Source: Halobacteriovoraceae bacterium
GTDB taxonomy: Bacteria > Bdellovibrionota > Bacteriovoracia > Bacteriovoracales > Bacteriovoracaceae
Direction: 5' to 3'
DNA: 64,000 nt
NCBI GenBank assembly: GCA_002711995.1
Contig: PASN01000019.1
Span: forward strand, 341,626 to 405,625
A program made the translations under genes and the position numbers. The stretch's first letter is position 1. The number at the start of each line of letters is the position of its first letter. The notes beneath the pieces were generated by a model that made no database searches, was not told the DNA's origin, and worked only from the letters and a program-made list of their open reading frames with translations. Below, piece after piece: positions 1 through 64,000 of the stretch.

Positions 1-2
1 TA

Positions 3-1799
3 CAAGAATTTGTTACAAAAACTTCATCTGATGTGTCAGACCCTCAATCACCTGCCGAAAAAGTTCGTCCTACTGAGGAAATTGGGATTAAACATGCCCA
101 AGAATATATGGCCGATGGAAATTCTAGCAACATTATAAAGCAACAACTTGAATTAATGAGGCTTCAGCTTGAAGTTATGAAAAATGGAGGCATGGAGAAA
201 CCTTTGAAAAAGGAAGGTTTCGAGGCATCAATCTCTCCAAGTACTAGGCCTAAAAGCAACCTTGATAAACAAAAAGCTTTTGGAGCTATGGCAAAAATAA
301 ATAGCAAAAGCTCAATTGATCACAAAAATTTTAAACCTTTCTACGAGAAATTTGCGCAGAAATACAATAGTAAGACAAAAAGCTCCAAGGCCTTTGCGCA
401 AAAACATCGTTTTAGTCATGCTGACCCTAGAGTTGTAACCGGCTTCAAGCCTGAGGCAAAGGAAATTGTTTATCCAATCGTTGCAAAGTCATCCAAAGGA
501 CAAAAACTTTATGACATGGATGGAAACGAATATGTGGATATGTTGTGTGGGTTTGGATCCAACTTTTTTGGAAACAGCAATGATAGAATAAATGCTGCTC
601 TTGTTGATGAGATTTCAAGTGGAATGGAAATTGGGCCTCAACACCCTATGGTTGGAAACGTAAGTAGGCTTATAAGTAAGCTTACAGGTAATGACCGAAG
701 TGCTTTTTGCAATACAGGCTCAGAGGCCGTTCTTGGCGCTATGAGAGTGGCAAGAACAGTGACTGGAAGAGATAAGATCATCTGTTTCAGCGGCTCATAT
801 CATGGGATAATTGACGAAGTGATCATTCGAAGCTCTGCAAAGGGACTTTCTTTGCCTGCCGCGCCTGGCATTCCTAGTTCGGCTGTTGAGAACATGGTCG
901 TTCTAGATTATGGCGAAGATGAATCGCTTAAACAAATAGAACAACTATGCGCCAGTGGAGACATTGCCGCAGTATTAGTGGAGCCAGTTCAAAGTAGAAG
1001 GTGTGACCTTCATCCGAAGGCATTTTTAAAAAAGGTAAGAGAGATCACTGCCGACACTGAAACATGTCTCATATTTGACGAGGTTATCACTGGCTTTAGG
1101 ATCCACCCAGGAGGTGCTCAGGCCTACTTTGGCATTAAAGCTGACCTATGCACCTATGGGAAAATTGTGGGGGGAGGAATGCCAATAGGTGTTCTTTCAG
1201 GGCGTTCAATATTTATGGACGCACTTGATGGTGGTCAATGGAAATATGGTGATGAATCTGTTCCCACTGTCGGAGTTACCTACTTCGCAGGGACATTTGT
1301 AAGGCATCCGCTTACGCTCAGGGCCGCAAACGAGGCCCTAAAAATTATTAAAGAGGAAGGGATTCAAGGGCTTGAACAGTTGAATCAGAAAACACAAGAC
1401 TTTGTCGAGGAACTTAACTCTTTCTTGGATCAATGTGAAAGCAACCTAAGGTTCATTAATTTTGGATCACTTCTTAAACCTAAGTGGAAAGAAGGGGACT
1501 ATCAATATTCTGACTTGTTCTTCGCAATGCTTAGAAACGAAGGAGTTCATCAATATGACGGCTTCCCTTGGTTTATTAACCTTGCTCATACTCAGGCTGA
1601 GTTGAATTTTGTCAAAGAGGCCATAAAGCGAGTGGTTGAAGAACTGCAAGCAGCAGAGTTGATGCCTGGCACACCAGTGAAAGATGAAAAGCACAAACCT
1701 TTGGAAACAAAGGCCCGCCTTGGAAAGGACAAAAATGGTAATCCAGCGTGGTTTATTCCAAGTCCTAATAATAACGGTCAGTATATTCAGGTTCAATAG
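3..1799 (+). CDS. PKS/NRPS megaenzyme C-terminal part with embedded class III aminotransferase domain (5' end outside window)
   Basis: The reading frame is open to the left edge of the window, so the GTG at 33 is only an internal codon and the gene is truncated here. Residues below count from 33. A linker of the PKS-aminotransferase type (repeated QLELM/QLEVM, about residues 38-50) precedes a class III PLP-dependent aminotransferase fold of about 420 residues. PLP-site residues are visible: the FDEVITGFR motif with Asp349, and the TYGK motif with Lys377 as the Schiff-base lysine. The tail has the RLGKD..GNPAWF motif that follows such domains in iturin/mycosubtilin-type synthases. By analogy with MycA/ItuA (known family), this domain would aminate a beta-keto acyl chain to a beta-amino acyl chain on the assembly line. 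The NRPS gene starts 9 bp downstream, so the two are surely co-transcribed. The upstream KS/AT/ACP domains are expected but not visible. Confidence 0.9.
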   Translation, partial: QEFVTKTSSDVSDPQSPAEKVRPTEEIGIKHAQEYMADGNSSNIIKQQLELMRLQLEVMKNGGMEKPLKKEGFEASISPSTRPKSNLDKQKAFGAMAKINSKSSIDHKNFKPFYEKFAQKYNSKTKSSKAFAQKHRFSHADPRVVTGFKPEAKEIVYPIVAKSSKGQKLYDMDGNEYVDMLCGFGSNFFGNSNDRINAALVDEISSGMEIGPQHPMVGNVSRLISKLTGNDRSAFCNTGSEAVLGAMRVARTVTGRDKIICFSGSYHGIIDEVIIRSSAKGLSLPAAPGIPSSAVENMVVLDYGEDESLKQIEQLCASGDIAAVLVEPVQSRRCDLHPKAFLKKVREITADTETCLIFDEVITGFRIHPGGAQAYFGIKADLCTYGKIVGGGMPIGVLSGRSIFMDALDGGQWKYGDESVPTVGVTYFAGTFVRHPLTLRAANEALKIIKEEGIQGLEQLNQKTQDFVEELNSFLDQCESNLRFINFGSLLKPKWKEGDYQYSDLFFAMLRNEGVHQYDGFPWFINLAHTQAELNFVKEAIKRVVEELQAAELMPGTPVKDEKHKPLETKARLGKDKNGNPAWFIPSPNNNGQYIQVQ

Positions 1800-1808
1800 G
1801 AAAGTAAT

Positions 1809-4800
1809 ATGAAACATTACGAAAAAGCAGTAGAAGTTGATTTTAACCCTTTTAGAGATGGGGAATTGGTCACTAGTGTTCCAACGACCGAGTCCCAAAA
1901 GGAAATATGGTCAAGCATTGAGATCGATTCACGAGCAAATCTTTGCTATAACGAGTCTATACGCATTAGGTTGGAAGGCCCCTTAGATTTTGATTTATTA
2001 GAAGTGGCATTTAATGAGACCCTGGCCAAAAGAGACTCCCTAAGGGCCAGCTTTTCACCTAGAGGAAAGGATTTTATGGTGGGGGTTCACACACCAAGAA
2101 AAATACCTTTCTTCGACTATTCAAATGAGAAGAATAAATATGAACTGGTGAAGCGTCATGCACAAAAGTGTGCTGAACATTTGTTTGATTTAAACACTGG
2201 TCCTCTATTTATCGCGGAGCTTGTCAAGCTGAATGAGGATGAACATCTTTTGTTTCTTACAGGGCACCATTTGGTTTGTGATGGATGGTCAATGGCCTTG
2301 ATCGTTTCTGATATAAGCAAGTTCTATAAGGCAATTTCTAGGGGCGAGGATATTGCCAATATTTCTCGTGCCCCTAACTTTTTTGAATATGCTTTGAAAG
2401 CTGAAAGAAAACAAGGTGGAGTGCCCAGGTATTGGCCTGAGGAATTCAAAGAGATTCCTCCTGATCTTAATCTCCCGTTAAACTATAAAAGACCTGAATT
2501 TAGGACATACGAGTCAAGAAGGGTCGACTATGAGTTGGATTCTAAATTAATAAAAGACTCTAGGAAATTTGCCGCCCAAAACAAAAAGAGTCTATACCAA
2601 CTTCTTTTGGCCAATTTTGGCCTTCTTCTAAACACACTTACAAAGCAAAAAGAAATCGTTGTTGGTATAAGCAGTGCAGGTCAATCTGTTGATTACAACG
2701 AAGACCTTGTAGGTCACCTTGTAAATCTTCTACCTATCAAATTCACCTTCTATAATGGAATGCCATACTCAGAAATCTTTGAACTTACAAAAGAGAAAAT
2801 GCTTAATGCATTTGATGCGCAAGATGCGACTTTCGGTGAAATAATAAAGGAGCTTAACCTCAAAAGAGATCCGTCAAGAATCCCTTTAGTCAGCGTGATC
2901 TTTAACGTTGACCAACAATACTCTGGTCAAGGAATGGACTTTGGGGAGTTACGTTCTAGTTATGAATCGAATCCTCGGACCTATGAGAACTTTGAAATCT
3001 TTATAAATGCCACGATCCTTGATGATCGTTGCGTATTGGAGTGTCAGTATAATACAAATCTTTTTGCTGAAAACACCATTGTTGAATGGTTAGAACTTTA
3101 TGAGAGTCTTCTTACTCGCGCCATTCATGAGAAAGAATTAACGGCCGCGGTCAATGAACATTCATTTTCAGCAGAGGATGAATCTTTGGCAAAAGAAGAT
3201 AGTTTAGGCCTTGAGAATATTAGTGAGGGGGTTAAAAATGCAAAAAAGGTGTGGGAAGAGGTCCTTGGTCTCCATGATATACCTTTAAAGGCCAATTTTT
3301 TCACCATCGGTGGACACTCTTTGTTGGGTGTGGATGTATGTCATAGAGCTAAAGAAGAATTTGGCGTTAACGTAAAACTTAAAGATCTTCTGGAAAGACC
3401 TACTTTGGTAGAGTTTTCCAAGTTCTTTGAGGATGCAAATACATCCGAAACCGAAAAATTAAACAAGCATGTACATACAAGTTTTCAACTTACAAAGGCA
3501 CAGAAGCAGACACTTTTTTGGGAGAAGCTTAATCCTGAAAACAACGGTGTCTACCATTTACCTGCCGCAATAAGGATCAGAACCTCAGTGGATCGAGCAA
3601 GGTTGGAAAATGCGTTTATAGATGTTGTTAATGCGCATCCTTCTCTTCGGGCCTTCGTAAACAAAAACACAGAGCAAGAAACTGTGCCTTCCGAACATAT
3701 TGACTTTTCTTTAGAATCTGCTGAAGTTTCGATTGAAGAGGCCATCGAAACTATGAATGCTCTATCCAAAGTTCCATTTGACCTCTCCAAAGCACCACTG
3801 ATGAGGGCCCAACTTTTTAAATTGGATGAGGACGATTTCATAATCTATATCAATTTTCACCATATAGTTTTTGATGGCTGGTCTTTCGATATATTTTTTA
3901 GAGACCTTGACCTCGCCTACAGGGGAGAATCGCTTCCACAAGAAGAGCTAGAGTATTTAGATTTCGCTGACTGGCAAAATGATTATATAAACTCAAATAA
4001 GTTTGAAGATGATCTTGAAGCGTGGAGGAAAAAACTCTCTGGTGAACTACCAAGGTTAAATCTTCCAACCGATAAAAGTCGAACGGAAGTTATTAGCACT
4101 GAGGCCGGCGAGGTGAAATTTGAAATACCTAAGCACCTTGTAAATGAAATAAATCATTTTTCAAAAGAAAAAGGTGTGAGCGTCTACAGCTTATTAATGG
4201 CCTGTTACAACCAAGCGCTAATGGATTACTCCCAAATGGACGAGGTTATTGTTGGTTTGCCTGTAAGAGGAAGGAACAGTTCAAAGTACTTAAATACAAT
4301 TGGCTACTTTGTAAATGGAAGTGTGATCCGAACCAAACGCGAAAATACTCCTTCAGAACTTATAAATTCAGTAAGAGAAGAGGTTGCCTGGGCCTTGTCT
4401 TATCAAGACACACCATTTTCCGAAATAGCAAGGAGCCTCAATATAGCGAGTGAACCGGGAGTTAATCCCATTTACCAAGCATTTTTCTCATTCCAAGATA
4501 TAAATGGAAGATCTCAGCAGTTCAATGGTGAGAAATATAGTCAAATCAACATTGATTGCGCTCACGCGAGTGTTGATTTAAATATGTGGGTGAAAGCTTC
4601 CACAGAACGAATTGAAGGCGCCATTGCTTTTAGAAAGGATTTGTTTGAAAAGGCAAGCATTCAGCACTTCTTTAACTATTTTATAAATCTTGTAGAATAT
4701 TCTCTGGCCAATTCTGATGAATCTTGGTCCCAGTTTAAACCTGCAGGGCTAATGAAGCTTTACCAAGATATTAATAATACTAAAGTTCGGGTCTCAATGG

Positions 4801-7361
4801 AAGATTTGCCATCGCAGGTAGATCATTTTGCGCAAATATCACCAAGCAAGGTTGCAATTTCCACTCAAGAAAGAAGTATTACATACGAGGAGTTGAAGAA
4901 ATATAGCGAGAGCATTGCTCAACAACTTTTAGAAATGGAAATCGAAAGAGGGGATCTTGTAGGTCTTGTGTGCGAAAGAGATGTTAATGCGCCTATTTTT
5001 TATCTTGGTGTGCTTAAGGCCGGATGCGGTTATGTGCCAATGGATCCCGGCTTTCCAGTTGAAAGACTAGAATATATCGCCAAAAATTCAGGGGTTAAAA
5101 TTATCATTGCCCCTGAGGCCAAGAAGGAACAATTCAAAGTTGCATGTGATCATGTCATGAGTTTTTCCGAGTTTGATTTCACCAAACCTCTTCATCAAAG
5201 ACCAGGCCTAAATTTAGAATCGATTGCCTATGTAATTTATACTTCTGGTTCAACTGGGCTGCCAAAAGGTGTACAACTTTCACGGCGTTCAATGAACAAT
5301 TTTCTCTGCTCAATGGCCAAAACACCAGGCATGTCATCCAGAGACACGATGTTGGCGGTAACAACATTTAGTTTTGATATTTCTGTTTTGGAAATTTTCC
5401 TTCCACTTATGGTAGGTGGAAGGCTTGTCATTGCCTCAAAATCCAACACAATGAGTGGAGAAGAATTGATCGAACTCATCGAGAGACAAAAAGTTAGTAT
5501 AATGCAGGCAACTCCCACCACATGGAGAATGATGCTTTCAGAGGGGTGGAGAGGGGATGAGAATTTTAAAATTCTTTGTGGAGGAGAACCCTTTCCTGTT
5601 GATTTGGCCAATAAGTTAAAAAAGGCCGGTGGGTCTGTGTGGAATATGTACGGTCCAACTGAAACAACTGTATGGTCCACCTGCCATAGAGTAGAAGAGT
5701 TGGGTGACCATGTGCCTATTGGTCTGCCAATTGACAATACTTCCGTTTATATTCTGGATAAGAGTCTAAGACCTGTGCCATATGGAGTTGAGGGAGATCT
5801 ATACATAGGAGGCGATGGGCTAGCTCTGGGGTATCATAATTTACCAGAACTAACCGCTAGCTCTTTTGTTAAAGACACCGTTTCTGGGAAAGGTAATTTG
5901 TATAAAACTGGTGACCTGGCCCGCTTTAACTCTAAAGGGCAGCTGATTTGTTTAGGTCGAAACGATGGTCAAATAAAATTGCGGGGATACCGGATAGAGT
6001 TGGGTGAAATTGAGTCCCGGGTTGCAAGACTGCCTAATATTCAAGAGGCCGTTGTAGTGGTTCAAAATAAAGATTCGTCAAATCCAACATTAACTGCTTT
6101 TATAAGGATTGATGGCCAAAACGCGTTTAACCAGTTTGAGGCCCAAGGAAACCTTGCAGCATCTCTGCCAAACTATATGATTCCATCCAAATTCGTAGTC
6201 GTCGAGGAGTATCCAAAGACTTTGAATAACAAAATTGACCGTAAAACATTGGAGCAACAGAAGGTTAACACATTCGCACCAATGGATAAGGAACAAAAAA
6301 ATACAATTTGTGGAAATGAAAGAGCCAAAAATCTCATTGGTGAAGTTCAAAAGATATGGATGGAAACTTTAAAAGTTGACGAGTGTAACCTTGATGACAA
6401 CTTCTTTGATGTGGGAGGGCACTCCCTACTTGCGGTCGACTTGTTTAGAGAAATTGAAGCTAAGCTAAATGTTAATCTCCCCCTTGCAATACTCATGAAT
6501 GATTCAACCCTTGGAGGATTGATAAGAGCTATTGACCCATCGGCGGATTTGAATCATGAAGTAAAGGCTGAAGACCATGTTGATTTGGAAGAGCAGACGC
6601 TATTTATTCCCGATATATGTAAGTGCATGGTGCCTATTAAAAAGACTGGAAAGAAAGAGCCCATCTTCATATTTCATAGTGTAGGCGGCAATATCTTAAA
6701 CTACATAGGATTAAGTAAAGCTGGTGGTGAACATCTTCTAATAGGAGTTCAGGCCTTGGGCGTAGATGGATCCGTCCTGCCTAAAAATGACTTAATGGAA
6801 ATGGCAAAGCTGTACGCTGATGAAATTATGCTTGTTAGACCTGATGGGCCTTATATCCTTGCAGGAGGGTCTTTTGGAGGCCTTCTGGCATTAGAAGTAG
6901 GTAGAATTCTTTTGGAGCATGGGCACGAGGTTAAACCGTTACTTATGTTTGATACTTTTGGACCTGGATTGAACTTAAACGGTACAAAGGGATTTGAAGG
7001 TGACCTCCTGCAAAGGACCAAAAGAGGCATTATTTGGAGGATCCAAAGGGCATTAATCAAAACCCAAAGTTCAGTGATGGCATATTTAGGGATGCCGATT
7101 CCGCACACTATAAGGCATAAAAACATAGAACTATGCAATTTTGAGGCATTGTGGAAATGTACTATACGAAAATACGATGGGGACATTATTTTAATCCGGG
7201 CCCCAATAGAGGACAATGTTTGGTATAGGGATGAATATATGGGTTGGCGCGAGTACGTGGCCGGCGATATTAAAGTAAGCTACGTTAATGGTATTCATTC
7301 AAAGTTCATAGAGTCCAAAGATTTTTTAAAGGTCTTTTCTGATGCAATACATAGTATTTAG
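1809..7361 (+). CDS. Nonribosomal peptide synthetase, C-T-C-A-T-TE
   Basis: The domain order can be read directly. Condensation domain 1 spans about residues 20-450 (HHLVCDG near 152-158). Carrier domain 1 has GGHSL with phosphopantetheine Ser504. Condensation domain 2 spans about 555-995 (HHIVFDG at 684-690). The adenylation domain spans about 1010-1500: A3 YTSGSTGLPKG near 1144, A5 YGPTET near 1282, A7 YKTGDLARF at 1365, A8 GRNDGQIKLRGYR at 1383 and A10 NKIDRK at 1474. Carrier domain 2 has Ser1539. The thioesterase spans about 1610-1850 (GGSFGG, Ser1688). Aligning by eye to the GrsA pocket gives the specificity code D-I-L-Q-L-G-M-V-W-K, close to known glycine codes. There is no A domain between condensation domain 1 and carrier 1. 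The TE makes this the last enzyme of the line, releasing the product by hydrolysis or cyclisation. Co-linear with the aminotransferase protein upstream. Confidence 0.95.
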   Translation: MKHYEKAVEVDFNPFRDGELVTSVPTTESQKEIWSSIEIDSRANLCYNESIRIRLEGPLDFDLLEVAFNETLAKRDSLRASFSPRGKDFMVGVHTPRKIPFFDYSNEKNKYELVKRHAQKCAEHLFDLNTGPLFIAELVKLNEDEHLLFLTGHHLVCDGWSMALIVSDISKFYKAISRGEDIANISRAPNFFEYALKAERKQGGVPRYWPEEFKEIPPDLNLPLNYKRPEFRTYESRRVDYELDSKLIKDSRKFAAQNKKSLYQLLLANFGLLLNTLTKQKEIVVGISSAGQSVDYNEDLVGHLVNLLPIKFTFYNGMPYSEIFELTKEKMLNAFDAQDATFGEIIKELNLKRDPSRIPLVSVIFNVDQQYSGQGMDFGELRSSYESNPRTYENFEIFINATILDDRCVLECQYNTNLFAENTIVEWLELYESLLTRAIHEKELTAAVNEHSFSAEDESLAKEDSLGLENISEGVKNAKKVWEEVLGLHDIPLKANFFTIGGHSLLGVDVCHRAKEEFGVNVKLKDLLERPTLVEFSKFFEDANTSETEKLNKHVHTSFQLTKAQKQTLFWEKLNPENNGVYHLPAAIRIRTSVDRARLENAFIDVVNAHPSLRAFVNKNTEQETVPSEHIDFSLESAEVSIEEAIETMNALSKVPFDLSKAPLMRAQLFKLDEDDFIIYINFHHIVFDGWSFDIFFRDLDLAYRGESLPQEELEYLDFADWQNDYINSNKFEDDLEAWRKKLSGELPRLNLPTDKSRTEVISTEAGEVKFEIPKHLVNEINHFSKEKGVSVYSLLMACYNQALMDYSQMDEVIVGLPVRGRNSSKYLNTIGYFVNGSVIRTKRENTPSELINSVREEVAWALSYQDTPFSEIARSLNIASEPGVNPIYQAFFSFQDINGRSQQFNGEKYSQINIDCAHASVDLNMWVKASTERIEGAIAFRKDLFEKASIQHFFNYFINLVEYSLANSDESWSQFKPAGLMKLYQDINNTKVRVSMEDLPSQVDHFAQISPSKVAISTQERSITYEELKKYSESIAQQLLEMEIERGDLVGLVCERDVNAPIFYLGVLKAGCGYVPMDPGFPVERLEYIAKNSGVKIIIAPEAKKEQFKVACDHVMSFSEFDFTKPLHQRPGLNLESIAYVIYTSGSTGLPKGVQLSRRSMNNFLCSMAKTPGMSSRDTMLAVTTFSFDISVLEIFLPLMVGGRLVIASKSNTMSGEELIELIERQKVSIMQATPTTWRMMLSEGWRGDENFKILCGGEPFPVDLANKLKKAGGSVWNMYGPTETTVWSTCHRVEELGDHVPIGLPIDNTSVYILDKSLRPVPYGVEGDLYIGGDGLALGYHNLPELTASSFVKDTVSGKGNLYKTGDLARFNSKGQLICLGRNDGQIKLRGYRIELGEIESRVARLPNIQEAVVVVQNKDSSNPTLTAFIRIDGQNAFNQFEAQGNLAASLPNYMIPSKFVVVEEYPKTLNNKIDRKTLEQQKVNTFAPMDKEQKNTICGNERAKNLIGEVQKIWMETLKVDECNLDDNFFDVGGHSLLAVDLFREIEAKLNVNLPLAILMNDSTLGGLIRAIDPSADLNHEVKAEDHVDLEEQTLFIPDICKCMVPIKKTGKKEPIFIFHSVGGNILNYIGLSKAGGEHLLIGVQALGVDGSVLPKNDLMEMAKLYADEIMLVRPDGPYILAGGSFGGLLALEVGRILLEHGHEVKPLLMFDTFGPGLNLNGTKGFEGDLLQRTKRGIIWRIQRALIKTQSSVMAYLGMPIPHTIRHKNIELCNFEALWKCTIRKYDGDIILIRAPIEDNVWYRDEYMGWREYVAGDIKVSYVNGIHSKFIESKDFLKVFSDAIHSI

Positions 7362-9951
7362 CCTTTTATTTGTGGTCGGCCAAGTTTATGGGCTGACCGC
7401 AGGTAAAGTTGTAAAATTCAAAGGTGGAGAATATAAAAATTTTTCTATTACACAAGATTTAAAAAGGAAACTTTCGAGTTCGAGTAGAATTTCTTTTACA
7501 ATAATGAATCCCACAAAAAAGAATAAGGTTTTCTTTCTTGTGTTTGAAGATCAAAAATCTGTCGATTATTGGACCAGGTTGAACTTTAAAACCACTCTGG
7601 CACCTGGTGAAAATCAGTTGGACTTTGATCTTAAGCGCTATCTTGGTGAAAGAGGTTCTAACAAGGTCAATCGAAGGCTTGACTTTAAGACTCTTAAGAA
7701 AGCTTTTGTGTATGTAGAGGAAAGCAGTGGCCTGTTTGACACACCCTATGAACTAAGAAATGTATCAATATACACCCAAAAAGAGCTTAAGGTTCGTGAG
7801 GGTATTAAACTCTTCTCTTTTGGCAACTATCAAAGAGGTGATTTGCCCAGAGCTTTCAAACTGATCAATGACAAAACCCTTTATGGAAAACAAAACCCTC
7901 ACGGTTTTGTATCCATTGATTTATGGCGTAGCTCCGATGACCAGTTGGCCCCCTTTTGGTATTCAAAGACCCTTGGAGTTAATAAAGCTGTTTTTAGAAT
8001 GACTCTTCCTCCAGGGGAGTATGTATATAGGTTAATTTGGGATCGCGTTGGTTATTGGGATGTTCCTTTTTGGAAAAAACGAAAGCTGTTCATCAACGAA
8101 TTTCCCGAGATTGTCGAGACAAGATCAGATATTGATGACTTTATGAAGGACTATCTTTCAAACACTATTGAGCCTCCTTTTGGAGAACACCCTTATGATT
8201 TTCATTTGAAAAGAATTTTAAGGCCTATGGAAGGTGAATTCACGGTTAAGGGGTCTAGTGTGGACTTTCAATTCTCAGGTGATGCAAGTGGAGTTTCTTT
8301 AAATACGCTCATGGTATGGCCTAAAGCAATGAATAAGGCAGCAAAAAAACTAATCGTCGATTTAGATTCACTTGGAAAAAAGCATTTTAGTCAAAAATAT
8401 AGAATGATCAAATCAAAAAAAGATTCTGATTTAAAGAAGAGAGTTGGAGCCGTCGGGGTTGGGGAGATAATGTCTCCTAGGAGCAAGTGTTCATCGATTA
8501 AAAAACATAGGGTGGTGACCGCAAAGAATGGTAGGGTTGGGATCGATCTCTGTATAAAGGGAGACCCATCTAAAAGTATTAAGATTGCATTGGGGGAGTT
8601 AAAGTCGTCAAATTCAAAAATCACCCAAGATAAGTGGAAAATTTATAAATATAAATATCGGTTCAAGTCTATTGATTTGAACCATGAGACTTATGGGACT
8701 AGAGTTGAAGAGTTGAATGAGAGCAAAAATAATGAGTTTAATCCCAATGGCCACGACAAGACATTTTATCATCTTAGTTTAAGTGATGATAAATTCGTCC
8801 CTGGAGTTTTTAAAGGTGATATTGAAATTTCTCAAGGCAAGTGGAAAGAGATTATAAAATTGAATCTGCATGTTTTGAACCAGGAGTACGAATCTCTAGT
8901 AATAAATGCTGGGACGATAGGCCTGTCGCCATTCCCAAAAACTTATTTCAACGCCGACGATCTCAATCTTATGGATCTAAAGTATCACTTCAAAGCAAAA
9001 GAGAAGCTTAAAGATATTGGATTAAAGGCATTCACAGATGTTCCAGGCCCCAAGATCTCTTATGATCAATCCTTTAAAAAGTTTAAGCTAGATATGAGCG
9101 AAATTTCAAGATTGGTTCATAAAAGTGAAATGAATGATGTTTTTCTATATAATGGCAATTTTCCAAAGCAATTATTGAATGGTCATTTTAGAAACGCCTC
9201 ACAGACCGAAAAGAGCTTCAATGACAATAGGAAATCCCAGTTTAAAAAGATACTCGAGGGATTTAATGGAAAAGGACTTGTGTACTTGTACAGTGACGAG
9301 GCCGCTGGTTATAGGAACGCTGTAAAGGAAGATCTTGAGTTGGGCCAACGAATTAAAAAGAAACTTCCCGGTATCAAGATTGGTGGCTTTGGCAGCTTGT
9401 ACGATTGGGAAAAGGCAAAAGAGCTCTATAAAACTTGGGATTTTGGGCTTTATGGCGATATCCCATCAAAACATACTCTTAGACGACTAAATAAGCTTAA
9501 GCAGAATTACGGTTTATACAATCTGTGTGCAGGACCTGAAGAGGACCTCACGTTTTGCTTTGGGCCTCTCCTGTTCCGACTTCAAGCTAGTGGCATTAAG
9601 TACTACTTTGAATGGCATGCAAGCGCCATTCATAATTATCCTGGGTATGATCTTGATGGAAGAGAAGCTGATATTGCATTCTTTTATCCATCAGCATCAG
9701 GTGAGATCAGTATAACTAGAAGGTATGTTATGGCCTCGCAAGGGATGGAAGTCTTTAAGAAACTAAACCTGTTAAAATCTCGTCTTGTAGGAAAAAGGGC
9801 CAAAGGGCTTAATGACAGAAAGGCGCTGGCGTTCCTGAAAAAACTGGAAGGTCCCACTTTGTTTCCTATTTACTCCTTTAAAAATTATAGAGAATCTTTG
9901 CAAAAGTTAATTAAACAAAATCTTGATGATCTTTTGTTGTCACAGTTTTAA
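7342..9951 (+). CDS. Large exported protein with DUF4091/GH123-like C-terminal domain, coupled to the NRPS gene
   Basis: The start codon lies inside the NRPS gene, so the two reading frames overlap by 20 bp and are probably translationally coupled. The first 17 residues form a Sec signal peptide ending near VYG. The rest (869 residues in total) is mostly beta-rich. The last 250 residues have a YLYSDEAAGY segment, an alternating barrel-like pattern and a tail of the form YYFEWHAS...DGREADIAFFYPS...RYVMASQGMEVFKKLNLL. This resembles the end of DUF4091 / glycoside-hydrolase-123-type proteins. The acidic pair in YSDEA could be catalytic, but that is inference. A role in surface polysaccharide processing, or in handling or decorating the lipopeptide outside the cytoplasm, is possible. 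No family assignment is certain. Confidence 0.8.
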   Translation: MQYIVFSLLFVVGQVYGLTAGKVVKFKGGEYKNFSITQDLKRKLSSSSRISFTIMNPTKKNKVFFLVFEDQKSVDYWTRLNFKTTLAPGENQLDFDLKRYLGERGSNKVNRRLDFKTLKKAFVYVEESSGLFDTPYELRNVSIYTQKELKVREGIKLFSFGNYQRGDLPRAFKLINDKTLYGKQNPHGFVSIDLWRSSDDQLAPFWYSKTLGVNKAVFRMTLPPGEYVYRLIWDRVGYWDVPFWKKRKLFINEFPEIVETRSDIDDFMKDYLSNTIEPPFGEHPYDFHLKRILRPMEGEFTVKGSSVDFQFSGDASGVSLNTLMVWPKAMNKAAKKLIVDLDSLGKKHFSQKYRMIKSKKDSDLKKRVGAVGVGEIMSPRSKCSSIKKHRVVTAKNGRVGIDLCIKGDPSKSIKIALGELKSSNSKITQDKWKIYKYKYRFKSIDLNHETYGTRVEELNESKNNEFNPNGHDKTFYHLSLSDDKFVPGVFKGDIEISQGKWKEIIKLNLHVLNQEYESLVINAGTIGLSPFPKTYFNADDLNLMDLKYHFKAKEKLKDIGLKAFTDVPGPKISYDQSFKKFKLDMSEISRLVHKSEMNDVFLYNGNFPKQLLNGHFRNASQTEKSFNDNRKSQFKKILEGFNGKGLVYLYSDEAAGYRNAVKEDLELGQRIKKKLPGIKIGGFGSLYDWEKAKELYKTWDFGLYGDIPSKHTLRRLNKLKQNYGLYNLCAGPEEDLTFCFGPLLFRLQASGIKYYFEWHASAIHNYPGYDLDGREADIAFFYPSASGEISITRRYVMASQGMEVFKKLNLLKSRLVGKRAKGLNDRKALAFLKKLEGPTLFPIYSFKNYRESLQKLIKQNLDDLLLSQF

Positions 9952-9952
9952 A

Positions 9953-10510
9953 TCAACTCCGCAATTCTCTCATAGCGCCTGCCCACTTCTCAAGCTGACC
10001 CAATACGCCTTCGAGTTGTTTTGCTTGATGTTTGCGGGGATTGAAGTTGTTTCCATTTTCAAAGTCATCTCTTAGAGATAGGGCCAATTGGTTTCTTACG
10101 GTCGCGATTTGGAGTTCTGCGCAAATAAGTCTTAAATGCTCCACGGCCCTAGTGCCACCCGCGCCGCCATATGCAACGAAGCCTGCGTCCTTGTTGTTCC
10201 ACTCTTTGTATAGAAAATCGAGCGCATTCTTTAGAGCTCCACAAGTGGAGTGGTTATACTCAGGTGACACGAAAATAAAGCCGTCAAATTGAGAAATCTT
10301 TTCTGACCATTTTTTTGTGTGATCCTTTGAGTAATCTCCGCTTGAAGGTGGTTTTGGCTCATCGAGAAGCGGTAAGTTGTAATCTAAAATATCGACTAAT
10401 TCATATTTTGCCCCGTCCCTTTGCCTTGCATGCTCATAAACCCAGTCTCCAACGCTCGCCCCAACTCTAGTAGGGCGTGTGCTTCCGATGATGATTGCCA
10501 AGTTCAACAT
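9953..10510 (-). CDS. NAD(P)H-dependent FMN/quinone reductase family protein
   Basis: The protein is a 185-residue flavodoxin-like reductase. It has the N-terminal IIIGSTRPTRVG phosphate/FMN loop, the SPEYNHSTCGALKNALD segment that is the hallmark of the NADPH-dependent FMN reductase (PF03358) family, and a GGAGGTRA loop near the isoalloxazine site. It is cytosolic and expected to reduce flavins, quinones or azo/chromate-type substrates with NAD(P)H. The start chosen is the ATG at 10508-10510, preceded by a strong AGAGGGGG ribosome-binding site. A longer in-frame reading adds only eight unlikely residues. Its stop codon falls 1 bp after the stop of the convergent exported protein gene. The start lies 10 bp after the transglutaminase gene on the same strand, so the two may be co-transcribed. 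Confidence 0.88.
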   Translation of the reverse strand: MLNLAIIIGSTRPTRVGASVGDWVYEHARQRDGAKYELVDILDYNLPLLDEPKPPSSGDYSKDHTKKWSEKISQFDGFIFVSPEYNHSTCGALKNALDFLYKEWNNKDAGFVAYGGAGGTRAVEHLRLICAELQIATVRNQLALSLRDDFENGNNFNPRKHQAKQLEGVLGQLEKWAGAMRELRS

Positions 10511-10520
10511 ATTGCCCCCT

Positions 10521-11807
10521 CTACAGTTTCTCAAGGTTCCTAAACATGTGGTTCAGCCAATACGTGGAGAGTCTTGGATTTTCTCCACGGCAGCGAGCTT
10601 CCCTTAGCGGCACCCATAAAAAATCGGGGTGGTCATTTTCGTTGATCCACTCGCCCTTGTATGGTGTTCCCTGTGGAGTTGTATACAAGTAATACCAGTA
10701 AGTTCTCGTTGATGTTGGTGCTATTCTCTTTTCGTGAACAAAGGTGTCAGAGTACTCATGAGAGCGCAATTCTTCCTTTACCAAATATTTATATGGTTGT
10801 TCCGTCTCTTCATAAGTGAACGTATAGCCTGAGATTATGTGATTATCCACTACTGCGGTATTGTCGTAATCATAGGACACTGGCTTTTTAAGCTTGTCTA
10901 TATAGTACTTTAGAAGTCTGTGGAACCTGTGGGGATATATGTCATTTTCATCATTCCATGGCCTGCCATAGTTTCTTTTTCCATAAAAGGCGTTTCTAGT
11001 GCAGTAACTTATGGCGCTTCTGAGCCCTTGAATGTCTGAGCTGGTTATAACTGTGTTGTTATTCTCATCTTTTAAGTCAAAGTCATCATAGCCATATAAA
11101 ATAGTTGCTGAAACCCAACCATTGCAATGTCCTGTCCAATCAAGGTTTCCTGCATGCCTTCTCATTTCCCAGGCCACGGAATTAGGTGAGTTTCCTGTTA
11201 CACTTTTTACATACGCATCGTATTTTGCAAGTGGCGAATTAACACCATTTGCAAGTGGAGCCCCTTTTTGGGGCCACCAATAGCCATCTGAAGGAATCTT
11301 ATCCTCTGGTAGGTAAGATTGCTCTACTGACTTAGCGCCAAGGTGGTTAAGAGAAAAATCCTTTGTAGCAACCTTAATATTAGGTTCCGCCCTAAAGGCA
11401 TTTAATGATGAATTTATTGAAGACTCTATCAAGGGTAGATCCGATATGTCTGTTTTCTCATGTTTAGTTGGGTCTATCTCTAAAGGGATTGGCAAAGGAT
11501 TAATTTCTAATCCTTCTTTTTCAACCAATACCATCTTTCCCGCTGATGCTGAGAAATGCTTCAAGGATGAGTTCTTTCCAGTAGAAGTTATTAATGCGGC
11601 AGTTTCATGCTTTATAACGTTTTCTTCTAGAACGAATACAAACTTTTCGTTTTGATTAAGTTTTTTATAGCATCCTAAGATCTTACTTTGGGTGTGACTT
11701 AGCTGCTCTTTTTCTGGGGTATCAATTGTAAATTTATAACAATCGATGGCCTGTGCCATTCCCATGGTTAAAAAAAAATAGGCCGTAATGAAAAGGGAAC
11801 GATTCAT
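10521..11807 (-). CDS. Exported transglutaminase of the GP42/TGase-elicitor type
   Basis: The protein has 428 residues, with a clear Sec signal peptide (about 20 residues, ending AQA) and a strong GGAGATAAT ribosome-binding site before the ATG. The centre carries W-T-G-H-C-N-G-W, matching the catalytic cysteine motif of the transglutaminase-elicitor family (PF16683), known from Phytophthora GP42 and scattered marine bacteria. The candidate nucleophile is Cys228, and His323 in DNHIISG may be the catalytic histidine. The C-terminal HPDFLWVPL segment also fits that family. The N-terminal 150 residues would be the pro-region or a binding domain. Expected activity is periplasmic or secreted protein cross-linking (Gln-Lys isopeptide bonds), which could act on self envelope or prey proteins (inference). 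Confidence 0.75.
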   Translation of the reverse strand: MNRSLFITAYFFLTMGMAQAIDCYKFTIDTPEKEQLSHTQSKILGCYKKLNQNEKFVFVLEENVIKHETAALITSTGKNSSLKHFSASAGKMVLVEKEGLEINPLPIPLEIDPTKHEKTDISDLPLIESSINSSLNAFRAEPNIKVATKDFSLNHLGAKSVEQSYLPEDKIPSDGYWWPQKGAPLANGVNSPLAKYDAYVKSVTGNSPNSVAWEMRRHAGNLDWTGHCNGWVSATILYGYDDFDLKDENNNTVITSSDIQGLRSAISYCTRNAFYGKRNYGRPWNDENDIYPHRFHRLLKYYIDKLKKPVSYDYDNTAVVDNHIISGYTFTYEETEQPYKYLVKEELRSHEYSDTFVHEKRIAPTSTRTYWYYLYTTPQGTPYKGEWINENDHPDFLWVPLREARCRGENPRLSTYWLNHMFRNLEKL

Positions 11808-11967
11808 ATTATCTCCTTTATACTTCTATGCACTGATACTGAAGGAGTCTCCTGGGAAGGACAAATCGGTTATTTCTATACTGTGGTGTTATAAATTAAG
11901 TTTGAAAACACTTAAACCAGAGGATGTCTAATAAGACTAAATCTGAAATAGGTGTTAGAGATATTGC

Positions 11968-13113
11968 ATGAAAACTCCTCATGCCGCGCTCTCTTTAGAA
12001 AAGTTTAGAGAGTCACCTCAGAAAGAAATAAAAAACTTCCTAAAACAGTTGGACGACAGCGCTCCTGCAACCTTTATATTCTTAGGCTCTGAGGAGTTTA
12101 TTCCCGAATTAGAAAAACAGCTAAAAGAGTGGAAGGGGGTTGTTTGCGCATGCACGACCTGTGGTGAAATTGTTGAAGGACAATACCTTCGCACGCATGT
12201 GGTTGGATTAAGTTTTTCTTCAGAACGCATTCATTGCAAAAGTCTAATCTTTGAACTTGGGGGCGAAGACCTGAACGCTTCTGAGGAGTTTGGTAAGGCC
12301 TCGGTCGAAATTGAGCGTTTCAGAGCGGATATGCTAATGAATGAGCCTAAGACAAAGTTTTTTGCGACGCTAGTCATTGATGGCATGGCCATAAAAGAAG
12401 AGCTTTTTCTTAATGGCTTTCATAAATATGTTGTGGATATGCCCTTCTTAGGAGGCTCAGCTGCAGATAATTTTGAATTCAAACGATCCTTCATATACGA
12501 CGGCGCTAAATTTAGGACCAATATCGCCAATGTGTTAGTTTTCAGCACCAGCCTTCCGTTTAAAGCTTTTAAAACTCAAGATTTTGATATTACTGACAAA
12601 CGAATGGTGGTCACGGAAAGTGAGCCTGGCAAGAGAAAAATTTCTGAAATAGATGGAATACCTGCAGCGGATGCCTATGCAGAGGCCCTCGGCATGCCGG
12701 TATCAGAGCTTAATCTAAAAGTGTTTGCGAACAATCCCCTTATTGTAAATTACGGCGGGCGAAACTACATTCGAAGTGTTCTTTATACAAACAAAAAGAA
12801 AGAGCTTGCATTTGCATGCGCTATGGAGACAGGAGTTGTTGTTAGGCTAGGTGCTCGCGTCGGAAAGCTTGTGGAGGGATTAAAATCCGAACTCGAAAAT
12901 GTGGATTTTGAAATTGACACCTCCCTGGTGTTTGAATGCAGCCTAAGAAGACACGACATTCTTAATGCTCCTGAGTCGGAAAAAGAAGCGCTCTTGGATC
13001 TTTTTAAGGAAATAAATGCAGTCGGTTTTCACACTTATGGTGAACAATTTGAATCGGTACATATTAACCAAACTCTCACGGGGTTGCTCATTGGACATGC
13101 AAGAACAGAGTGA
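11968..13113 (+). CDS. FIST-domain sensory protein
   Basis: The protein has 381 residues and no signal peptide. The N-terminal FIST domain (about 30-200) contains the characteristic CACTTCGEI segment followed by VVGLSFS, then the PFLGGSAAD motif. The FIST_C domain (about 220-375) ends with NQTLTGLLIG. FIST proteins are cytoplasmic small-molecule sensors, proposed to bind amino acids or similar ligands, that feed into kinases and diguanylate cyclases. The next gene is a histidine kinase overlapping by 17 bp, so this protein is very likely its sensory partner encoded as a separate polypeptide. A cysteine pair in the CxxC-like CACTTC stretch could be redox- or metal-sensitive (inference). Confidence 0.9.
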   Translation: MKTPHAALSLEKFRESPQKEIKNFLKQLDDSAPATFIFLGSEEFIPELEKQLKEWKGVVCACTTCGEIVEGQYLRTHVVGLSFSSERIHCKSLIFELGGEDLNASEEFGKASVEIERFRADMLMNEPKTKFFATLVIDGMAIKEELFLNGFHKYVVDMPFLGGSAADNFEFKRSFIYDGAKFRTNIANVLVFSTSLPFKAFKTQDFDITDKRMVVTESEPGKRKISEIDGIPAADAYAEALGMPVSELNLKVFANNPLIVNYGGRNYIRSVLYTNKKKELAFACAMETGVVVRLGARVGKLVEGLKSELENVDFEIDTSLVFECSLRRHDILNAPESEKEALLDLFKEINAVGFHTYGEQFESVHINQTLTGLLIGHARTE

Positions 13114-14017
13114 ATTTGACGCCCTAAGAGCGGAGAATCTAAGACTCAAGAAAATTAATAAAGTACTTGCGGACAAGGCAGAAGCTGAGTTTAGGCGACA
13201 GGCCGGCTCCTATTCTCTTTTTGAGACAAACGCCCTTCTTCGAGAGGAGCTTAATCAGAGAAACGCCGAACTTAATTCAGCGTTTATAGAGTTAAAAGAA
13301 AGACAGGCCCAACTCTGGAACTCTTCCAAACTCTCTTCCTTGGGTGAAATGGCGGCCGGAATAGCCCATGAAATAAACAATCCCTTAAGCATTCTTCTTG
13401 CCTACTACCATTTTATGGAAGAAGAGACCAAAAAAGACACACCAGATATGCAAAAACTAAAGAGTATGGTGGAGAAAAGTAAAGAAACGGCACTTAGGAT
13501 TTCGAGTATTGTTAATGGTCTTCGCAATATTTCAAGAGATGCCTCCAATGATCCTAAAAAAATCACAACACCTCACAAGCTTGTTTCTCTAGCGCTCGAT
13601 ATCAGCAGGGAAAAGTTTAAGGCCAACGGTGTTGATCTTATTACAGGAGAGGAAACAGATTGTTGGCAATGCAACGTGTATGCAAATGAAGTTCAAATGT
13701 CACAAGTCCTTATTAATCTTTTAAATAATGCATTTGACGCCGTTGAGCACCAAAAACACAGATGGGTTAAAATCTACTGCTACACCTACGAGGAGTTTTT
13801 GTTTCTATGCGTGAGCGACTCTGGACCTGGTGTGGATAGAGAGCTAAAGGGCAGGTTGTTTGAGCCATTTTTTACCACTAAGGAGATTGGAAAGGGGACA
13901 GGCCTTGGGCTCAGTGTTTCCAAAGGGCTTATGGTTCAACAAGGTGGAGATTTGATATTGGACGAAGAACAAACGAATACATGCTTTGTAATGAAGCTTC
14001 CAATAGGACATCATTGA
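13097..14017 (+). CDS. Soluble histidine kinase partnered with the FIST protein
   Basis: The start chosen is the ATG at 13097, inside the end of the FIST gene; earlier in-frame starts give a peptide unlike the family. About 306 residues. Residues 1-75 form a coiled coil rich in Glu, Leu and Arg. The dimerisation/phosphoacceptor box GIAHEINNP follows, with His91. Then come the N box INLLNNAFDAVE, G1 box DSGPGVD, F box LFEPFFTTK and G2 box GKGTGLGLSVSKGL. There is no transmembrane segment and no other sensor domain, so input most likely comes from the FIST protein. No response regulator sits beside it. The closest single receiver protein in the window, at 47142, is a speculative partner only. 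Confidence 0.92.
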   Translation: MQEQSEFDALRAENLRLKKINKVLADKAEAEFRRQAGSYSLFETNALLREELNQRNAELNSAFIELKERQAQLWNSSKLSSLGEMAAGIAHEINNPLSILLAYYHFMEEETKKDTPDMQKLKSMVEKSKETALRISSIVNGLRNISRDASNDPKKITTPHKLVSLALDISREKFKANGVDLITGEETDCWQCNVYANEVQMSQVLINLLNNAFDAVEHQKHRWVKIYCYTYEEFLFLCVSDSGPGVDRELKGRLFEPFFTTKEIGKGTGLGLSVSKGLMVQQGGDLILDEEQTNTCFVMKLPIGHH

Positions 14018-14565
14018 TGAAAAGGTTGTTCTGGGGCATTGATATGAGTGGGGACAGGGAACTTGTTGAAGGCGAAATTCCTAAGGTTAAAGAGCTCTTA
14101 AAAGAAGCGCCTGTAAAATGGGTTGAGGATCGCAATCTACATATAACCTTAAACTTTTTAGGAAACGTGGAGGAGGAGCAGATACCAAAGCTTGTTAGGT
14201 TAGGAGCCGAAGTCGCTGGGCTGTGCTCGCCATTCCAAGTGGAAATAAGTGGAACCGGTGGCTTTCCTAATAAGTCATCTGCCAAATCCATATGGTTGGG
14301 GGTAAAACTAAATGCTGGCCTTGACTGCATTCACACAAAGCTTATGGAGAGGGTGGCGCCCTTTTCAAAAGAAGATAATAGAAAGTATATCCCCCACATC
14401 ACTGTTGCAAGATCATTAAAGGGTGCGAAGTCGGAAGTGGAGTTTGATGCAGGATTGACCCCACTTAATCATGAGGTAAAGGAATTTGTTTTGTTCGAAA
14501 GCTTAATGGAGAATGGAAAGGCCAAGTACTGCCCATTGGAAAAGTTTCAACTTAACGAAATCTGA
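14017..14565 (+). CDS. thpR: RNA 2',3'-cyclic phosphodiesterase (ThpR/LigT family)
   Basis: The 182-residue protein begins at an ATG that overlaps the TGA of the kinase gene by one base (TGATG), so translation is coupled. Two HxTx motifs define the 2H phosphoesterase fold: HITL with His42 and HITV with His127, spaced as in ThpR. Family members open 2',3'-cyclic phosphates at RNA ends and can ligate tRNA halves in vitro. The C-terminus FELFESLMENG-type strand (here FVLFESLMENG) is also typical. The gene ends inside the convergent barrel gene, overlapping it by 14 bp. Membership of the FIST/kinase operon is by position; a functional link is not obvious. Confidence 0.9.
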   Translation: MKRLFWGIDMSGDRELVEGEIPKVKELLKEAPVKWVEDRNLHITLNFLGNVEEEQIPKLVRLGAEVAGLCSPFQVEISGTGGFPNKSSAKSIWLGVKLNAGLDCIHTKLMERVAPFSKEDNRKYIPHITVARSLKGAKSEVEFDAGLTPLNHEVKEFVLFESLMENGKAKYCPLEKFQLNEI

Positions 14566-15118
14566 AAGCAATTTCCAACATAGGGATAATCGCTGTGTAC
14601 GTCTCTGAAACATCACTTGATGAAGAATCAACTTTTCTTTCATCGACCGTGACACTGTGATAATTCAAAGAGCCGCCAATGCCAATCGTTTTTGAGAACT
14701 TATAATGGTAGCCTAATGTGGCCATATAGCCGCTTCCATCGACATCTCCTTCTACTCCAGAAACCTTAGAAGTTCCTTTTGCTGAAAAGTTATACACAGC
14801 ACTTGCATACCAGGTCCTATTTTGAGTTAAATAGAAATGAAGTCTGGGACCGAGCTCTAAAAGGTCCAACGTGGTTTCATCAGCGCTGTCATCGCCCTGT
14901 TTCTGAGTTTTGTTCCAGAATATTACACTTTGACCTATGTACAGACGCTTGTTGCGGTCCATAGAAGCAGCAAAGTATAAGCTATTCATCATCCTAGTAT
15001 AGTTGAATGCAGTGGCGTCGCCTGCATCTGTTTCTGATTGGTAGTTTAATTTATAGTCCATGTAAAAAGACGCATTTGCATTAGCCATCATTAAACATGC
15101 CAATAGAATTCTATACAT
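14552..15118 (-). CDS. Small outer-membrane beta-barrel protein
   Basis: The protein has 188 residues with a short signal peptide ending NANA. The mature part alternates hydrophobic and polar residues in strand-length blocks, with aromatic belts (YYFA, FYMDYKLNY), a Ser/Asp-rich loop (VDSSSSDVSET) and a C-terminal aromatic strand finishing IAFRFR. This is a pattern expected for an 8-stranded barrel of the OmpW/OmpX size class. It gives no clue to substrate. It is separated from the next gene by 150 bp, so it probably has its own promoter, and it converges with thpR. Confidence 0.75.
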   Translation of the reverse strand: MYRILLACLMMANANASFYMDYKLNYQSETDAGDATAFNYTRMMNSLYFAASMDRNKRLYIGQSVIFWNKTQKQGDDSADETTLDLLELGPRLHFYLTQNRTWYASAVYNFSAKGTSKVSGVEGDVDGSGYMATLGYHYKFSKTIGIGGSLNYHSVTVDERKVDSSSSDVSETYTAIIPMLEIAFRFR

Positions 15119-15268
15119 TAAACTCCTCCCTGAAATTATTTTAATGAATATTCACATCACCTAGAAGTCAGGAATAATTGCCCTTTTAGCTGAGTAAAAG
15201 GCTTTTATAGGCCTAGAATTCGAAAGGTTGAAAGATTCGACCTAAGATATGGCGTTTATGGAGGCCTT

Positions 15269-15964
15269 ATGGAAAATGACAAAACTGTGGTGATAACTGG
15301 GACCTCAGGACTTATAGGAAAGTCATTGGTTAAAAAGTACCTCTCACAGGGTTGTTCCGTAATAGGCCTTGACAACACTGAGTCAGAACTTAAGGAGGAT
15401 GGTTTTCAACACATTCCTTGCAATTTGGAAAGGCCTGAAGAAATTCTTAGGGCATGTGAAGAAATAAAAAGCGTACATATCCTTATCAACAATGCAGGTA
15501 TTTCCAACCCTTACAATGCAAAGATTGGCGAAATTAAAATTCAACAATGGCAAAAGATTATAAATACCAACCTAAATGCCGCTTTCACCCTAACAAACTT
15601 TTTAGCAAAAAAACTAAAGCAATCTAAGGGCTCGATCGTAAACATAGCATCCACCAGGGCCCTCATGAGTGAGCCTTGCAATGAGGCCTATGCCGCCAGC
15701 AAAGGTGCAATCGTCAGTCTGACTCACTCTTTAATGAACACCTTGGCGCCGGATGTAAATGTAAATTGTATAAGTCCTGGGTGGATAACAGACAGTGAAG
15801 TTTCTGAGACGGCAGAAAAGCAACATCCCTCAGGAAGAGTCGGCAAACCTGAAGACGTTGCAAACCTATGTTGCTTCCTTACAAGCGACAAGGCCAACTT
15901 CATAAACGGCCAAAACATTGTAATCGATGGGGGAATGACAAAGAAGATGATCTATGTCGATTAA
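15269..15964 (+). CDS. Short-chain dehydrogenase/reductase (SDR)
   Basis: The 231-residue Rossmann oxidoreductase is preceded by a GGAGG ribosome-binding site 6 bp before the ATG. It has a TGTSGLIG nucleotide-binding loop (the TGxxxGxG variant), NNAG at the end of beta-4, an active-site Ser in NIASTRA and the YAASKGA catalytic Tyr-Lys pair. The C-terminus has the usual SPGWI and the closing NGQNIVIDGGMT. Classical SDR of the FabG-like group; the substrate cannot be told. The gene stands alone on the plus strand and overlaps the convergent membrane-protein gene by 4 bp. Confidence 0.9.
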   Translation: MENDKTVVITGTSGLIGKSLVKKYLSQGCSVIGLDNTESELKEDGFQHIPCNLERPEEILRACEEIKSVHILINNAGISNPYNAKIGEIKIQQWQKIINTNLNAAFTLTNFLAKKLKQSKGSIVNIASTRALMSEPCNEAYAASKGAIVSLTHSLMNTLAPDVNVNCISPGWITDSEVSETAEKQHPSGRVGKPEDVANLCCFLTSDKANFINGQNIVIDGGMTKKMIYVD

Positions 15965-16296
15965 GCTCCAAGGACGATATTTATTATAAAAATTGCAACA
16001 GCATTAATTAATAAGGAAATATCTTGAGCTGTGGTGTAAGTCGCGCTTAAGTCCACAAGCTCTTGTTTTGATAAATTAGCATTCATTTTGGCCTTCACGG
16101 CCTTTCTCACTGCTGCGGTGTCTTGAGATTTCGCCAGGAAAAACTTCGTTAAACCTAAAAGGACTAGAAACATAAATGGCAGTTCGGTCAGATTAAATCC
16201 GGATAGGCGCAGTAAGTAGAATGGGAGAGTCGTTGCCAAGAAAACAACAATGAAAAATTTATAAGAAAACTTAAAATATAGGATCGTTTTATTCAT
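15961..16296 (-). CDS. Small inner-membrane protein of unknown function
   Basis: The 111-residue protein has three predicted hydrophobic segments (about 12-30, 37-53 and 91-110). A basic and polar stretch of about 30 residues (KAVKAKMNANLSKQELVD) lies between the second and third. No motif was recognised. It is convergent with the SDR gene, overlapping by 4 bp, and its coding direction is supported by a plausible ATG start and helix pattern. Confidence 0.55.
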   Translation of the reverse strand: MNKTILYFKFSYKFFIVVFLATTLPFYLLRLSGFNLTELPFMFLVLLGLTKFFLAKSQDTAAVRKAVKAKMNANLSKQELVDLSATYTTAQDISLLINAVAIFIINIVLGA

Positions 16297-16432
16297 GAAT
16301 TCATTATTAACCTTTATTAACGCTTCGACAACTTAAGCTTTTAGGCCAAAATCTGATGTAAATATTATACAGGAGACTAGGCTCCTTCAAGATGTTGGGA
16401 ATGAATGCTAGGGTTACCATTCAGGAGCTGCT

Positions 16433-17806
16433 ATGAAATTGCTACTCTACATCTTGCCTATCCTTTTGGTATCTTGTGGCAAAGAGACCACAAAGGTTAA
16501 TAAGCGCGGGGTTTACATTAACAATGTGAACCGATCTCCAATTGAACTATTCAAAGAGTATCCCACATGCGCTGAATCCGAACTTGAAAGCGATACTCCC
16601 TTCTATAGCCTTACACAGTTTCTACAAGGAAGAACTCTCACAAGAAATATCAATATGGACCCCTCTATTTCGGGAACAAGACTAAGAAGCGACAAAGGCA
16701 TCAAGGATACTTATTACGACGCTCATATGATGCTCAAAAAGACTTTTAGAAGCGGTAGACTTGTAGGGATGGAATTTGTTACAACCCAGCAGCCCAAGGC
16801 CATGAACATCTGCCCAGGAGTCAAAAGCTATCAGCGCTATAGTTATGAAAACGCTTCTCTTTCCGCAAATTACTCTATTAATAAAACTATTCAGAGACTT
16901 GAAGCTGTAAACTTCAAGTCACCATATCCTCTCAATCTCTATATATCGCCATATACGATTGAAAGGCAGATCGTTGAAACAGACACTGAGGTTATTAGCG
17001 AAGACTCAAGAATTACAGACAACGCCTTTTACATACCTAGTTTAAGATCAATTGTGTTTTTGCCTCAAAGTGAAGAAAGTCGAGAGGGAGCTGGATTTGG
17101 GAACGTGCCCCTGTGGGAAGTGCCGATGGTAGGATCTCATGAGTATGGCCACCATGTTTTTTATTCCATAGCTGAGCAAGTGTCTGGAGATTTGCACCGC
17201 CCAACTTCTGGCTGTTTTGGGCACCCAGGTCAACTGAGGGCCAATACTGTTGTGCAAGGTCTTAGCGTTGGCGATATTATTGGGGCCTTAAACGAAGGCT
17301 TTTCAGACCTTATTGCATACTACACTCTTGATGGCGCTGAAAGAGGTCTAAACAATGTAGTCTGTATGGAGAAAAATAGAGAGGTGGGCTCCCCAGTCTT
17401 TGCGGATAACACTTCAAAACTCTTTACCACGGAGGCGCTTAACGTGATGTTTGGTGATGGATCACCTATCATTGGCAGCTGTCTTCGCCCAAATTTTAAA
17501 CAGATTCACATTGTGGGGGCAGTGTTCGCCTCAATCTCTGAAAGACTTATGCAACGATATAGAATGTCCAATTCTGAAAAGTTGGCCTTAATCTTAAACT
17601 GGTTGGTCAATCTAAGAGATACTCATAGGTCAATTTCTGGTTTGGGAGGCGAGAGATACCTTGTTAAGGCGTATTCTTTGATGGCAGAGCTGGTTAAAAA
17701 ACGCTCCACAGGAGTTCCTGAAAGCTTTACCTGTCAATTAATAGAGAGCTTGGCGCCTGAGTCTAGATATATGATTGACGAGCTAGAAGCGCTGGGCTGC
17801 AGGTAA
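16433..17806 (+). CDS. Zinc metalloprotease-like lipoprotein (HExxH gluzincin type)
   Basis: The 457-residue protein has a CAGGAG ribosome-binding site. Its N-terminus is a lipoprotein signal with lipobox LVSC, so Cys15 would be acylated and the protein anchored to the envelope. The zinc motif SHEYGHH gives His236, Glu237 and His240. About 47 residues later LNEGFSD supplies Glu288 as the third ligand, and the following Asp is typical of gluzincins (thermolysin/M4-like arrangement). The region before 190 looks like a propeptide or substrate-binding domain. The protein has several Cys residues, consistent with an exported location. A role in degrading prey or self proteins at the surface is inference. 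No inhibitor gene is visible nearby. Confidence 0.85.
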   Translation: MKLLLYILPILLVSCGKETTKVNKRGVYINNVNRSPIELFKEYPTCAESELESDTPFYSLTQFLQGRTLTRNINMDPSISGTRLRSDKGIKDTYYDAHMMLKKTFRSGRLVGMEFVTTQQPKAMNICPGVKSYQRYSYENASLSANYSINKTIQRLEAVNFKSPYPLNLYISPYTIERQIVETDTEVISEDSRITDNAFYIPSLRSIVFLPQSEESREGAGFGNVPLWEVPMVGSHEYGHHVFYSIAEQVSGDLHRPTSGCFGHPGQLRANTVVQGLSVGDIIGALNEGFSDLIAYYTLDGAERGLNNVVCMEKNREVGSPVFADNTSKLFTTEALNVMFGDGSPIIGSCLRPNFKQIHIVGAVFASISERLMQRYRMSNSEKLALILNWLVNLRDTHRSISGLGGERYLVKAYSLMAELVKKRSTGVPESFTCQLIESLAPESRYMIDELEALGCR

Positions 17807-17834
17807 AAAAAAAGCGAGGCGCAAAGGCCTCGCT
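17805..17834 (-). terminator. Intrinsic terminator of the AGCS transporter gene
   Basis: An 8-bp GC-rich stem (AGCGAGGC at 17813-17820 pairs with GCCTCGCT at 17827-17834) has a 6-nt loop. Read on the minus strand it is followed by an uninterrupted run of nine T, 10 bp beyond the transporter stop codon. It also lies just after the metalloprotease stop, so it separates the two convergent genes. Confidence 0.9.
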
Positions 17835-17843
17835 ATATAGAAC

Positions 17844-19211
17844 TTACTTAAAAGTCTTAATTTCTCCAGATTTAAGCTTTTGCTTATAATCCGTGAGCAT
17901 TCCTTTAACCTTAGGCATTAACACAAAACATGCAATGATGTTTGGTATCGCCAAGAGTCCGTAAACACCATCAGAGATGTTAAGAACAACTTGAAGCTGA
18001 GCAATAGCGCCTAAGAAGATAAATACAACAAATACATATCTATAGGCCGGAATAGCTTTCTCTCCGAAGATAAAAGTTACACCTTGCTCACCATAGTAAG
18101 ACCAAGAAATTAGAGTTGAGAACGCAAAGAGAGTAACAACTATAGTTACGATCCATCTACCGATAGGGCCCATTCCCATTGAGAATGCTCTAGCAGTCAT
18201 TTCTGAACCTTCAACTCCTGGAACTGTCCAAGCATCTGTGATTAGAAGCGCTAGGGCAGTGATAGTACAAACGATGATGGTATCAACTAGTGGCTCTAGA
18301 AGTGAGACAATACCTTCTTGAACTGGAGATGACTTCGCAGCCGCGTGCGCCATGGCCGCAGAACCCATACCTGCTTCAGAGGAGAATGTCGCTCTTCTAA
18401 CACCTTGCATAATTACTTCTTTAACTACAACACCGGCAAATGCGCCAGTTGCAGCGTGCCCAGTAAAGGCATGAGTGAAGATGTCAGCAAACATTGCTGG
18501 AACCTTTGCGTAGTTAACAAGAATTACGTAAAGAGCTCCACCTAAATAAAGCACAACCATTGCAGGAACTAACTTTGAAGTAACTTGCGCGATTCTAGAA
18601 ATACCGCCAATTAATACAACAAATGCAAGTGTTGCAAATACTAGCCCTGAAATCCAAGTAGGAACTCCAGTACTGTGGTTAATTATTGAGGCCATTTGGT
18701 TCGACTGGAACATGTTACCAGCTCCGAATGAACTTAAAATGGTAAAGAAAGCGTATGCCCATCCAAGCCACTGAAATTTTGAGCTTAGAGCGTTTTTAAT
18801 AACGAACATTGGGCCACCGTGCATATGTCCAGTGCTTCCTTCTTCTCTGTATTTAAGCGCTAGGGTAACTTCTGTGAATTTCGTACACATGCCAATGAAG
18901 CCTGTGATCCACATCCAAAATACCGCTCCAGGTCCACCTGCGGCTACCGCCACGGCAACACCTGCAATGTTTCCTAAACCAACCGTTGCCGAAAGAGCGG
19001 TTGTAAGTGCCTGAAAGTGACTAATTTCACCCGGGTCATTAGGGTCGTCGAATTTGCCGCGAACGATGTCAAAAGCGTTCTTTAACATCAATAATTGTTG
19101 AAAGCCGAAATACAGGGAAAAGATTACACCGGCCCCCACGAGTAGGACGATAAGAGGCAAACTCCATACCGCTCCCACGAACGCGCCGGTCCATGCTTCC
19201 AATTGTTCCAT
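17844..19211 (-). CDS. Sodium:alanine/glycine symporter (AGCS family)
   Basis: The 455-residue polytopic membrane protein has about ten hydrophobic segments. AGCS signatures are plain: the SALTTALSATVGLGNIAGVA-type segment (here FQALTTALSATVGLGNIAG), the GGPGAVFWMW segment and RATFSSEAGMGSAAMAHAA. The family imports alanine or glycine with Na+ or H+. Glycine import might feed the NRPS glycine module, but that is only an idea, since the genes are 10 kb apart. The ATG at 19211 is preceded by an AAAGGAG-like site. No glycine riboswitch fold was recognised in the 130 bp upstream. Confidence 0.95.
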   Translation of the reverse strand: MEQLEAWTGAFVGAVWSLPLIVLLVGAGVIFSLYFGFQQLLMLKNAFDIVRGKFDDPNDPGEISHFQALTTALSATVGLGNIAGVAVAVAAGGPGAVFWMWITGFIGMCTKFTEVTLALKYREEGSTGHMHGGPMFVIKNALSSKFQWLGWAYAFFTILSSFGAGNMFQSNQMASIINHSTGVPTWISGLVFATLAFVVLIGGISRIAQVTSKLVPAMVVLYLGGALYVILVNYAKVPAMFADIFTHAFTGHAATGAFAGVVVKEVIMQGVRRATFSSEAGMGSAAMAHAAAKSSPVQEGIVSLLEPLVDTIIVCTITALALLITDAWTVPGVEGSEMTARAFSMGMGPIGRWIVTIVVTLFAFSTLISWSYYGEQGVTFIFGEKAIPAYRYVFVVFIFLGAIAQLQVVLNISDGVYGLLAIPNIIACFVLMPKVKGMLTDYKQKLKSGEIKTFK

Positions 19212-19308
19212 TCATACTCCTTTATGTAGTTTCAAATATATAAAGGATAACGAGATGAACGGATTTGTTAAAGTATTTTATCAGGTTTGTTTAAGGAATG
19301 TTTATTGT

Positions 19309-19331
19309 GCGGTACGTTTAATGCGTACCGC
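19309..19331 (-). other. Strong hairpin downstream of the PilZ gene
   Basis: A perfect 8-bp inverted repeat (GCGGTACG/CGTACCGC) with a 7-nt loop lies 9 bp beyond the PilZ stop codon. It has no clear T-run in either direction. It may be a weak or factor-assisted terminator or a 3'-end stabiliser of the transglycosylase-PilZ mRNA. Confidence 0.5.
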
Positions 19332-19339
19332 TGTAGTGA

Positions 19340-20041
19340 TTAAGCTGCTTGAGATTGAAGCCAACCAGGAAGGTCACCATCCACTTTTGAAAACTGTATA
19401 CCCACGCCCTCAGGGTAAGTTCCTTTGGACATTGCCTTTCTTACAATTTTCCCCTTGCACTGCAGCACTTGGTCGTTTAAGTGAATGCAAAGTTCCAACT
19501 CTTGCTCTTTGGATGCCTTAAAAAGATCCAGGTCAGAGTCGGAAACGGCAAAAATTCCCGTCTCTGATACATCAAAACTCTTGGTTTTGATGGTGTTGGC
19601 GTTTGTATAGATGGTCAATGGAACGGCCAACTTTTTTCGTGGAACGCTTTGCCACCAACGAAAGTTCTTTTCGTTGAAGACTCTATAAATACTTTTTGAA
19701 TAGAAACTCATGCTTAAAGCGAGAAAGGCCGTGGAGCTAAGACTTGTTTCAAGAATGCTGAAGTCCTGGCCAAAAGCGCCAACAAAGTAGTTGTTCGCAA
19801 AGACGGCCAGGTTTAAAAGGGGCAGCAAGACGAACAAGCGCTTGTCAAAGCTGTGAGTTGCATAGGAAACCCAGCCAAATGTGACCATAAGCAATATGTT
19901 CAAAGGCGTTAACTTAGAGAATATCCCCACAAAATCCAGGGGACTTATCTTATATATAAGAGAAATCTGTAGTGGCATGGCGATGGCCAGCACTAAGAAG
20001 ACTGCAGGCATAAGGGTAAAAAACATAGGTTTTGTTTTCAT
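19340..20041 (-). CDS. Membrane protein with C-terminal PilZ (c-di-GMP-binding-like) domain
   Basis: The start chosen is the ATG at 20041, preceded by CAGGAGA. About 233 residues. Residues 1-125 contain four hydrophobic segments, and the last 105 residues form a PilZ-like domain. It opens with VPRKKL (RxxxR-type arginine/lysine cluster), followed by SFDVSETGIF (the D/NxSxxG motif) and closing GVGIQFSKVD. The arginine pair is partly replaced by lysine, so c-di-GMP affinity is uncertain. The ATGA overlap with the upstream lytic transglycosylase gene means translational coupling, suggesting the two act together at the cell wall. Alternative: a PilZ-fold scaffold that no longer binds nucleotide. 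Confidence 0.8.
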   Translation of the reverse strand: MKTKPMFFTLMPAVFLVLAIAMPLQISLIYKISPLDFVGIFSKLTPLNILLMVTFGWVSYATHSFDKRLFVLLPLLNLAVFANNYFVGAFGQDFSILETSLSSTAFLALSMSFYSKSIYRVFNEKNFRWWQSVPRKKLAVPLTIYTNANTIKTKSFDVSETGIFAVSDSDLDLFKASKEQELELCIHLNDQVLQCKGKIVRKAMSKGTYPEGVGIQFSKVDGDLPGWLQSQAA

Positions 20042-21096
20042 AATGTCTCCTGGTTTTTTGAAAACGCATGACAATAACTTTTTATATTCATTACGTATTT
20101 TCTGGCCTCTTTGAGCTCTTTGCTCTCAAGCCACTTATCTTTCTTTTTCATTATTGATCTTTTAACTCTGAAAGCACCCGAGTTATAGCTAGCTAAGAGA
20201 ATGTCTGTAAGGGGGATATCTTTATCAAAGGTTTTGTCGAGCACTTTTTCAATATGTGGCCTTTTCCAATAATTGCTCAAGAGGTTTAGGTAAATTGAAC
20301 CTCCCTCTAGAGATTTGGCCTCATCAAGTCTCCAGTCTTGCTCTCTTGTAAGGCCTTTGGTCATGATTTTTGCTTTAAGCTCAAGAAAGCTTAAATCTTT
20401 TATCTGAGGATCATGTTTCCAGTCGGGACGATGTCTGAGTATGTCTTCGTTTGCTAAAGGTGTCACTTGCGTAAGTCCAATTGCTTTGGCCCAACTTATG
20501 GCCATTGGATTAAAGGAGCTTTCCTGCGCAACCAAAGCGGCCAGAAAGGATGGGTTTATCTTATTTTCCTTTGCAATCTTCTCCAAGCTTCCAATTTCCA
20601 AACCTTTTGGTTGAAAAGGGTTGATGCTAGCAATGGATCTACTTGTCCTTAAAGGACAGTGCGGTGGCAAAAATTTGTAGGCGATAGGGGCGGAGTCTTT
20701 ATCTCGATAATATAAAAATGTAATTTCATTTTTTCGGCCAGGCAGAAGTGAGAGGTTTTCAAAAACCACTTTTGCCGTTCGAGGGTTTTTAGGGTTTAAA
20801 ACTATTTTTTCACTTTTCCACCATCTTTGAATTCGTTTTCCGTTGTGAAGAATTTCAAACCTGAAGTTTCTTGGTATTCGCTCATCGTCCTCAATGTTCA
20901 AAACCAAATCAAAAGGAGTGTGATAAACCTGTCGTTGAGAAAGCTCTTGCTCAATGGCGTGCTTTATTAATTTTTGGGGTTCCGCCCTAAACTCAGAAAA
21001 CACCAAGGCCTGTGCTCCGAAAGGAGAGGTGGGACCGGCGCAGGAGCTAAGGATTGCCGCCGCTGCCATGATCGTTAATTTTTCTGAAATCCTCAT
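20038..21096 (-). CDS. Lytic transglycosylase lipoprotein (SLT domain)
   Basis: The 352-residue protein has a signal peptide and lipobox LSSC (Cys19). The first 150 mature residues form a beta-rich domain. From about residue 175 an SLT family 1 domain follows: the catalytic Glu in LVAQESSFNP, then AIGLTQVTP (GLMQ-type motif) and LASYNSGAFRV (the AYNAG-type motif). It cleaves peptidoglycan glycan strands to 1,6-anhydro-muropeptides from the periplasm. The next gene, a PilZ membrane protein, overlaps by 4 bp. In predatory bacteria such enzymes shape prey or self wall (established generally; the role here is inference). Confidence 0.9.
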   Translation of the reverse strand: MRISEKLTIMAAAAILSSCAGPTSPFGAQALVFSEFRAEPQKLIKHAIEQELSQRQVYHTPFDLVLNIEDDERIPRNFRFEILHNGKRIQRWWKSEKIVLNPKNPRTAKVVFENLSLLPGRKNEITFLYYRDKDSAPIAYKFLPPHCPLRTSRSIASINPFQPKGLEIGSLEKIAKENKINPSFLAALVAQESSFNPMAISWAKAIGLTQVTPLANEDILRHRPDWKHDPQIKDLSFLELKAKIMTKGLTREQDWRLDEAKSLEGGSIYLNLLSNYWKRPHIEKVLDKTFDKDIPLTDILLASYNSGAFRVKRSIMKKKDKWLESKELKEARKYVMNIKSYCHAFSKNQETL

Positions 21097-21293
21097 CCAA
21101 TAAGCCTCTTGGGAGTTAGGTAACTAATCATATTGTGATGTAGGAGTGGATTGCTAGCCAGAAAAATTTTTTCTGAATCTAGTTTCAACCAGTTGTAAAC
21201 ACGACTAAACAAGAGCAATAAAGATGCGCCAATTTTCGTTGCAGGTTAGCAAGGGCAAGGGTGGGAAATTAAACAAAATGTATGTAAATTATC

Positions 21294-22547
21294 TTAAGAT
21301 GTGAGTGATAAATAGTAGCCTAGAAGAATGGTGGATAAAATAATCCCACCGGCCCCTAGGAGCTTGTCAGATTTCCCATATCGCCAGTTAGGCGGCAGGG
21401 CATTGGAATTCATGACCTTTAAAATTAGTATTCCGAATATTGGTGTGAAGAGAAAAGACACAGTGGTGGCAAAATCAACCAATTCCTTCATGCTTCCCAA
21501 GTGGTTGAACAAAAGCACAATTGTTCCGGTTAGAGTGGTCGAAAGCCAAAATATATACCAATCCTTTTTTGAAAACTTATGTCCAAAGAGTTGAACCATT
21601 GATTCCTGCATCACTCTTGAGAAAGCGTCAAGACAGGTTAAAGTTGTGCTAAACATGGTTAAAAACGCCGCAATCGAAACAATTGGCATTGCCCATGATC
21701 CCAAAGCGTTGGAGTAGAGTCCAATAAATTGCGCCGCAAAAGGCACGGCCTTTGGAGAAAAGTTTTGACCGCTTCTGTACATAATGATCGCGCCAAGCAT
21801 GAGAAAGAACACCGCTAGAGCTGCAGTGCCTATATAGCCTACTTTAAAATCCATGAGGGTCTGATTTACGGTAGTTTTCGTTTTTTTTCTTTTGGCCACG
21901 GTCCAGACACTTTGCCACACAGGAACGTCTAGGGGAGCGGGCATCCAGCCAATAAGGGCAACTAAAAAGTATAGGTGGTGGGAGTTGTTAAAGTTGAAGC
22001 TCACTGGAGGCGCGTTTTTCTCAATGTCTCCAAAAAATGAAAAACCAACAGCAAGGACTGTCGTTAATGAAAGGGCGGCCACAATGACTTTAACAAGGTT
22101 GTCCAGGAGTCCGTAGTTGCCAATCAGTAAAATTAGCGAACAAATTGCGAGCAGGACGACAGATGTTGTCTGAACGCTCAATGGTATGGAAAAGATATGG
22201 TTTGTAAGTCCACTAGTAACCACAGTCACTGCGCTTTGAATCACAAACATCGTCATAAAGGTAATTAAAACAAATAATAGCAATGCCCAAGTCCCGAGCC
22301 GTTTATATCCATAAAGAAGAGACTTTCCAGTGACTGCACTGTATTGCGCGCCCGCTTTGAAAAAGGGATACTTCAAAAGGTTGGCCAGTATTACGACCCA
22401 TACAAGGCCAAGTCCGAACTCAGCTCCAGCTCTTGTAGACTGCACAATATGACTTACACCCACGGCCGCCGCTGCGTACAATACTCCAGGTCCCGAGAGA
22501 CGCAATGCATTTAGTAACTTGTTTTTCATTAAGTAATTAAAAGACAT
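21294..22547 (-). CDS. Divergent Nramp-family transporter lacking the canonical DPGN motif
   Basis: The 417-residue protein has about eleven hydrophobic segments. The first helix aligns well with Nramp (GPG...AGAEFG), but the metal-binding DPGN is replaced by GVSH. The TM6 region reads WMPAPLD rather than MPH. Both positions bind Mn2+/Fe2+ in canonical Nramp, so substrate choice is probably different (other divalent ion or an organic cation). Homologues with this GVSH signature occur in several bacterial groups. A second ATG six codons in is an alternative start; neither has a strong ribosome-binding site. Divergent from the serine hydrolase gene with 46 bp between them. Confidence 0.8.
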   Translation of the reverse strand: MSFNYLMKNKLLNALRLSGPGVLYAAAAVGVSHIVQSTRAGAEFGLGLVWVVILANLLKYPFFKAGAQYSAVTGKSLLYGYKRLGTWALLLFVLITFMTMFVIQSAVTVVTSGLTNHIFSIPLSVQTTSVVLLAICSLILLIGNYGLLDNLVKVIVAALSLTTVLAVGFSFFGDIEKNAPPVSFNFNNSHHLYFLVALIGWMPAPLDVPVWQSVWTVAKRKKTKTTVNQTLMDFKVGYIGTAALAVFFLMLGAIIMYRSGQNFSPKAVPFAAQFIGLYSNALGSWAMPIVSIAAFLTMFSTTLTCLDAFSRVMQESMVQLFGHKFSKKDWYIFWLSTTLTGTIVLLFNHLGSMKELVDFATTVSFLFTPIFGILILKVMNSNALPPNWRYGKSDKLLGAGGIILSTILLGYYLSLTS

Positions 22548-22593
22548 TTAAACTTTTTTGTCAGGGCGAAAATTTTAAGATAATAAAAAAAGA

Positions 22594-23721
22594 ATGAAAC
22601 CGTTCATTCTTCTTGTTTTTTTTACGCTAAGTGTCTTCGGGGAGTGCTTAAAAGTCACTTCTTCAGCACCGCATGGCCTGGAGCAGGAGGTAGATGCTCT
22701 TGTTGAAAGCTACGCAGATGCGTATGGGATTCCTGGCGTCGTGGTTTTAGTGGGACATAAAGACTCTATTTCTTTTCATAAAGCATACGGGTCGATTGAT
22801 GGAAAGATGAAGATGCCAAAAGACGCCATCTTTGATGTCGCCTCTATAACAAAGCTCTTTACGGCCACGGCCCTTTTAAAATCCTTGGAACAAAATAGAC
22901 TTCCTTTTGAAACAAGAGTTTCAGGTGTGCTCAAAGAGTATCAGAGAAAAGAAACCTTTGAGCTTCAGTTTGAAGATCTTCTAAGACATCAATCAGGTCT
23001 CAGACCTAGCATGGGCAGCAACCTTTATAAACTTAACGCTCTTGATTCTTGGAAAGCGATTTTAAACACTGACCCTGAGTACAAGTTCGGCAAGTTTAAG
23101 TACAGCGACGTCAATTATCTTGTCCTTGGAAAGGCACTTGAGAAGCTTGAATCAAGTTCGCTTGACGTTGCTGTCAAAAGACTTGTGACTAATCCCCTAG
23201 GTTTAAAGAACACATCCTTTACACCCATGAGTGGTCTTTCAAATTGCAAAGAAAAGTGCGTCCCTACAGGATCTAGCTACTCCCTTGGAGCGGTACATGA
23301 TCCTACTTCAAGACACCTCGGTGGGGTGGCCGGGCATGCCGGGATCTTCTCAACTGCTACAGACTTGGCCCACTTTGCAAGAATGTTTCTAAGTGGAGGA
23401 GTTGGCTGTAAAGAAAAAGTAATTTCTGAAAAACAAGTCAACTCAATGACGGTCAAAACACCCACAAGCTCAAGAGGACTAGGATTTGATATCTCAAGCA
23501 GGTATTCGGAAAAACCCTCAGGAGATTATTTTTCAAAGGGAATCTCTTTTGGACATACAGGATATACTGGCGCGTCTATCTGGATTGATCCAACAATCGA
23601 CACCTACTTAATAGTACTTTCCAATAGCGTCTATGCCAGAGATTGGAAACGAGCAAAGAAGGGCTATCTTAAGTTGATCACAGAACTTGCAAACAGTATT
23701 GGAAAGGCCTACTCCTTTTAA
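22594..23721 (+). CDS. Exported serine hydrolase of the beta-lactamase/class C family
   Basis: The 375-residue protein has an N-terminal signal peptide. The penicillin-binding fold motifs are in order: ASITK (nucleophile Ser84, Lys87), YSDVN (Tyr170) and the HTG box (His321) near the C-terminus. The overall layout resembles family S12 esterases and D-aminopeptidases (PF00144). Function could be esterase, peptidoglycan-peptide hydrolase or beta-lactamase; the last is not supported specifically. It is located in the periplasm. The next gene starts 68 bp downstream. Confidence 0.88.
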   Translation: MKPFILLVFFTLSVFGECLKVTSSAPHGLEQEVDALVESYADAYGIPGVVVLVGHKDSISFHKAYGSIDGKMKMPKDAIFDVASITKLFTATALLKSLEQNRLPFETRVSGVLKEYQRKETFELQFEDLLRHQSGLRPSMGSNLYKLNALDSWKAILNTDPEYKFGKFKYSDVNYLVLGKALEKLESSSLDVAVKRLVTNPLGLKNTSFTPMSGLSNCKEKCVPTGSSYSLGAVHDPTSRHLGGVAGHAGIFSTATDLAHFARMFLSGGVGCKEKVISEKQVNSMTVKTPTSSRGLGFDISSRYSEKPSGDYFSKGISFGHTGYTGASIWIDPTIDTYLIVLSNSVYARDWKRAKKGYLKLITELANSIGKAYSF

Positions 23722-23789
23722 AACGACCGGACGCAGCAAGCATTTTTCTCATTTTTTTGATACGACTTACTTTGTATTTGGAGGTTCAA

Positions 23790-25022
23790 ATGACAAAGTT
23801 CATATTCACGTTTCTTCTCATAACTCAAGCTATATGTTTATCAAGTGAAATCAGTCATATCGAAAGTGTAACTCTAGGCCAATCCGCATCTTGTATTTCA
23901 GGGCAGGGCAAAGTTGACTGCTGGAATAATGAGGTATTCTCGCATTATGAAATACCCTCGAGTCTTGCTGCTCAAATTAATAGCAATACTAAAAAAATAA
24001 AGGAATTTGTAAGTGGAACTGGGTTAATCTGTGCTCTCAAGTCGCATAGGGAAACGGAGACTGAAAACTGGGTTGAATGCTGGGGAAAGAACAAACCTAC
24101 TCTTCCCCCTCTTACTAAGAAGCCTAGTAAAATCGAAGCACTGGGTGAAACACTATGTGTCTACCTAGAGAGTGAAGTTCTTTGTATTAAGGGTCATGAA
24201 GTTACCAAATACAAAGGTCAAAGCTTAAAAGTCTTTCCTAGGGGAGCATATAGCAATGGCTGCGTCCACAAGGATGGAAATAAGTATATCGAATGCAGCA
24301 ATGGGAAAACGGGAAGCTGGACCATTGACCAAGATAGAATCGTCTGGAAAAACAACAGAGAGTTCTGTGTATACAATAAAAAAGAGATTGAGTGCTTAAG
24401 GTATAGCTTTAGGAACTCTTCATGGTCAACTTTTAGTCCACAGTTGTTTAATAAGGAAATTGTTTATATTGCCAACAAGTGTGTCCTTTACGTAGATGGA
24501 CTGGTGGAGTGCTATGAGAAAGGTTTTTCAAAAAAGTATTTCTCTAGAAAATTTGATAAGATTCAGGGATATGGGTCAGAACTTCACTCTGAAAAGATGT
24601 ATTTAATTGTTAATAACACTATCGTTGTGCCATCTTATCTAAATCAATTAATCCCTTATAAATACAATTATATTGCTCAAAAAGAAAAATACGCTTTCCA
24701 ATGCAATTACGGCATTAAGGGCAGCGTTGTGGGATATTTTACAAAGCTTGAAGATAAATATGGAGACTGTGTCGAAGCAAGACTTCTCAATGGTAAGACT
24801 AATGAAGATTTAGGATACAGTGATAGACTAAGCTGTGTGAAAGAGGATGGCAGATACGTGCTTGGCTCGCTTAGGTTTAACTTGGTGAAACCTGGCGGAG
24901 GGTTTATAGATATGGCCATGCCAAGAAAAGGCCTGTGGTTTAGGGATCACTCTAGCATGCACTACACAGTGGGCTTTGTTAAGTGCAGGTCCTATCTACC
25001 TTCCCATGGTGTATATCTGTAA
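23790..25022 (+). CDS. Exported RCC1-like cysteine-repeat protein
   Basis: The start at the ATG 23790 follows a perfect GGAGG site; an upstream in-frame codon adds eleven non-signal residues and was rejected. The 410-residue protein has a signal peptide. It then carries about six degenerate repeats in which a Cys is followed 8-16 residues later by V/I-x-C, for example ASCISGQGKVDCW, VECWGKN, LCVYLESEVLC, CVHKDGNKYIEC, CVYNKKEIEC and CVLYVDGLVEC. This is the disulphide-decorated RCC1/beta-propeller type seen in exported proteins of delta-proteobacteria-like organisms. The last 130 residues are a different domain. A binding role is likely; the ligand is unknown. Confidence 0.7.
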   Translation: MTKFIFTFLLITQAICLSSEISHIESVTLGQSASCISGQGKVDCWNNEVFSHYEIPSSLAAQINSNTKKIKEFVSGTGLICALKSHRETETENWVECWGKNKPTLPPLTKKPSKIEALGETLCVYLESEVLCIKGHEVTKYKGQSLKVFPRGAYSNGCVHKDGNKYIECSNGKTGSWTIDQDRIVWKNNREFCVYNKKEIECLRYSFRNSSWSTFSPQLFNKEIVYIANKCVLYVDGLVECYEKGFSKKYFSRKFDKIQGYGSELHSEKMYLIVNNTIVVPSYLNQLIPYKYNYIAQKEKYAFQCNYGIKGSVVGYFTKLEDKYGDCVEARLLNGKTNEDLGYSDRLSCVKEDGRYVLGSLRFNLVKPGGGFIDMAMPRKGLWFRDHSSMHYTVGFVKCRSYLPSHGVYL

Positions 25023-25051
25023 ACTGATTTGTAATGAAACTTTAAATATTA

Positions 25052-25079
25052 GGATGTGCAAGTGATGCACATCCTTTTT
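25052..25079 (+). terminator. Intrinsic terminator after the RCC1-like gene
   Basis: A perfect 9-bp stem (GGATGTGCA/TGCACATCC) with a 5-nt loop is followed by TTTTT. It lies 30 bp after the stop codon, between two convergent genes. Confidence 0.93.
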
Positions 25080-25093
25080 GGAATTTGAAAAAG

Positions 25094-25516
25094 TTAGAAA
25101 GTTAAAAGGTTGCAGGCCACATCATGGGACTTTGTTCTAAAAAAGCCTTTGGAAGTAACTTTGCCTTCAATCTCATTTGCGCCAATTGTTTGGTAGTCTA
25201 AGAACACCTTAATATTTTTGCCGTCACAGTTTTGGTATGAGCATTCAATCCCATTGATGGTGTCGTTGCAATCTCCAGTAGGGAACTTTAGCCCACTGTT
25301 TGGATCGTCGTAGTCCCCAACAACTTCAGTGCACTCTGCAGAGTAAGCGTTTAGAGTTCGCTCACCATTAGAATTAGCTTTTGTGATATTGAACTTTGTT
25401 AGATCTTCAAATACAGCACTTTCACCTGTGTAAAGCTGACATCCCAAGTGGGTGTCGGCAGGGACCTGTGCCAAGGCCGCTGCAGATACGATCATAGCAA
25501 ATATAAGCTTCTTCAT
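25094..25516 (-). CDS. Small exported cysteine-containing protein, unknown function
   Basis: The 140-residue protein has a clear signal peptide (cleavage near ALA-QVPA) and an AAGGAG ribosome-binding site. The mature chain has six cysteines, in line with disulphides in the periplasm. It lacks any motif I recognise. It stands alone between a convergent gene and a 240-bp intergenic stretch. Confidence 0.6.
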   Translation of the reverse strand: MKKLIFAMIVSAAALAQVPADTHLGCQLYTGESAVFEDLTKFNITKANSNGERTLNAYSAECTEVVGDYDDPNSGLKFPTGDCNDTINGIECSYQNCDGKNIKVFLDYQTIGANEIEGKVTSKGFFRTKSHDVACNLLTF

Positions 25517-25758
25517 TTAAAACTCCTTAAACAGTTAGCTCTATACCTATAGCAAGGTTTAAATTTCACCTTTTATAGTATTTCTTACATTCTAAACGGT
25601 TTATGCAGAGCCTAATAGTCCCCCATATAAGGTTTACACCCTAGACTTTACAAAATTATGGCCAAATTATTTTAGGTACTTGAAAGGGTGTGACTCAGGT
25701 GCTAGGCCTTGTGAGGCTATGTACGCCAGAAATGGCGAGTTTGGGTGTGAGGCTGGCT
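25517..25758. other. Non-coding stretch with a GAAA-tetraloop hairpin
   Basis: I see no gene here. A short hairpin (CGCCA at 25724-25728, GAAA loop, TGGCG at 25733-25737) lies about 20 bp beyond the TgpA-like stop codon, and TGTGAGGCT occurs twice (near 25710 and 25744). There is no T-run, so it is not a convincing intrinsic terminator. Confidence 0.4.
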
Positions 25759-27603
25759 CTATAGTGCTTTGTATTTTTCATTGAGCTCTTTGTGAAGATC
25801 TTCGCCTTTGTACTTTATATTTCTATAATTGCGAATGAACTCCAAGTAGGTAGGTGGAACATTCTCTTGCTGACAAAGCTTCAAGATTTCAACTTCAGTC
25901 ATGTTTGGTGTCAAAACAATGCCTTTGGTTTTAAGCTTTTTTTCAAAACGCTTAAATAGAATGTCTTCCGGTGACAGAGCTTTGTTTTTAGATTTAAAAG
26001 AGTAGAAGATATAACCCATGAGTAAGCAAATTAAAATGAATGATAAAACGTAGAAGTCTTTTAGCTTTAAAGAGATTTTTTCCGCCAGAAGTTTTTGGGC
26101 TTCTTTGTTGTAGTTGTCAAAAAATAGAGAGAGTCTAAAGTTTAAATTTTCTACCCATGCCTGGGCATCCAATAGTCTTTGAGTGAAAAAACCCGCAGCT
26201 TTCTGCCCTCCTAAGGCCCCAATTGCTTGCACTCCTTGGGAAATTCTTTCTGGAGAGACGAAAGATGTGGGATCAACACGCTTCCAGTATTCGCCATCAT
26301 GATACTCCACCCAAACGTGAGCATCTTTGTTCTTAATTGTATAGAAGCCTCCACTTGGATTGTAAACACCACCTTGAAAGCCGCTCACGAGTCTTGACGG
26401 CACATTGTTGACCCTTAAATAAATGCCTAACAAGGAAGCGAAGTGCCCACAAAACCCTGACTTCTTTTGAATGAAGTCGTTTAATGTCGGCATGAATCCT
26501 GGGCTTAAGCTGTAGCTAAAACCATTTGTGGACAAGGCCAATTGAAAGTCTTTTATCAATTCCTCAGGTGTTTGGGATGTGGTGTTGAACATCTCTTTAA
26601 ATGAGCTGGGAAGAAAACCAGGGAGGGAAAGATAGCTCTTTCTTACCTTATCGATATTGGATCTTAATTTTGCAGAAGGGTGTGAAACTGCCTTCACTTG
26701 AAACTTTTTTCCGTCCCTAAAGTTGATGAAGGTATTGCTCTGTTCATTTCTTATGTAGCGAAGGTTTGAGTTAACTAAACGCATTGGATGATCAAGTAGG
26801 ATAATGTCGTTGTTGAAGTCGCTCTCGTACTTAAGTGTGTAAGTGAGAATATCCTTTGGAGAGTTGTGAATTGGAATTGAAGAGTGATTAACTTTTCCCC
26901 CACGCCAATTGTAGCCATCGGTAACTTCGTGGGTTCTTCCTCGCCAGTAAAGCAGTTCAGGGTTGATCTTTTTTTCGGTCTGGGCGTAGAAAGCTACCTT
27001 GTCGGAAAGATTAAGGTTGGATGCGTCTGAGTTAGAAACAGTTTTTGAATATCCGCTTTTTTGATTTTGTTGGTTTGCAGAAGGAAGAAAACCTCTAAAT
27101 CTTGGAAAAGCAAAAAACAGAACAATAATAAGTGGAAGTCCTTTTAAAATTGGTATGAGACTAGAAAATTTAGGTTTGAAGTCGATCGTAAATCTCTCTT
27201 CAGGCCTTCTTCTGAGCATCATTGAAATTAAAGTGGCGCTTATAAGAAGATAGGTTAGGTAGTAGATTGAGTTATTGAACAAGGCCAGGGATCCAATCCA
27301 TAGAAATCCAAGAGTGGCGTGGGTTCTGAAGTTTAAGCATCGTTGTCCTATCTTTGAGGCCAGCATTATGTTTAAAATTGACACTGCCGCCTCAGGGGTA
27401 AGCCTTTTTCCAAACTCTTTTAAAGCAAAGTATGAACCAACAAGAGATGCTAGGAAAAGGAAGATAGTGTTAAAGTGAAGGAAAATACGAGCTGACAGAA
27501 ACAGGGTGGATGCAGGAGCAAACCATGAGGGCAGAAAGTCCAGGCAAAACCATGGAGCTGGCATTAGCGAAAGGTAAAAAATAGTTTTATTTTCAGGCCT
27601 CAC
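25759..27603 (-). CDS. TgpA-like membrane transglutaminase (DUF3488-transglutaminase core-DUF4129)
   Basis: The 614-residue protein begins with GTG, with a GGAG site 8 bp before it, and overlaps the DUF58 gene by 11 bp. The N-terminal 180 residues contain five or six transmembrane helices, then a periplasmic domain. The transglutaminase core (about 355-440) has the catalytic Cys in KSGFCGHFASLLG, His in KDAHVWVEY and Asp in KRVDPTSF. A further transmembrane helix lies near 525-545, and a cytosolic DUF4129-like tail follows. This architecture plus DUF58 and MoxR neighbours is the recurrent TgpA operon. In Pseudomonas TgpA is essential for viability (established), though its substrate is unknown. 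Last gene of a six-gene minus-strand operon. Confidence 0.9.
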   Translation of the reverse strand: MRPENKTIFYLSLMPAPWFCLDFLPSWFAPASTLFLSARIFLHFNTIFLFLASLVGSYFALKEFGKRLTPEAAVSILNIMLASKIGQRCLNFRTHATLGFLWIGSLALFNNSIYYLTYLLISATLISMMLRRRPEERFTIDFKPKFSSLIPILKGLPLIIVLFFAFPRFRGFLPSANQQNQKSGYSKTVSNSDASNLNLSDKVAFYAQTEKKINPELLYWRGRTHEVTDGYNWRGGKVNHSSIPIHNSPKDILTYTLKYESDFNNDIILLDHPMRLVNSNLRYIRNEQSNTFINFRDGKKFQVKAVSHPSAKLRSNIDKVRKSYLSLPGFLPSSFKEMFNTTSQTPEELIKDFQLALSTNGFSYSLSPGFMPTLNDFIQKKSGFCGHFASLLGIYLRVNNVPSRLVSGFQGGVYNPSGGFYTIKNKDAHVWVEYHDGEYWKRVDPTSFVSPERISQGVQAIGALGGQKAAGFFTQRLLDAQAWVENLNFRLSLFFDNYNKEAQKLLAEKISLKLKDFYVLSFILICLLMGYIFYSFKSKNKALSPEDILFKRFEKKLKTKGIVLTPNMTEVEILKLCQQENVPPTYLEFIRNYRNIKYKGEDLHKELNEKYKAL

Positions 27604-28420
27604 TTAAAATCTCCATTGATCTTTTAAAATGGGAGTGACCTTTGCCTGGACGAAGATACGCTCCACTTTTCAGACTAAGTTCCCATTTGAGGCCTTCCAG
27701 GTGCGCCTTATTCACAAGCCAGGCCATCTTTGATAAAGTCTCTTCAAAGTCTCCTTTAAATCTAATGTCATTAATCTCAAAGGACTCAGGCCTATTTTCA
27801 TTAAATTCCTTAATTAGCAGCTCATCCTTTTTTGCGAACACTTTCCAGTCAATTCTTTTTGATGGATGTCCTCGTTCGTATCTTTTATGCTGGTTGAAAA
27901 TCTCGGCGCCTTCCTGGGAGATCTCCTTAAAAAAGTCTTGCTCCACGGCCAAGGGTCTCGGGTAGATGTAGAGTTCCTTATTGACTTTTACGTATCTCCA
28001 AACTCTAAATAGTCCCCAATCTCCTGAAGTGTGGAGCTTGATAGTGTTCACTTTGTATCTCCCTCTTAAACCTTTAAGTGAAAATGACCCAGTTGAAGAA
28101 TGGCCTTCAATGGTCCCCTTGTCGGTTTGAAGCTCCATGCTAAAAGGGCCCTGTAAATTTGTTTTGGCCTGAGGGAGGTAAGAATCATCGAATCTTACAT
28201 CTATTGAAGTGTATCTTTTTACTAAATCATGAGTTTTGAACATCACTCCTAACAAGAAAGCAAACATACAAAAGGCAAGAAGCAAGGTGAGGTTATTTCC
28301 ATAGACTAGGCCCATTAAAAATAGTGTGAAAAAGACGCCAATAAAAATAAGGCCTGGCATGGTTGGTAGAATATATGGAGTTTCTTTCTCCTTTGCTCTC
28401 TGTACAAGTGCCTTAATCAT
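27593..28420 (-). CDS. DUF58 membrane protein
   Basis: The 275-residue protein has two hydrophobic segments near the N-terminus (about 22-58), a beta-rich stretch, and the DUF58 signature ERGHPSKRIDWKVFAKKDELLIKEF near 185-210. DUF58 proteins partner MoxR ATPases and often carry a von Willebrand A-like fold for metal-dependent binding. Coupling: its ATG overlaps the TAA of the MoxR gene (TAATG) and its end overlaps the TgpA start. Probably an adaptor between the cytosolic ATPase and the membrane transglutaminase. Confidence 0.9.
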   Translation of the reverse strand: MIKALVQRAKEKETPYILPTMPGLIFIGVFFTLFLMGLVYGNNLTLLLAFCMFAFLLGVMFKTHDLVKRYTSIDVRFDDSYLPQAKTNLQGPFSMELQTDKGTIEGHSSTGSFSLKGLRGRYKVNTIKLHTSGDWGLFRVWRYVKVNKELYIYPRPLAVEQDFFKEISQEGAEIFNQHKRYERGHPSKRIDWKVFAKKDELLIKEFNENRPESFEINDIRFKGDFEETLSKMAWLVNKAHLEGLKWELSLKSGAYLRPGKGHSHFKRSMEILSEA

Positions 28421-29328
28421 TACCGTACTGAAACGCTGCCTATTAGTTTGACCGAAAGCTCTTTTTCCAGCGAAGCCGATCCCTCACTTGGATGGCACAA
28501 TCTGTGGCCAACTACATAGGGAAGGAGGTGTTGAACATGTTCTGGGAACACGTGAGTTTCCTCATTCATCCAGGCCCATGCCTTGGCCGATTTCAATAAA
28601 TCAATAGCAGCCCGGTTACTTAAAGGCATAAAATGAGAGTTGTTTCTCGATTCGTCCACGAGTCTAAAGATATATGAAAGGATGGCGTCGCTGGCCTCGA
28701 TGGCCTCACATGCGCTTATTGATTCAAGAAGCCAGGACTTGGAGATCTTTTCTTCAATTTGTATTTTTGTTGAAGTCGCTTTTTCTTTTAGAAGTTTAAT
28801 TGTGTTCTCTTCATCTGGATAGCCAAGTTCCAGTTTCATTGAAAAGCGGTCTAGCTGAGACTCTGGTAGCTCGAATGTTCCAATTTGTGACTTTGGGTTT
28901 TGAGTCGCGATGACATGGAAGAGTCGCTCCATTGGAAAGGTTTGAGAATCTACTGTGACGCTTTTTTCTTCCATAGCCTGCAATAGCGCCGACTGTGTTT
29001 TAGGTGGGGCCCTATTTAGCTCATCGGCCATAAATATCTCACCAAAAATTGGGCCTTGATGAAATTCAAACTCAGATGTTTTACGATTAAAAACTTGATT
29101 GCCTATAATATCCGAAGGTAGGAGGTCGTTCGTAAATTGTGTTCTAGACATCTTAAGATCAAACACCTCTGAAAAAAATGTTACCAAGGTCGTTTTCCCA
29201 ACGCCTGGCAGATCTTCAATAAGTGTGTGGCCTTGCGCCAGCAAATTGCAAAGGGCAAGTTCAATTTTATCTTTCTTTCCGCTTAGGAACTTATCGCCAT
29301 GTTTATAAAACAGCTCCAACTCTTTCAT
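28420..29328 (-). CDS. MoxR-family AAA+ ATPase
   Basis: I take the ATG at 29328 as start; the in-frame TTG two codons upstream is weaker. About 302 residues. Walker A GVGKTTLV, Walker B FMADELNRAPPKTQSALLQAMEE and sensor 1 ATQNPKSQIGTFELPESQLDRFS are all complete, so it should hydrolyse ATP. MoxR proteins act as chaperone-like remodelers that insert cofactors or mature partner proteins carrying a metal-binding VWA/DUF58 domain. It sits between the LolA-like gene (7 bp upstream) and DUF58, in line with one transcript. Confidence 0.94.
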   Translation of the reverse strand: MKELELFYKHGDKFLSGKKDKIELALCNLLAQGHTLIEDLPGVGKTTLVTFFSEVFDLKMSRTQFTNDLLPSDIIGNQVFNRKTSEFEFHQGPIFGEIFMADELNRAPPKTQSALLQAMEEKSVTVDSQTFPMERLFHVIATQNPKSQIGTFELPESQLDRFSMKLELGYPDEENTIKLLKEKATSTKIQIEEKISKSWLLESISACEAIEASDAILSYIFRLVDESRNNSHFMPLSNRAAIDLLKSAKAWAWMNEETHVFPEHVQHLLPYVVGHRLCHPSEGSASLEKELSVKLIGSVSVR

Positions 29329-29335
29329 GCGCAAC

Positions 29336-30076
29336 CTACTTTAGCTTGGTGGATTTAAATTCATTTTTATTAAGGGATATTCCAACTTCTCTGTTTTCCC
29401 ATTTTAAAATCGACTCTTTCTTTGTTTGAGTGTTGGTCATTTCAATAGTGTCAGCAAGATGAAAGCTTTTGCCTCCAACCTTGTGAATGCTGAAGTTTTT
29501 CATAATGGCCACCTTTAAGGGATTTCCTCTTCTGTCAAAGTAGGTGGTCTTTGTTGGGTTCATTTTTGCTTTGCTAAAAATTGACACAAGTTTGGAGTAA
29601 CCACTTTTACTTTTTGGAGTGGACTCAATTGTCCAGGTATTCTCATCCTCTTGGATTAACTTGTAAGTGTATTTATCTATTTGTCTTCCAGCTATGTCCT
29701 CATAAGAAAATTCACTTCCCATAAAAGAGCCAGATTGATTTCTAGAATTAATTTTTTTTACTCTTTTAAAACGAGGCATGTAAAGCCACTGTTTGTTGGG
29801 CGCATCTTTAATCGTCCATGTTAATAGTTTGACTCCTTTAACATCTAGGGGAGTCTTGAACTCCAGTATGGACTTATCTCCTTCTTCCTTACCTTCCAGA
29901 GTCTGAGTGGTCAGTGACCTCTCAACTTTGTTTCCTTGAGCGTCTACGAGAACCATAGTCATCTGGCCCTTCACGCCTCCAATTCCGGAATTTGCATTTT
30001 CCATTTTTTCCATAATATCTCGAGCGCTCATGGCCCAAGCGTTAAGTGATATGATCAGAAGAAGAGTAAATTTCAT
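29336..30076 (-). CDS. Exported LolA-like outer-membrane lipoprotein-sorting protein
   Basis: The 246-residue protein has a signal peptide cut near AWA and a GAGGCAAA site before the ATG. The fold is the LolA-like half-barrel of PF17131: ILEFKTPLDVKGVKLLTW, the WLYMPRFKRVKKI segment, then GSFMGSEFSYEDIAG. Family members are periplasmic lipid or lipoprotein carriers, often paired with RND exporters; no RND gene is present here. The outer-membrane barrel encoded 7 bp upstream is its probable acceptor or partner. Confidence 0.88.
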   Translation of the reverse strand: MKFTLLLIISLNAWAMSARDIMEKMENANSGIGGVKGQMTMVLVDAQGNKVERSLTTQTLEGKEEGDKSILEFKTPLDVKGVKLLTWTIKDAPNKQWLYMPRFKRVKKINSRNQSGSFMGSEFSYEDIAGRQIDKYTYKLIQEDENTWTIESTPKSKSGYSKLVSIFSKAKMNPTKTTYFDRRGNPLKVAIMKNFSIHKVGGKSFHLADTIEMTNTQTKKESILKWENREVGISLNKNEFKSTKLK

Positions 30077-30082
30077 TTTGCC

Positions 30083-31354
30083 TCAAAAGTAACGTGAAAG
30101 AGTTACCATTATGTTATCCGATTCACGGACAGGCTTCAAACCATAAAAACGGTCTAGTGGATTGTTTTGATCAGGTAGTGGGGTGTCGAAGACGGTCAGG
30201 CCGTACTCCAGTTTCCAGGCGCTGGAAATTCTAAACTCATGAGAAGCCGTATAGATAAACTCATCAAAGCTTTGGGCGTCATATGTTATGAACAATGAGA
30301 ACTGATGACTATTAAAATTATTTAATAAGTGTCTTGCTCCTATTAAAACATCTCTTTGGAAAGGACCTAGGGTTTTGGCCTCATCGGATGATACTCCCAG
30401 TATTGAAATGTATTCTAGTAGAAAGTTAGTGGAGTGGTTATTGCTGTGGAAAAACTCCTTTTCCGCTCCAAAGGCAACCCTTGAATGGTCAGGCTGGGAA
30501 ATCTCCCCAGATGACATTGGAGGTATGAAGAACCTGAGCTCGGTATTTTTGTAGTCGTAATGACTTGCCTCTAGCTTTAAAAGCCATTCCTTGTATGAGG
30601 TTTGAAGTGAGGTTGAAACCTGTCTGACTTGTAAATAATAAGGTCTAAGTTTTAAGTCATTAATGGTGGGGGATATGGCGCCTGGCATTTCTAAAATTAA
30701 CAATGGGTTTGCTGTGTCGTATTTCTGGGCGATGAAAAAGTCCCAATCATAGTAATCAAAACTTTTTTTGTATCTTAGAATGAATTGGAAAAGCTTGTCG
30801 CCATTTGAAAAACTATTCTCATCTTCAACAAAGAGTGGAGTTTCCAAATCTAGCATAAGCCCTTGGCGGTCCCTACCTTGAGGGTACATTGAGGGAATAG
30901 ATCTAGTGATGTTGATGAATTGAACAAAAGAGCTTTCAAACTCATATGTGTAGACCAGGGATGGAAGTCCTAGTCTTTCCACATCCTGTCCTTGCGATAA
31001 GTTCAATGGGTTTATCGGGTCAAAAGCTGAAAAAAACTCAAGCACACTCCAATTGAACACGTGGGTCCCCACGGAGGCCTTCCAGTTATTTTTTGTGAAA
31101 GAGATATTGGTGTCATCGAGATTCAAAAAGTCTCTTTCATGATCTACAAAAGCTTCGCGAGCTTTAAGACCGAAGTTGAGGTTTAAATTTTCAGTAAGCT
31201 GTTTGCTTGAGACAAGCGAAAGAAAGATGGCAGACTGAGAGTCATGAGAGTCGGAGTCGCCATCGCTATTAAATTGTCTATGTTCAAAGTCAATCTGCCC
31301 TTGGTACTCAAAGGCATTTGCAAGGCCGCAAATTAATAAAAGAAGATACTTCAT
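30083..31354 (-). CDS. Outer-membrane beta-barrel protein
   Basis: The 423-residue protein has a signal peptide (ends ANAF) and a strong GGAGGTCGCA start site. Strand-rich mature sequence has repeated aromatic girdle residues and ends in VTLSRYF, the classic C-terminal Phe recognised by the BAM machinery. Length fits a 14-18-strand barrel such as those co-encoded with LolA-like proteins (DUF1302-like class; the family assignment is tentative). A role in outer-membrane lipid or lipoprotein traffic follows only from context. Confidence 0.8.
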   Translation of the reverse strand: MKYLLLLICGLANAFEYQGQIDFEHRQFNSDGDSDSHDSQSAIFLSLVSSKQLTENLNLNFGLKAREAFVDHERDFLNLDDTNISFTKNNWKASVGTHVFNWSVLEFFSAFDPINPLNLSQGQDVERLGLPSLVYTYEFESSFVQFINITRSIPSMYPQGRDRQGLMLDLETPLFVEDENSFSNGDKLFQFILRYKKSFDYYDWDFFIAQKYDTANPLLILEMPGAISPTINDLKLRPYYLQVRQVSTSLQTSYKEWLLKLEASHYDYKNTELRFFIPPMSSGEISQPDHSRVAFGAEKEFFHSNNHSTNFLLEYISILGVSSDEAKTLGPFQRDVLIGARHLLNNFNSHQFSLFITYDAQSFDEFIYTASHEFRISSAWKLEYGLTVFDTPLPDQNNPLDRFYGLKPVRESDNIMVTLSRYF

Positions 31355-31372
31355 TGCGACCTCCGTTAAGCT

Positions 31373-32254
31373 TTACTGAAAAGCTTTAAGGCTCGCCTTT
31401 TTTAGTGCCTCGTACGCCTTGATCGTCTCTGACTTGTCAGACGCGTGAAAGGCCTTAACCATTGGGTCAATTTTTGAGTATCTAAAAGTTGTAAGATCAA
31501 CACCTGGGACTTTGCCCATAATTGCCTGCATTCTAACTGTATGCTTTTTATGATCATCAGCAAAAAGAATTGCTTTGAACTTTTCTTTTGTTTTGGCCAA
31601 CAACGTCTTTAGCATGATCCCCTTGTTTAGGCCTGAGGTCATGAATACTCCATTCATGTAGCTCACTGGACGAGGAGACTTATTGCCCATTGTTTTGATG
31701 TCATAAGAGTTTAGGCCGTATTTTTTTGGATTGCTTAGCTCATATGGAATGTAAGTAGAAGCGAATCCTTTAGCTGGACCAATTGCACTTTTTTGAAAAG
31801 TAAGACCATTCATCTTTAAGGCCCTTTCTGTTGCATTTCTAAAAATTGGGCCTCTACTAGTTAGAAGGATAAGTTTAATCCCTTTGTTTTGAAGTTCTTT
31901 GATAGTTTGAACTGTAGCTTTTTCTGTAGGCACCATATTGCTTAGAGCGAACAGTTGTCCTTGAATATCTAGAAGTTCATTGAAGTCGTCTGCAACACAA
32001 AATGATGGGGTTTCTTCTTTACCCATACAGTTTTTTGATTGCCACCCAAACCACTGGTCAGAGCCAAGGTTTTGAGGCATTGCCAATGTTGTATTGTCTA
32101 TATCTAGAACGACAAGAACATTCTTAGGTCCATACTTTTTGGCCTTTTCAAATGCGATTTTCTTAATCAGGTCGTAAGAGTCCGTCTCCAGTGCTAGCGA
32201 ATAAACATTAAAACTTAAAACTGATAAAACTAGTGCAAAAAGAGCTTTTTTCAT
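31373..32254 (-). CDS. Exported HAD-like protein (DUF2608 type)
   Basis: The 293-residue protein has a 20-residue signal peptide and an AGGAATTTCA start site. The HAD motif I reads VVLDIDNTTLAM (DxDNT). Motif II is Thr/Ser in LILLTSRGP, and motif IV is FADDHKKH. The cap and tail agree with DUF2608, a family of exported phosphatase-like proteins found in Legionella, Chlamydiae and similar organisms. First gene of the six-gene operon as read on the minus strand, 18 bp before the barrel gene. Substrate unknown; a periplasmic phosphatase is expected if the motif residues are active. Confidence 0.82.
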   Translation of the reverse strand: MKKALFALVLSVLSFNVYSLALETDSYDLIKKIAFEKAKKYGPKNVLVVLDIDNTTLAMPQNLGSDQWFGWQSKNCMGKEETPSFCVADDFNELLDIQGQLFALSNMVPTEKATVQTIKELQNKGIKLILLTSRGPIFRNATERALKMNGLTFQKSAIGPAKGFASTYIPYELSNPKKYGLNSYDIKTMGNKSPRPVSYMNGVFMTSGLNKGIMLKTLLAKTKEKFKAILFADDHKKHTVRMQAIMGKVPGVDLTTFRYSKIDPMVKAFHASDKSETIKAYEALKKASLKAFQ

Positions 32255-32386
32255 TGAAATTCCTTATGAAAGTAGTTGTCTTAATGAAGCAAAACAAGCT
32301 CTCGTTGTCTAGAATCAAATTAAGCATTTGTAGAAAAAACACTATCTTGGCAGTCCAATTGCATCAGTTATGGTTAAGGATTTTTT

Positions 32387-32563
32387 ATGTTGCACTGGGT
32401 CTTCGTACTGTTTGTCTTTTCATTGATAGCGGCGTTTATGGGCCAAGAAGAGCTCTCCGCTCTCGCAGGACAAGTCACAGTCGTTTTGGCCATTCTTTTT
32501 TTTGTAATGTTCGCCATTGCTGCCGTATTTTCAAGGGGCGAGAGACCCCACAAGTCTAAATAA
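32387..32563 (+). CDS. 58-residue DUF1328-type membrane protein
   Basis: This gene is short and easily missed. It starts at ATG 32387 with AAGGA 6 bp before it, and encodes 58 residues beginning MLHWVFVLFVFSLIAAFMG. A second hydrophobic segment (VTVVLAILFFVMFAIAAVF) and a polar tail follow. The pattern, including the opening ML-W and the two helices separated by a small-residue loop, matches the DUF1328/YtjA family of tiny inner-membrane proteins. Members are induced under envelope or stationary stress in several bacteria; the role is unknown. Confidence 0.75.
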   Translation: MLHWVFVLFVFSLIAAFMGQEELSALAGQVTVVLAILFFVMFAIAAVFSRGERPHKSK

Positions 32564-32619
32564 TTCATTAATTCCTACTATTTAGTTTATTGGTTTTGAA
32601 ATTGACCGATCATGTAACT

Positions 32620-34020
32620 ATGAAATGGCTTCTTATCCTGTCTTTCACAATTTCTTCTTCCTTTGCAAGGTGCCTTTGCACGGCCACCGTTGAGGGGAAA
32701 TTTATCTTTGAGGAAACCGTTGGAAACAAAATTAGTTGCAAAGATAGGATTATGTCCGCCAACCTCAATGCCTTGGAGAATAGAAGTATCTGTTCTAATA
32801 AAGAAAAATCATTCGATGTAAATTGGAGTTGTGCTGAAAAAGGACAGCGAGTTAATTCTCAGAAAGAAGAGTCATTTTCTTGTGAGGAACTCAGAGGCAT
32901 GCTCTATGCTGGTCAATTGATGGAAGCTGCTCTATACACGACACATCTTACTAGTGCTAAAGCTGTGACTCCAAAAGTAGCCGACAAAGTCACTTGCGAC
33001 AATCAAACTCCGACTCCGGTTGCTCCGGAAAAGATTATTTTAAAAGCCAAGAGCAAAGAGGATCTAAAGCAGAGCCTCGAAACTATAGCCCCAGTTAAAA
33101 AAGGGTTAATAAGCGAAATTTTCGATTCAGTAGAAAACGGCAGTATCAGCTTACACATACACAACGACAATGGTGCGGGAGAACTAATTGGGATTTATGG
33201 CGGCGACGATGTGGGCAATACCCATGGAGTAAAATTCACCATCAGCAAAGCTCTTGGAGAGAGCGGATACAACATCACTATTGACTATGGATCAACTTTG
33301 CACACAAACTTTACAACAGGAAGCGTGGAAGAGGAGTGGGAGGATGAAGAGGGCAACCGTTACGCAACTCAAAACTTCATTGAGGAAAATATCGTTAAAT
33401 TAATTATTGAAAAAGAAGCCAAAGGTGAGGCCTTTTATTGGAAGGCCGGAGGTGGAGTTCAGCAGTTAAACAAGTCTAATAGTAAGGGTGCGCTAGGGGT
33501 ATTTTCAGCTCTAGGAAATCAAAATGCTTGGCATTCGGCGTTTGCATCGGCCATACCGGGATCGGCGAGAAACTACACCAATGTCGCTCAGGAGGACGAT
33601 GAGCTTGGAGGCTTTGTAGATCTTAAGCTAGGCAAGAGATTCACCACCCACAGCTCAGATACTTCTCACGGCTTTATTGATGGAAGTGTTAGCGGACGCG
33701 CAACGGGGGTAGAAGATGCAAGCTTTGTGAGCGCTGAGGCGAGTATGAATTATGATTTCAAACTTAACAAAGATAAGGTCGCAAGGGCCAGTGCTGGCGT
33801 AAGAAGTAGAGTCTATGTGGATGGAAGCAAGACTCATTCACCGTATGCAAAGGTCGTTGTGGCAGGAAAGCAATATGAAGTGGGTTTTAAATACGAGTTT
33901 TACAGTGGAACCGTTCCTGAATATCAAAATGCTCTACCTGAAAACTTTGTGTTTAGGGAGGAGCTCGCAGCTAAAGAAGACAACCTTTGGCGACTGTATG
34001 TTAAGTACAAGTGGAAATAA
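32620..34020 (+). CDS. Exported protein with C-terminal beta-barrel, possibly LpxR/DUF2219-like
   Basis: The most likely start is the ATG at 32620 (the longer reading adds ten residues with no signal character). About 466 residues. A signal peptide is followed by a Cys-rich N-terminal domain (about 20-150) and, from about 195, a barrel-like domain. Its opening strand has HNDNG...GGDDVGNTHGVKF, and a later block is LGNQNAWHSAFASAIPG. These faintly recall the ND...D..YT/HG and Q-W/H...P-G-W blocks of LpxR-type lipid A deacylases. That reading is weak: active-site residues cannot be assigned. The final strand is VKYKWK. Neighbours give no further hint. Confidence 0.6.
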   Translation: MKWLLILSFTISSSFARCLCTATVEGKFIFEETVGNKISCKDRIMSANLNALENRSICSNKEKSFDVNWSCAEKGQRVNSQKEESFSCEELRGMLYAGQLMEAALYTTHLTSAKAVTPKVADKVTCDNQTPTPVAPEKIILKAKSKEDLKQSLETIAPVKKGLISEIFDSVENGSISLHIHNDNGAGELIGIYGGDDVGNTHGVKFTISKALGESGYNITIDYGSTLHTNFTTGSVEEEWEDEEGNRYATQNFIEENIVKLIIEKEAKGEAFYWKAGGGVQQLNKSNSKGALGVFSALGNQNAWHSAFASAIPGSARNYTNVAQEDDELGGFVDLKLGKRFTTHSSDTSHGFIDGSVSGRATGVEDASFVSAEASMNYDFKLNKDKVARASAGVRSRVYVDGSKTHSPYAKVVVAGKQYEVGFKYEFYSGTVPEYQNALPENFVFREELAAKEDNLWRLYVKYKWK

Positions 34021-34112
34021 GAAATCAATACTCTAGAAAATCTTTCATGTGGCATTGATGTTTAGCTTAAAGAGCTGTAGGTGTTTCCCTAATTAAAACA
34101 TGGAGACTCACT

Positions 34113-34508
34113 TTGAAACTATCAATTTTATTCTTACTCTTCTCTTTTCAAATTTTCGCCTCAGAACCACTTACAGTAAAGCAACAGGAGCTTGAGGTTT
34201 CGAACATCGCGAAGCAAATTAGAAAGCAGCTGTGGAAATCTCGCCATATAAATGTTGAATCAAGCTATGAGTATTTAAAAGTGTAAAGTCTTAACGAGTA
34301 TCTTGCGGATGATTCATTTTTTGAAAAACTGACCAATGAAGAGTCTTACAAGGCATCAAAGTGTATGGCCGGCAAGTATTGTGAGGTCTTTCAAATTACA
34401 GTAAGTTCCAGCTTTCACAGTGGGTATCAAATAGATGGACATCTTGTTCTATTAGACACCACTACCGGAGAGTATGAGGTGCTTTCTCACAATATTTATG
34501 GAGAGTAA
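34113..34508 (+). pseudogene. Small exported protein gene interrupted by an in-frame TAA
   Basis: A TTG start at 34113, preceded by GGAGA, opens a frame with a good signal peptide (ILFLLFSFQIFAS). At codon 58 there is a TAA (34284-34286), after which the same frame continues open for 73 codons to a TAA at 34506. The downstream part has a plausible protein composition, with two Cys and strand-like segments, so the whole reads as one protein of about 130 residues broken by a single nonsense codon. Options are a recent pseudogene, a sequencing error, or stop-codon readthrough. The 57-residue peptide alone would be a secreted fragment. Confidence 0.65.
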
Positions 34509-34522
34509 TCAAGCTTTAAAAT

Positions 34523-35134
34523 TTACAGTTTGATCAAAAAACTCCCACCCACAGCAGCGCCGTTGTCCCAGATAATATCGTTGCCGAAAGCGTAAATGCC
34601 ATAAAGGCTTAAACCAAGATTCTCATTGAACCACAGATTAAACCCTGTGGTTGCAAGTACATATGTAAGCTCTGTTGCCTCTATGGTCATATTGCCAACA
34701 GAGTCTCCAACTTGAATATCATCTTCATCGGTGTCCACTTTATTTAGCCTTCCATTAATAAAGACCTCAAAAGACTCGCTAAAAGCAATGGAGCCTATGC
34801 CACCTAAGTAGTAATGACTTGATGATTCTGTGGCACCGTAACCACCTTCCATAGCAAGAGATGGGCCTGTTTGGTTGTTAACAAAGGCGTACTTTCCAAA
34901 TAGACCAGAGGTGGAGAAGTTGCCGCCGAACTCCATGACGTAGCCTAAATCAAAGTTTTCCGACAGGCCCATAGATGTTCGAATAAAGTAATTGGAATTA
35001 GCATTTCCGATCTCTGCAGCTGCAGTTCCGGGTCCCAGAGTTCTAGCGCTATTATTGGGACTAAAAGGTGCGAGAGAACATGAAGTTAAAGAAAGAAATA
35101 CACAAGTGACTAATAGTAGACGCAAATTTTTCAA
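34523..35134 (-). CDS. Outer-membrane beta-barrel lipoprotein
   Basis: About 203 residues. The start is a TTG (35134, or the adjacent TTG at 35137) immediately after GGAGG; no ATG is available before the signal peptide. A lipobox LTSC makes it a lipoprotein. The mature chain alternates Gly/aromatic strands (YFIRTSMGL, LGYVMEFGG, GLFGKYAFV, YYLGGIGSIAF and so on) and ends AVGGSFLIKL, suggesting an 8-10-strand barrel. Two tandem genes with TTG starts (this one and the broken gene opposite) suggest relaxed start choice in this stretch. Confidence 0.7.
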   Translation of the reverse strand: MKNLRLLLVTCVFLSLTSCSLAPFSPNNSARTLGPGTAAAEIGNANSNYFIRTSMGLSENFDLGYVMEFGGNFSTSGLFGKYAFVNNQTGPSLAMEGGYGATESSSHYYLGGIGSIAFSESFEVFINGRLNKVDTDEDDIQVGDSVGNMTIEATELTYVLATTGFNLWFNENLGLSLYGIYAFGNDIIWDNGAAVGGSFLIKL

Positions 35135-35536
35135 CAATCCTCCGTGATTATAAGACTATTTTAGCGCAAATAGTTGTTTTCGCACAACTTGTCGTCATTG
35201 ACTATTGAAACTGTGACTTGTGTTGGTGTGCGTATTTTCTCATTAGTGAAGTTAGAGAGATTTATATATCCAATCAAACTATCTATATGAAGATTAAGAT
35301 CTGTTGTGATTAATGCTTCTTAAATAGATTGGAAAAATGATAACTATAAAATTTACATAGGTTTTGATTTCACGTCGCACTGCATCAGATGGTGAGGTAC
35401 CTTATCTTTTATAATAAGCCCACTCCTCAAATTGGATATTCATATTTATGGATACAGGGCCTTTGAGGCATGAATTTAAGAGACAAAGAACTTAATAACA
35501 CGGTTAGGATATTGACCAATAACAACGGAGAATATT
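35135..35536. other. Non-coding divergent promoter region
   Basis: About 400 bp without a supportable gene separate the minus-strand barrel lipoprotein from the first of the plus-strand small exported proteins. It is AT-rich and should contain divergent promoters. I could not pick a single convincing -35/-10 pair, and no structured RNA was recognised. Confidence 0.5.
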
Positions 35537-35935
35537 ATGCAAAAACTTTTGATTGGATTAACACTTCTTGGAGCAATGTCATCTTTCGCTGGAAGGTATG
35601 AAAGTGCAGCGAAAAGTGGACAAGATCTTACGATAAACCAAATGATATCAACAGAAGCTTTTGCAGAATATTCGGACTCAACACCGTTAGACCGTAGTGT
35701 CTACCACAACAGAAAAGATATCCGTGAGGTAAGACAACACAATCCACTATCAGCGTGTAGTGATCATAAAAAACAACTAGTGGCCAAAGCTTTTAATGTT
35801 GATGATGTAAAATGTACTTTTAATCCTTATTCTAAAAGAAACATAAATGAAAAAGTAAGAGAGCTAGAAGAGACTGGTGTGGTAGAAGTTTTAAAAGTTG
35901 TTAATGATGAAGAGATCTTCTGGATTCTTAACTAG
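35537..35935 (+). CDS. Small exported protein, unknown function
   Basis: The 132-residue protein has a CGGAG ribosome-binding site and a signal peptide ending SSFA. The mature part is mixed-charge with two cysteines (SACSDHKK, VKCTF). No family recognised. First of four tandem small exported genes, each with its own ribosome-binding site; a 95-bp repeat element follows 42 bp after its stop. Confidence 0.65.
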   Translation: MQKLLIGLTLLGAMSSFAGRYESAAKSGQDLTINQMISTEAFAEYSDSTPLDRSVYHNRKDIREVRQHNPLSACSDHKKQLVAKAFNVDDVKCTFNPYSKRNINEKVRELEETGVVEVLKVVNDEEIFWILN

Positions 35936-35977
35936 CTTTAGGAAAAACTGGCTAGTCTGAAGGGCACCATTATAAGG

Positions 35978-36072
35978 CTAGCTATCAATTAAGTCCCTGT
36001 TTAAAAAGGCAGAGGCTTAAAACAAACTCCACTTCGATCACGAATGATCGTCTTTAAAATCAAGGTTTGATG
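35978..36072 (+). repeat. 95-bp direct repeat, copy 1 (3'-UTR element)
   Basis: The stretch is about 80 percent identical by eye, and equal in length, to 36475-36569. The best-conserved core includes ATTAAGTCCCTGTTTA and a later block with the perfect hairpin CGATCA-CGAA-TGATCG (36034-36049) followed by TCTTTAAAATCA. Both copies sit directly after a small exported-protein gene. The second copy also has a GTCCCTG...CAGGGAC hairpin that is degraded here. Confidence 0.85.
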
Positions 36073-36142
36073 CACATTTAGGCAATGAAATATTAAACAA
36101 GGTTTTGATATAAACCATTAGTTTTAAAATAGGAGATTTTTT

Positions 36143-36478
36143 ATGAAAAAGATTACATTAGTTTCAATTTTACTTGCGGCAATGTCAGTATCAGCAACCG
36201 AAATTGTAAATGAACTAGGTAGTACAAAGACGATCACATTCCACTCTTCAGAAGGAACAAATTTTTCTGTTGGTTGTGGAAGCCCACGTCATAATTATAA
36301 GCCTTACGTGATTGTGGAAAGCACTGTGGATCGCCCCTCTCAACGTTATAACATTAAAAAAAGTAATTGCCGAGAAGTGAGTGATCATTTGGGTAGCTTT
36401 GAGCAAGAACCTGACGCAAGCTTAGATTTTACGTATGATAAGCATACCCTAGTCTTGAAGAGAATTAGAATTTACTAG
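36143..36478 (+). CDS. Small exported protein, unknown function
   Basis: The 111-residue protein starts after TAGGAG and has a signal peptide cut near VSA-TEI. The mature 92 residues contain two Cys (VGCGSP, KSNCRE) and a beta-strand-rich pattern ending LVLKRIRIY. No family recognised. The final codons overlap the start of repeat copy 2 by 4 bp. Confidence 0.65.
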   Translation: MKKITLVSILLAAMSVSATEIVNELGSTKTITFHSSEGTNFSVGCGSPRHNYKPYVIVESTVDRPSQRYNIKKSNCREVSDHLGSFEQEPDASLDFTYDKHTLVLKRIRIY

Positions 36479-36569
36479 CTAACGATTAAGTCCCTGTTTA
36501 GAAAGTCAGGGACCTTAAGCAAATTCCACTTCGATCACGAATGATCGTCTTTAAAATCACGGTTTGATG
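36475..36569 (+). repeat. 95-bp direct repeat, copy 2 (3'-UTR element)
   Basis: This is the partner of 35978-36072. It contains two hairpins in tandem: GTCCCTG (36490-36496) with CAGGGAC (36507-36513), and CGATCA-CGAA-TGATCG (36532-36547). The element begins at the stop codon of the upstream gene. It could be a duplicated terminator/stabiliser, a mobile REP-like element, or a remnant of tandem gene duplication. Confidence 0.85.
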
Positions 36570-36608
36570 AAAACATTTCAGTTATTAGATAAATAAAAAG
36601 GAGACTCC

Positions 36609-37040
36609 ATGAAGTTTTTAATTCTAGGACTCACATTGCTTGCCTCACTAAATGCATCCGCTCAATATAAAGCGGCCGACTTAAAAGGCACTTACACTGT
36701 ACAGGGCGTAGGTTTTCCTTATGTGGCCACGTTTAAGCTATTTAATCTTTCAGGGCTGCCAGTGGTGAGCTTTACTGAAGAGTTGGAAGGAAAGCTTAAC
36801 TGCAAAGGCATGTATAGCGTCTCATACGGCACACAAGTGGACATCACAATGTATTGTGGTGATATTAGCTTTAATGAGGCCTACCAAAAGTTTATGAGTG
36901 ATGTGGAGCCAGACTTTACTCAAGTTGTAGATTTGAAAGGAGTTACTCCAGAACAACTAAACTCTCGCTTTGTGGCGCCGGTTAAGAGTTCTCTCTACGA
37001 CAACGTTGAACTCTCCTTCGAGTTTGTGAAGTCGAAATAA
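36609..37040 (+). CDS. Small exported protein, unknown function
   Basis: The 143-residue protein follows AAAGGAGA and has a signal peptide ending ASA-QYK. The mature part opens with LKGTYTVQGVGFPYVATFKL, like the first strands of small lipocalin-like or calycin-type barrels, with two Cys (LNCKGMY, MYCGD) probably disulphide-linked. The assignment is suggestive only. Third of the four tandem exported genes. Confidence 0.65.
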   Translation: MKFLILGLTLLASLNASAQYKAADLKGTYTVQGVGFPYVATFKLFNLSGLPVVSFTEELEGKLNCKGMYSVSYGTQVDITMYCGDISFNEAYQKFMSDVEPDFTQVVDLKGVTPEQLNSRFVAPVKSSLYDNVELSFEFVKSK

Positions 37041-37091
37041 ATAACTTAGGCCTTTAAAATATAAGTTTCAAAACAAACATAGGAAGAAAAT

Positions 37092-37616
37092 ATGAAGAAA
37101 TTAATTATTAGCTTAATGCTTTTTACTGGAGCATCGTCTTTTGCCAGCGACCATAACTTCGTCATGGCGAAATATCTGACGGCATTTGATACAGACGTTG
37201 TTGATGGGAACCCGAATGTTAATGACAAAGGGTGCTCTGTTTTTGCTCAGGATCAGATTGGTATGGGAAAACTGTACCTTTCGATTAATGGTCTTAATAA
37301 AGACTCATCTTTGCAACAGATATATGAGGGGCAGACCACAGAATTTAAAGGTAAAGAGTACGTTTCAAACATTTCTTTTTCCGAAACGATAAGAAATAAA
37401 ACTTTTATAGCTGAATCTTACTCTGTAAAAACAGAGGAGAAGTTTTGTGCAAGAGTTATTTTTGGTGGTGATCCCTGCACTAGCGATGTTGGCGTTATCA
37501 AAACAGTATCCAAGGTCGAAACAGATGAAATAGATGGACTAATTGGGTTCAAAGTTGTTAAGTCAGAGCTTAAAAATGGCTCTTTTAAAGAAATTAACAG
37601 CTTTTCTTGCTACTAG
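37092..37616 (+). CDS. Small exported protein, unknown function
   Basis: The 174-residue protein has an AGGAAG site and a signal peptide cut after SSFA. The mature chain is acidic and strand-rich with four Cys (GCSVF, FCARV, DPCTS and a near-terminal FSCY), suggesting two disulphides. No family recognised. Last of the tandem set, followed by a stem-loop. Confidence 0.65.
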   Translation: MKKLIISLMLFTGASSFASDHNFVMAKYLTAFDTDVVDGNPNVNDKGCSVFAQDQIGMGKLYLSINGLNKDSSLQQIYEGQTTEFKGKEYVSNISFSETIRNKTFIAESYSVKTEEKFCARVIFGGDPCTSDVGVIKTVSKVETDEIDGLIGFKVVKSELKNGSFKEINSFSCY

Positions 37617-37626
37617 AACTCTCTTG

Positions 37627-37660
37627 TGTGCAGGGCCCTTTAAAGTGAGGATCCTGCACA
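37627..37660 (+). terminator. Stem-loop ending the small exported-protein cluster
   Basis: An 8-bp perfect stem (TGTGCAGG/CCTGCACA) encloses 18 nt. It lies 10 bp after the stop codon and just before the convergent C92 gene stop. The downstream sequence is AATCAAATTA without a T-run, so termination may be weak. Confidence 0.5.
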
Positions 37661-37667
37661 AATCAAA

Positions 37668-39254
37668 TTACTGCATAAAAGACCATTTAGGCCATTCCAC
37701 CGATTCGTAGAATTCATTTTCTTCGGCAAGAATGGCCATCTTTTTTTCTGGCACACCTTTTAAAAAGCCTACAAACTCCAGCTCTGATTCCCTTTGGTGG
37801 TGAATGTTTTCGTCTACCATCTTTTTAAGTATGCCAATTACTGGAAGTGAGTACCTATTTAAGTACTCCTCAACATAGAGAGCGTTTTTTCGGTCATAAT
37901 CAAAGTTAACAATGTTCGTAAACGACTTTGCAACCACCTCTGAACAAACCAGTGAACTGTGAGTGTCAAAATCAAAGTCAAAGTCGTAAGGAAGCCCATA
38001 AAAATTCATGCTTTTCTCGATGGCCTTCGCCTTTTTAAGCGGTGATGTTTTTGGTCGCATTGCCGCTAAGAAATCATTTAAAAAAGTATGCCTGATAGAG
38101 GAGAAGTGAACTCCATCGGAGGTGGCCTCTATTAAAACTTTCTCATGGCCGTCCTTTGCCTTTTTTAAATACTGCTTAAAAGCATTTGCTGTATATTTGT
38201 AGGAGCTTAAAAAACTTGTGAATGAGTCACACTGAAGATTTAGAGAAAAGCATCTGCTTGCATAATGTTCCTTGACCTCTTGAAGCTCGTCAAGTTGTTT
38301 CAGCTTATGTACGTTGCCTATGTAGATAAACGAGTGGGGCCAAAAGCCAGGAAGAAAGGCATTTGAAAGAAACCAATTTGTTCTGGAGATCATTATGTCA
38401 CCAGGTTCAAGCAACTGTTCAAATTCTTTTGCTTGTTTCAATGTGATGTAAGTCTTTCCATTATAATAGTCATCGTTTCTTCTTTTGATTTTAGTATCTC
38501 CAAGCCAAGTGCTGACCTTGGTTACAATGTCTGTAAAGAGTCTTTTAAATCTAAAACGATTGTACCTTCTTCGAACCTCCCAGTTATTGGACATGCTCTT
38601 TAAGAATGGTCGGCCTATAGTTTTGAATATCTTGGACTCCCGAAGCTGTATGTTTTGAAGCTTCCTATCTATGTCAGATTCAAAAGAGGCGAAACCATGC
38701 TTCGTAAACTCCATGGCCTGTTGTTCAATATTAACTGTAGGGAAAAAGCTTGGAAGCTGCTCTCCCATAGGGAGAATATGATACATCTTAAAGATTTGAT
38801 TCTCTAAAGAGACCAAACTTCCAACCGGGTAGCTTCTGTGGAGCTCATTTAATAGTTTGTGAGTTCTTGGCATTTTCCATAAGAGTTTTGAAAGTTTCAC
38901 CCCTGAGTTCACCAAAGCGAGAGTTGAGGTGTACTTTATAAGGGAGGCCTTCGAATTGTCTTCTGCGTCTTTTAATTTATAATCGGCGTAAGTCTGAAAC
39001 AGGGCATTTAATGTCACCCGCATGTCAAAGATACGGCCCCAGACTCTTTTAATCTTAAAAGTCTCTGAAGGGGAAAGCTTTAAGTTCTTTTCAAGCTTAT
39101 CCAAAAGTGGTGTGAGCTTTTGAAACTCATCAACAAGCAAATTTAAATTGGTAATGTTTTGATAAGCTATTTTAACATCTCTCTTTACTGTTGAGGCGGA
39201 TGCCCCAAAGGCCAAGCAAAAAGATAGCAATATCCCATAGAAAAAGCGCTTCAT
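37668..39254 (-). CDS. Exported YiiX/C92-type permuted papain-like amidase
   Basis: The 528-residue protein has a signal peptide ending ASA and an AGGAG start site. The N-terminal 240 residues are helical and unassigned. The C-terminal part is a permuted NlpC/P60-type (PF05708, C92) domain: LEPGDIMISRTNWFLSNA, then FWPHSFIYIGN with catalytic His307, a YDFDFD segment, and LVCSEVVAKSF with Cys437. In this permuted fold His precedes Cys, as seen here. The family cleaves amide bonds in cell-wall peptides or lipid-linked amides. The next gene on the same strand is a ceramidase-like membrane protein, so a link to amide lipids is possible (inference). Confidence 0.85.
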   Translation of the reverse strand: MKRFFYGILLSFCLAFGASASTVKRDVKIAYQNITNLNLLVDEFQKLTPLLDKLEKNLKLSPSETFKIKRVWGRIFDMRVTLNALFQTYADYKLKDAEDNSKASLIKYTSTLALVNSGVKLSKLLWKMPRTHKLLNELHRSYPVGSLVSLENQIFKMYHILPMGEQLPSFFPTVNIEQQAMEFTKHGFASFESDIDRKLQNIQLRESKIFKTIGRPFLKSMSNNWEVRRRYNRFRFKRLFTDIVTKVSTWLGDTKIKRRNDDYYNGKTYITLKQAKEFEQLLEPGDIMISRTNWFLSNAFLPGFWPHSFIYIGNVHKLKQLDELQEVKEHYASRCFSLNLQCDSFTSFLSSYKYTANAFKQYLKKAKDGHEKVLIEATSDGVHFSSIRHTFLNDFLAAMRPKTSPLKKAKAIEKSMNFYGLPYDFDFDFDTHSSLVCSEVVAKSFTNIVNFDYDRKNALYVEEYLNRYSLPVIGILKKMVDENIHHQRESELEFVGFLKGVPEKKMAILAEENEFYESVEWPKWSFMQ

Positions 39255-39288
39255 AAAAACTCCTAGGCCTTTATGGTAGAACTAAAAA

Positions 39289-40044
39289 TTAGCTCTTTAA
39301 AGGTGTTTGAGAAGTTGTAAGACTTTTATTGATCTCAAGCTTAATTAGGAAATAAACTGCAATCGCCGCCAGGATGTGCTTGATACTGTGTCCGCTAAAG
39401 CCTAGTTCATTGAAGATCTGTATGTCGTAAGTTTCCGTTAGCTTTGCTCCCACGTAGAAGGCAAAGGCGCCAAAAACTAAGTTTGCATTCTTAAACATAG
39501 TTCTTTTAAAAATGGCCATGTACAGCAAAAGAAGAACAGGTGAGAGCTGCACCCAGTAGTAAAACCTAAGGTCGTCTGTAGAAACCCAAACCGCAAGGGA
39601 TGAAAGTCCAATAAGATTAAGGATTAACAGGAGAAGCTTCTCTTTCTGAATTTTAAAATATTCCACTAGCAGCCAGGTTGTAAGAGAGCAAAAGCCAATC
39701 ACCATAGGCAATCTGTCCCAAAGAAGCCTCTCATTGTTTGGCATTAAGTGATAGTAGGCCGAACCAGGTGCTACTAGAAGCACGCCAATGATTAGAGCAA
39801 GCTTGGAAGGCCTAAAGTTATTCTTTTGGTGCTCTTGCAGTCCTAATACTCCAACGACTAAAAAGAAGATATTGGTGACCACATCAAAAAAGTGAGGAAT
39901 CCCAAGAATTGTGCTTTTGTCCGCAAAATTATGATAAATTGGATTTTGAGTTATCTTTGATAGAGACATCATCCACACTAGCGGCAGAGCAAAAGTTGCA
40001 ATCAAAAACATCGAATCTTGAAGTTGAATTTTTCTAGTTAACAT
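39289..40044 (-). CDS. Ceramidase-like (CREST superfamily) membrane protein
   Basis: About 251 residues from the ATG at 40044; an in-frame TTG 24 bp upstream is an alternative. Seven hydrophobic helices are visible. The CREST hydrolase pattern is present: SAYYHLMP in an early helix, WDRLPM shortly after, and FSGHSIKHILAA in the last helix. These supply Ser, His, Asp and two His residues, the expected zinc-site set. The family contains alkaline ceramidases. A bacterium with this gene may hydrolyse or sense sphingolipid-like amides of its own or of prey. Substrate is not proven. Confidence 0.75.
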   Translation of the reverse strand: MLTRKIQLQDSMFLIATFALPLVWMMSLSKITQNPIYHNFADKSTILGIPHFFDVVTNIFFLVVGVLGLQEHQKNNFRPSKLALIIGVLLVAPGSAYYHLMPNNERLLWDRLPMVIGFCSLTTWLLVEYFKIQKEKLLLLILNLIGLSSLAVWVSTDDLRFYYWVQLSPVLLLLYMAIFKRTMFKNANLVFGAFAFYVGAKLTETYDIQIFNELGFSGHSIKHILAAIAVYFLIKLEINKSLTTSQTPLKS

Positions 40045-40215
40045 TAATATAAGGTATCTATAGGCCAATATATTGCCAAGCTTTAAAGTCTGTATAATCT
40101 ACAGGCCTGTGCTCCCTTATATCGTGAAGTTATTTCAATCAACATTGAGAACTGTGTATGGATGAGGTAAGTTGGCGTTATTAGATAATAATTATTTAAG
40201 ACAAAAGGAATAGAG

Positions 40216-40677
40216 ATGAAGACACTTTTATTTGCATTTACATTAGCTATTAGCACTATGTCTGCTTTTGGAAATGAATACCTTACTTTTGAAGAAATCG
40301 AAGACAGCGGTGCCTTAAAGGCAGACTTTCCAAGTGTTCGCATTTCTGACGCTATAGGAGTAAAGAATGTAAGCATTAAAAATTTCTGTATGAGCGCTGA
40401 CGAGACCACCTTAGAAAGTCTTGTTCCAATAATGCTGTGCGACTCAGTGGAAATGTGGGGTGGGGGAAACATTTTATGTGGTGAGGAATCACTCCAATAT
40501 GTGAGCGTTCCAAATCGCTACTTCACTTACAAGTGTGTGCATCCTCGTTGTTACAAAAGAGAAAAAACTGAGCATAGCTATTCAAAGACTATCCTAATAC
40601 CTGTAAGAAGCACTCATCCGAGAAGAATGCACACTAAGCTTTATGATAAAGAATACACAATTCCAACTTGTGAATAA
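40216..40677 (+). CDS. Small exported basic protein, unknown function
   Basis: The 153-residue protein has a signal peptide cut near AFG-NEY and an AGGAATAGAG start site. The mature chain has six Cys and a basic C-terminal half (HPRCYKREK, THPRRMHTK). No family recognised. It is followed by a strong terminator, so it is a single-gene unit. Confidence 0.6.
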   Translation: MKTLLFAFTLAISTMSAFGNEYLTFEEIEDSGALKADFPSVRISDAIGVKNVSIKNFCMSADETTLESLVPIMLCDSVEMWGGGNILCGEESLQYVSVPNRYFTYKCVHPRCYKREKTEHSYSKTILIPVRSTHPRRMHTKLYDKEYTIPTCE

Positions 40678-40689
40678 TTCATACACTTA

Positions 40690-40715
40690 AGACCCTGATT
40701 TTCAGGGTCTTTTTT
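40690..40715 (+). terminator. Intrinsic terminator
   Basis: A perfect 9-bp stem (AGACCCTGA/TCAGGGTCT) with a 3-nt loop is followed by TTTTT. It lies 12 bp after the stop codon. Confidence 0.95.
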
Positions 40716-40764
40716 CTAAACCATCAAACAACCCCCTAAAATTCAAAATAAACACGCTACTACC

Positions 40765-40792
40765 TTGACGTTAAAAATCTTGGTACTATCTT
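40765..40792 (+). promoter_or_regulatory. Candidate sigma-70-type promoter of htpX
   Basis: TTGACG (40765-40770) and TATCTT (40787-40792) are spaced 16 bp apart, 33 bp before the htpX ATG. Chosen by eye; a heat-shock-type alternative sigma site cannot be excluded. Confidence 0.5.
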
Positions 40793-40825
40793 TAAGTTAA
40801 GTTCTTTATTAAGGAGATACTAACT

Positions 40826-41713
40826 ATGTTTAAGCGAATTGGTCTGTTTTTATTGACTAACATTGCCGTCATCGTGATGGTTTCAATTGTTCTAAATTTA
40901 TTGGGTGTTGGTGGCTACTACACACCACAAGGGATTGATCACAGTGCCCTTCTAATATTCTGTGGTGTTTGGGGTATGGTCGGTGCCTTTATCTCACTTG
41001 GAATGTCCAAGTTTATGGCCAAAAGATTTATGGGTGTTCAGATTGTGGACAACTCACCTCAATACGCCTCGCTAGTAAATACTGTTCACCAGCTGGCAAA
41101 GCAGGCAAACCTTCCAAAAATGCCTGAGGTTGGTATTTACAACAGTCCTGAAGTAAACGCATTTGCCACAGGGCCTAGCAAGAAAAACTCTCTTGTTGCT
41201 GTGTCTACAGGCCTTTTAAACGGTATGACTCAAGATGAGATCGAAGGTGTCCTTGCACACGAGGTAAGTCATATTGCCAACGGAGACATGGTAACAATGA
41301 CTCTTATTCAAGGGGTTGTGAACGCCTTTGTTATGTTCTTTGCTAGAATCGCAGCTTTTGCTGTAAGCAACTTTCTTAGAGGAGATGATGAGGAGGGTGA
41401 AGGACTTGGGTGGTTTGCTCACATGGCCGTAATCTTTGTTTTTGAAATCATCTTCGGCCTTTTGGGATCCATCGTAGTTGCATTTTTCTCAAGGTTCAGA
41501 GAGTACAGAGCTGACAGTGGAGCAGCAAGGCTTGCTGGACGCGAGAAGATGGTTGCGGCCCTACAGAGGCTTAAAAACCAGACTTATATGGACAAAAGAG
41601 GAGAGTCCCTGGCTACTCTTAAGATCTCCAATAGAAAGGGCGGTCTTGCCGCGCTTATCTCAACTCACCCGTCCCTAGACGATAGAATTAAAGCTCTTCA
41701 AAGAATGAGCTAA
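40826..41713 (+). CDS. htpX: HtpX membrane zinc metalloprotease
   Basis: The 295-residue protein starts after an AAGGAGA site. Two N-terminal transmembrane helices, then the HEVSH zinc motif with His145, Glu146 and His149, a pair of further transmembrane helices, and the third-ligand region SRFREYRADSGAARLAG. The C-terminus has the STHPSLDDRIKAL signature of HtpX. It degrades misfolded or damaged inner-membrane proteins together with FtsH. The length and motif order match orthologues, so the assignment is strong. Flanked by two terminators: a single-gene transcription unit. Confidence 0.96.
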   Translation: MFKRIGLFLLTNIAVIVMVSIVLNLLGVGGYYTPQGIDHSALLIFCGVWGMVGAFISLGMSKFMAKRFMGVQIVDNSPQYASLVNTVHQLAKQANLPKMPEVGIYNSPEVNAFATGPSKKNSLVAVSTGLLNGMTQDEIEGVLAHEVSHIANGDMVTMTLIQGVVNAFVMFFARIAAFAVSNFLRGDDEEGEGLGWFAHMAVIFVFEIIFGLLGSIVVAFFSRFREYRADSGAARLAGREKMVAALQRLKNQTYMDKRGESLATLKISNRKGGLAALISTHPSLDDRIKALQRMS

Positions 41714-41719
41714 CTATAA

Positions 41720-41745
41720 GGCCCTCATCTGAGGGCCATTTTTTT
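41720..41745 (+). terminator. Intrinsic terminator of htpX
   Basis: An 8-bp stem GGCCCTCA/TGAGGGCC with a 2-nt loop is followed by A and seven T. It lies 6 bp after the stop codon. Confidence 0.95.
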
Positions 41746-41801
41746 ATCAAATTTTACCACTTTTGAATTGCGCACTGCGGCTTTTGGAATATAATGGCCT
41801 T

Positions 41802-42239
41802 ATGAAAACACTACTTCTATTGATTGTTACTCCATTTATGTTAACCCACGCAAAACTTGAGCCCTTTGAGACTGACACATGCACACTCTTTATAGATGGC
41901 TCATGGTCTGAGTGTTGTATTGAGCATGATGTAAGGTATTGGCTTGGGGGCACTAAAGAAAAAATGGATGAAAGTGATCTGAAGCTTAAAAAGTGCGTTG
42001 AGGAAAAATCGAACAACATTTGGTCTTCTCTGATCTATCAAGGGGTAAGAATTGGGCACCTTTCTCCAATTAAGAGCAAGTATGAATGGGCCTGGGGTTG
42101 GAGTGAGAAGGATAAAAAATTCTCACCTCTGGATAAAAAGCAAAAGGCCATTGCTGTGGAGGCATTGAGAGACTCTGGACTAAAACCTGAAGTGGTTGAA
42201 GCTATAATTGAAGATCATGAGCTTGAGCTAGCTGAATAA
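41802..42239 (+). CDS. Small exported phospholipase-A2-like protein
   Basis: The ATG at 41802 is preferred, since upstream in-frame residues lack signal character. About 145 residues. A signal peptide (ends THA) is followed by the compact motif DTCTLF...ECCIEHDVRYWLGG, i.e. Cys-Cys-x2-His-Asp with the flanking YW-GG pattern. This matches the catalytic helix of secreted PLA2-like domains (CCxxHD). The later KKCV gives a fourth Cys. It should hydrolyse glycerophospholipids if the calcium loop is functional; the loop (FIDGSW) is short, so activity is uncertain. A tool for lysing prey membranes or for remodelling self membranes is inference. Confidence 0.72.
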   Translation: MKTLLLLIVTPFMLTHAKLEPFETDTCTLFIDGSWSECCIEHDVRYWLGGTKEKMDESDLKLKKCVEEKSNNIWSSLIYQGVRIGHLSPIKSKYEWAWGWSEKDKKFSPLDKKQKAIAVEALRDSGLKPEVVEAIIEDHELELAE

Positions 42240-42394
42240 TGGTGTAAGTTTACTTCCCTAATCCTGTAAATATATTAGTGTCCCTATTTGGGGCCAATCC
42301 TTTTTCCATTTTTTCATTAAGGTTAACTATAGAAACTTTACCATTATATTGCACAGCGTGACTGGCAAGGGTATACGTTTCACCTATAGGAATC

Positions 42395-42862
42395 ATGATG
42401 AAACTACCACTAATTACTTTAATTGTACTTTTATTAAAATGCGCACATGCTGGAAGCTTCCTGCAGGAATTTAACGGCAAAACAGTTACCTGTGAGGTGA
42501 GTAGCTTCAATGAAGAGTTGGTACCTTCGTTTTTTAGAACCAGTTTTGTGCTTTTAGATATTTTGGTCACCTTTGACGACCAAGAGCAAGAAGAAGTATT
42601 TCAAGGTGGCAAAAGGATAGAAAATCTTTATTCTATTAAGTACCAACTAAGAAGCAAACAGGGCACAATGGAGTTCTTCTTCAATATGGACAACTCCAAA
42701 ACAGATATCTATCAAGACGGAAGAAAGAATATTTTAGAGTACGAGGATGAATTTAAGTCTTACAGACTTGAATTTTCAAACGGCTTTATTCAGGACAAAT
42801 ACAAGTTCATCAAAAATGGCAAAGTGCAATTTGTTTGTAGATCTTTTTTTGATTACCAATAG
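42395..42862 (+). CDS. Small exported protein, unknown function
   Basis: The 155-residue protein has a signal peptide (cut near AHA-GSF) and starts after TAGGAATC. The mature part is strand-rich with two Cys (VTCEVSS and near-terminal FVCRSF), like a small calycin-like or immunoglobulin-like fold. No family recognised. Followed by the convergent NMO gene. Confidence 0.62.
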   Translation: MMKLPLITLIVLLLKCAHAGSFLQEFNGKTVTCEVSSFNEELVPSFFRTSFVLLDILVTFDDQEQEEVFQGGKRIENLYSIKYQLRSKQGTMEFFFNMDNSKTDIYQDGRKNILEYEDEFKSYRLEFSNGFIQDKYKFIKNGKVQFVCRSFFDYQ

Positions 42863-42894
42863 TAAGCTATTGATCCAAAATAAAGAAATGAACT

Positions 42895-43833
42895 TTAGCA
42901 AAGAGCTTTTTTAACCTGCTCTGTTTGCGCTAGAAGATCTTCAACAAGCTCTTGAACTGTTGGTAGATCTTTAATCAGTGAGCACACCTGGCCAACTTCA
43001 AGCTCGCCTTCATCTAGATCTCCATCAAGCATCCCAGCTTTTGCACGACCTTTTCCAAGAAGTTTCTGAAGCTCTTCTTTGCTTGCGCCTTTTATTTCAA
43101 GCTCTTGAACCTGTTCGAAGAACTTATTCTTAAAAAGACGTACCGGAACAAGTTCTTTCATAGAGAGTTTAGTTGAACCCGGGGTAGAGTTTAAAAGAAG
43201 GTTTTTAAAGTTTTCATGGGCACTGGACTCTTGTGTCATTAAAAATCTTGTTCCCATTTGAACACCCTGTGCTCCAAGGGCCTGTGCCGCAACTATTGCT
43301 CTGCCGTCTCCAATACCCCCGGCCGCAATAACCGGTATCTTTACTGAGTCCACAACTTGGGGAATTAAAGTCATTGTGGTGATCTCGTCACGTCCATTAT
43401 GGCCTCCGGCCTCAAAGCCTTCAGCTATGATTGCGTCAACGCCGGCAGCTTCACATTTTTTAGCGAGCTCCGGAGTGCTTGTTACATGAATAACCACGCA
43501 TCCTTTATCTTTAAGGAATTGAGTGTATTTTTTAGGAGAGCCAGCACTGGTTATAAAGATTTTTATGCCTTCCTCAAGTGCCACTTCAATTTGCTCCGGA
43601 CAGCCTGGGTACATGATGGGAAGGTTCACCGCCAATGCTTTATCACTTATGGACTTTGCTTTTTGTATATGATGTCTTAAGAGGTCTGGCTTCATGGAGC
43701 CTGCTCCAATTACGCCAAGACAGCCTGCCTTGCTTGCAGCCCCAGCAAGCTTGCCACCTGAAACCCAAACCATTCCTGCTTGAATTATTGGGTAATCAGT
43801 TCCTAAAAGTTTGGTTAGGGCGTTTTGTTTCAT
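42895..43833 (-). CDS. Nitronate monooxygenase / FabK-type FMN enzyme
   Basis: The 312-residue TIM-barrel flavoprotein has the opening PIIQAGMVWVSGG, then the active-site block AEGFEAGGHNG, and PVIAAGGIGDG followed by GAQGVQMGTRF for FMN phosphate binding. These are shared by NMO and enoyl-ACP reductase II (FabK). The GGH block has the conserved His. The KxxC details that separate the two subfamilies cannot be judged by eye; an NMO is slightly favoured by the opening QAGMVWVSG. The ATGA overlap with mnmD means the two genes are coupled. Confidence 0.88.
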   Translation of the reverse strand: MKQNALTKLLGTDYPIIQAGMVWVSGGKLAGAASKAGCLGVIGAGSMKPDLLRHHIQKAKSISDKALAVNLPIMYPGCPEQIEVALEEGIKIFITSAGSPKKYTQFLKDKGCVVIHVTSTPELAKKCEAAGVDAIIAEGFEAGGHNGRDEITTMTLIPQVVDSVKIPVIAAGGIGDGRAIVAAQALGAQGVQMGTRFLMTQESSAHENFKNLLLNSTPGSTKLSMKELVPVRLFKNKFFEQVQELEIKGASKEELQKLLGKGRAKAGMLDGDLDEGELEVGQVCSLIKDLPTVQELVEDLLAQTEQVKKALC

Positions 43834-44576
43834 AGGTGATAGTCCTTTGCGTTTTCATCAGTAAGAGTAATTGCTGGTGATCTTTCAAGATGTTCAATTA
43901 TGTCAGAGTCACTTTCTCCTGTCATGTAGGCCCTGGTGGAAGAGCGCTTCTTTCCAAACTTTATACCCTTTTTTATTTTCCAGCCAGCAGCAAGCATGGA
44001 TTTTCTAATAGAGGAGCTTGAGCTATAGGTGCTCATTATACAATCATCTGCTGATAGCTCATATAAATCTTTAAACCATTCTGTGGTCCAAAGAGTGGCG
44101 TTTCTTTTTGGACTGAAGGCATCTTGATAAATAGCGTTTATATTCTTCATGCATTCTTTGACTCTTTCCCGAGCATCACCAAGAAGTATTCTTAAATGAA
44201 AGCTTCCAACGACGCCGACATAGTCATCGCCCTGTTTCTCTAGGTCAGAAAATAAAGTGTTTGTTTCTTTCAAGTGGAGAACTAGTTCTTCATCTATTTC
44301 CAAAGTTGTGAAGTGGATATTGCAATTCAAATCTTTGACTGCTTCGTAGGTTTTTTCAACACCAACGCCAAGGCCTAGGCCGACTTCTAATATGCGAAAA
44401 TCTTCTTGCTCCTGGGCCCTCTCCACAATTTTGCATCCCTCCACATAATGGGCGAGTGTTTCACTTGCAGCACCTGTGGTGTTGTGAAAGTTTTCGCCAT
44501 ACGTTTTAGAGAAAGCGCTTTGGCTTCCGTCCTCAGTAATGATCAGGTCGTGGTTTTTAAGATTAGTTTTTTGCAT
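43830..44576 (-). CDS. mnmD: MnmD-type tRNA (5-methylaminomethyl-2-thiouridine) methyltransferase
   Basis: About 248 residues from the ATG at 44576, which follows AAAGAG. The SAM motif LEVGLGLGVG is followed by TTLEIDE and the family mark YQDAFSPKRNATLWT. This is the stand-alone DUF752/MnmD domain, equivalent to the MnmC N-terminal half. It finishes wobble uridine modification mnm5s2U in tRNAs for Lys, Glu and Gln. The oxidoreductase half (MnmC1) is absent nearby, as in many Firmicutes and others with separate MnmD. Confidence 0.85.
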   Translation of the reverse strand: MQKTNLKNHDLIITEDGSQSAFSKTYGENFHNTTGAASETLAHYVEGCKIVERAQEQEDFRILEVGLGLGVGVEKTYEAVKDLNCNIHFTTLEIDEELVLHLKETNTLFSDLEKQGDDYVGVVGSFHLRILLGDARERVKECMKNINAIYQDAFSPKRNATLWTTEWFKDLYELSADDCIMSTYSSSSSIRKSMLAAGWKIKKGIKFGKKRSSTRAYMTGESDSDIIEHLERSPAITLTDENAKDYHL

Positions 44577-44588
44577 GCTCACTCTTTA

Positions 44589-45350
44589 ATGGATACAATG
44601 TCATTTATGAACAATTATGCTCAATATTACAATAAGGCCTACGAAAATTTAACGCCTGACTGGTTTGAAAACAAGCAGGCCGTAGACGCGTACATTGAAC
44701 TTAATCGAAAAACGCTTATTGAATTTTACGAAGACTATAGCAAGCAGTTTAGCTTTCCACAAAATGACTATTCAGAGCTTAAGGTTTTGGATCTTGGGTG
44801 TGGCCTGGGTGGAGTTTCCCAATATTTTGCGGGCAAAGGAGCTAAAGTCACAGGTGTAGATGTTTCAAGTTTGGCGGTTAGCTTTGCAAGTGAGTTGGCC
44901 AAGTCCAAAAAATTGGACATTGAGTTTAAAGTGTTAGATTTAAGCTTGGACAACTCTTCCTTTGGAGAGTTCGACTTAATAATTGACTCTCACTTGCTGC
45001 ACTGCATCACTGAGGAGAAGGGGAGGGAGAACTATTTTAAGTTTGTTAAGAACTCCTTATCAAAAGAAGGACTTTTCCTTTTAGAAACGATGGTGTTTCA
45101 GAAACAGTTTCGCACCCCAGTTGAATACAGTATGGATGAGGATTGGACGCTTTATAAAGGTGAAACTCCGTTCAGAAAGGTCAAGCCTGGCATTGAGCTT
45201 GAAGATGAAATTAAAAGTTCAGGGCTTGAAATAAGTTACCTATACTTTCACGCCGAATTGTCGTTTGAAGTTTTTGACGAGTACAAGGATTATCCACATC
45301 AGAACCTTCCACAAACCGCGCGACTTGCCGCAAAAATAAACAAAAGTTAA
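44589..45350 (+). CDS. Class I SAM-dependent methyltransferase
   Basis: The ATG at 44589 is the most upstream plausible start (ATGs at 44598 and 44607 are alternatives; none has a strong ribosome-binding site). About 253 residues. Motif I VLDLGCGLGGVSQYF, motif II VTGVDVSSLAV, then FDLIIDSHLLHCI give a complete SAM-binding Rossmann fold. The N-terminal YAQYYNKAYENLTPDWF segment resembles small-molecule methyltransferases of the UbiG/thiopurine type. Substrate is unknown. Divergent from mnmD with about 12 bp between starts. Confidence 0.88.
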   Translation: MDTMSFMNNYAQYYNKAYENLTPDWFENKQAVDAYIELNRKTLIEFYEDYSKQFSFPQNDYSELKVLDLGCGLGGVSQYFAGKGAKVTGVDVSSLAVSFASELAKSKKLDIEFKVLDLSLDNSSFGEFDLIIDSHLLHCITEEKGRENYFKFVKNSLSKEGLFLLETMVFQKQFRTPVEYSMDEDWTLYKGETPFRKVKPGIELEDEIKSSGLEISYLYFHAELSFEVFDEYKDYPHQNLPQTARLAAKINKS

Positions 45351-45354
45351 TTCT

Positions 45355-45370
45355 CTAAAGAATTCTTTAG
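45355..45370. promoter_or_regulatory. 16-bp perfect palindrome upstream of the acyl-CoA ligase gene
   Basis: CTAAAGAATTCTTTAG is a perfect dyad, and it extends imperfectly a few bases both sides. It begins 4 bp past the methyltransferase stop and lies just upstream of the candidate fadD promoter. It may be an operator for a TetR- or GntR-type regulator; no T-run, so a terminator role is less likely. Confidence 0.5.
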
Positions 45371-45384
45371 AAAGTATTTAGTAT

Positions 45385-45412
45385 TTGAACCGACAAGCAT
45401 TAAGATTATTAT
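45385..45412 (+). promoter_or_regulatory. Candidate promoter of the acyl-CoA ligase gene
   Basis: TTGAAC (45385-45390) and TATTAT (45407-45412) are 16 bp apart, with the palindrome 14 bp upstream. Chosen by eye. Confidence 0.45.
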
Positions 45413-45447
45413 TGTATAGAGATTAAAATAAAAAAGGATTTTGCAAA

Positions 45448-47109
45448 ATGGAAAAACCATGGTTTTCAAGCTACGAAAAAGGCGTTCCTCACACAATTAA
45501 TGAGAAAGAATACTCTAGCATCGTTGATATTTTAGAGTCTTCCTTTTCTAAGTTTGGTGACCGACCTGCGTTTCACTGCATGGGAAAAACTCTGGATTTT
45601 TCAGATATGGATGAACTTTCAAAAAAGTTTGCCTCCTTTTTGCAAAACAATTTAAAGCTTAAAAAAGGCGCAAGAGTCGCTCTTATGATGCCAAACATTT
45701 TGCAATACCCTGTGGCTTTGTTTGGAATCCTAAGAGCTGGAATGGTCGCGGTAAATGTGAACCCTCTTTATACCGAGAGAGAACTTGAGCATCAATTAAA
45801 GGACTCTGGAGCTGAGGCAATCGTAATCTTTGCCAACTCAGCTAAAATTCTTGAAAACGTTATAGAAAAGACGGATGTAAAGCATGTGATAGTGACTCAA
45901 ATTGGAGACATGCTTGGATTTCCTAAATCACTTCTAGTTAACTTTGTTATTAAGCATGTAAAAAAGATGGTTCCAGCTTGGGAGCTTGAAGACCATATTA
46001 AATTCCTGGACGCTTTGGCGCTTGGAGATGCATCCAAGTTTAAGAGGGAAACTCCCACTCTGGAAGACACTGCCTTTTTACAATACACGGGCGGAACAAC
46101 TGGAGTTTCCAAAGGCGCTGAGCTTACCCATGGAAATATTGTTGCCAACATGGTTCAGGCGAGAGCTTGGATTAGCGGAGTAATTAAAGAGGGTCAAGAG
46201 ATAATCATTACACCTCTACCGCTTTATCACATCTTCTCTCTTACTGCGAACTGCTTTATCTTTAGTTCAGTTGGCGCGTTAAACGTTTTAATTACCAATC
46301 CAAGAGACATTCCTGGATTTGTTAAAGAGCTTTCCAAATGGAAGTTCACTGCGTTCACAGGAGTTAACACCTTATTTAACGCTCTATTAAATAATAAGGA
46401 GTTCAAAGACCTGGACTTCTCTTCTTTAAAATTGACTCTAGGTGGTGGCATGGCCGTACAAAAGGCCGTGGCGCAAGAGTGGAAGTCAACCACTGGCAAA
46501 CCCCTAATCGAGGCATATGGCCTAACAGAAACATCTCCGGCCGCCTGTATCAATCCAATGAGTCTTGCTGAGTTTAACGGCAAAATTGGCATCCCTATTC
46601 CTTCAACTGATGTGAAGATCATCGATGACGAGGGAAAAGAAGTTGGAATTAATGAGCCGGGTGAGCTTGCAATTAAAGGTCCTCAGGTAATGAAAGGATA
46701 CTGGAATCGTCCGGAGGAGACTGAAAAAGTTTTTACGGAAGATGGCTACTTCAAGACAGGTGATATTGCTTGTGTTGATGAAAAAGGATTTTTCCAAATT
46801 GTGGATAGAAAGAAAGACATGATTCTAGTTTCTGGATTCAATGTTTATCCAAACGAAGTAGAGGACGTAATTGTCACGCATCCAAAAGTAATGGAAGCTG
46901 CCGCCATTGGCGTTCCTCACGATAAAAGCGGTGAAGTTGTAAAAGTATTCATTGTTAAAAAAGAGGGCGAAGAAGTGAGCGAAGATGAGATCATGCAGTT
47001 TTGCAAAAAAGAGCTTACTGGTTACAAGTGTCCAAAAATGATTGAGTTTAGAGATGAACTACCGAAAAGTAACGTGGGTAAAATTTTAAGGAAAGATTTA
47101 CGTAGCTAA
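45448..47109 (+). CDS. fadD: Long-chain fatty-acid--CoA ligase
   Basis: The 553-residue ANL-family enzyme starts after AAAAAGGA. Motifs are in order: YTGGTTGVSKGAELTHGNI (P-loop), LPLYHIF, YGLTETSPAA, the GYFKTGDIACVDE hinge, DRKKDMILVSGFNVYPNEVE and the closing PKSNVGKILRKDLR with the catalytic Lys. The length and motif spacing fit FadD, which activates fatty acids to acyl-CoA for beta-oxidation or lipid synthesis. Prey-derived fatty acids could be its supply. The upstream palindrome suggests regulation, perhaps by fatty-acyl-CoA. Confidence 0.95.
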   Translation: MEKPWFSSYEKGVPHTINEKEYSSIVDILESSFSKFGDRPAFHCMGKTLDFSDMDELSKKFASFLQNNLKLKKGARVALMMPNILQYPVALFGILRAGMVAVNVNPLYTERELEHQLKDSGAEAIVIFANSAKILENVIEKTDVKHVIVTQIGDMLGFPKSLLVNFVIKHVKKMVPAWELEDHIKFLDALALGDASKFKRETPTLEDTAFLQYTGGTTGVSKGAELTHGNIVANMVQARAWISGVIKEGQEIIITPLPLYHIFSLTANCFIFSSVGALNVLITNPRDIPGFVKELSKWKFTAFTGVNTLFNALLNNKEFKDLDFSSLKLTLGGGMAVQKAVAQEWKSTTGKPLIEAYGLTETSPAACINPMSLAEFNGKIGIPIPSTDVKIIDDEGKEVGINEPGELAIKGPQVMKGYWNRPEETEKVFTEDGYFKTGDIACVDEKGFFQIVDRKKDMILVSGFNVYPNEVEDVIVTHPKVMEAAAIGVPHDKSGEVVKVFIVKKEGEEVSEDEIMQFCKKELTGYKCPKMIEFRDELPKSNVGKILRKDLRS

Positions 47110-47141
47110 TAACAACCTTTCAAAAGTTGATGTGAAAAGTG

Positions 47142-47495
47142 ATGAGTGGAAAGATTTTGATTGTTGATGATGAGACAAGCATTGCAGATCTCATGAAGGA
47201 TGCGTTCGATTTTGAGGGCTTTGAGGCCCACTCTCTTTATTCGGGCAATCAGGCCATAAGTTTTCTAAAAGAGAACCCAATTGATTTGATTATCTCAGAT
47301 GTAAGAATGCCAGATGGGGACGGTCTTAAACTATTGGAGTACGTAAATAGTATGGAAACGCCCCCCAAAGTGGTTTTCATCACAGGACATAGCGAGTACA
47401 CCTCTGAGAGTCTCAAGGGTAGCGGCGCAGTTGAAGTCTTTTTTAAGCCTCTTGTCGTGGATCAGTTTATTGGAAAAATAAAAGAACTATTTTAA
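47142..47495 (+). CDS. Single-domain response regulator (CheY-like)
   Basis: About 117 residues from the ATG at 47142. A receiver domain only: acidic pair DDE near the N-terminus, phosphoacceptor Asp53 in IISDVRMPDGDG, Thr in VFITGHS and the Lys in FFKPLV. No output domain, so it works by protein interaction, or as a phospho-sink. Followed by a strong terminator. Confidence 0.92.
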   Translation: MSGKILIVDDETSIADLMKDAFDFEGFEAHSLYSGNQAISFLKENPIDLIISDVRMPDGDGLKLLEYVNSMETPPKVVFITGHSEYTSESLKGSGAVEVFFKPLVVDQFIGKIKELF

Positions 47496-47519
47496 AGGCA
47501 AGCTAAAAACTTGCCTTTT
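47494..47519 (+). terminator. Intrinsic terminator
   Basis: A 9-bp stem AAAGGCAAG/CTTGCCTTT with a 7-nt loop ends in TTTTG. It overlaps the end of the response regulator stop codon. Two pairs at the stem base are A-T. Confidence 0.88.
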
Positions 47520-47552
47520 GCAAAAACCTAATAGCTTCAGCTATAATATCGC

Positions 47553-47918
47553 ATGAGCTTAGATTATAAATTTCTGGTCCTATCTTCAGATCCAAATGAA
47601 ATACATGTCATTAAAGAAACCTCCACTGCGGCCTTTGGGGAGAGTGTGTTTCATGAAAGTATGGACATCTCAGACGCCGTCGATTGTTGCAAGGCCAATG
47701 TGTATGACCTCATTTTTGCCAACTCTGACGGTCTTGACTTAGACCTTTTCCCCCAAAAACTTAGACAACTCAACAATGACAATAAGACCACGGGTATTCT
47801 TTTGATAGGGGACGGGACTGTGGTTAGCAGTCGAAATTTCTCCAACGTAATGCAGGTCAAGACAATGGTTGATTCTGAATGGGTTCAAAGAGCTAGAGTT
47901 CTAATTTCTATTAAATGA
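47553..47918 (+). CDS. Pseudo-receiver-like small protein
   Basis: The 121-residue protein has the beta-alpha alternation and length of a receiver domain, but the acidic pair is replaced (SSDPN) and the phospho-site reads IFANSDGLD, so it probably is not phosphorylated by the usual route. TGILLIGDGT would be the position of the Thr strand. The stop overlaps the GltS start by 4 bp (ATGA), a coupling that suggests it is a regulatory or accessory partner of the transporter. Homology to receivers is judged by eye. Confidence 0.6.
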   Translation: MSLDYKFLVLSSDPNEIHVIKETSTAAFGESVFHESMDISDAVDCCKANVYDLIFANSDGLDLDLFPQKLRQLNNDNKTTGILLIGDGTVVSSRNFSNVMQVKTMVDSEWVQRARVLISIK

Positions 47919-49054
47919 GTTTGTTGCTTGGAATTGTTTGCCTTACAGTTTCTGGTCTCTTTTTAAACAGGGCCAAAAACACTCTCCCATACAATGTTGT
48001 CTCTGGTCTGCTTTTAATGGCATTTGCTCAGGTGGTGGAGCTAAGGGAACTCTCTGAGCTTGTAAATTTGTCCCTGTGTGCCGTTTTTATATGCGCGGGC
48101 ATGGGAGTTTCCAAAAGGTCTAAAGCGTCAGGCACTCTTTTTCTTTACTCGCTTCTTCAGTACACAATGCAATGGAGTCTAGGCATAGGGATTTATCTCC
48201 TTGTCTTTGAATACTTTAAAACTGGCCCAATTGTCGCCTTGGTCGCACCTGCAGGCCTTGCAGGTGGACATGGTAGCGCGGCCTTTTTAGGAGAAGTGTT
48301 GAAGCAGGAAGGCCATATGATGGCCTATGACAAGTTGATGTTTTGTGCAACTGTGGGGGTGGTAATCGCTGTAGTTGGCCAAATATTCTTCTCGAAGAAT
48401 AAGAGTGTTCGATTTGAGGCATTCTCGCTGGGCAGGTTTCATTCAAGTGCTAAAACATTAATAGTCGTTTCTGGTATGTGTGCTTTATCTTATTTCACTT
48501 CCAAATTGATATTTCATATCCTGGGTGTGGCCATTCCATACTTTATTTTTGGGTTTCTTATCTCACTTCTTGCAAGGCCAGTAATAAAACTCAGCTCTAG
48601 TGAGTGTGGTGGCGTCTCGAATTTTTCATCAGATCTTCTTATAACTTTTGGGATAGCAAGCATTAAGTGGAATGCTGTGAAAGAGGATGTTTTTGCTATT
48701 TTGGTGGTGATTGCATTAACATTGGCCACAAGTGTGGTGCTTTTTAAAAAGCTTGGTCTGAGGCTTTTCAAAAACGATTCAGAGCTTGTTGGCCTTTTCA
48801 CTTGGGGGTGGTCCATGGCCGGAATCGCAATTAGTATGGGTGGTATAAAATCCATTGATACAGTGAAGGCGCAGAGAGCTATGGAAATGTTTGCTCCGGT
48901 GTATATGCTTATTGCTCCAATTGAAATGGGAATATTATTACTGGCGCCATTTCTACTTGATAGCTTTTACATGAAGCTTTCATTATTAGTGTTTGGGCCA
49001 GTTTCATTGGCAATAATTCTAAAGTTACATCGCCAAGTAGTTGAAAGTGCATAA
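47915..49054 (+). CDS. GltS-like sodium/glutamate symporter
   Basis: The 379-residue protein has about eleven hydrophobic segments and the GltS-type re-entrant loop motif APAGLAGGHGSAAFLG. It is followed later by VGLFTWGWSMAGIAISMG. The family imports glutamate with Na+. The sequence is shorter than Escherichia coli GltS (about 400) and motif details differ, so another anion is possible. Coupled by ATGA overlap to the pseudo-receiver gene. Confidence 0.82.
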   Translation: MSLLLGIVCLTVSGLFLNRAKNTLPYNVVSGLLLMAFAQVVELRELSELVNLSLCAVFICAGMGVSKRSKASGTLFLYSLLQYTMQWSLGIGIYLLVFEYFKTGPIVALVAPAGLAGGHGSAAFLGEVLKQEGHMMAYDKLMFCATVGVVIAVVGQIFFSKNKSVRFEAFSLGRFHSSAKTLIVVSGMCALSYFTSKLIFHILGVAIPYFIFGFLISLLARPVIKLSSSECGGVSNFSSDLLITFGIASIKWNAVKEDVFAILVVIALTLATSVVLFKKLGLRLFKNDSELVGLFTWGWSMAGIAISMGGIKSIDTVKAQRAMEMFAPVYMLIAPIEMGILLLAPFLLDSFYMKLSLLVFGPVSLAIILKLHRQVVESA

Positions 49055-49093
49055 AAAACTCAAGCTAATCACTAAATAACCGATAATATTGCT

Positions 49094-51112
49094 ATGGTTT
49101 ATAGCACTCTTATTTTAGCTCTCTCAATAACTATGGCCTTTGCTGGAAGCAAAGAGGCCTCAATCCATGTCACAGCACTCAAAAACGATAAGATAAACGA
49201 TAAAATCCTTAGCAGTCCAATCTTTGAAAATTGTAAGAAGCAAGTTGATAGTATAAAGAATCTTACGGAAAAAGAATCCAAAGAAAAAATCAGAACATGC
49301 TTTGATGAGGCCATCGCTTCAGCGGATGACAAGCAACTCCAGAAGGTTGGCCAAAAGCTAGATATCAACCCAGTTGATTTTAAAGACACTAAAGGCGCAA
49401 AATCCATCCGTGAATTTCTAAGTAAAAGAATCTATGAAGCAATTCATGGAGAGGACTATGAAAACAAACGTCTTAAAGAGCTAAAACATATAGACCATTC
49501 CTTATTTTTAAAGCTCTATGAATCACAAGTTTCCAAAAACCTTATTCTAGATGTGTCCAGATACTGTCTAGAAAACATAGGTCTAAAGGACAACCCTGGA
49601 AGTTATATTGTTTATGCCGCACCGGCCGCAGATGTGCCTGAAGACAAGCGGTCCAAGGCCTATGACTACATGATAGATCAGATGAATAAGCAGAGCGAGA
49701 GTGCTGGAATTGGGCTTCGGGCCAAGGTTGTTTTTGAAGAAGACTCTCAAAACAAGAGTTTTGTCCAAAAGGACACTCCAACAGAGGCGCCCAAGTCTTT
49801 TAGTGGAAGCACAGGAGTGACAAGCTTTTGGAATAGCATACAAGAATACAGGTATTGTCCACAACTGAGAACAAGCGATGAGAACGATCCCTGTTACTAT
49901 AAAAACGCTAGAGATCAGCGAATAATTTCTGCTTTAAAAGAGGACGAGCTAAAACAAGGCCAGGAAAAACCAGATCAACTGGGAAACAAGTATGCCTTTT
50001 GTTCAACGTTTCTAGTTAGAAACATGTGTGAGATCTATAAGTGCAACAACGTCTATGATTGGAGCAATCCTAACAAGAATAATATTAAATACTGCAAAAA
50101 CACATTAGGGCTTTCAGCTCCAGATTTATCCACTAGGAGTAGCTCCTTAGAAATTAATGATCACGACAATAAAAAAGGACAGCTTGCCTGCAACCTGATC
50201 TCAAAAGTCGAAAATTATAAAAAGACCTTGATGGCCATCGATGATGCCAAAAATGGTCAGAAAGAGCTTAAAGAGTTCTCTGGCCTGAGTCTTGGAGAGA
50301 CAGGTTTTAAAGGTGGAGAGTATGTGGGACGCGGCGACAATGGTTCTAAATCTATTGATGAAATAACCTCAGTGTCATCAAAAGAGCTTGTGAACAAGGC
50401 CAAGGCCTTAGGAGAAGGACAAAAGACAGCAGAAGAGCTTAACAAGGAGTGCTTTGAGAACGGGCTTCTAATCAGCTCAAAAGATGAGTGTCAAGAGCTT
50501 GGTGGAGCTATGAATGAACAAGACTTCGCAAAGGTTCAACTAGACAGTGAAGCGGAGACCAAGGCATACCTTGAGAGAGTAAGAAAGCTTAAAGAAAAAC
50601 CTGACGAAGAAGAGCTCGAGGCTATGCTCATAAAGCACGGGCTTCATGACTACGTGGGAAAACTTGACGAGTTTCCCGTTGAAGATCTAGTTCAGTTGAT
50701 TGAAGACAAATACAAATCAGAGCGCATGGCATTGATAAACAATATGAAAGACCGATTTTACTCAATGACTAAAAAGAAAAACGATGACGAGCAATCCATT
50801 GCCAATGCCGCTCGAGACCAATTGAAAGAAATGGAAAGTCACAAGGAAAGAATTGAGACTTTATTAAACTACTCAAACATTGTTTCGTCCTATCTTCAAG
50901 TAAAGGATGAAGATGGAAACGAATTTAAAAACACCACAGCAAGAATGGTGGAGCGTGAAGGTTTCGAAAAACACGCTGATCCAGAGGATGCGGCCGAGCA
51001 GCAAAACTATGAGGTCTATTTTGCGGACACTGAGGAAGCAAAATCATCACAAGGTAGTCTGAACGCAGGCCAACTTGTGGATGGGATACTAGGTATCGGT
51101 GAAGTGAATTAA
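49094..51112 (+). CDS. Large exported helical protein, unknown function
   Basis: The 672-residue protein has an N-terminal signal peptide (ends AFA-GSK). The N-terminal third is charged and helical. The centre (about 250-345) has eight Cys (RYCPQL, DPCYYK, YAFCSTF, MCEIYKCNN, YCKN), probably disulphide-linked. The C-terminal third is a Lys/Glu-rich coiled-coil prediction (KLKEKPDEEELEAM... KESHKERIETLL region). No family recognised. The next gene starts 17 bp later, so the two very likely act as one exported system. Confidence 0.7.
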   Translation: MVYSTLILALSITMAFAGSKEASIHVTALKNDKINDKILSSPIFENCKKQVDSIKNLTEKESKEKIRTCFDEAIASADDKQLQKVGQKLDINPVDFKDTKGAKSIREFLSKRIYEAIHGEDYENKRLKELKHIDHSLFLKLYESQVSKNLILDVSRYCLENIGLKDNPGSYIVYAAPAADVPEDKRSKAYDYMIDQMNKQSESAGIGLRAKVVFEEDSQNKSFVQKDTPTEAPKSFSGSTGVTSFWNSIQEYRYCPQLRTSDENDPCYYKNARDQRIISALKEDELKQGQEKPDQLGNKYAFCSTFLVRNMCEIYKCNNVYDWSNPNKNNIKYCKNTLGLSAPDLSTRSSSLEINDHDNKKGQLACNLISKVENYKKTLMAIDDAKNGQKELKEFSGLSLGETGFKGGEYVGRGDNGSKSIDEITSVSSKELVNKAKALGEGQKTAEELNKECFENGLLISSKDECQELGGAMNEQDFAKVQLDSEAETKAYLERVRKLKEKPDEEELEAMLIKHGLHDYVGKLDEFPVEDLVQLIEDKYKSERMALINNMKDRFYSMTKKKNDDEQSIANAARDQLKEMESHKERIETLLNYSNIVSSYLQVKDEDGNEFKNTTARMVEREGFEKHADPEDAAEQQNYEVYFADTEEAKSSQGSLNAGQLVDGILGIGEVN

Positions 51113-51129
51113 ATAACTAAAGAGGCATA

Positions 51130-52932
51130 ATGAGATTTGTCAAAATCTGTATCACTATCTTTTTGTTCGTCTCTCCTGTTTTTGGAGGAGAGCTGCTTGA
51201 GGTTGCAAAAATGGTGGCCTTGACAGAGGGACAGGTCTTGGAGCAAGAAGCGCCTGAGGTTCAAAAGGAATGTGGTGATGAGGCCGTGCTTGCTAAAAGA
51301 AAAGAACCGATTACTGTAGATGCCGAAATTGAAATGACTTTTGAGGTTAAAGCATACAAAGGGCTTGAAGCTACACCAGAGAGAAAGTTTATTCCATTTG
51401 AAAATGATGGATTTGATGAGAAATGGATAAAGCTTATAAGTGCTGAGAATGATTCTCAAAGATCCGAAACTGTTTCAGAGCTTTGCAAGGGAATGAGTCA
51501 AGAAGAGGCCATGGCCTTCGCGGGCTATATCGGAAGAAAAAATTCAAACGTATATGACTATGAAAGAGTGTCTAGCTCAGGCAATGAACAGGCCAGGGAT
51601 GAGGCAATCTCAATTGATGAATACTATGCGGTTCACAGAAACAATGAAGGCCTTGGTGATCCTAATGGCAGAAAGAAGATGGGTATCTGTGGTGACGCAG
51701 CGACACTTGTTGCCGACTTTCTATCCAAGTGCAATTTTAAATGTGAAGACATAGACATCGTGTCTTATAGAACCACTAGCGGTGGGCATCAAGTTGTATC
51801 AACCAGAGGGGAAGATGGCAGCTACTACACAGCAAATTGGTCTAGTGTGGAAAGAGACAGAAACACTCCAGTGGGTGACATAGATACTCCCAACACAAAT
51901 ATCGCAGTAACGTCTCCGTCTATAGAGCTGTGGGACTGCAATGGAAAGCCTAAAGGCAAAGTTACGACTCCGTTAGGGACCCTTTTAATGCTTGCACATG
52001 AGGACCCTGAGGCGATCTCACTTCCTCAAGACTATCAAGAGGTTTCTTTTGTGGCCAAAAATGTAGGTGGGCTTGACGAGGTTAAAGTCAAGGCCTTCAA
52101 AGCAAGTGCGTCCAATGGGCAAAAGCTTAGTGGTATCGGTGCAAGAATAAGCAAGCAAATGGGAACCAAGAACAATCTATTTAGTATGGAAATTGACGGT
52201 TCCATAATTTTAGCAAAAGCGCAAAAAGATCTTCAAATAGATAATTTCGGCACCATGATGAACCTAGAACAAACGATTTTGAGTCCTCATGCACGAATCA
52301 GAACTGACTTTAACCCAATAAGGTTTGAGAACTTCCAGGCGGGAATCTTTGCCGAAGCAAAGTCCACAGTTTTCTATATGGATAATGTGGAGAATTTAAA
52401 TGGAGAGTTGGCAGATAACTCAACCAATGCGGACGCCATGACAAGAGTTCGTTCTGGGGTTACGGCCTCGGCGCAAACAGATAATTTTAGATTTGAGGCT
52501 ACTGGTGGTGTTGGTGGCGAGATCTTGAGGAATTTCAACCAACAGGGTTCTGCTCATATCAATGGTGAGGTCGTTGAAAGAAAACAGGAGTTTAAGGCCA
52601 ATGAAATTTTTGCCAACGGAAGAGTCGATTTTGTTAGCAAAAATGGAAATGATGCGCACATTCAGGTTAGGTATAGAGACATGTATCTATTAGATCGCTC
52701 CGTCATAGAGGTTCAGGCCGGAAAGAAATTTGGAAAGAACAAATTTAATGGGGGAGTCAGTATAATTAAAAACCCTGGAAAGGAAACTATTAACGCTTTA
52801 AGTTTGGCCTACTCCAGGCAATTTCAGCTGAGAAAAAACTATGTGGAAGTTAGTGGTGGTGTAAAATACTTAATAATAAAAGATTCGCCCTCTGAAAAAC
52901 TATTAAATGTTTCGGTTGCCTATAAATTTTAA
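51130..52932 (+). CDS. Exported protein: papain-like/transglutaminase-fold domain fused to a beta-barrel
   Basis: The 600-residue protein has a signal peptide ending VFG-GEL and an AGAGG start site. The N-terminal 320 residues contain a papain-like triad by spacing: Cys187 in GICGDAATLVADFL, His220 in GGHQVVS and Asn236 in TANWSS. This is the order of transglutaminase/peptidase folds. From about 330 the chain becomes strand-rich and ends VSVAYKF, a C-terminal Phe typical of outer-membrane barrels. The protein may be an autotransporter-like surface peptidase or transglutaminase. The upstream partner gene (49094) could supply the substrate or a chaperone. Function inferred only. Confidence 0.75.
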   Translation: MRFVKICITIFLFVSPVFGGELLEVAKMVALTEGQVLEQEAPEVQKECGDEAVLAKRKEPITVDAEIEMTFEVKAYKGLEATPERKFIPFENDGFDEKWIKLISAENDSQRSETVSELCKGMSQEEAMAFAGYIGRKNSNVYDYERVSSSGNEQARDEAISIDEYYAVHRNNEGLGDPNGRKKMGICGDAATLVADFLSKCNFKCEDIDIVSYRTTSGGHQVVSTRGEDGSYYTANWSSVERDRNTPVGDIDTPNTNIAVTSPSIELWDCNGKPKGKVTTPLGTLLMLAHEDPEAISLPQDYQEVSFVAKNVGGLDEVKVKAFKASASNGQKLSGIGARISKQMGTKNNLFSMEIDGSIILAKAQKDLQIDNFGTMMNLEQTILSPHARIRTDFNPIRFENFQAGIFAEAKSTVFYMDNVENLNGELADNSTNADAMTRVRSGVTASAQTDNFRFEATGGVGGEILRNFNQQGSAHINGEVVERKQEFKANEIFANGRVDFVSKNGNDAHIQVRYRDMYLLDRSVIEVQAGKKFGKNKFNGGVSIIKNPGKETINALSLAYSRQFQLRKNYVEVSGGVKYLIIKDSPSEKLLNVSVAYKF

Positions 52933-53006
52933 TGTGATTAAATAAAATGTAGTTATTTAAGTTTTTGCAATAACTTAACGAGTAGTTGTCTGCAAGGAGC
53001 AATTAA

Positions 53007-54317
53007 ATGTCAAAGGTACTATTACTCACCAGCGCAGACGAGCTGGCCCAATACGCTGATTTATGTCTAAATCAGGCGACGAACGCAAATGTTGTGGTAA
53101 CAACATGCAGGTCCATCAAACAAAGTTGTGAGCTGCTTGAAGAGCAGGCAAAATACAATCTTATATTTCTAGGACACAAGATTGAGCAAGATGGAGACAA
53201 GAAAGCTCTGTCTCAGTGTTTGCTTCCGTACATTAACGGTGGCGAGACAATAATATGTGGAACCAACAAGGCATTTCAAGGAAAAGAGTGGGCGAAATAT
53301 TACCACTATATGGAATCTCCTCAAAAGCTTCTTGCTAACATGTTTGAGGAGCTATCTCTTTCCACGGAAGATGCAGGCGAATACGTATCTATGCCCGTTC
53401 CTTCATTGCATAGATTTAAAACCCTGCCATTTGATTGCTATATTAAAATGCGTGACAAGTATCTTAAAGTTTACTCCATGGGTGATAGTTTGGAGGAAGC
53501 AGACATTTCCAAGTATGCGGACAAAAATCTAGAGTGTATCTATCTTGTTAAAGAACAGGCACAAAGCGCACTCGAAAAATTATACACTAAACTCGTCTCT
53601 CAAAACGTTCCAAGTCATTCTGAAAACCCAGAAGAGGCCGCGGCAGAGTCTGTTGACTACGCAAGCTACCTATTGGAACAAGTTGGTATTCAGGTAAAAA
53701 ATGGCGAGCAGATCAAAGCGTCTTTTGATGAGTATATGAAACTTATCAAAAAGAGTAGAAAAGCTTCTCTCAAAGAACTCTTAGATCAAAAGCAAGGCCT
53801 TGTGTACAAGCATAGTTCATTAACAGCGCTTCTAAGCTCCTATCTGCTTGAAGACCTTGACTGGAACCTCCAAGGTGGAGATGAGTCTCTAGCTTTGGCC
53901 AGTTACTTTCAGAACATGTATTTAACTGCTGATGAAGAGATTCTAGTAAGCACTGATGCAGAGCTTGCGACAATTAAGAAGGAAGATCGCAGAGAAGTCG
54001 TTAGAACCCACGCAAAGATCGCAGAAACTTTTTTAGTAGAGTCCGGTGTGGATAACGTAGAGCTTATAAGGCTCGTTATGGAGCAGCATGGAAACCTAAG
54101 AGGGATTGGTTTTTCTGAAAAGATCATGTGCACTTCAAAGTTGTCTGGCCTTTTTCAGGTTGCGAGCAGGTTCGCAGTGCTGTTTTTAAAAGAGTATGAA
54201 GTGAATCACGAGCCAAACCTTAAAAAGAATCTAACAGAGCTTAAAAACGCTGTGACTCCTAAAGAAGAAAAGATCTTTGGATGTCTTCAAGATGTTTTAA
54301 TTATTCTTCAAGTCTAA
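53007..54317 (+). CDS. Pseudo-receiver plus degenerate HD-GYP-like signalling protein
   Basis: The 436-residue cytosolic protein starts after AAGGAG. The N-terminal 120 residues have a receiver-like layout (VLLLTSADELAQY, LIFLGHK) but no phospho-site Asp. The middle (about 130-250) carries a linker helix. The C-terminal 180 residues resemble an HD-GYP phosphodiesterase: HSSLTALLSSYL, then HAKIAETFL and MEQHGNLRGIGF in place of HHExxDGxGYP. The metal-binding HD pairs are mostly lost, so it is probably a c-di-GMP receptor or protein-interaction module rather than an enzyme. Family assignment is by eye. Confidence 0.62.
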   Translation: MSKVLLLTSADELAQYADLCLNQATNANVVVTTCRSIKQSCELLEEQAKYNLIFLGHKIEQDGDKKALSQCLLPYINGGETIICGTNKAFQGKEWAKYYHYMESPQKLLANMFEELSLSTEDAGEYVSMPVPSLHRFKTLPFDCYIKMRDKYLKVYSMGDSLEEADISKYADKNLECIYLVKEQAQSALEKLYTKLVSQNVPSHSENPEEAAAESVDYASYLLEQVGIQVKNGEQIKASFDEYMKLIKKSRKASLKELLDQKQGLVYKHSSLTALLSSYLLEDLDWNLQGGDESLALASYFQNMYLTADEEILVSTDAELATIKKEDRREVVRTHAKIAETFLVESGVDNVELIRLVMEQHGNLRGIGFSEKIMCTSKLSGLFQVASRFAVLFLKEYEVNHEPNLKKNLTELKNAVTPKEEKIFGCLQDVLIILQV

Positions 54318-54408
54318 GAGGTCTATTTGAACTTAGGTCTTATTCTTTTGATTGCTGACCTTTTTCTAGTATTAAAGAAAAGGTAAGCAATCCAATCTAT
54401 TGAGAGTC

Positions 54409-54966
54409 ATGGGTATTAACTGGGAAAGCATAGACAAAACTGATAGAGAGCTTTTTCCCTGGCGAGATGAGCTCAAGGCATCTTCAATCCCAATAATCCA
54501 TCTACCCAACTTTTTCAATGAAAAGACTTTTAATACCTTGGTAAAGCGAGTAAAGCTTTTAAAAATGCTCAGCATGAAGCGATCTCAGGTTGATAATGAA
54601 AGGTTCAAACGTCACTTGTATGAAAACGACACAGAGATCCTGGCCATACAAAATGGGATGGCCAGAAAGGTCAGCGAGCTGTTCAAAACCCCTCTTCAGG
54701 TTTCCTATCATTTTATTTCCATGTACCATGAAGGACTTGGTATTTGCCCCGTTCACACTGATAGATTGGAGTGTGAATTTACAGTGTCTGTCTGCGTTTC
54801 ACAAAATGATGTTTGGCCTTTATATGTTGAGGGAAAACAATTTGGCCTAAACATTGGTGACGCTCTTCTGTATTCAGGAACTCACCATATTCATTGGAGG
54901 GAGCAAATCCCTGCCAATACCTGGTGTGATATGGTTCTATTCTTTTTCACCAGGCGCGAAGCTTAA
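54409..54966 (+). CDS. 2OG-Fe(II) dioxygenase-like protein
   Basis: About 185 residues from the ATG at 54409 (an upstream TTG at 54400 is an alternative). The double-stranded beta-helix iron site is visible: HTD in CPVHTDRLECEF (His-x-Asp) and the distal His in SGTHHIHWRE, with an Arg soon after for 2-oxoglutarate. The length suits a stand-alone oxygenase of the prolyl-hydroxylase or small-molecule type. Substrate unknown. No co-directional neighbour close enough to define an operon. Confidence 0.8.
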   Translation: MGINWESIDKTDRELFPWRDELKASSIPIIHLPNFFNEKTFNTLVKRVKLLKMLSMKRSQVDNERFKRHLYENDTEILAIQNGMARKVSELFKTPLQVSYHFISMYHEGLGICPVHTDRLECEFTVSVCVSQNDVWPLYVEGKQFGLNIGDALLYSGTHHIHWREQIPANTWCDMVLFFFTRREA

Positions 54967-55248
54967 GCTTCAAATTCTCCAAATTATAAATTTAATTTAG
55001 TGAGTTGATTTTCCGATAAATTATCTGACACGAATTTTTGTCACTAAAATTTGTGAAACGAAGTTAAAGAAAAATAATTTATAAAAATATAAGATACTGA
55101 AATTTGCTTAAAAGAACATTCTAAAGTGTTGTAATTATTGATTCATTGTTCTTTGAATGCTCTCGGGCCTAGATTGAGCACACTAATAAGAGGGCCTGAA
55201 GCTTTTTAACACTATTATGTCGTCAGCTATAATAATGGCAGGGGAAAT
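54967..55248. other. Non-coding AT-rich stretch before the prepilin-like locus
   Basis: About 280 bp very rich in A and T with no credible gene. It should hold the promoter of the three-gene locus downstream. A palindromic TCACTAAAATTTGTGA lies near 55039-55054. Confidence 0.5.
55205..55233 (+). promoter_or_regulatory. Candidate promoter of the prepilin-like operon
   Basis: TTTAAC (55205-55210) and TATAAT (55228-55233) are spaced 17 bp apart, 15 bp ahead of the ATG. The leader would be very short and would contain the AGGGGA site. Chosen by eye. Confidence 0.5.
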
Positions 55249-56994
55249 ATGATGAAAAAAATACTTAAATCGTTAAGAGGCGAGAGATTAGGGCAGTCAG
55301 GCTTCTCCCTTGTTGAAGGAGTGGTTGCTTTAGGTCTCGCCGCCGTTATTGGTGTTGGTGGCATGAAGTTAAGCGAGCAGTCCAATAAGCAGGTCAGCCT
55401 CACAAAACAAAACCTTGAACTAGATCAATATATTCGTCGTTTACGAACCCACCTCACTGACAAAGTTGCCTGTAATCAAATTGTAAGCAAAAGCGCTGGC
55501 GCTTTGAAGGTGAATCTTCAAACTTTTAACGCACAAGTAGCTCCACCTATGCCTGTTAAGAACACCAAAGTGATTGCTCCGGCGGTTACAGGTGTTGGCA
55601 GAGAGGTTGTTCCCGCGTCTGTGATTGTTTACTTTGATCGCCAAACGGAAAACTTAAAAAGTGCATATGCCGTCAAGAAAACTACGGCAATGATTGAGTA
55701 TAATAATGGAGCCTTTGTAGGTTGCTCAAATTATGAAGCGGAATCAGAGATAACTACATTCAAGCTTGCATGTGAGAGTTTGGGCGGAACGTTCTCCCTA
55801 GACACAGGAAAAGCAGGATCTGAGAAGTGTGACTTTTCCGCAATTGGCCCTGATCACTATGTATTGCAACAGGTTAAGAAAAGAGCTTGTGAAGAAATTT
55901 ACAATGGAAGCTTTGATGGTGTTGAATGTAACAGTATGACCATGCCAACAACTCCATCCTATGGCGCAAATCTTACGGCGAATTCGTTTCTTTTATCTGA
56001 CAAGTGGGTGAAGACTTTTAACCAGTCTTGCCCTGGGCAAAATAACTTTGTTGCCTCTGTATCTTCAGACGGCAGCGTCACCTGTAAGACCGTTGCCTTT
56101 TGCACGAAGTGCGACTCTTCCTGTCCAGCATCAGGGCCATTGTGTGACGGAGATATAACCAATGACCGCGAGCCAGCTGAACTTAATTGTGACGACAATG
56201 ATGAGTACTTCTTAAGCGCTTCAAATTCCGCTACTGAAACAAATAAATGTATGTTTAAGGATTACAGCATTAGCTCTGATGAAAAGAGCTGTAAGTCTAA
56301 AGAGTCCACTGACGCTACTGCCGGAATATGTAAGCGTTTTAAAAGTGGAACCTGTGACGGCACAGTCGCTGGGACTGTTGAGAACTACCCTGATGGAACC
56401 TCTTGTGGAACGGACAAGACCTGTCAAAGTGGATCGTGTGTAAAAGATGAAGTGAATGAAGACAATTCAGCAGGCCAGGATCCAAAATGTGGCACTGGAG
56501 AAGTGGCCTTTTCCAGTAAGTCAAAGTGTGAAAGTGAGACAGGAAAGACCTGTAAAGCACAGGACTTTAAACTCTATAGATTTCCTACACAAGTCAACGA
56601 CCCTGTCGACACTAGAGAGCACCCTTTATGTAGGAACTACATAGAAAAGGTCTGCACCAATACCCGTACGACAAAATCATGTACTGGTGAAAGACGTAAA
56701 AAAGGCGAGGAAGAAATCCTTCCTTGTAACAAAGTGGCCAAATACTGTCCTTCTGATGAAGAGCAAGAAGAGCCAGAAGAACCTGAAAAAGAAGGTGTTT
56801 GGAAATTAGCAAACTATGGTGAAGATACGTGTAAAGAGGATGTTCCAAAGTGTTCTGTACTAATCGGAACGCCATGTGACAAAGTTGGGCGTGGGTATAG
56901 GGAGTGTAACGATAATCCGGGACCTCCTCCTGGGACGCCACCAGATGCAAACTTCTGCCAGATTAACCAAGTTGTGACTTGTGAAGAAAAGTAA
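55249..56994 (+). CDS. Prepilin-like exported protein with cysteine-rich C-terminal region
   Basis: The 581-residue protein carries a class III prepilin signal, LGQSG|FSLVEGVVALGLAAVIG, with cleavage after Gly18 and Glu at +5, followed by the hydrophobic helix of a pilin. A shared module follows, with Cys175 in CESLGGTF and later paired Cys (EKCDF, RACEEIY, VECNSM, SCPGQN, VTCKTVAFC). The last 300 residues hold about 40 cysteines in short spacings, including DGTSCGTDKTCQSGSCV, which resembles the Cys-rich segment of ADAM/reprolysin-type and other secreted disulphide-rich domains. The size is far above a normal major pilin. First gene of three; 12 bp before the next. Likely a pilus-tip or surface adhesin-like protein (inference). 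Confidence 0.85.
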   Translation: MMKKILKSLRGERLGQSGFSLVEGVVALGLAAVIGVGGMKLSEQSNKQVSLTKQNLELDQYIRRLRTHLTDKVACNQIVSKSAGALKVNLQTFNAQVAPPMPVKNTKVIAPAVTGVGREVVPASVIVYFDRQTENLKSAYAVKKTTAMIEYNNGAFVGCSNYEAESEITTFKLACESLGGTFSLDTGKAGSEKCDFSAIGPDHYVLQQVKKRACEEIYNGSFDGVECNSMTMPTTPSYGANLTANSFLLSDKWVKTFNQSCPGQNNFVASVSSDGSVTCKTVAFCTKCDSSCPASGPLCDGDITNDREPAELNCDDNDEYFLSASNSATETNKCMFKDYSISSDEKSCKSKESTDATAGICKRFKSGTCDGTVAGTVENYPDGTSCGTDKTCQSGSCVKDEVNEDNSAGQDPKCGTGEVAFSSKSKCESETGKTCKAQDFKLYRFPTQVNDPVDTREHPLCRNYIEKVCTNTRTTKSCTGERRKKGEEEILPCNKVAKYCPSDEEQEEPEEPEKEGVWKLANYGEDTCKEDVPKCSVLIGTPCDKVGRGYRECNDNPGPPPGTPPDANFCQINQVVTCEEK

Positions 56995-57006
56995 GGTTGA
57001 AATATT

Positions 57007-58446
57007 ATGAGAAAGCTAAAAACGAATATACTTTTAAATCAGATTGGCAGCAGCATGATCACTGTAATGATCGGTGGAGTTGCCATTGGGCTTGGTGCCA
57101 TGATGGTGGCAAAGACCGGCCTTGAAAGAGGAAAGATGTATGCGGACACATCTCAAAACACCTTGATTGAGTACGCAATGCTTGATTTAAAAACCAACCT
57201 TGCATCTCAAAAAGTCTGCAAGGATTCAATGGACTCTGGATTTACCCAAATTGGGCCCTATAGTGTGGGTGACGATCTGGGCGGTGGAGTGAGCATTGAA
57301 CAAATAAGAGATCAAAACCCTGGAATGCAAGATCGCGACATCTTAATTGTGTTTAAAAAGGACAAGGCCCAGGGGAGTGCCTCCAGACGTACAGACAAAA
57401 TCTCTATTCAAACATTCAAGGCCCCAGATCCGGCAGATCCGACAGGTGTGGCAACCATTGAAAGTTGTTCTTCCTTCCAGATTGCCACAGCTGAGGAAGG
57501 CCTTGAAAACTTTTGCAAGGCCATTGGTGGCGTATATGACTCAGCTGAAGGGCGTTGTGATCCAAACCTAGCAACGGACTCCAAGTTTAGAGACGACGTG
57601 GACGCATTGGCGTGCGAGGTTCTGGGCGGAACATTGAATGGCTCAGGTGAATGTGACCTAATTTCAATAAGCGGCAATCTAATGTCCAAAACATTTAAAC
57701 CAGCACTTATAAAGCTTGGTGGTGGCAGTAGAAATAATGCCGTCGGAGGAACTTGTTCAAATACTCAAGTAGGTAGAGGGCTATCTTCGGATGGGAAGTT
57801 GAATTGTGAAACGATTAAATGCCCACAACCAAGTGACTCGACTTACTCTCCAAGATATGTAGGTTCCCAGCTTTACTGTGAATGTCAAAGAGACAGGGGC
57901 GCCAAACTAGGCTGTGGCGAAGAAGATGTTAATTCCTGTGAGGATTATGAAGTTGATGATGGCTGTGGCAATGGCGGAACGTGTGTCATTAGAAGAAAAA
58001 AGAAGGTTTGTCCTGAAATCCCAAGTTGTGTTGATGATGGACCTAAAAACTATTACAGCACAGAGGGTTGTAATTACTACTGTGGCCAGGCGCCGAAGTG
58101 TGCTGAAGGTGAAGAGCCTGAAGTTCCAGAGGAGCCAAAGTGTGAAGACACCTCATGGACTCCAAATCTAGCAACCGTTTGTGACACTGATCGTGTTACC
58201 CAAACAAGCAACTGTGGAAACACTCGTCGCAGGCCTGGCACTAAGGACTGTAGTGCGAAGGGGTGTTGGGAGCTTGGAAGAGCAAGTTCAACTAGGCCCG
58301 AGATAAACCCTGCAGGATTTCCAAAGTCAAATTGGACTTGTACCTCCGGTGCGGGCAAGCCTCCCAAGAATTGCAAAATAGGAAATCGTTGCGTGAACGA
58401 GTGGAAATACGGCACAAGAGAATTTGAATGTTTGCCATGCAACTAA
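57007..58446 (+). CDS. Prepilin-like protein 2 with cysteine-rich tail
   Basis: The 479-residue protein begins with a pilin-like helix, but the site NQIG|SSMITVMIGGVAIG lacks the usual Glu at +5 (Thr instead). The helix and shared module are otherwise like its neighbours: Cys170 in FCKAIGGVYDS, later CEVLGGTLNGSGEC and SSDGKLNCETIKC, similar to SSDGSVTCKTVAFC in the first gene. The C-terminal 200 residues have about 28 Cys, with C-x-C and W-x-P patterns (SWTPNLATVC, QTSNCGNTRRRPG). Middle gene of the set. Missing Glu+5 suggests an assembly-incompetent or initiating minor pilin (inference). Confidence 0.8.
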   Translation: MRKLKTNILLNQIGSSMITVMIGGVAIGLGAMMVAKTGLERGKMYADTSQNTLIEYAMLDLKTNLASQKVCKDSMDSGFTQIGPYSVGDDLGGGVSIEQIRDQNPGMQDRDILIVFKKDKAQGSASRRTDKISIQTFKAPDPADPTGVATIESCSSFQIATAEEGLENFCKAIGGVYDSAEGRCDPNLATDSKFRDDVDALACEVLGGTLNGSGECDLISISGNLMSKTFKPALIKLGGGSRNNAVGGTCSNTQVGRGLSSDGKLNCETIKCPQPSDSTYSPRYVGSQLYCECQRDRGAKLGCGEEDVNSCEDYEVDDGCGNGGTCVIRRKKKVCPEIPSCVDDGPKNYYSTEGCNYYCGQAPKCAEGEEPEVPEEPKCEDTSWTPNLATVCDTDRVTQTSNCGNTRRRPGTKDCSAKGCWELGRASSTRPEINPAGFPKSNWTCTSGAGKPPKNCKIGNRCVNEWKYGTREFECLPCN

Positions 58447-58473
58447 AAAACGGAAAATTTTTGTGGAGTTACA

Positions 58474-59328
58474 ATGATAAAATATTTTAAACAAATTTTA
58501 AATCAAAAGGGTGTAAGCGCCATGGAGCTAGTGGTTGGCCTTGGCATCGCTGGTGGCATTGGACTCATGATGACTCAAAATATGAAGACTCAGCAAGATG
58601 CCCAAAACAGCAATGAAGAAAGTAGAAGCGCTGAACTTGCCATCAAGTCAGTAATGGACTCACTCAAGAAGAAAGATACCTGTGAAAATGTTCTTTCTGG
58701 ACTCAATGTTAATCAAATGGCCAACAGTAATGGCCTGGATTTAACAATGGGACAGTTAAGCGCTTGGAGGTCTTTAAGCGCTAATCTTGGCTCAAGAATC
58801 TCCCTCGAAGGGGTAAATGCAAAGCTTGGCGCAAATGCGGGCAGAACGCCCTTAACTCTGACTTTTGAGTTTAAAAGGCCAACTGGAAAATCTCAAAGTG
58901 CTGGCAACACCTTTAAGCGTGGTATAAAAATGGATGTAAGCGTGGAGGCCGGTGATATTTTATGTGAACACGTGGACGAGTCTGGCGTTGCCCTCAATGC
59001 TTTGGAGAAGATATGCCTGCAAATAGGAGGAGTTTTTACAGCTTCTGGAGAGTGTGAAGTTTCTGGCATAGACCCAGTGCTTAGAGAGAGATTTGCCAGG
59101 GCGATTTGTGACTCTGTTGATAAAGACAGCAGCTCAAATTTTGCTTCAGATAAATGCATCCGGATTAACATACGGGACAATCTGACCACTAAAAATGTTG
59201 CCGCAAACTACATAACTATTAACGGATCCACCAGGGAAGTTTTTGACAACTCTCAATGCTCAGGCCACCTAAAAGGCTATACCGTGAAAGGGGAGAAGGT
59301 TTGTGGAAATGTTGTCTTTGACCGTTAG
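58474..59328 (+). CDS. Prepilin-like protein 3 (compact)
   Basis: The 284-residue protein follows GTGGAG. It has a prepilin-type site NQKG|VSAMELVVGLGIAGG with Glu at +5. The same shared module follows: Cys181 in ICLQIGGVFTASGEC, then ICDSV...DKCIRINI and QCSGHLKGYTVKGEKVCGNVVF, aligned to the corresponding blocks in the two genes upstream. It lacks the long Cys-rich tail. It is the shortest paralogue and may be the basal or most abundant subunit. Confidence 0.82.
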   Translation: MIKYFKQILNQKGVSAMELVVGLGIAGGIGLMMTQNMKTQQDAQNSNEESRSAELAIKSVMDSLKKKDTCENVLSGLNVNQMANSNGLDLTMGQLSAWRSLSANLGSRISLEGVNAKLGANAGRTPLTLTFEFKRPTGKSQSAGNTFKRGIKMDVSVEAGDILCEHVDESGVALNALEKICLQIGGVFTASGECEVSGIDPVLRERFARAICDSVDKDSSSNFASDKCIRINIRDNLTTKNVAANYITINGSTREVFDNSQCSGHLKGYTVKGEKVCGNVVFDR

Positions 59329-60017
59329 TCTTTAAATATAAATGTCCATCAACTCCCTTGGTTGATGGACAGATTCACCATAACTATCTCTGATTCATAA
59401 TTTCATCAAATTTCAAAACTCAAATCTTCAGAAGGCCCTACGTTAAAGACCAATTAAAACGGTTACTTTTAAGCAGCAAGTTTTTTAGTTATCAAGTTGC
59501 AATGATTCGCACAATTAAGTCAATAATGCTGAAGTTAGAAGCATCAGAGTGACCTTCTTTGGGATCTTGTTTAAAATAAACGTAAAATTAACTGTCACAT
59601 TATCAAGAATACAAATGAAAAGTGAATTTGGATCACAGTGATTAACACCAATGATTGGCCGGGAATTTTTAACAAATTATCTGTGGAGACTAGTCACTAA
59701 AACCTAAAAGTTTAAAGGCCTAAAGTTACATTAAATTACAGTAATGAGATTTCAATAATTGGCCGGAAAAAAGAACCTGCGACTTTAAAAAATGGTTAGT
59801 GATGTTATCCTTAATCCGAAAGATTTCTTTTAAAATTAAGGCCGTATTCTGGCCAAAAAACCCCTTGAAAATAATGCACGATAAGAAACATTATCGCACA
59901 TTTTGCTGCGTAGCGTTCGTTTGATTTTAAGAGTTTAGCCAAGGACGATATAACTTATGGGCCTGAGCTGATCTTCAGTCTGGCCCTAACCCATAAATTA
60001 GCTTCATAGTTTAACTA
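59329..60017. other. 690-bp non-coding region
   Basis: No gene supportable on either strand. A 10-bp hairpin (59343-59352 with 59362-59371) lies 15 bp past the last prepilin-like gene and is a weak terminator candidate without a T-run. An ATTGGCCGG motif occurs twice (59652 and 59758). CGATAA...TTATCG forms a small dyad near 59879-59896. A larger stem TTATGGG/CCCATAA (59955-59961, 59990-59996) with internal CTGA/TCAG is near the minus-strand gene end and may be its terminator or a small RNA. Confidence 0.55.
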
Positions 60018-60575
60018 TTAGTCTTCCTGCTGATCTGCTGCCTTCACTAGTTTTGTATAAATGCCATGAGTTGTGGTTAGTTTGTCTTCAGTACAAACCA
60101 TTCCTTCTTTTTCATTTATCTCGTTAATTGCATCAGCTAGTGTTGTCATTGTGTATCTATTTACTTGTCCAAATCCATTTAGCTTCACAAGCATACTTCT
60201 AAGTTTTGGGCCATCATATGCCTGTGCCTCTTCAAGTAGTTCAATCACATCAACCGCGTAGGACATGTAGGCTTTAAGATCATCAATGTCATTGTACAGA
60301 TCCTCCTGAACTGCAGCTGCTGCCATAAAACCTCCTGCAGATGATGAATACAGAATCACCGGGCCTGGCCCAGATATTGAGATACCTAAACTTGCCGCTG
60401 CATATGTTCCAGATGTAAGGGCCACAGGAATACCAAATTCGCTTGTTTTTGTATAAAATGGCATCTTTGCGATCTGATCTTCTTTGTCACTGACATAGTC
60501 TTTAATTTTGTCCAAACAGGACGCATTGGCCGCAAGAGTACCTAACATAAGAAGTGTCGTAGCTAGTATTTTCAT
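60018..60575 (-). CDS. Exported protein, unknown function
   Basis: The 185-residue protein has a signal peptide cut near ANA-SCL and a GGAGACC start site. A Gly/Ala/Ser-rich hydrophobic stretch (about 51-90, VALTSGTYAAASLGISISG region) may be a membrane-inserting or loop segment. The rest is helical with two Cys in the mature chain. No family recognised. Confidence 0.62.
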   Translation of the reverse strand: MKILATTLLMLGTLAANASCLDKIKDYVSDKEDQIAKMPFYTKTSEFGIPVALTSGTYAAASLGISISGPGPVILYSSSAGGFMAAAAVQEDLYNDIDDLKAYMSYAVDVIELLEEAQAYDGPKLRSMLVKLNGFGQVNRYTMTTLADAINEINEKEGMVCTEDKLTTTHGIYTKLVKAADQQED

Positions 60576-60812
60576 ATATGGTCTCCAATTTTTTTGAGAG
60601 AAATGTTATTATTCGGATCTTTTAATACGCATTGTCATGGCAACAAAGATCATTTCTTTGTTATGAAAACTTTATAGATATGTCCCTAACCTGCTGAAAT
60701 TACGAAATTCTTTGGCAATGTTAGATTCCTTTAAGAAATATTTTGAATTTACTTCAGGCCTTTAACTTTGGTAGGTTTTATCAAGTAATTTCTAATCATT
60801 TGGAGAGTATTT
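60576..60812. other. Non-coding divergent promoter region
   Basis: About 240 bp, AT-rich, between two divergently transcribed exported-protein genes. I see no structure or gene. Promoters for both must lie here. Confidence 0.45.
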
Positions 60813-61310
60813 ATGAAGAAATCAAACGTGTTCCTAAGTATATTAATTTTGGTGATTTCCGCCTGTGGAGGAAGCAACTCATCTGGAAGCAAGGATCCTG
60901 CAAAACGAGCTGTTAAGAACGTTGATGATCTAGCAAATACCGTTAAGCATTTTGAGAATGAGTGCCCACAAATAAATGGATCTTATTGCACCCAACCTTC
61001 AGCCGGAGAGTATGAGTGTGTCTACCTTGAACTGAAATATAACGAGTTTGCTGAAGCTCTAGAACTTACTAGTCACTACCCTTCCGTAATAATTGATGGA
61101 GATGTGTGGAATAGAAACATTAATGGTGAAGAGTCTCGCGCTATTGGCTGGTGTGAAAACAACACTGTGACTGCCTATGGAGAAAATGAAGAGGGTCATT
61201 ACGTTTTTCTTGAGCTTAAATCTTCTAATGGATCACAGGTTAAGATGTATGAGGAATACAAAAACGAGGAAGGAACGGGCAAGCATTCCGCAAATTACAG
61301 TTTAGATTAG
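60813..61310 (+). CDS. Lipoprotein, unknown function
   Basis: The 165-residue protein follows TTTGGAGAG and has a signal peptide with lipobox VISAC-G, so the Cys after ISA is the lipidation site. Behind a Ser/Gly linker, the mature domain has six Cys (ECPQI, SYCTQ, YECVYL, GWCENN) and a strand-rich pattern. No family recognised. Confidence 0.68.
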   Translation: MKKSNVFLSILILVISACGGSNSSGSKDPAKRAVKNVDDLANTVKHFENECPQINGSYCTQPSAGEYECVYLELKYNEFAEALELTSHYPSVIIDGDVWNRNINGEESRAIGWCENNTVTAYGENEEGHYVFLELKSSNGSQVKMYEEYKNEEGTGKHSANYSLD

Positions 61311-61322
61311 TTTACATATTAA

Positions 61323-61344
61323 AAGGGGAGCTTCAACTCCCCTT
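61323..61344 (+). terminator. Bidirectional-type hairpin
   Basis: An 8-bp stem AAGGGGAG/CTCCCCTT with a 6-nt loop lies 12 bp after the lipoprotein stop and 5 bp before the convergent gene stop. Its tails (CTTATT; on the other strand TTAATATG) are weakly T-rich. The same stem core recurs at 63235. Confidence 0.6.
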
Positions 61345-61348
61345 CTTA

Positions 61349-61756
61349 TTAAAAATTTATGTATACAGATTGTTCGAACCTGCATTCATGAGAAACAATT
61401 ATAATTGTCGTTCTCGTGAAGCTTCTAAGGCGGGTGCTCACCTGGGTTTGCTTGGCCCCATAAGCTTTATTGAAAAGTGACTGAGCAATACCTATAAATT
61501 CAGCACCACCGATATTAAAGGATTTTTTATCTCCTGAGACTCTGTAAGTTGAAGTAAAGTCACTATAGGTGTCTCTCTCAAGAAGCGCTTCCTTAGATGT
61601 ACAAGTTCCGTCCCTAACTTCGCCCTGAAGCCTTAAGGCCTCCTTTATTAGTTGAACCTCACTTGGGTGGGTGATCTCGATTCTTGTCTTAGCATGTAGA
61701 TTCAAGCTAAAGGCCAACCCAATGGCCAAAATAGAAAGTGTTTGTTTTAATTTCAT
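61349..61756 (-). CDS. Small exported protein, unknown function
   Basis: About 135 residues from the ATG at 61756, with GGAGA 6 bp upstream; a longer reading starts inside that site. A signal peptide ends near LHA. The mature chain has few Cys and a beta-rich pattern ending SVYINF. No family recognised. Convergent with the lipoprotein gene. Confidence 0.6.
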   Translation of the reverse strand: MKLKQTLSILAIGLAFSLNLHAKTRIEITHPSEVQLIKEALRLQGEVRDGTCTSKEALLERDTYSDFTSTYRVSGDKKSFNIGGAEFIGIAQSLFNKAYGAKQTQVSTRLRSFTRTTIIIVSHECRFEQSVYINF

Positions 61757-62031
61757 AGAAGTCTCCATCGTTAAACATATTGTATGCTGAGTGGAATAAT
61801 ATTAGCACTTTTCAAAAGAAAGCTTTAAATTACATTTACATTCTGTAATATTTACTCGTTAAAGTGTTAAATGTATTGTGTTTAGGTGGCCTAGACCGCT
61901 TCAAGTGTTTGAAACTCATATGGATCTAAAGTGTGGGAGAAACTGAGGTCCTATGAGCTAGCTGAACCTCAGAACATAAAAAGGCCTTAGGTCAGGGACA
62001 AAAGATTTTAATTAACTATTGATATGAAACT
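61757..62031. other. Non-coding stretch with an inverted repeat
   Basis: No gene supported. A 7-bp dyad CTGAGGT...ACCTCAG (61943-61949 with 61966-61972) lies about 60 bp past the end of the minus-strand exported gene and may mark its transcript end. Confidence 0.4.
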
Positions 62032-62988
62032 CTAGTTTCTTTCTACTATTGTCTCTTGCTTTGATTTGGTTGTATCAATATCTCCCTCTTTCCAAATTTT
62101 AGGGTCTTTTATGAAGGATCCAAGACCACTAATATAGCAATCTTGCAAGATCATATGGCCTGAAATTATCGGGGATCTGCCACTATACTTTCTAATATTT
62201 TTCTTGTATTCCTCATTTCCCCATAGTTGATTCTCCATGTTGATTAAAGAGTCGACTCTACCGTAGAGGCCGGTACTAACTCCTGGGAAACCTGCATTAA
62301 ATCCTCCTATTCCACCTCCTACTGCAAAAGTAGATCCACTTCTTTGTTGGTAATTGGAGAATATGCTACTTACTTGCTTGTTTAATTTTGGGTCAAAGCA
62401 TGCGGCTGCTTCTGGGTTGTCATCAATAAATTGTTCTAGGTCTTTACATAACTTCATGTCGAATAGGTTTGAGGTGATTGTCCTTCCATCAACCCTAGGT
62501 TCTACCAGGTTATGTGAAACTTGATTGGAGGGCACGCACTGTCCATTTTTGATTTCAATTTTTGTAGTGGTATGTGAGTAAGTTGAAAAATATGGATTGT
62601 TCTTTGAAAGTCTTCTCACCAATTCAGGGTTACCCTTTGCTTGAAACTGAATGTTATTAGAGTTTATTCGATCGATATCTTTTTGGGTAAGAAGGTACCC
62701 AAAGGTTATTTCAGTAATTTCATTATTAACACCTCTTTTGACAATCGCCTTGGCATTTTCTGCCATTGATCCACTTGGGTGTTTGAAGGTGAAAAGCTCC
62801 TGCTTGTTTTCATCATCAAGCACGTAAGAGATAACATTACCATTCGGAGTAATTTTACCCGTTTTGTCGATCACAAATGGTGTGCTAAGGCCTTCTTGGG
62901 GAGTGAAGAACTCCTTACACTTTGAGTAGTCTGTTGCTGACGCCGTGCCTATTAGTAAAAAGCTTGTGAAAATTAAGGAGATCTTCAT
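62032..62988 (-). CDS. Exported protein, unknown function
   Basis: The 318-residue protein starts after AAAAAGGACT and has a signal peptide ending ASA-TDY. It has paired Cys (KCKEF, GQCVPS, LCKDL, ACFDP, DCYIS). A Gly-rich stretch GGGIGGFNAG lies near 225-235, and the C-terminus is charged. No family recognised; peptidase or adhesin motifs are absent. Confidence 0.65.
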   Translation of the reverse strand: MKISLIFTSFLLIGTASATDYSKCKEFFTPQEGLSTPFVIDKTGKITPNGNVISYVLDDENKQELFTFKHPSGSMAENAKAIVKRGVNNEITEITFGYLLTQKDIDRINSNNIQFQAKGNPELVRRLSKNNPYFSTYSHTTTKIEIKNGQCVPSNQVSHNLVEPRVDGRTITSNLFDMKLCKDLEQFIDDNPEAAACFDPKLNKQVSSIFSNYQQRSGSTFAVGGGIGGFNAGFPGVSTGLYGRVDSLINMENQLWGNEEYKKNIRKYSGRSPIISGHMILQDCYISGLGSFIKDPKIWKEGDIDTTKSKQETIVERN

Positions 62989-63234
62989 TATTAGTCCTTT
63001 TTAAGGTTCTTGTACTATATCGGAATAAAAACTAGGATTCTTGAAGGAATTACTTCTGCCTTACTTCAAGTTCCTAAGATTAAAGTAGGACAGTATTAAA
63101 TTTACGGTCAAACCATGGCACCTTTTTGTGGTTGTAGTCAGATGGTGAGATTAAGTCTTAATGCTATATTTTATAATATTTAAGATAGAGATATTATCAG
63201 AAAATACGGGAGTTTAGGTAGCGGAAAGTGAATA

Positions 63235-63252
63235 AGGGGAGCTAACTCCCCT
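63235..63252 (-). terminator. Hairpin after the small exported-protein gene
   Basis: A 7-bp stem AGGGGAG/CTCCCCT with a CTAA loop lies 6 bp past the stop of the minus-strand gene. The minus-strand tail TTATTCAC is only slightly T-rich. The stem core is shared with 61323. Confidence 0.55.
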
Positions 63253-63258
63253 CTTTTG

Positions 63259-63720
63259 TTAATCGTTAAGACAGTTAATTTCACTTTCTGTCGCAGTAAA
63301 GGGAAGTCTAAATCCACCCATTCTTATATGGAGCTCATATAAGGAACTAACCTCTGAGATTTTCCCATCTTGCTTAGAGATTACAGCTTCAAACTCCATT
63401 TTTTCTGAGCCTTCTGTGTCTGTACAAGATGCTCTAAAGATGTGATTGTTTTCGTCTTGTTCAAGACCTGCAACTGCAACCAAGGACTCTGGACAACCAG
63501 TAAACCTTGTAACTTCACCAGTCTTATTATTAAAGCCAAAGTTAAATCTCTGGTCACCTTGACCCACATGATATTGGGTTTGCCCTTCAGCTGTGACATA
63601 ATTATAGTTTGTGTTGTTGAGCTGGGTGATGTCGCATCCATTGGCCTTGTATTCAATTGTTTCCATAGCGCTTGCTCCAAAAGATGCAGCTATCATTAGT
63701 CCTGAAATAAGTTTCTTCAT
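63259..63720 (-). CDS. Small exported protein, unknown function
   Basis: The 153-residue protein has a signal peptide cut near ASA-MET and a weak AGGAAAA start site. The mature chain has four Cys (NGCDIT, TGCPES, ASCTDT, INCLND), probably two disulphides, in a strand-rich fold. No family recognised. Confidence 0.62.
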   Translation of the reverse strand: MKKLISGLMIAASFGASAMETIEYKANGCDITQLNNTNYNYVTAEGQTQYHVGQGDQRFNFGFNNKTGEVTRFTGCPESLVAVAGLEQDENNHIFRASCTDTEGSEKMEFEAVISKQDGKISEVSSLYELHIRMGGFRLPFTATESEINCLND

Positions 63721-63905
63721 AAATTTTTTCCTGGTCTTTTTTTATGATTTTCTCAAGCTTTGAAGTTTGAAGATATAGACCTAGAAAAAATTTATGTGAA
63801 GTAATTGCTCAAAATCCTGTTCATTAATGATTATGAAGCCTTCTCTACGGCCCCATGTCATTTAAATTATTTGGCCATCCATCTTTTTTGTTCTAAATTT
63901 AGTTC

Positions 63906-64000
63906 ATGGGTTTTGATGTTCTAAAAAATATTTCAATAAAAAAAGTAAAGCATTGGATTCGCAAGGATTTGAATCAAAAGTTTATTGAAGTTGTCCACGA
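63906..64000 (+). CDS. Possible gene start at the right edge (partial)
   Basis: An ATG at 63906 opens a 31-codon frame, beginning MGFDVLKNISIKKVKHW, that runs off the window. It has no signal peptide, is basic, and shows no strong ribosome-binding site. Too short to name; it may be a chance frame. Confidence 0.35.
   Translation, partial: MGFDVLKNISIKKVKHWIRKDLNQKFIEVVH

Follow-up and report, generated by a model that had tools for sequence, protein, structure and literature searches.

A putative pilus-tip trio with variable cysteine-rich C-terminal modules in a Halobacteriovoraceae bacterium

The window, i.e. the whole stretch of 64,000 nt analyzed here, to which all positions refer, is taken from Halobacteriovoraceae bacterium assembly GCA_002711995.1 (contig PASN01000019.1, 341,626 to 405,625 of the forward strand), likely a member of the predatory Bdellovibrio-like group. 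Three open reading frames, genes A, B and C, follow each other on the plus strand with gaps of 12 bases (A-B) and 27 bases (B-C) (Table 1). A promoter-like site precedes gene A; a consensus scan of the region found 16 such sites versus 8.8 expected from shuffles. A stem-loop follows gene C; terminator-like sites in the region were no commoner than in shuffles (4 versus 4.5). None of the genes adjoining the trio was recognized as a pilus gene, and the contig ends 4.7 kb downstream of the trio.

Table 1. Positions of the three genes, their parts and the flanking elements in the window
Feature	Position	Strand	Details
Promoter-like site just 5' of gene A	55206..55233	+	Consensus scan, 11/12 consensus positions; consensus match only
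Gene A (class A)	55249..56994	+	581 aa; prepilin cleavage predicted after Gly18; mature residue 5 is Glu
Gene A shared body	55249..56100	+	Residues 1-284; profile end and class profile matches
Gene A C-x2-LGG block	55771..55830	+	Cys175 to Cys194
Gene A ADAMTS-like cysteine-rich module	56299..56445	+	Residues 351-399; Pfam PF25379 20.1 bits, below cut-off 31.8
Gene A putative exchangeable end block	56449..56991	+	Residues 401-581; sudden identity drop versus P0010 from residue 402
Gene A last module	56794..56991	+	Residues 516-581 (66 aa)
Gene B (class B)	57007..58446	+	479 aa; cleavage predicted after Gly14; mature residue 5 is Thr (codon 57061-57063)
Gene B shared body	57007..57822	+	Residues 1-272; profile end and class profile matches
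Gene B C-x2-IGG block	57514..57558	+	Cys170 to Cys184
Gene B class-specific cysteine-rich extension	57823..58092	+	About residues 273-362; kept within class B
Gene B last module	58264..58443	+	Residues 420-479
Gene C (class C)	58474..59328	+	284 aa, no tail beyond the body; cleavage predicted after Gly13; mature residue 5 is Glu
Gene C C-x2-IGG block	59014..59055	+	Cys181 to Cys194
Stem-loop 3' of gene C	59343..59371		RNA fold z -3.12; T-run on minus strand

The window proteins and their relatives fall into three paralogous classes, A, B and C. Complete loci, five in four genomes, each contain one gene of each class, in three different orders. In a tree of 21 bodies the classes separated as A (8 rows, 100/99), B (7 rows, 100/99) and C (4 rows, 100/98); G57_2 and G129a_2 were unplaced in the tree and were put in class C by BLAST (G57 only) and reading by eye. 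P0013 is class C-like by eye and was counted in no class; P0009, which comprises 336 of the 344 residues of the class A protein of L045, was left out as a duplicate; a weaker relative, L054:5591, entered one alignment and is outside all class counts. One genome (G044) carries two sets (L043 and L044), the window genome one; two drafts of the same genus (82% and 81% complete) gave no match to the trio, and its distribution is patchy.

The first-pass annotation had described a cysteine-framed module common to the three proteins. The module is real, but was drawn too narrowly: a whole N-terminal body of ∼280 residues is common to all three. The C-x2-(L/I)GG-x-(F/Y) block begins at Cys175, Cys170 and Cys181, exactly as claimed; the last block, given as S/K-x-G-x(3)-C, is present in a looser form, S-D-G-x3-C in genes A and B and V-K-G-x3-C in gene C. 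Eight body cysteines (70, 164, 181, 194, 212, 228, 262 and 277 in gene C numbering) are invariant in 29/29 aligned bodies. Single-sequence BLASTP linked genes A and B (E 1e-6) and genes B and C (7e-4), with no significant match between A and C (best E 0.72). Class profiles without the prepilin helix matched at 4.6e-20 (A-B), 3.9e-18 (A-C) and 1.5e-19 (B-C), far better than reversed controls (0.072, 0.15 and 0.17, respectively); thus, the likeness of the bodies is more than chance. The profile similarity on which the annotation had staked its proposal is there (E 4e-18 to 5e-20), and the origin by duplication that it suggested is upheld, with three paralogous classes whose bodies match in profile alignment. 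For W_C and P0004 the end of the body was placed by hand in the tail, profile/cysteine and Glu5 analyses, and for G128_B in the latter two.

An automated scan found a short basic leader, a Gly cut site and a hydrophobic helix in the three window proteins and in their relatives, bearing out the prepilin-like start attributed to all three. Among proteins with full N-terminus (P0012, with its N-terminus missing, is outside this count), Glu was present at predicted mature position 5 in 10/10 class A, 7/7 class C and 0/11 class B proteins. According to the cited parts of the literature, when a single minor pilin lacks Glu5, this may point to it as the first subunit (PMC5207764), and Glu5 is absent from K of HIJK as well as from PilA of PilABC (PMC9934059). 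That exactly one class is without Glu5, as in the HIJK / GspIJK tip complex, speaks independently for a tip complex. Elsewhere, two of the members lack Glu5 in one three-gene cluster, and all of them do in a larger cluster. With the Pfam N_methyl prepilin model the gene A protein scored 14.8 bits, under the cut-off of 21.2, and the B and C window proteins gave no match; a class C relative, L045:9696, scored above the cut-offs of both Pfam (22.1 versus 21.2) and NCBIfam TIGR02532 (20 versus 16.3).

Family searches added little. The window proteins had no PHROGs match, no Pfam or NCBIfam match to the GspI, GspJ and GspK families and no TadE-like Pfam match; with regard to vWA or lectin domains Pfam was also blank, the sole tail match being the sub-cut-off ADAMTS-like one in A. 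A sequence search of PDB gave geopilin (E 0.0019, helix part only) and ADAMTS-1 (E 0.17). Two AlphaFold models from 13-sequence alignments showed a long helix followed by strands (pLDDT 53.5 and 51.8); Foldseek with the first model (pLDDT 53.5) returned 576 PDB matches at E 10 and none at E 0.001. With pLDDT too low, the structure models were set aside as evidence. PilY1 was dropped: PF05567 was blank in this genome and in 97 genomes, but also in 14 control genomes, which is not proof of absence.

The C-terminal tails behave differently from the bodies. The gene A protein, with 34 Cys in body and tail together, is identical to the metagenome protein P0010 at 399/401 of the first residues, then at 119/184 from residue 396 on; this identity break sits at a module edge. 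The last module of gene A is closest to a module on a class B protein, with 52/66 residues identical to the end of P0005 versus 43/64 in P0010, itself class A. Conversely, the last module of gene B is like the class A tails of P0012 (26/68, E 4e-13) and L043, and a module like gene A residues 351-399 is also present on class C of G57 and G112. Among 23 tails (G128_B was not one of them) there were 16 cross-class pairs with at least 38 bits, while the best score in 40 cysteine-preserving shuffles was 28.5 bits. The variable tails noted earlier stand: like cysteine-rich modules are shown on different classes in different relatives, above the level of shuffles, and the comparison of these sequences suggests that the modules were moved by recombination. 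A tail was present in 11/11 class B proteins.

No source of the modules was seen within the genome. Each tail matched only itself at E 0.01, and two imperfect direct pairs of 23-26 bases were the only DNA repeats linking the trio genes. A Pfam scan run for another purpose named no recombinase among nine neighboring proteins. A foreign origin of the tails by composition was considered and dropped: GC (0.43-0.50) and GC3 (0.34-0.42) are alike in bodies and tails, so that base composition gives no sign of tail origin.

The proposal would also have needed a prepilin peptidase in the genome; two genes for it are present, along with type IV/type II assembly genes (ATPases, PilM, PilO and a secretin). 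The genome has a type IVa pilus operon with the major pilin alone beside it, a Tad-like locus and a T2SS-like cluster.

Considering all of this, we think that the three proteins probably form a pilus-tip trio of the PilABC/HIJK kind with exchangeable C-terminal modules; its assembly, tip position and binding are what we infer. A prepilin peptidase of the same genome would process each protein behind its conserved glycine. The helices of A and C, with Glu5, would dock into the filament; B has no Glu5 and, if the published HIJK and PilABC rule holds, would have no subunit on top of it. The eight invariant cysteines may form disulfides and make the body rigid, while the cysteine-rich modules, displayed at the tip, would serve as exchangeable contact surfaces for cells or surfaces; in this way the trio could let the cell alter what its tip sticks to. 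The machine carrying the trio is most likely the type IVa pilus of the genome, the weakest step of the explanation. Against a tip trio count the poor models, the prepilin scores under cut-off, the patchy occurrence and the absence of a recognized adjoining pilus gene; also, B is the largest protein in a minority of the complete loci, unlike bulky K, and some clusters deviate from the pattern of one Glu5-less member.

Another machine could be involved. It is unlikely that a Tad pilus, and not a type IVa one, carries the trio as its tip. The likeness would be to the Kil tips of Myxococcus, three-gene sets located inside the Tad locus or away from it, whose C-terminal domains vary and for which many disulfides are predicted (PMC12075869, cited part). 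The Tad-like locus of this genome, with its own short peptidase, would be available; however, it already has small pilin-like genes by eye (Pfam names none of the three), and the start of the trio proteins (GFSLVE, cut after the G, and alike) looks closer to PilA and the T2SS pseudopilins of this genome than to the Tad-like pilins. We regard it as quite unlikely that the trio tips the type II secretion pseudopilus as an alternative set and grips substrates in the periplasm rather than other cells: a T2SS-like cluster exists, and a Glu5-less K caps the pseudopilus in the cited parts of PMC5207764 and PMC4471445, but the cluster already has five pseudopilin-like genes (position 5: E,E,E,E,M), the last of them Glu5-less, and long variable cysteine-rich tails would better fit an exposed surface. 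Highly improbable in our view is that the three stay in the membrane as anchored adhesins with a prepilin-like helix and never join a filament. This would agree with the window proteins being under the prepilin cut-off, and assembly of the trio is a prediction from sequence; still, a plain anchor would not explain Glu5 in 17/17 A and C and 0/11 B proteins, and the class C relative is above both prepilin cut-offs.

The tails invite a separate doubt, since two things combined might mimic exchange: a chimeric metagenome assembly (P0010), and similarity between cysteine-rich sequences that arose by chance or convergence. P0010 rests on two contigs (five member sequences), silent tail copies are absent from the genome, the repeats linking the genes' DNA are short and few, and tails and bodies do not differ in composition. 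On the other hand, shuffles preserving cysteines never yielded such matches, the gene A last module is nearer to the class B module than to that of P0010, the break falls at a module edge, and further cross-class matches come from other genomes. We find an artefact somewhat unlikely. Going back to the tip trio, one could speculate that a predator lineage passes cysteine-rich binding modules from one co-assembled tip subunit to another, and from strain to strain, with no silent cassettes or dedicated switch, any of the three seats being able to hold a module; this is a tentative idea that we would not yet favor.

It was not until 2025 that prey-dependent killing was linked to variable pilus tips, in Myxococcus (PMC12075869, in the part cited). 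The trio may bear on how predatory bacteria choose prey and gives the Bdellovibrio-like group an entry point at sequence level: the constant body with its Glu5 pattern would tell which subunit caps the filament, and the putative movement of end modules can be traced. If the explanation is true, surface or prey specificity could be tested module by module. In the same wider group, the mosaic adhesive trimer fibres of Bdellovibrio are reportedly modular prey-recognition proteins, and are not known to be pilin-like.

How does the trio compare with described systems? The annotation knew of no named system with this layout, which is too strong: three-gene tips are on record with modular C-termini and one Glu5-less subunit in Streptococcus sanguinis (PMC9934059) and with variable domains in Myxococcus (PMC12075869), according to the parts of these papers cited. 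PilA-PilB-PilC of S. sanguinis are three minor pilins of one operon, exactly one of them Glu5-less; two of the three are modular, with extra C-terminal domains that adhere, and the complex is modeled at the pilus tip (PMC9934059). The trio likewise is a three-gene operon-like set with one Glu5-less member and modular C-termini. PilABC carries a von Willebrand A-like domain and a lectin as its modules, neither of them on Glu5-less PilA, and its host is a monoderm (PMC9934059); in the trio Glu5-less B always carries a cysteine-rich tail, one eight-cysteine body is found in all three proteins, and modules sit on different classes. KilL-KilM-KilN of Myxococcus appear to resemble the trio in the features given above and belong to a predator, with several sets per genome; structural analogues are reported in Bdellovibrio (PMC12075869). 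The Kil tips serve a Tad pilus, are TadEFG-like and have HMMs limited to Myxococcota (PMC12075869), whereas the trio has a type IVa/T2SS-like start and modules that change seat among three genes.

GspH-I-J-K and PilH-I-J-K are minor-pilin operons with a single Glu5-less capping member; they have four subunits with a bulky K, and the cited parts of the sources describe no cysteine-framed body (PMC5207764, PMC4471445). The largest subunit of HIJK is the Glu5-less one; in the trio class B is the largest protein in only 2/5 complete loci. The PilV shufflon of IncI plasmids, too, joins a constant N-terminal part to exchangeable C-terminal adhesin ends, whose exchange alters which cells are recognized, and uses neighboring cassettes and a recombinase (PMC9045228, cited part); the trio, unlike it, has no second tail copy in the genome, and its modules are common to three genes.

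Genes A, B and C of the window (581, 479 and 284 aa) belong to a genuine family in which tip-like minor pilins occur together, with ends common to several classes; classes A, B and C are the groups of the shared N-terminal body (~280 residues) named after these genes. By sequence comparison, the three genes are paralogues along the entire body. Single sequences aligned by BLASTP with E 1e-6 (A-B) and 7e-4 (B-C), with no significant similarity for A-C (E 0.72). Class profiles, built with relatives from 11 A, 11 B and 7 C sequences and leaving out the prepilin helix, matched with E 4.6e-20 (A-B), 3.9e-18 (A-C) and 1.5e-19 (B-C), as compared with 0.072, 0.15 and 0.17 for the reversed controls. 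The shared cysteine block, C-x2-(L/I)GG-x-(F/Y), pointed out in the first-pass annotation was borne out: it belongs to a body with eight cysteines, invariant in all 29 aligned bodies.

Trio genes in the window, with their arrangement
Gene	Position	Arrangement	Type
A	55249-56994	head to tail with B	open reading frame
B	57007-58446	head to tail with A and C; 12 bases after A	open reading frame
C	58474-59328	head to tail with B; 27 bases after B	open reading frame

A consensus scan found a promoter-like site (11/12) directly upstream of the trio; gene C is followed by a stem-loop (z -3.12) with its T-run on the opposite strand. None of the three genes had an above-cut-off match in Pfam or NCBIfam, or any match in PHROGs. 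Among the database proteins listed, genes B and C were present (11 contigs each) and gene A was absent, the closest protein being the class A protein P0010 (88%); gene A may be inside the cluster of P0010.

The trio is one unit. Five complete loci were found in four genomes, each with a single gene of every class, in the order A-B-C (the window, L043 and L103), C-A-B (L044) or B-C-A (L045); flanking genes varied between the window, L043 and L045, the three loci whose neighbours were compared. Incomplete sets, on short contigs, were seen in G128 and G129. In a tree of 21 bodies we observed class A (8 rows, 100/99), class B (7 rows, 100/99) and class C (4 rows, 100/98), with two more C candidates that this tree assigned to no class. 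A profile of the three bodies had matches at E 0.01 in 63 of 97 relatives, many covering the prepilin start alone. The cysteine module alone had matches at 1e-4 in 18 of 129 family genomes, and at 1e-5 in at least 16 of 368 phylum genomes (14 from the own family), candidate stretches in the latter search being scored only in part; two same-genus drafts (82% and 81% complete) had no module match. Matches better than 1e-10 came from six genomes (the own genome G000, and G044, G057, G112, G128 and G129). The body profile found no extra full-length copy in the own genome, and four weaker stretches covered the start only. In G044, the second trio is directly preceded by a 97-aa fragment resembling a class B start (L044:7468-7761), perhaps a remnant of duplication.

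Numbered from the putative cleavage site behind the conserved glycine, residue 5 of the predicted mature protein is Glu (Glu5) in 10/10 A and 7/7 C; in all 11 B it is T, Q, N, M, A or S. According to PMC5207764, a lone minor pilin without Glu5 may indicate which subunit comes first in a filament; Glu5 is missing from K of HIJK and from PilA of S. sanguinis PilABC (PMC9934059). The own T2SS-like cluster has five pseudopilin-like genes with E, E, E, E and M, the fifth being K from position only, with no Pfam name. Among the loci compared, a non-random sample picked by similarity, one Glu5-less member was present in 8 of 9 clusters of exactly three prepilin-like genes, and two in the ninth (L050). 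Among larger clusters, L046 reads EEEQ and L061 EQEE in the scan, the other reading of L061 giving six genes in two sets, with two E and one Q in each. Against this pattern, L047 (G014, contig C141) carries six prepilin-like genes in a row, none with Glu5 (866-912 aa, few cysteines); in the scan it reads five of five without Glu. A lone prepilin-like gene of the own genome (L058:7176-8204, G000:C6), whose position 5 is Ser and whose end is rich in glycine, is perhaps a further minor pilin. The Glu5 pattern is consistent with A, B and C forming a trimer at the filament tip. Two structure models were poor (pLDDT 53.5 and 51.8) and a fold search with a model gave no match at E 0.001; the pilin fold is therefore unconfirmed for the trio.

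The own genome has a T2SS-like cluster, a Tad-like locus (gene names by reading) and a type IVa operon with two ATPases, T2SSF, major pilin, peptidase, PilM, PilO and secretin above cut-off, PilP slightly below it and PilN not recognised. We favour the type IVa pilus as the probable machine of the trio because of the start motif and since no minor pilin gene was found beside this operon by reading of neighbouring genes. Elsewhere in this genome (L057:8626-10542, G000:C18, at about 153.6 kb), one protein begins like a prepilin (N_methyl at 23.1 bits against a cut-off of 21.2) and has a phage-tail-fibre-like end, formed by a Peptidase_S74 chaperone domain that scores 60.5 bits (cut-off 22).

The stretch following the body varies from 0 to 773 residues; a tail is present in 11/11 B, and tails of at least 77 and 116 residues in 9/11 A and 4/7 C, respectively. 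Within class B, the tails match over roughly their initial 90 residues, with an insertion ahead of this part in G128 and G129. Other modules are shared across classes: gene A of the window has its ADAMTS-like module in common with class C of G57 and G112 and its last module in common with the class B protein P0005, and the last module of gene B recurs on class A of L043 and P0012. A comparison of 23 tails (9 A, 10 B, 4 C) gave scores of at least 38 bits for 16 cross-class pairs, the maximum in 40 cysteine-preserving shuffles being 28.5; these pairs are non-independent because several of the proteins are close relatives. Repeated short C...G...DG...C units behind the body of other relatives (L107:7825-9297, L108:6958-8409, L109:6621-8021) are a second tail style of the family. 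A metagenome protein, P0013 (762 aa), resembles a class C pilin; its ADAMTS-like modules score below cut-off, and it ends in a Hint domain (Hom_end_hint at 35.8 bits against a cut-off of 32.1), so that a pilin-like protein here carries a self-processing domain.

Recombination probably moved the tail modules. Window A and P0010 have 2 differences in the first 401 residues, and from residue 396 onward only 119 of 184 aligned residues are identical; in its last module, window A shares 52/66 residues with class B P0005 versus 43/64 with class A P0010. This break in identity could also come from chimeric assembly of P0010. The own genome has no second copy of the gene A or gene B tail at E 0.01.

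Among the papers listed by searches of an open-access library, none describes the trio in its title or at the start of its abstract. According to PMC5430801, type IVa and Tad pilin genes of Bdellovibrio are required for predation, not for prey binding, which argues against a simple prey-glue role for the predicted binding by the trio. Myxobacterial PilY1 proteins represent a different route to diversified type IVa tips (PMC13190605). The layout of the trio is nearest to PilABC and to the Myxococcus Kil tips, the latter linked to prey-dependent killing and with structural analogues reported in Bdellovibrio (PMC12075869).
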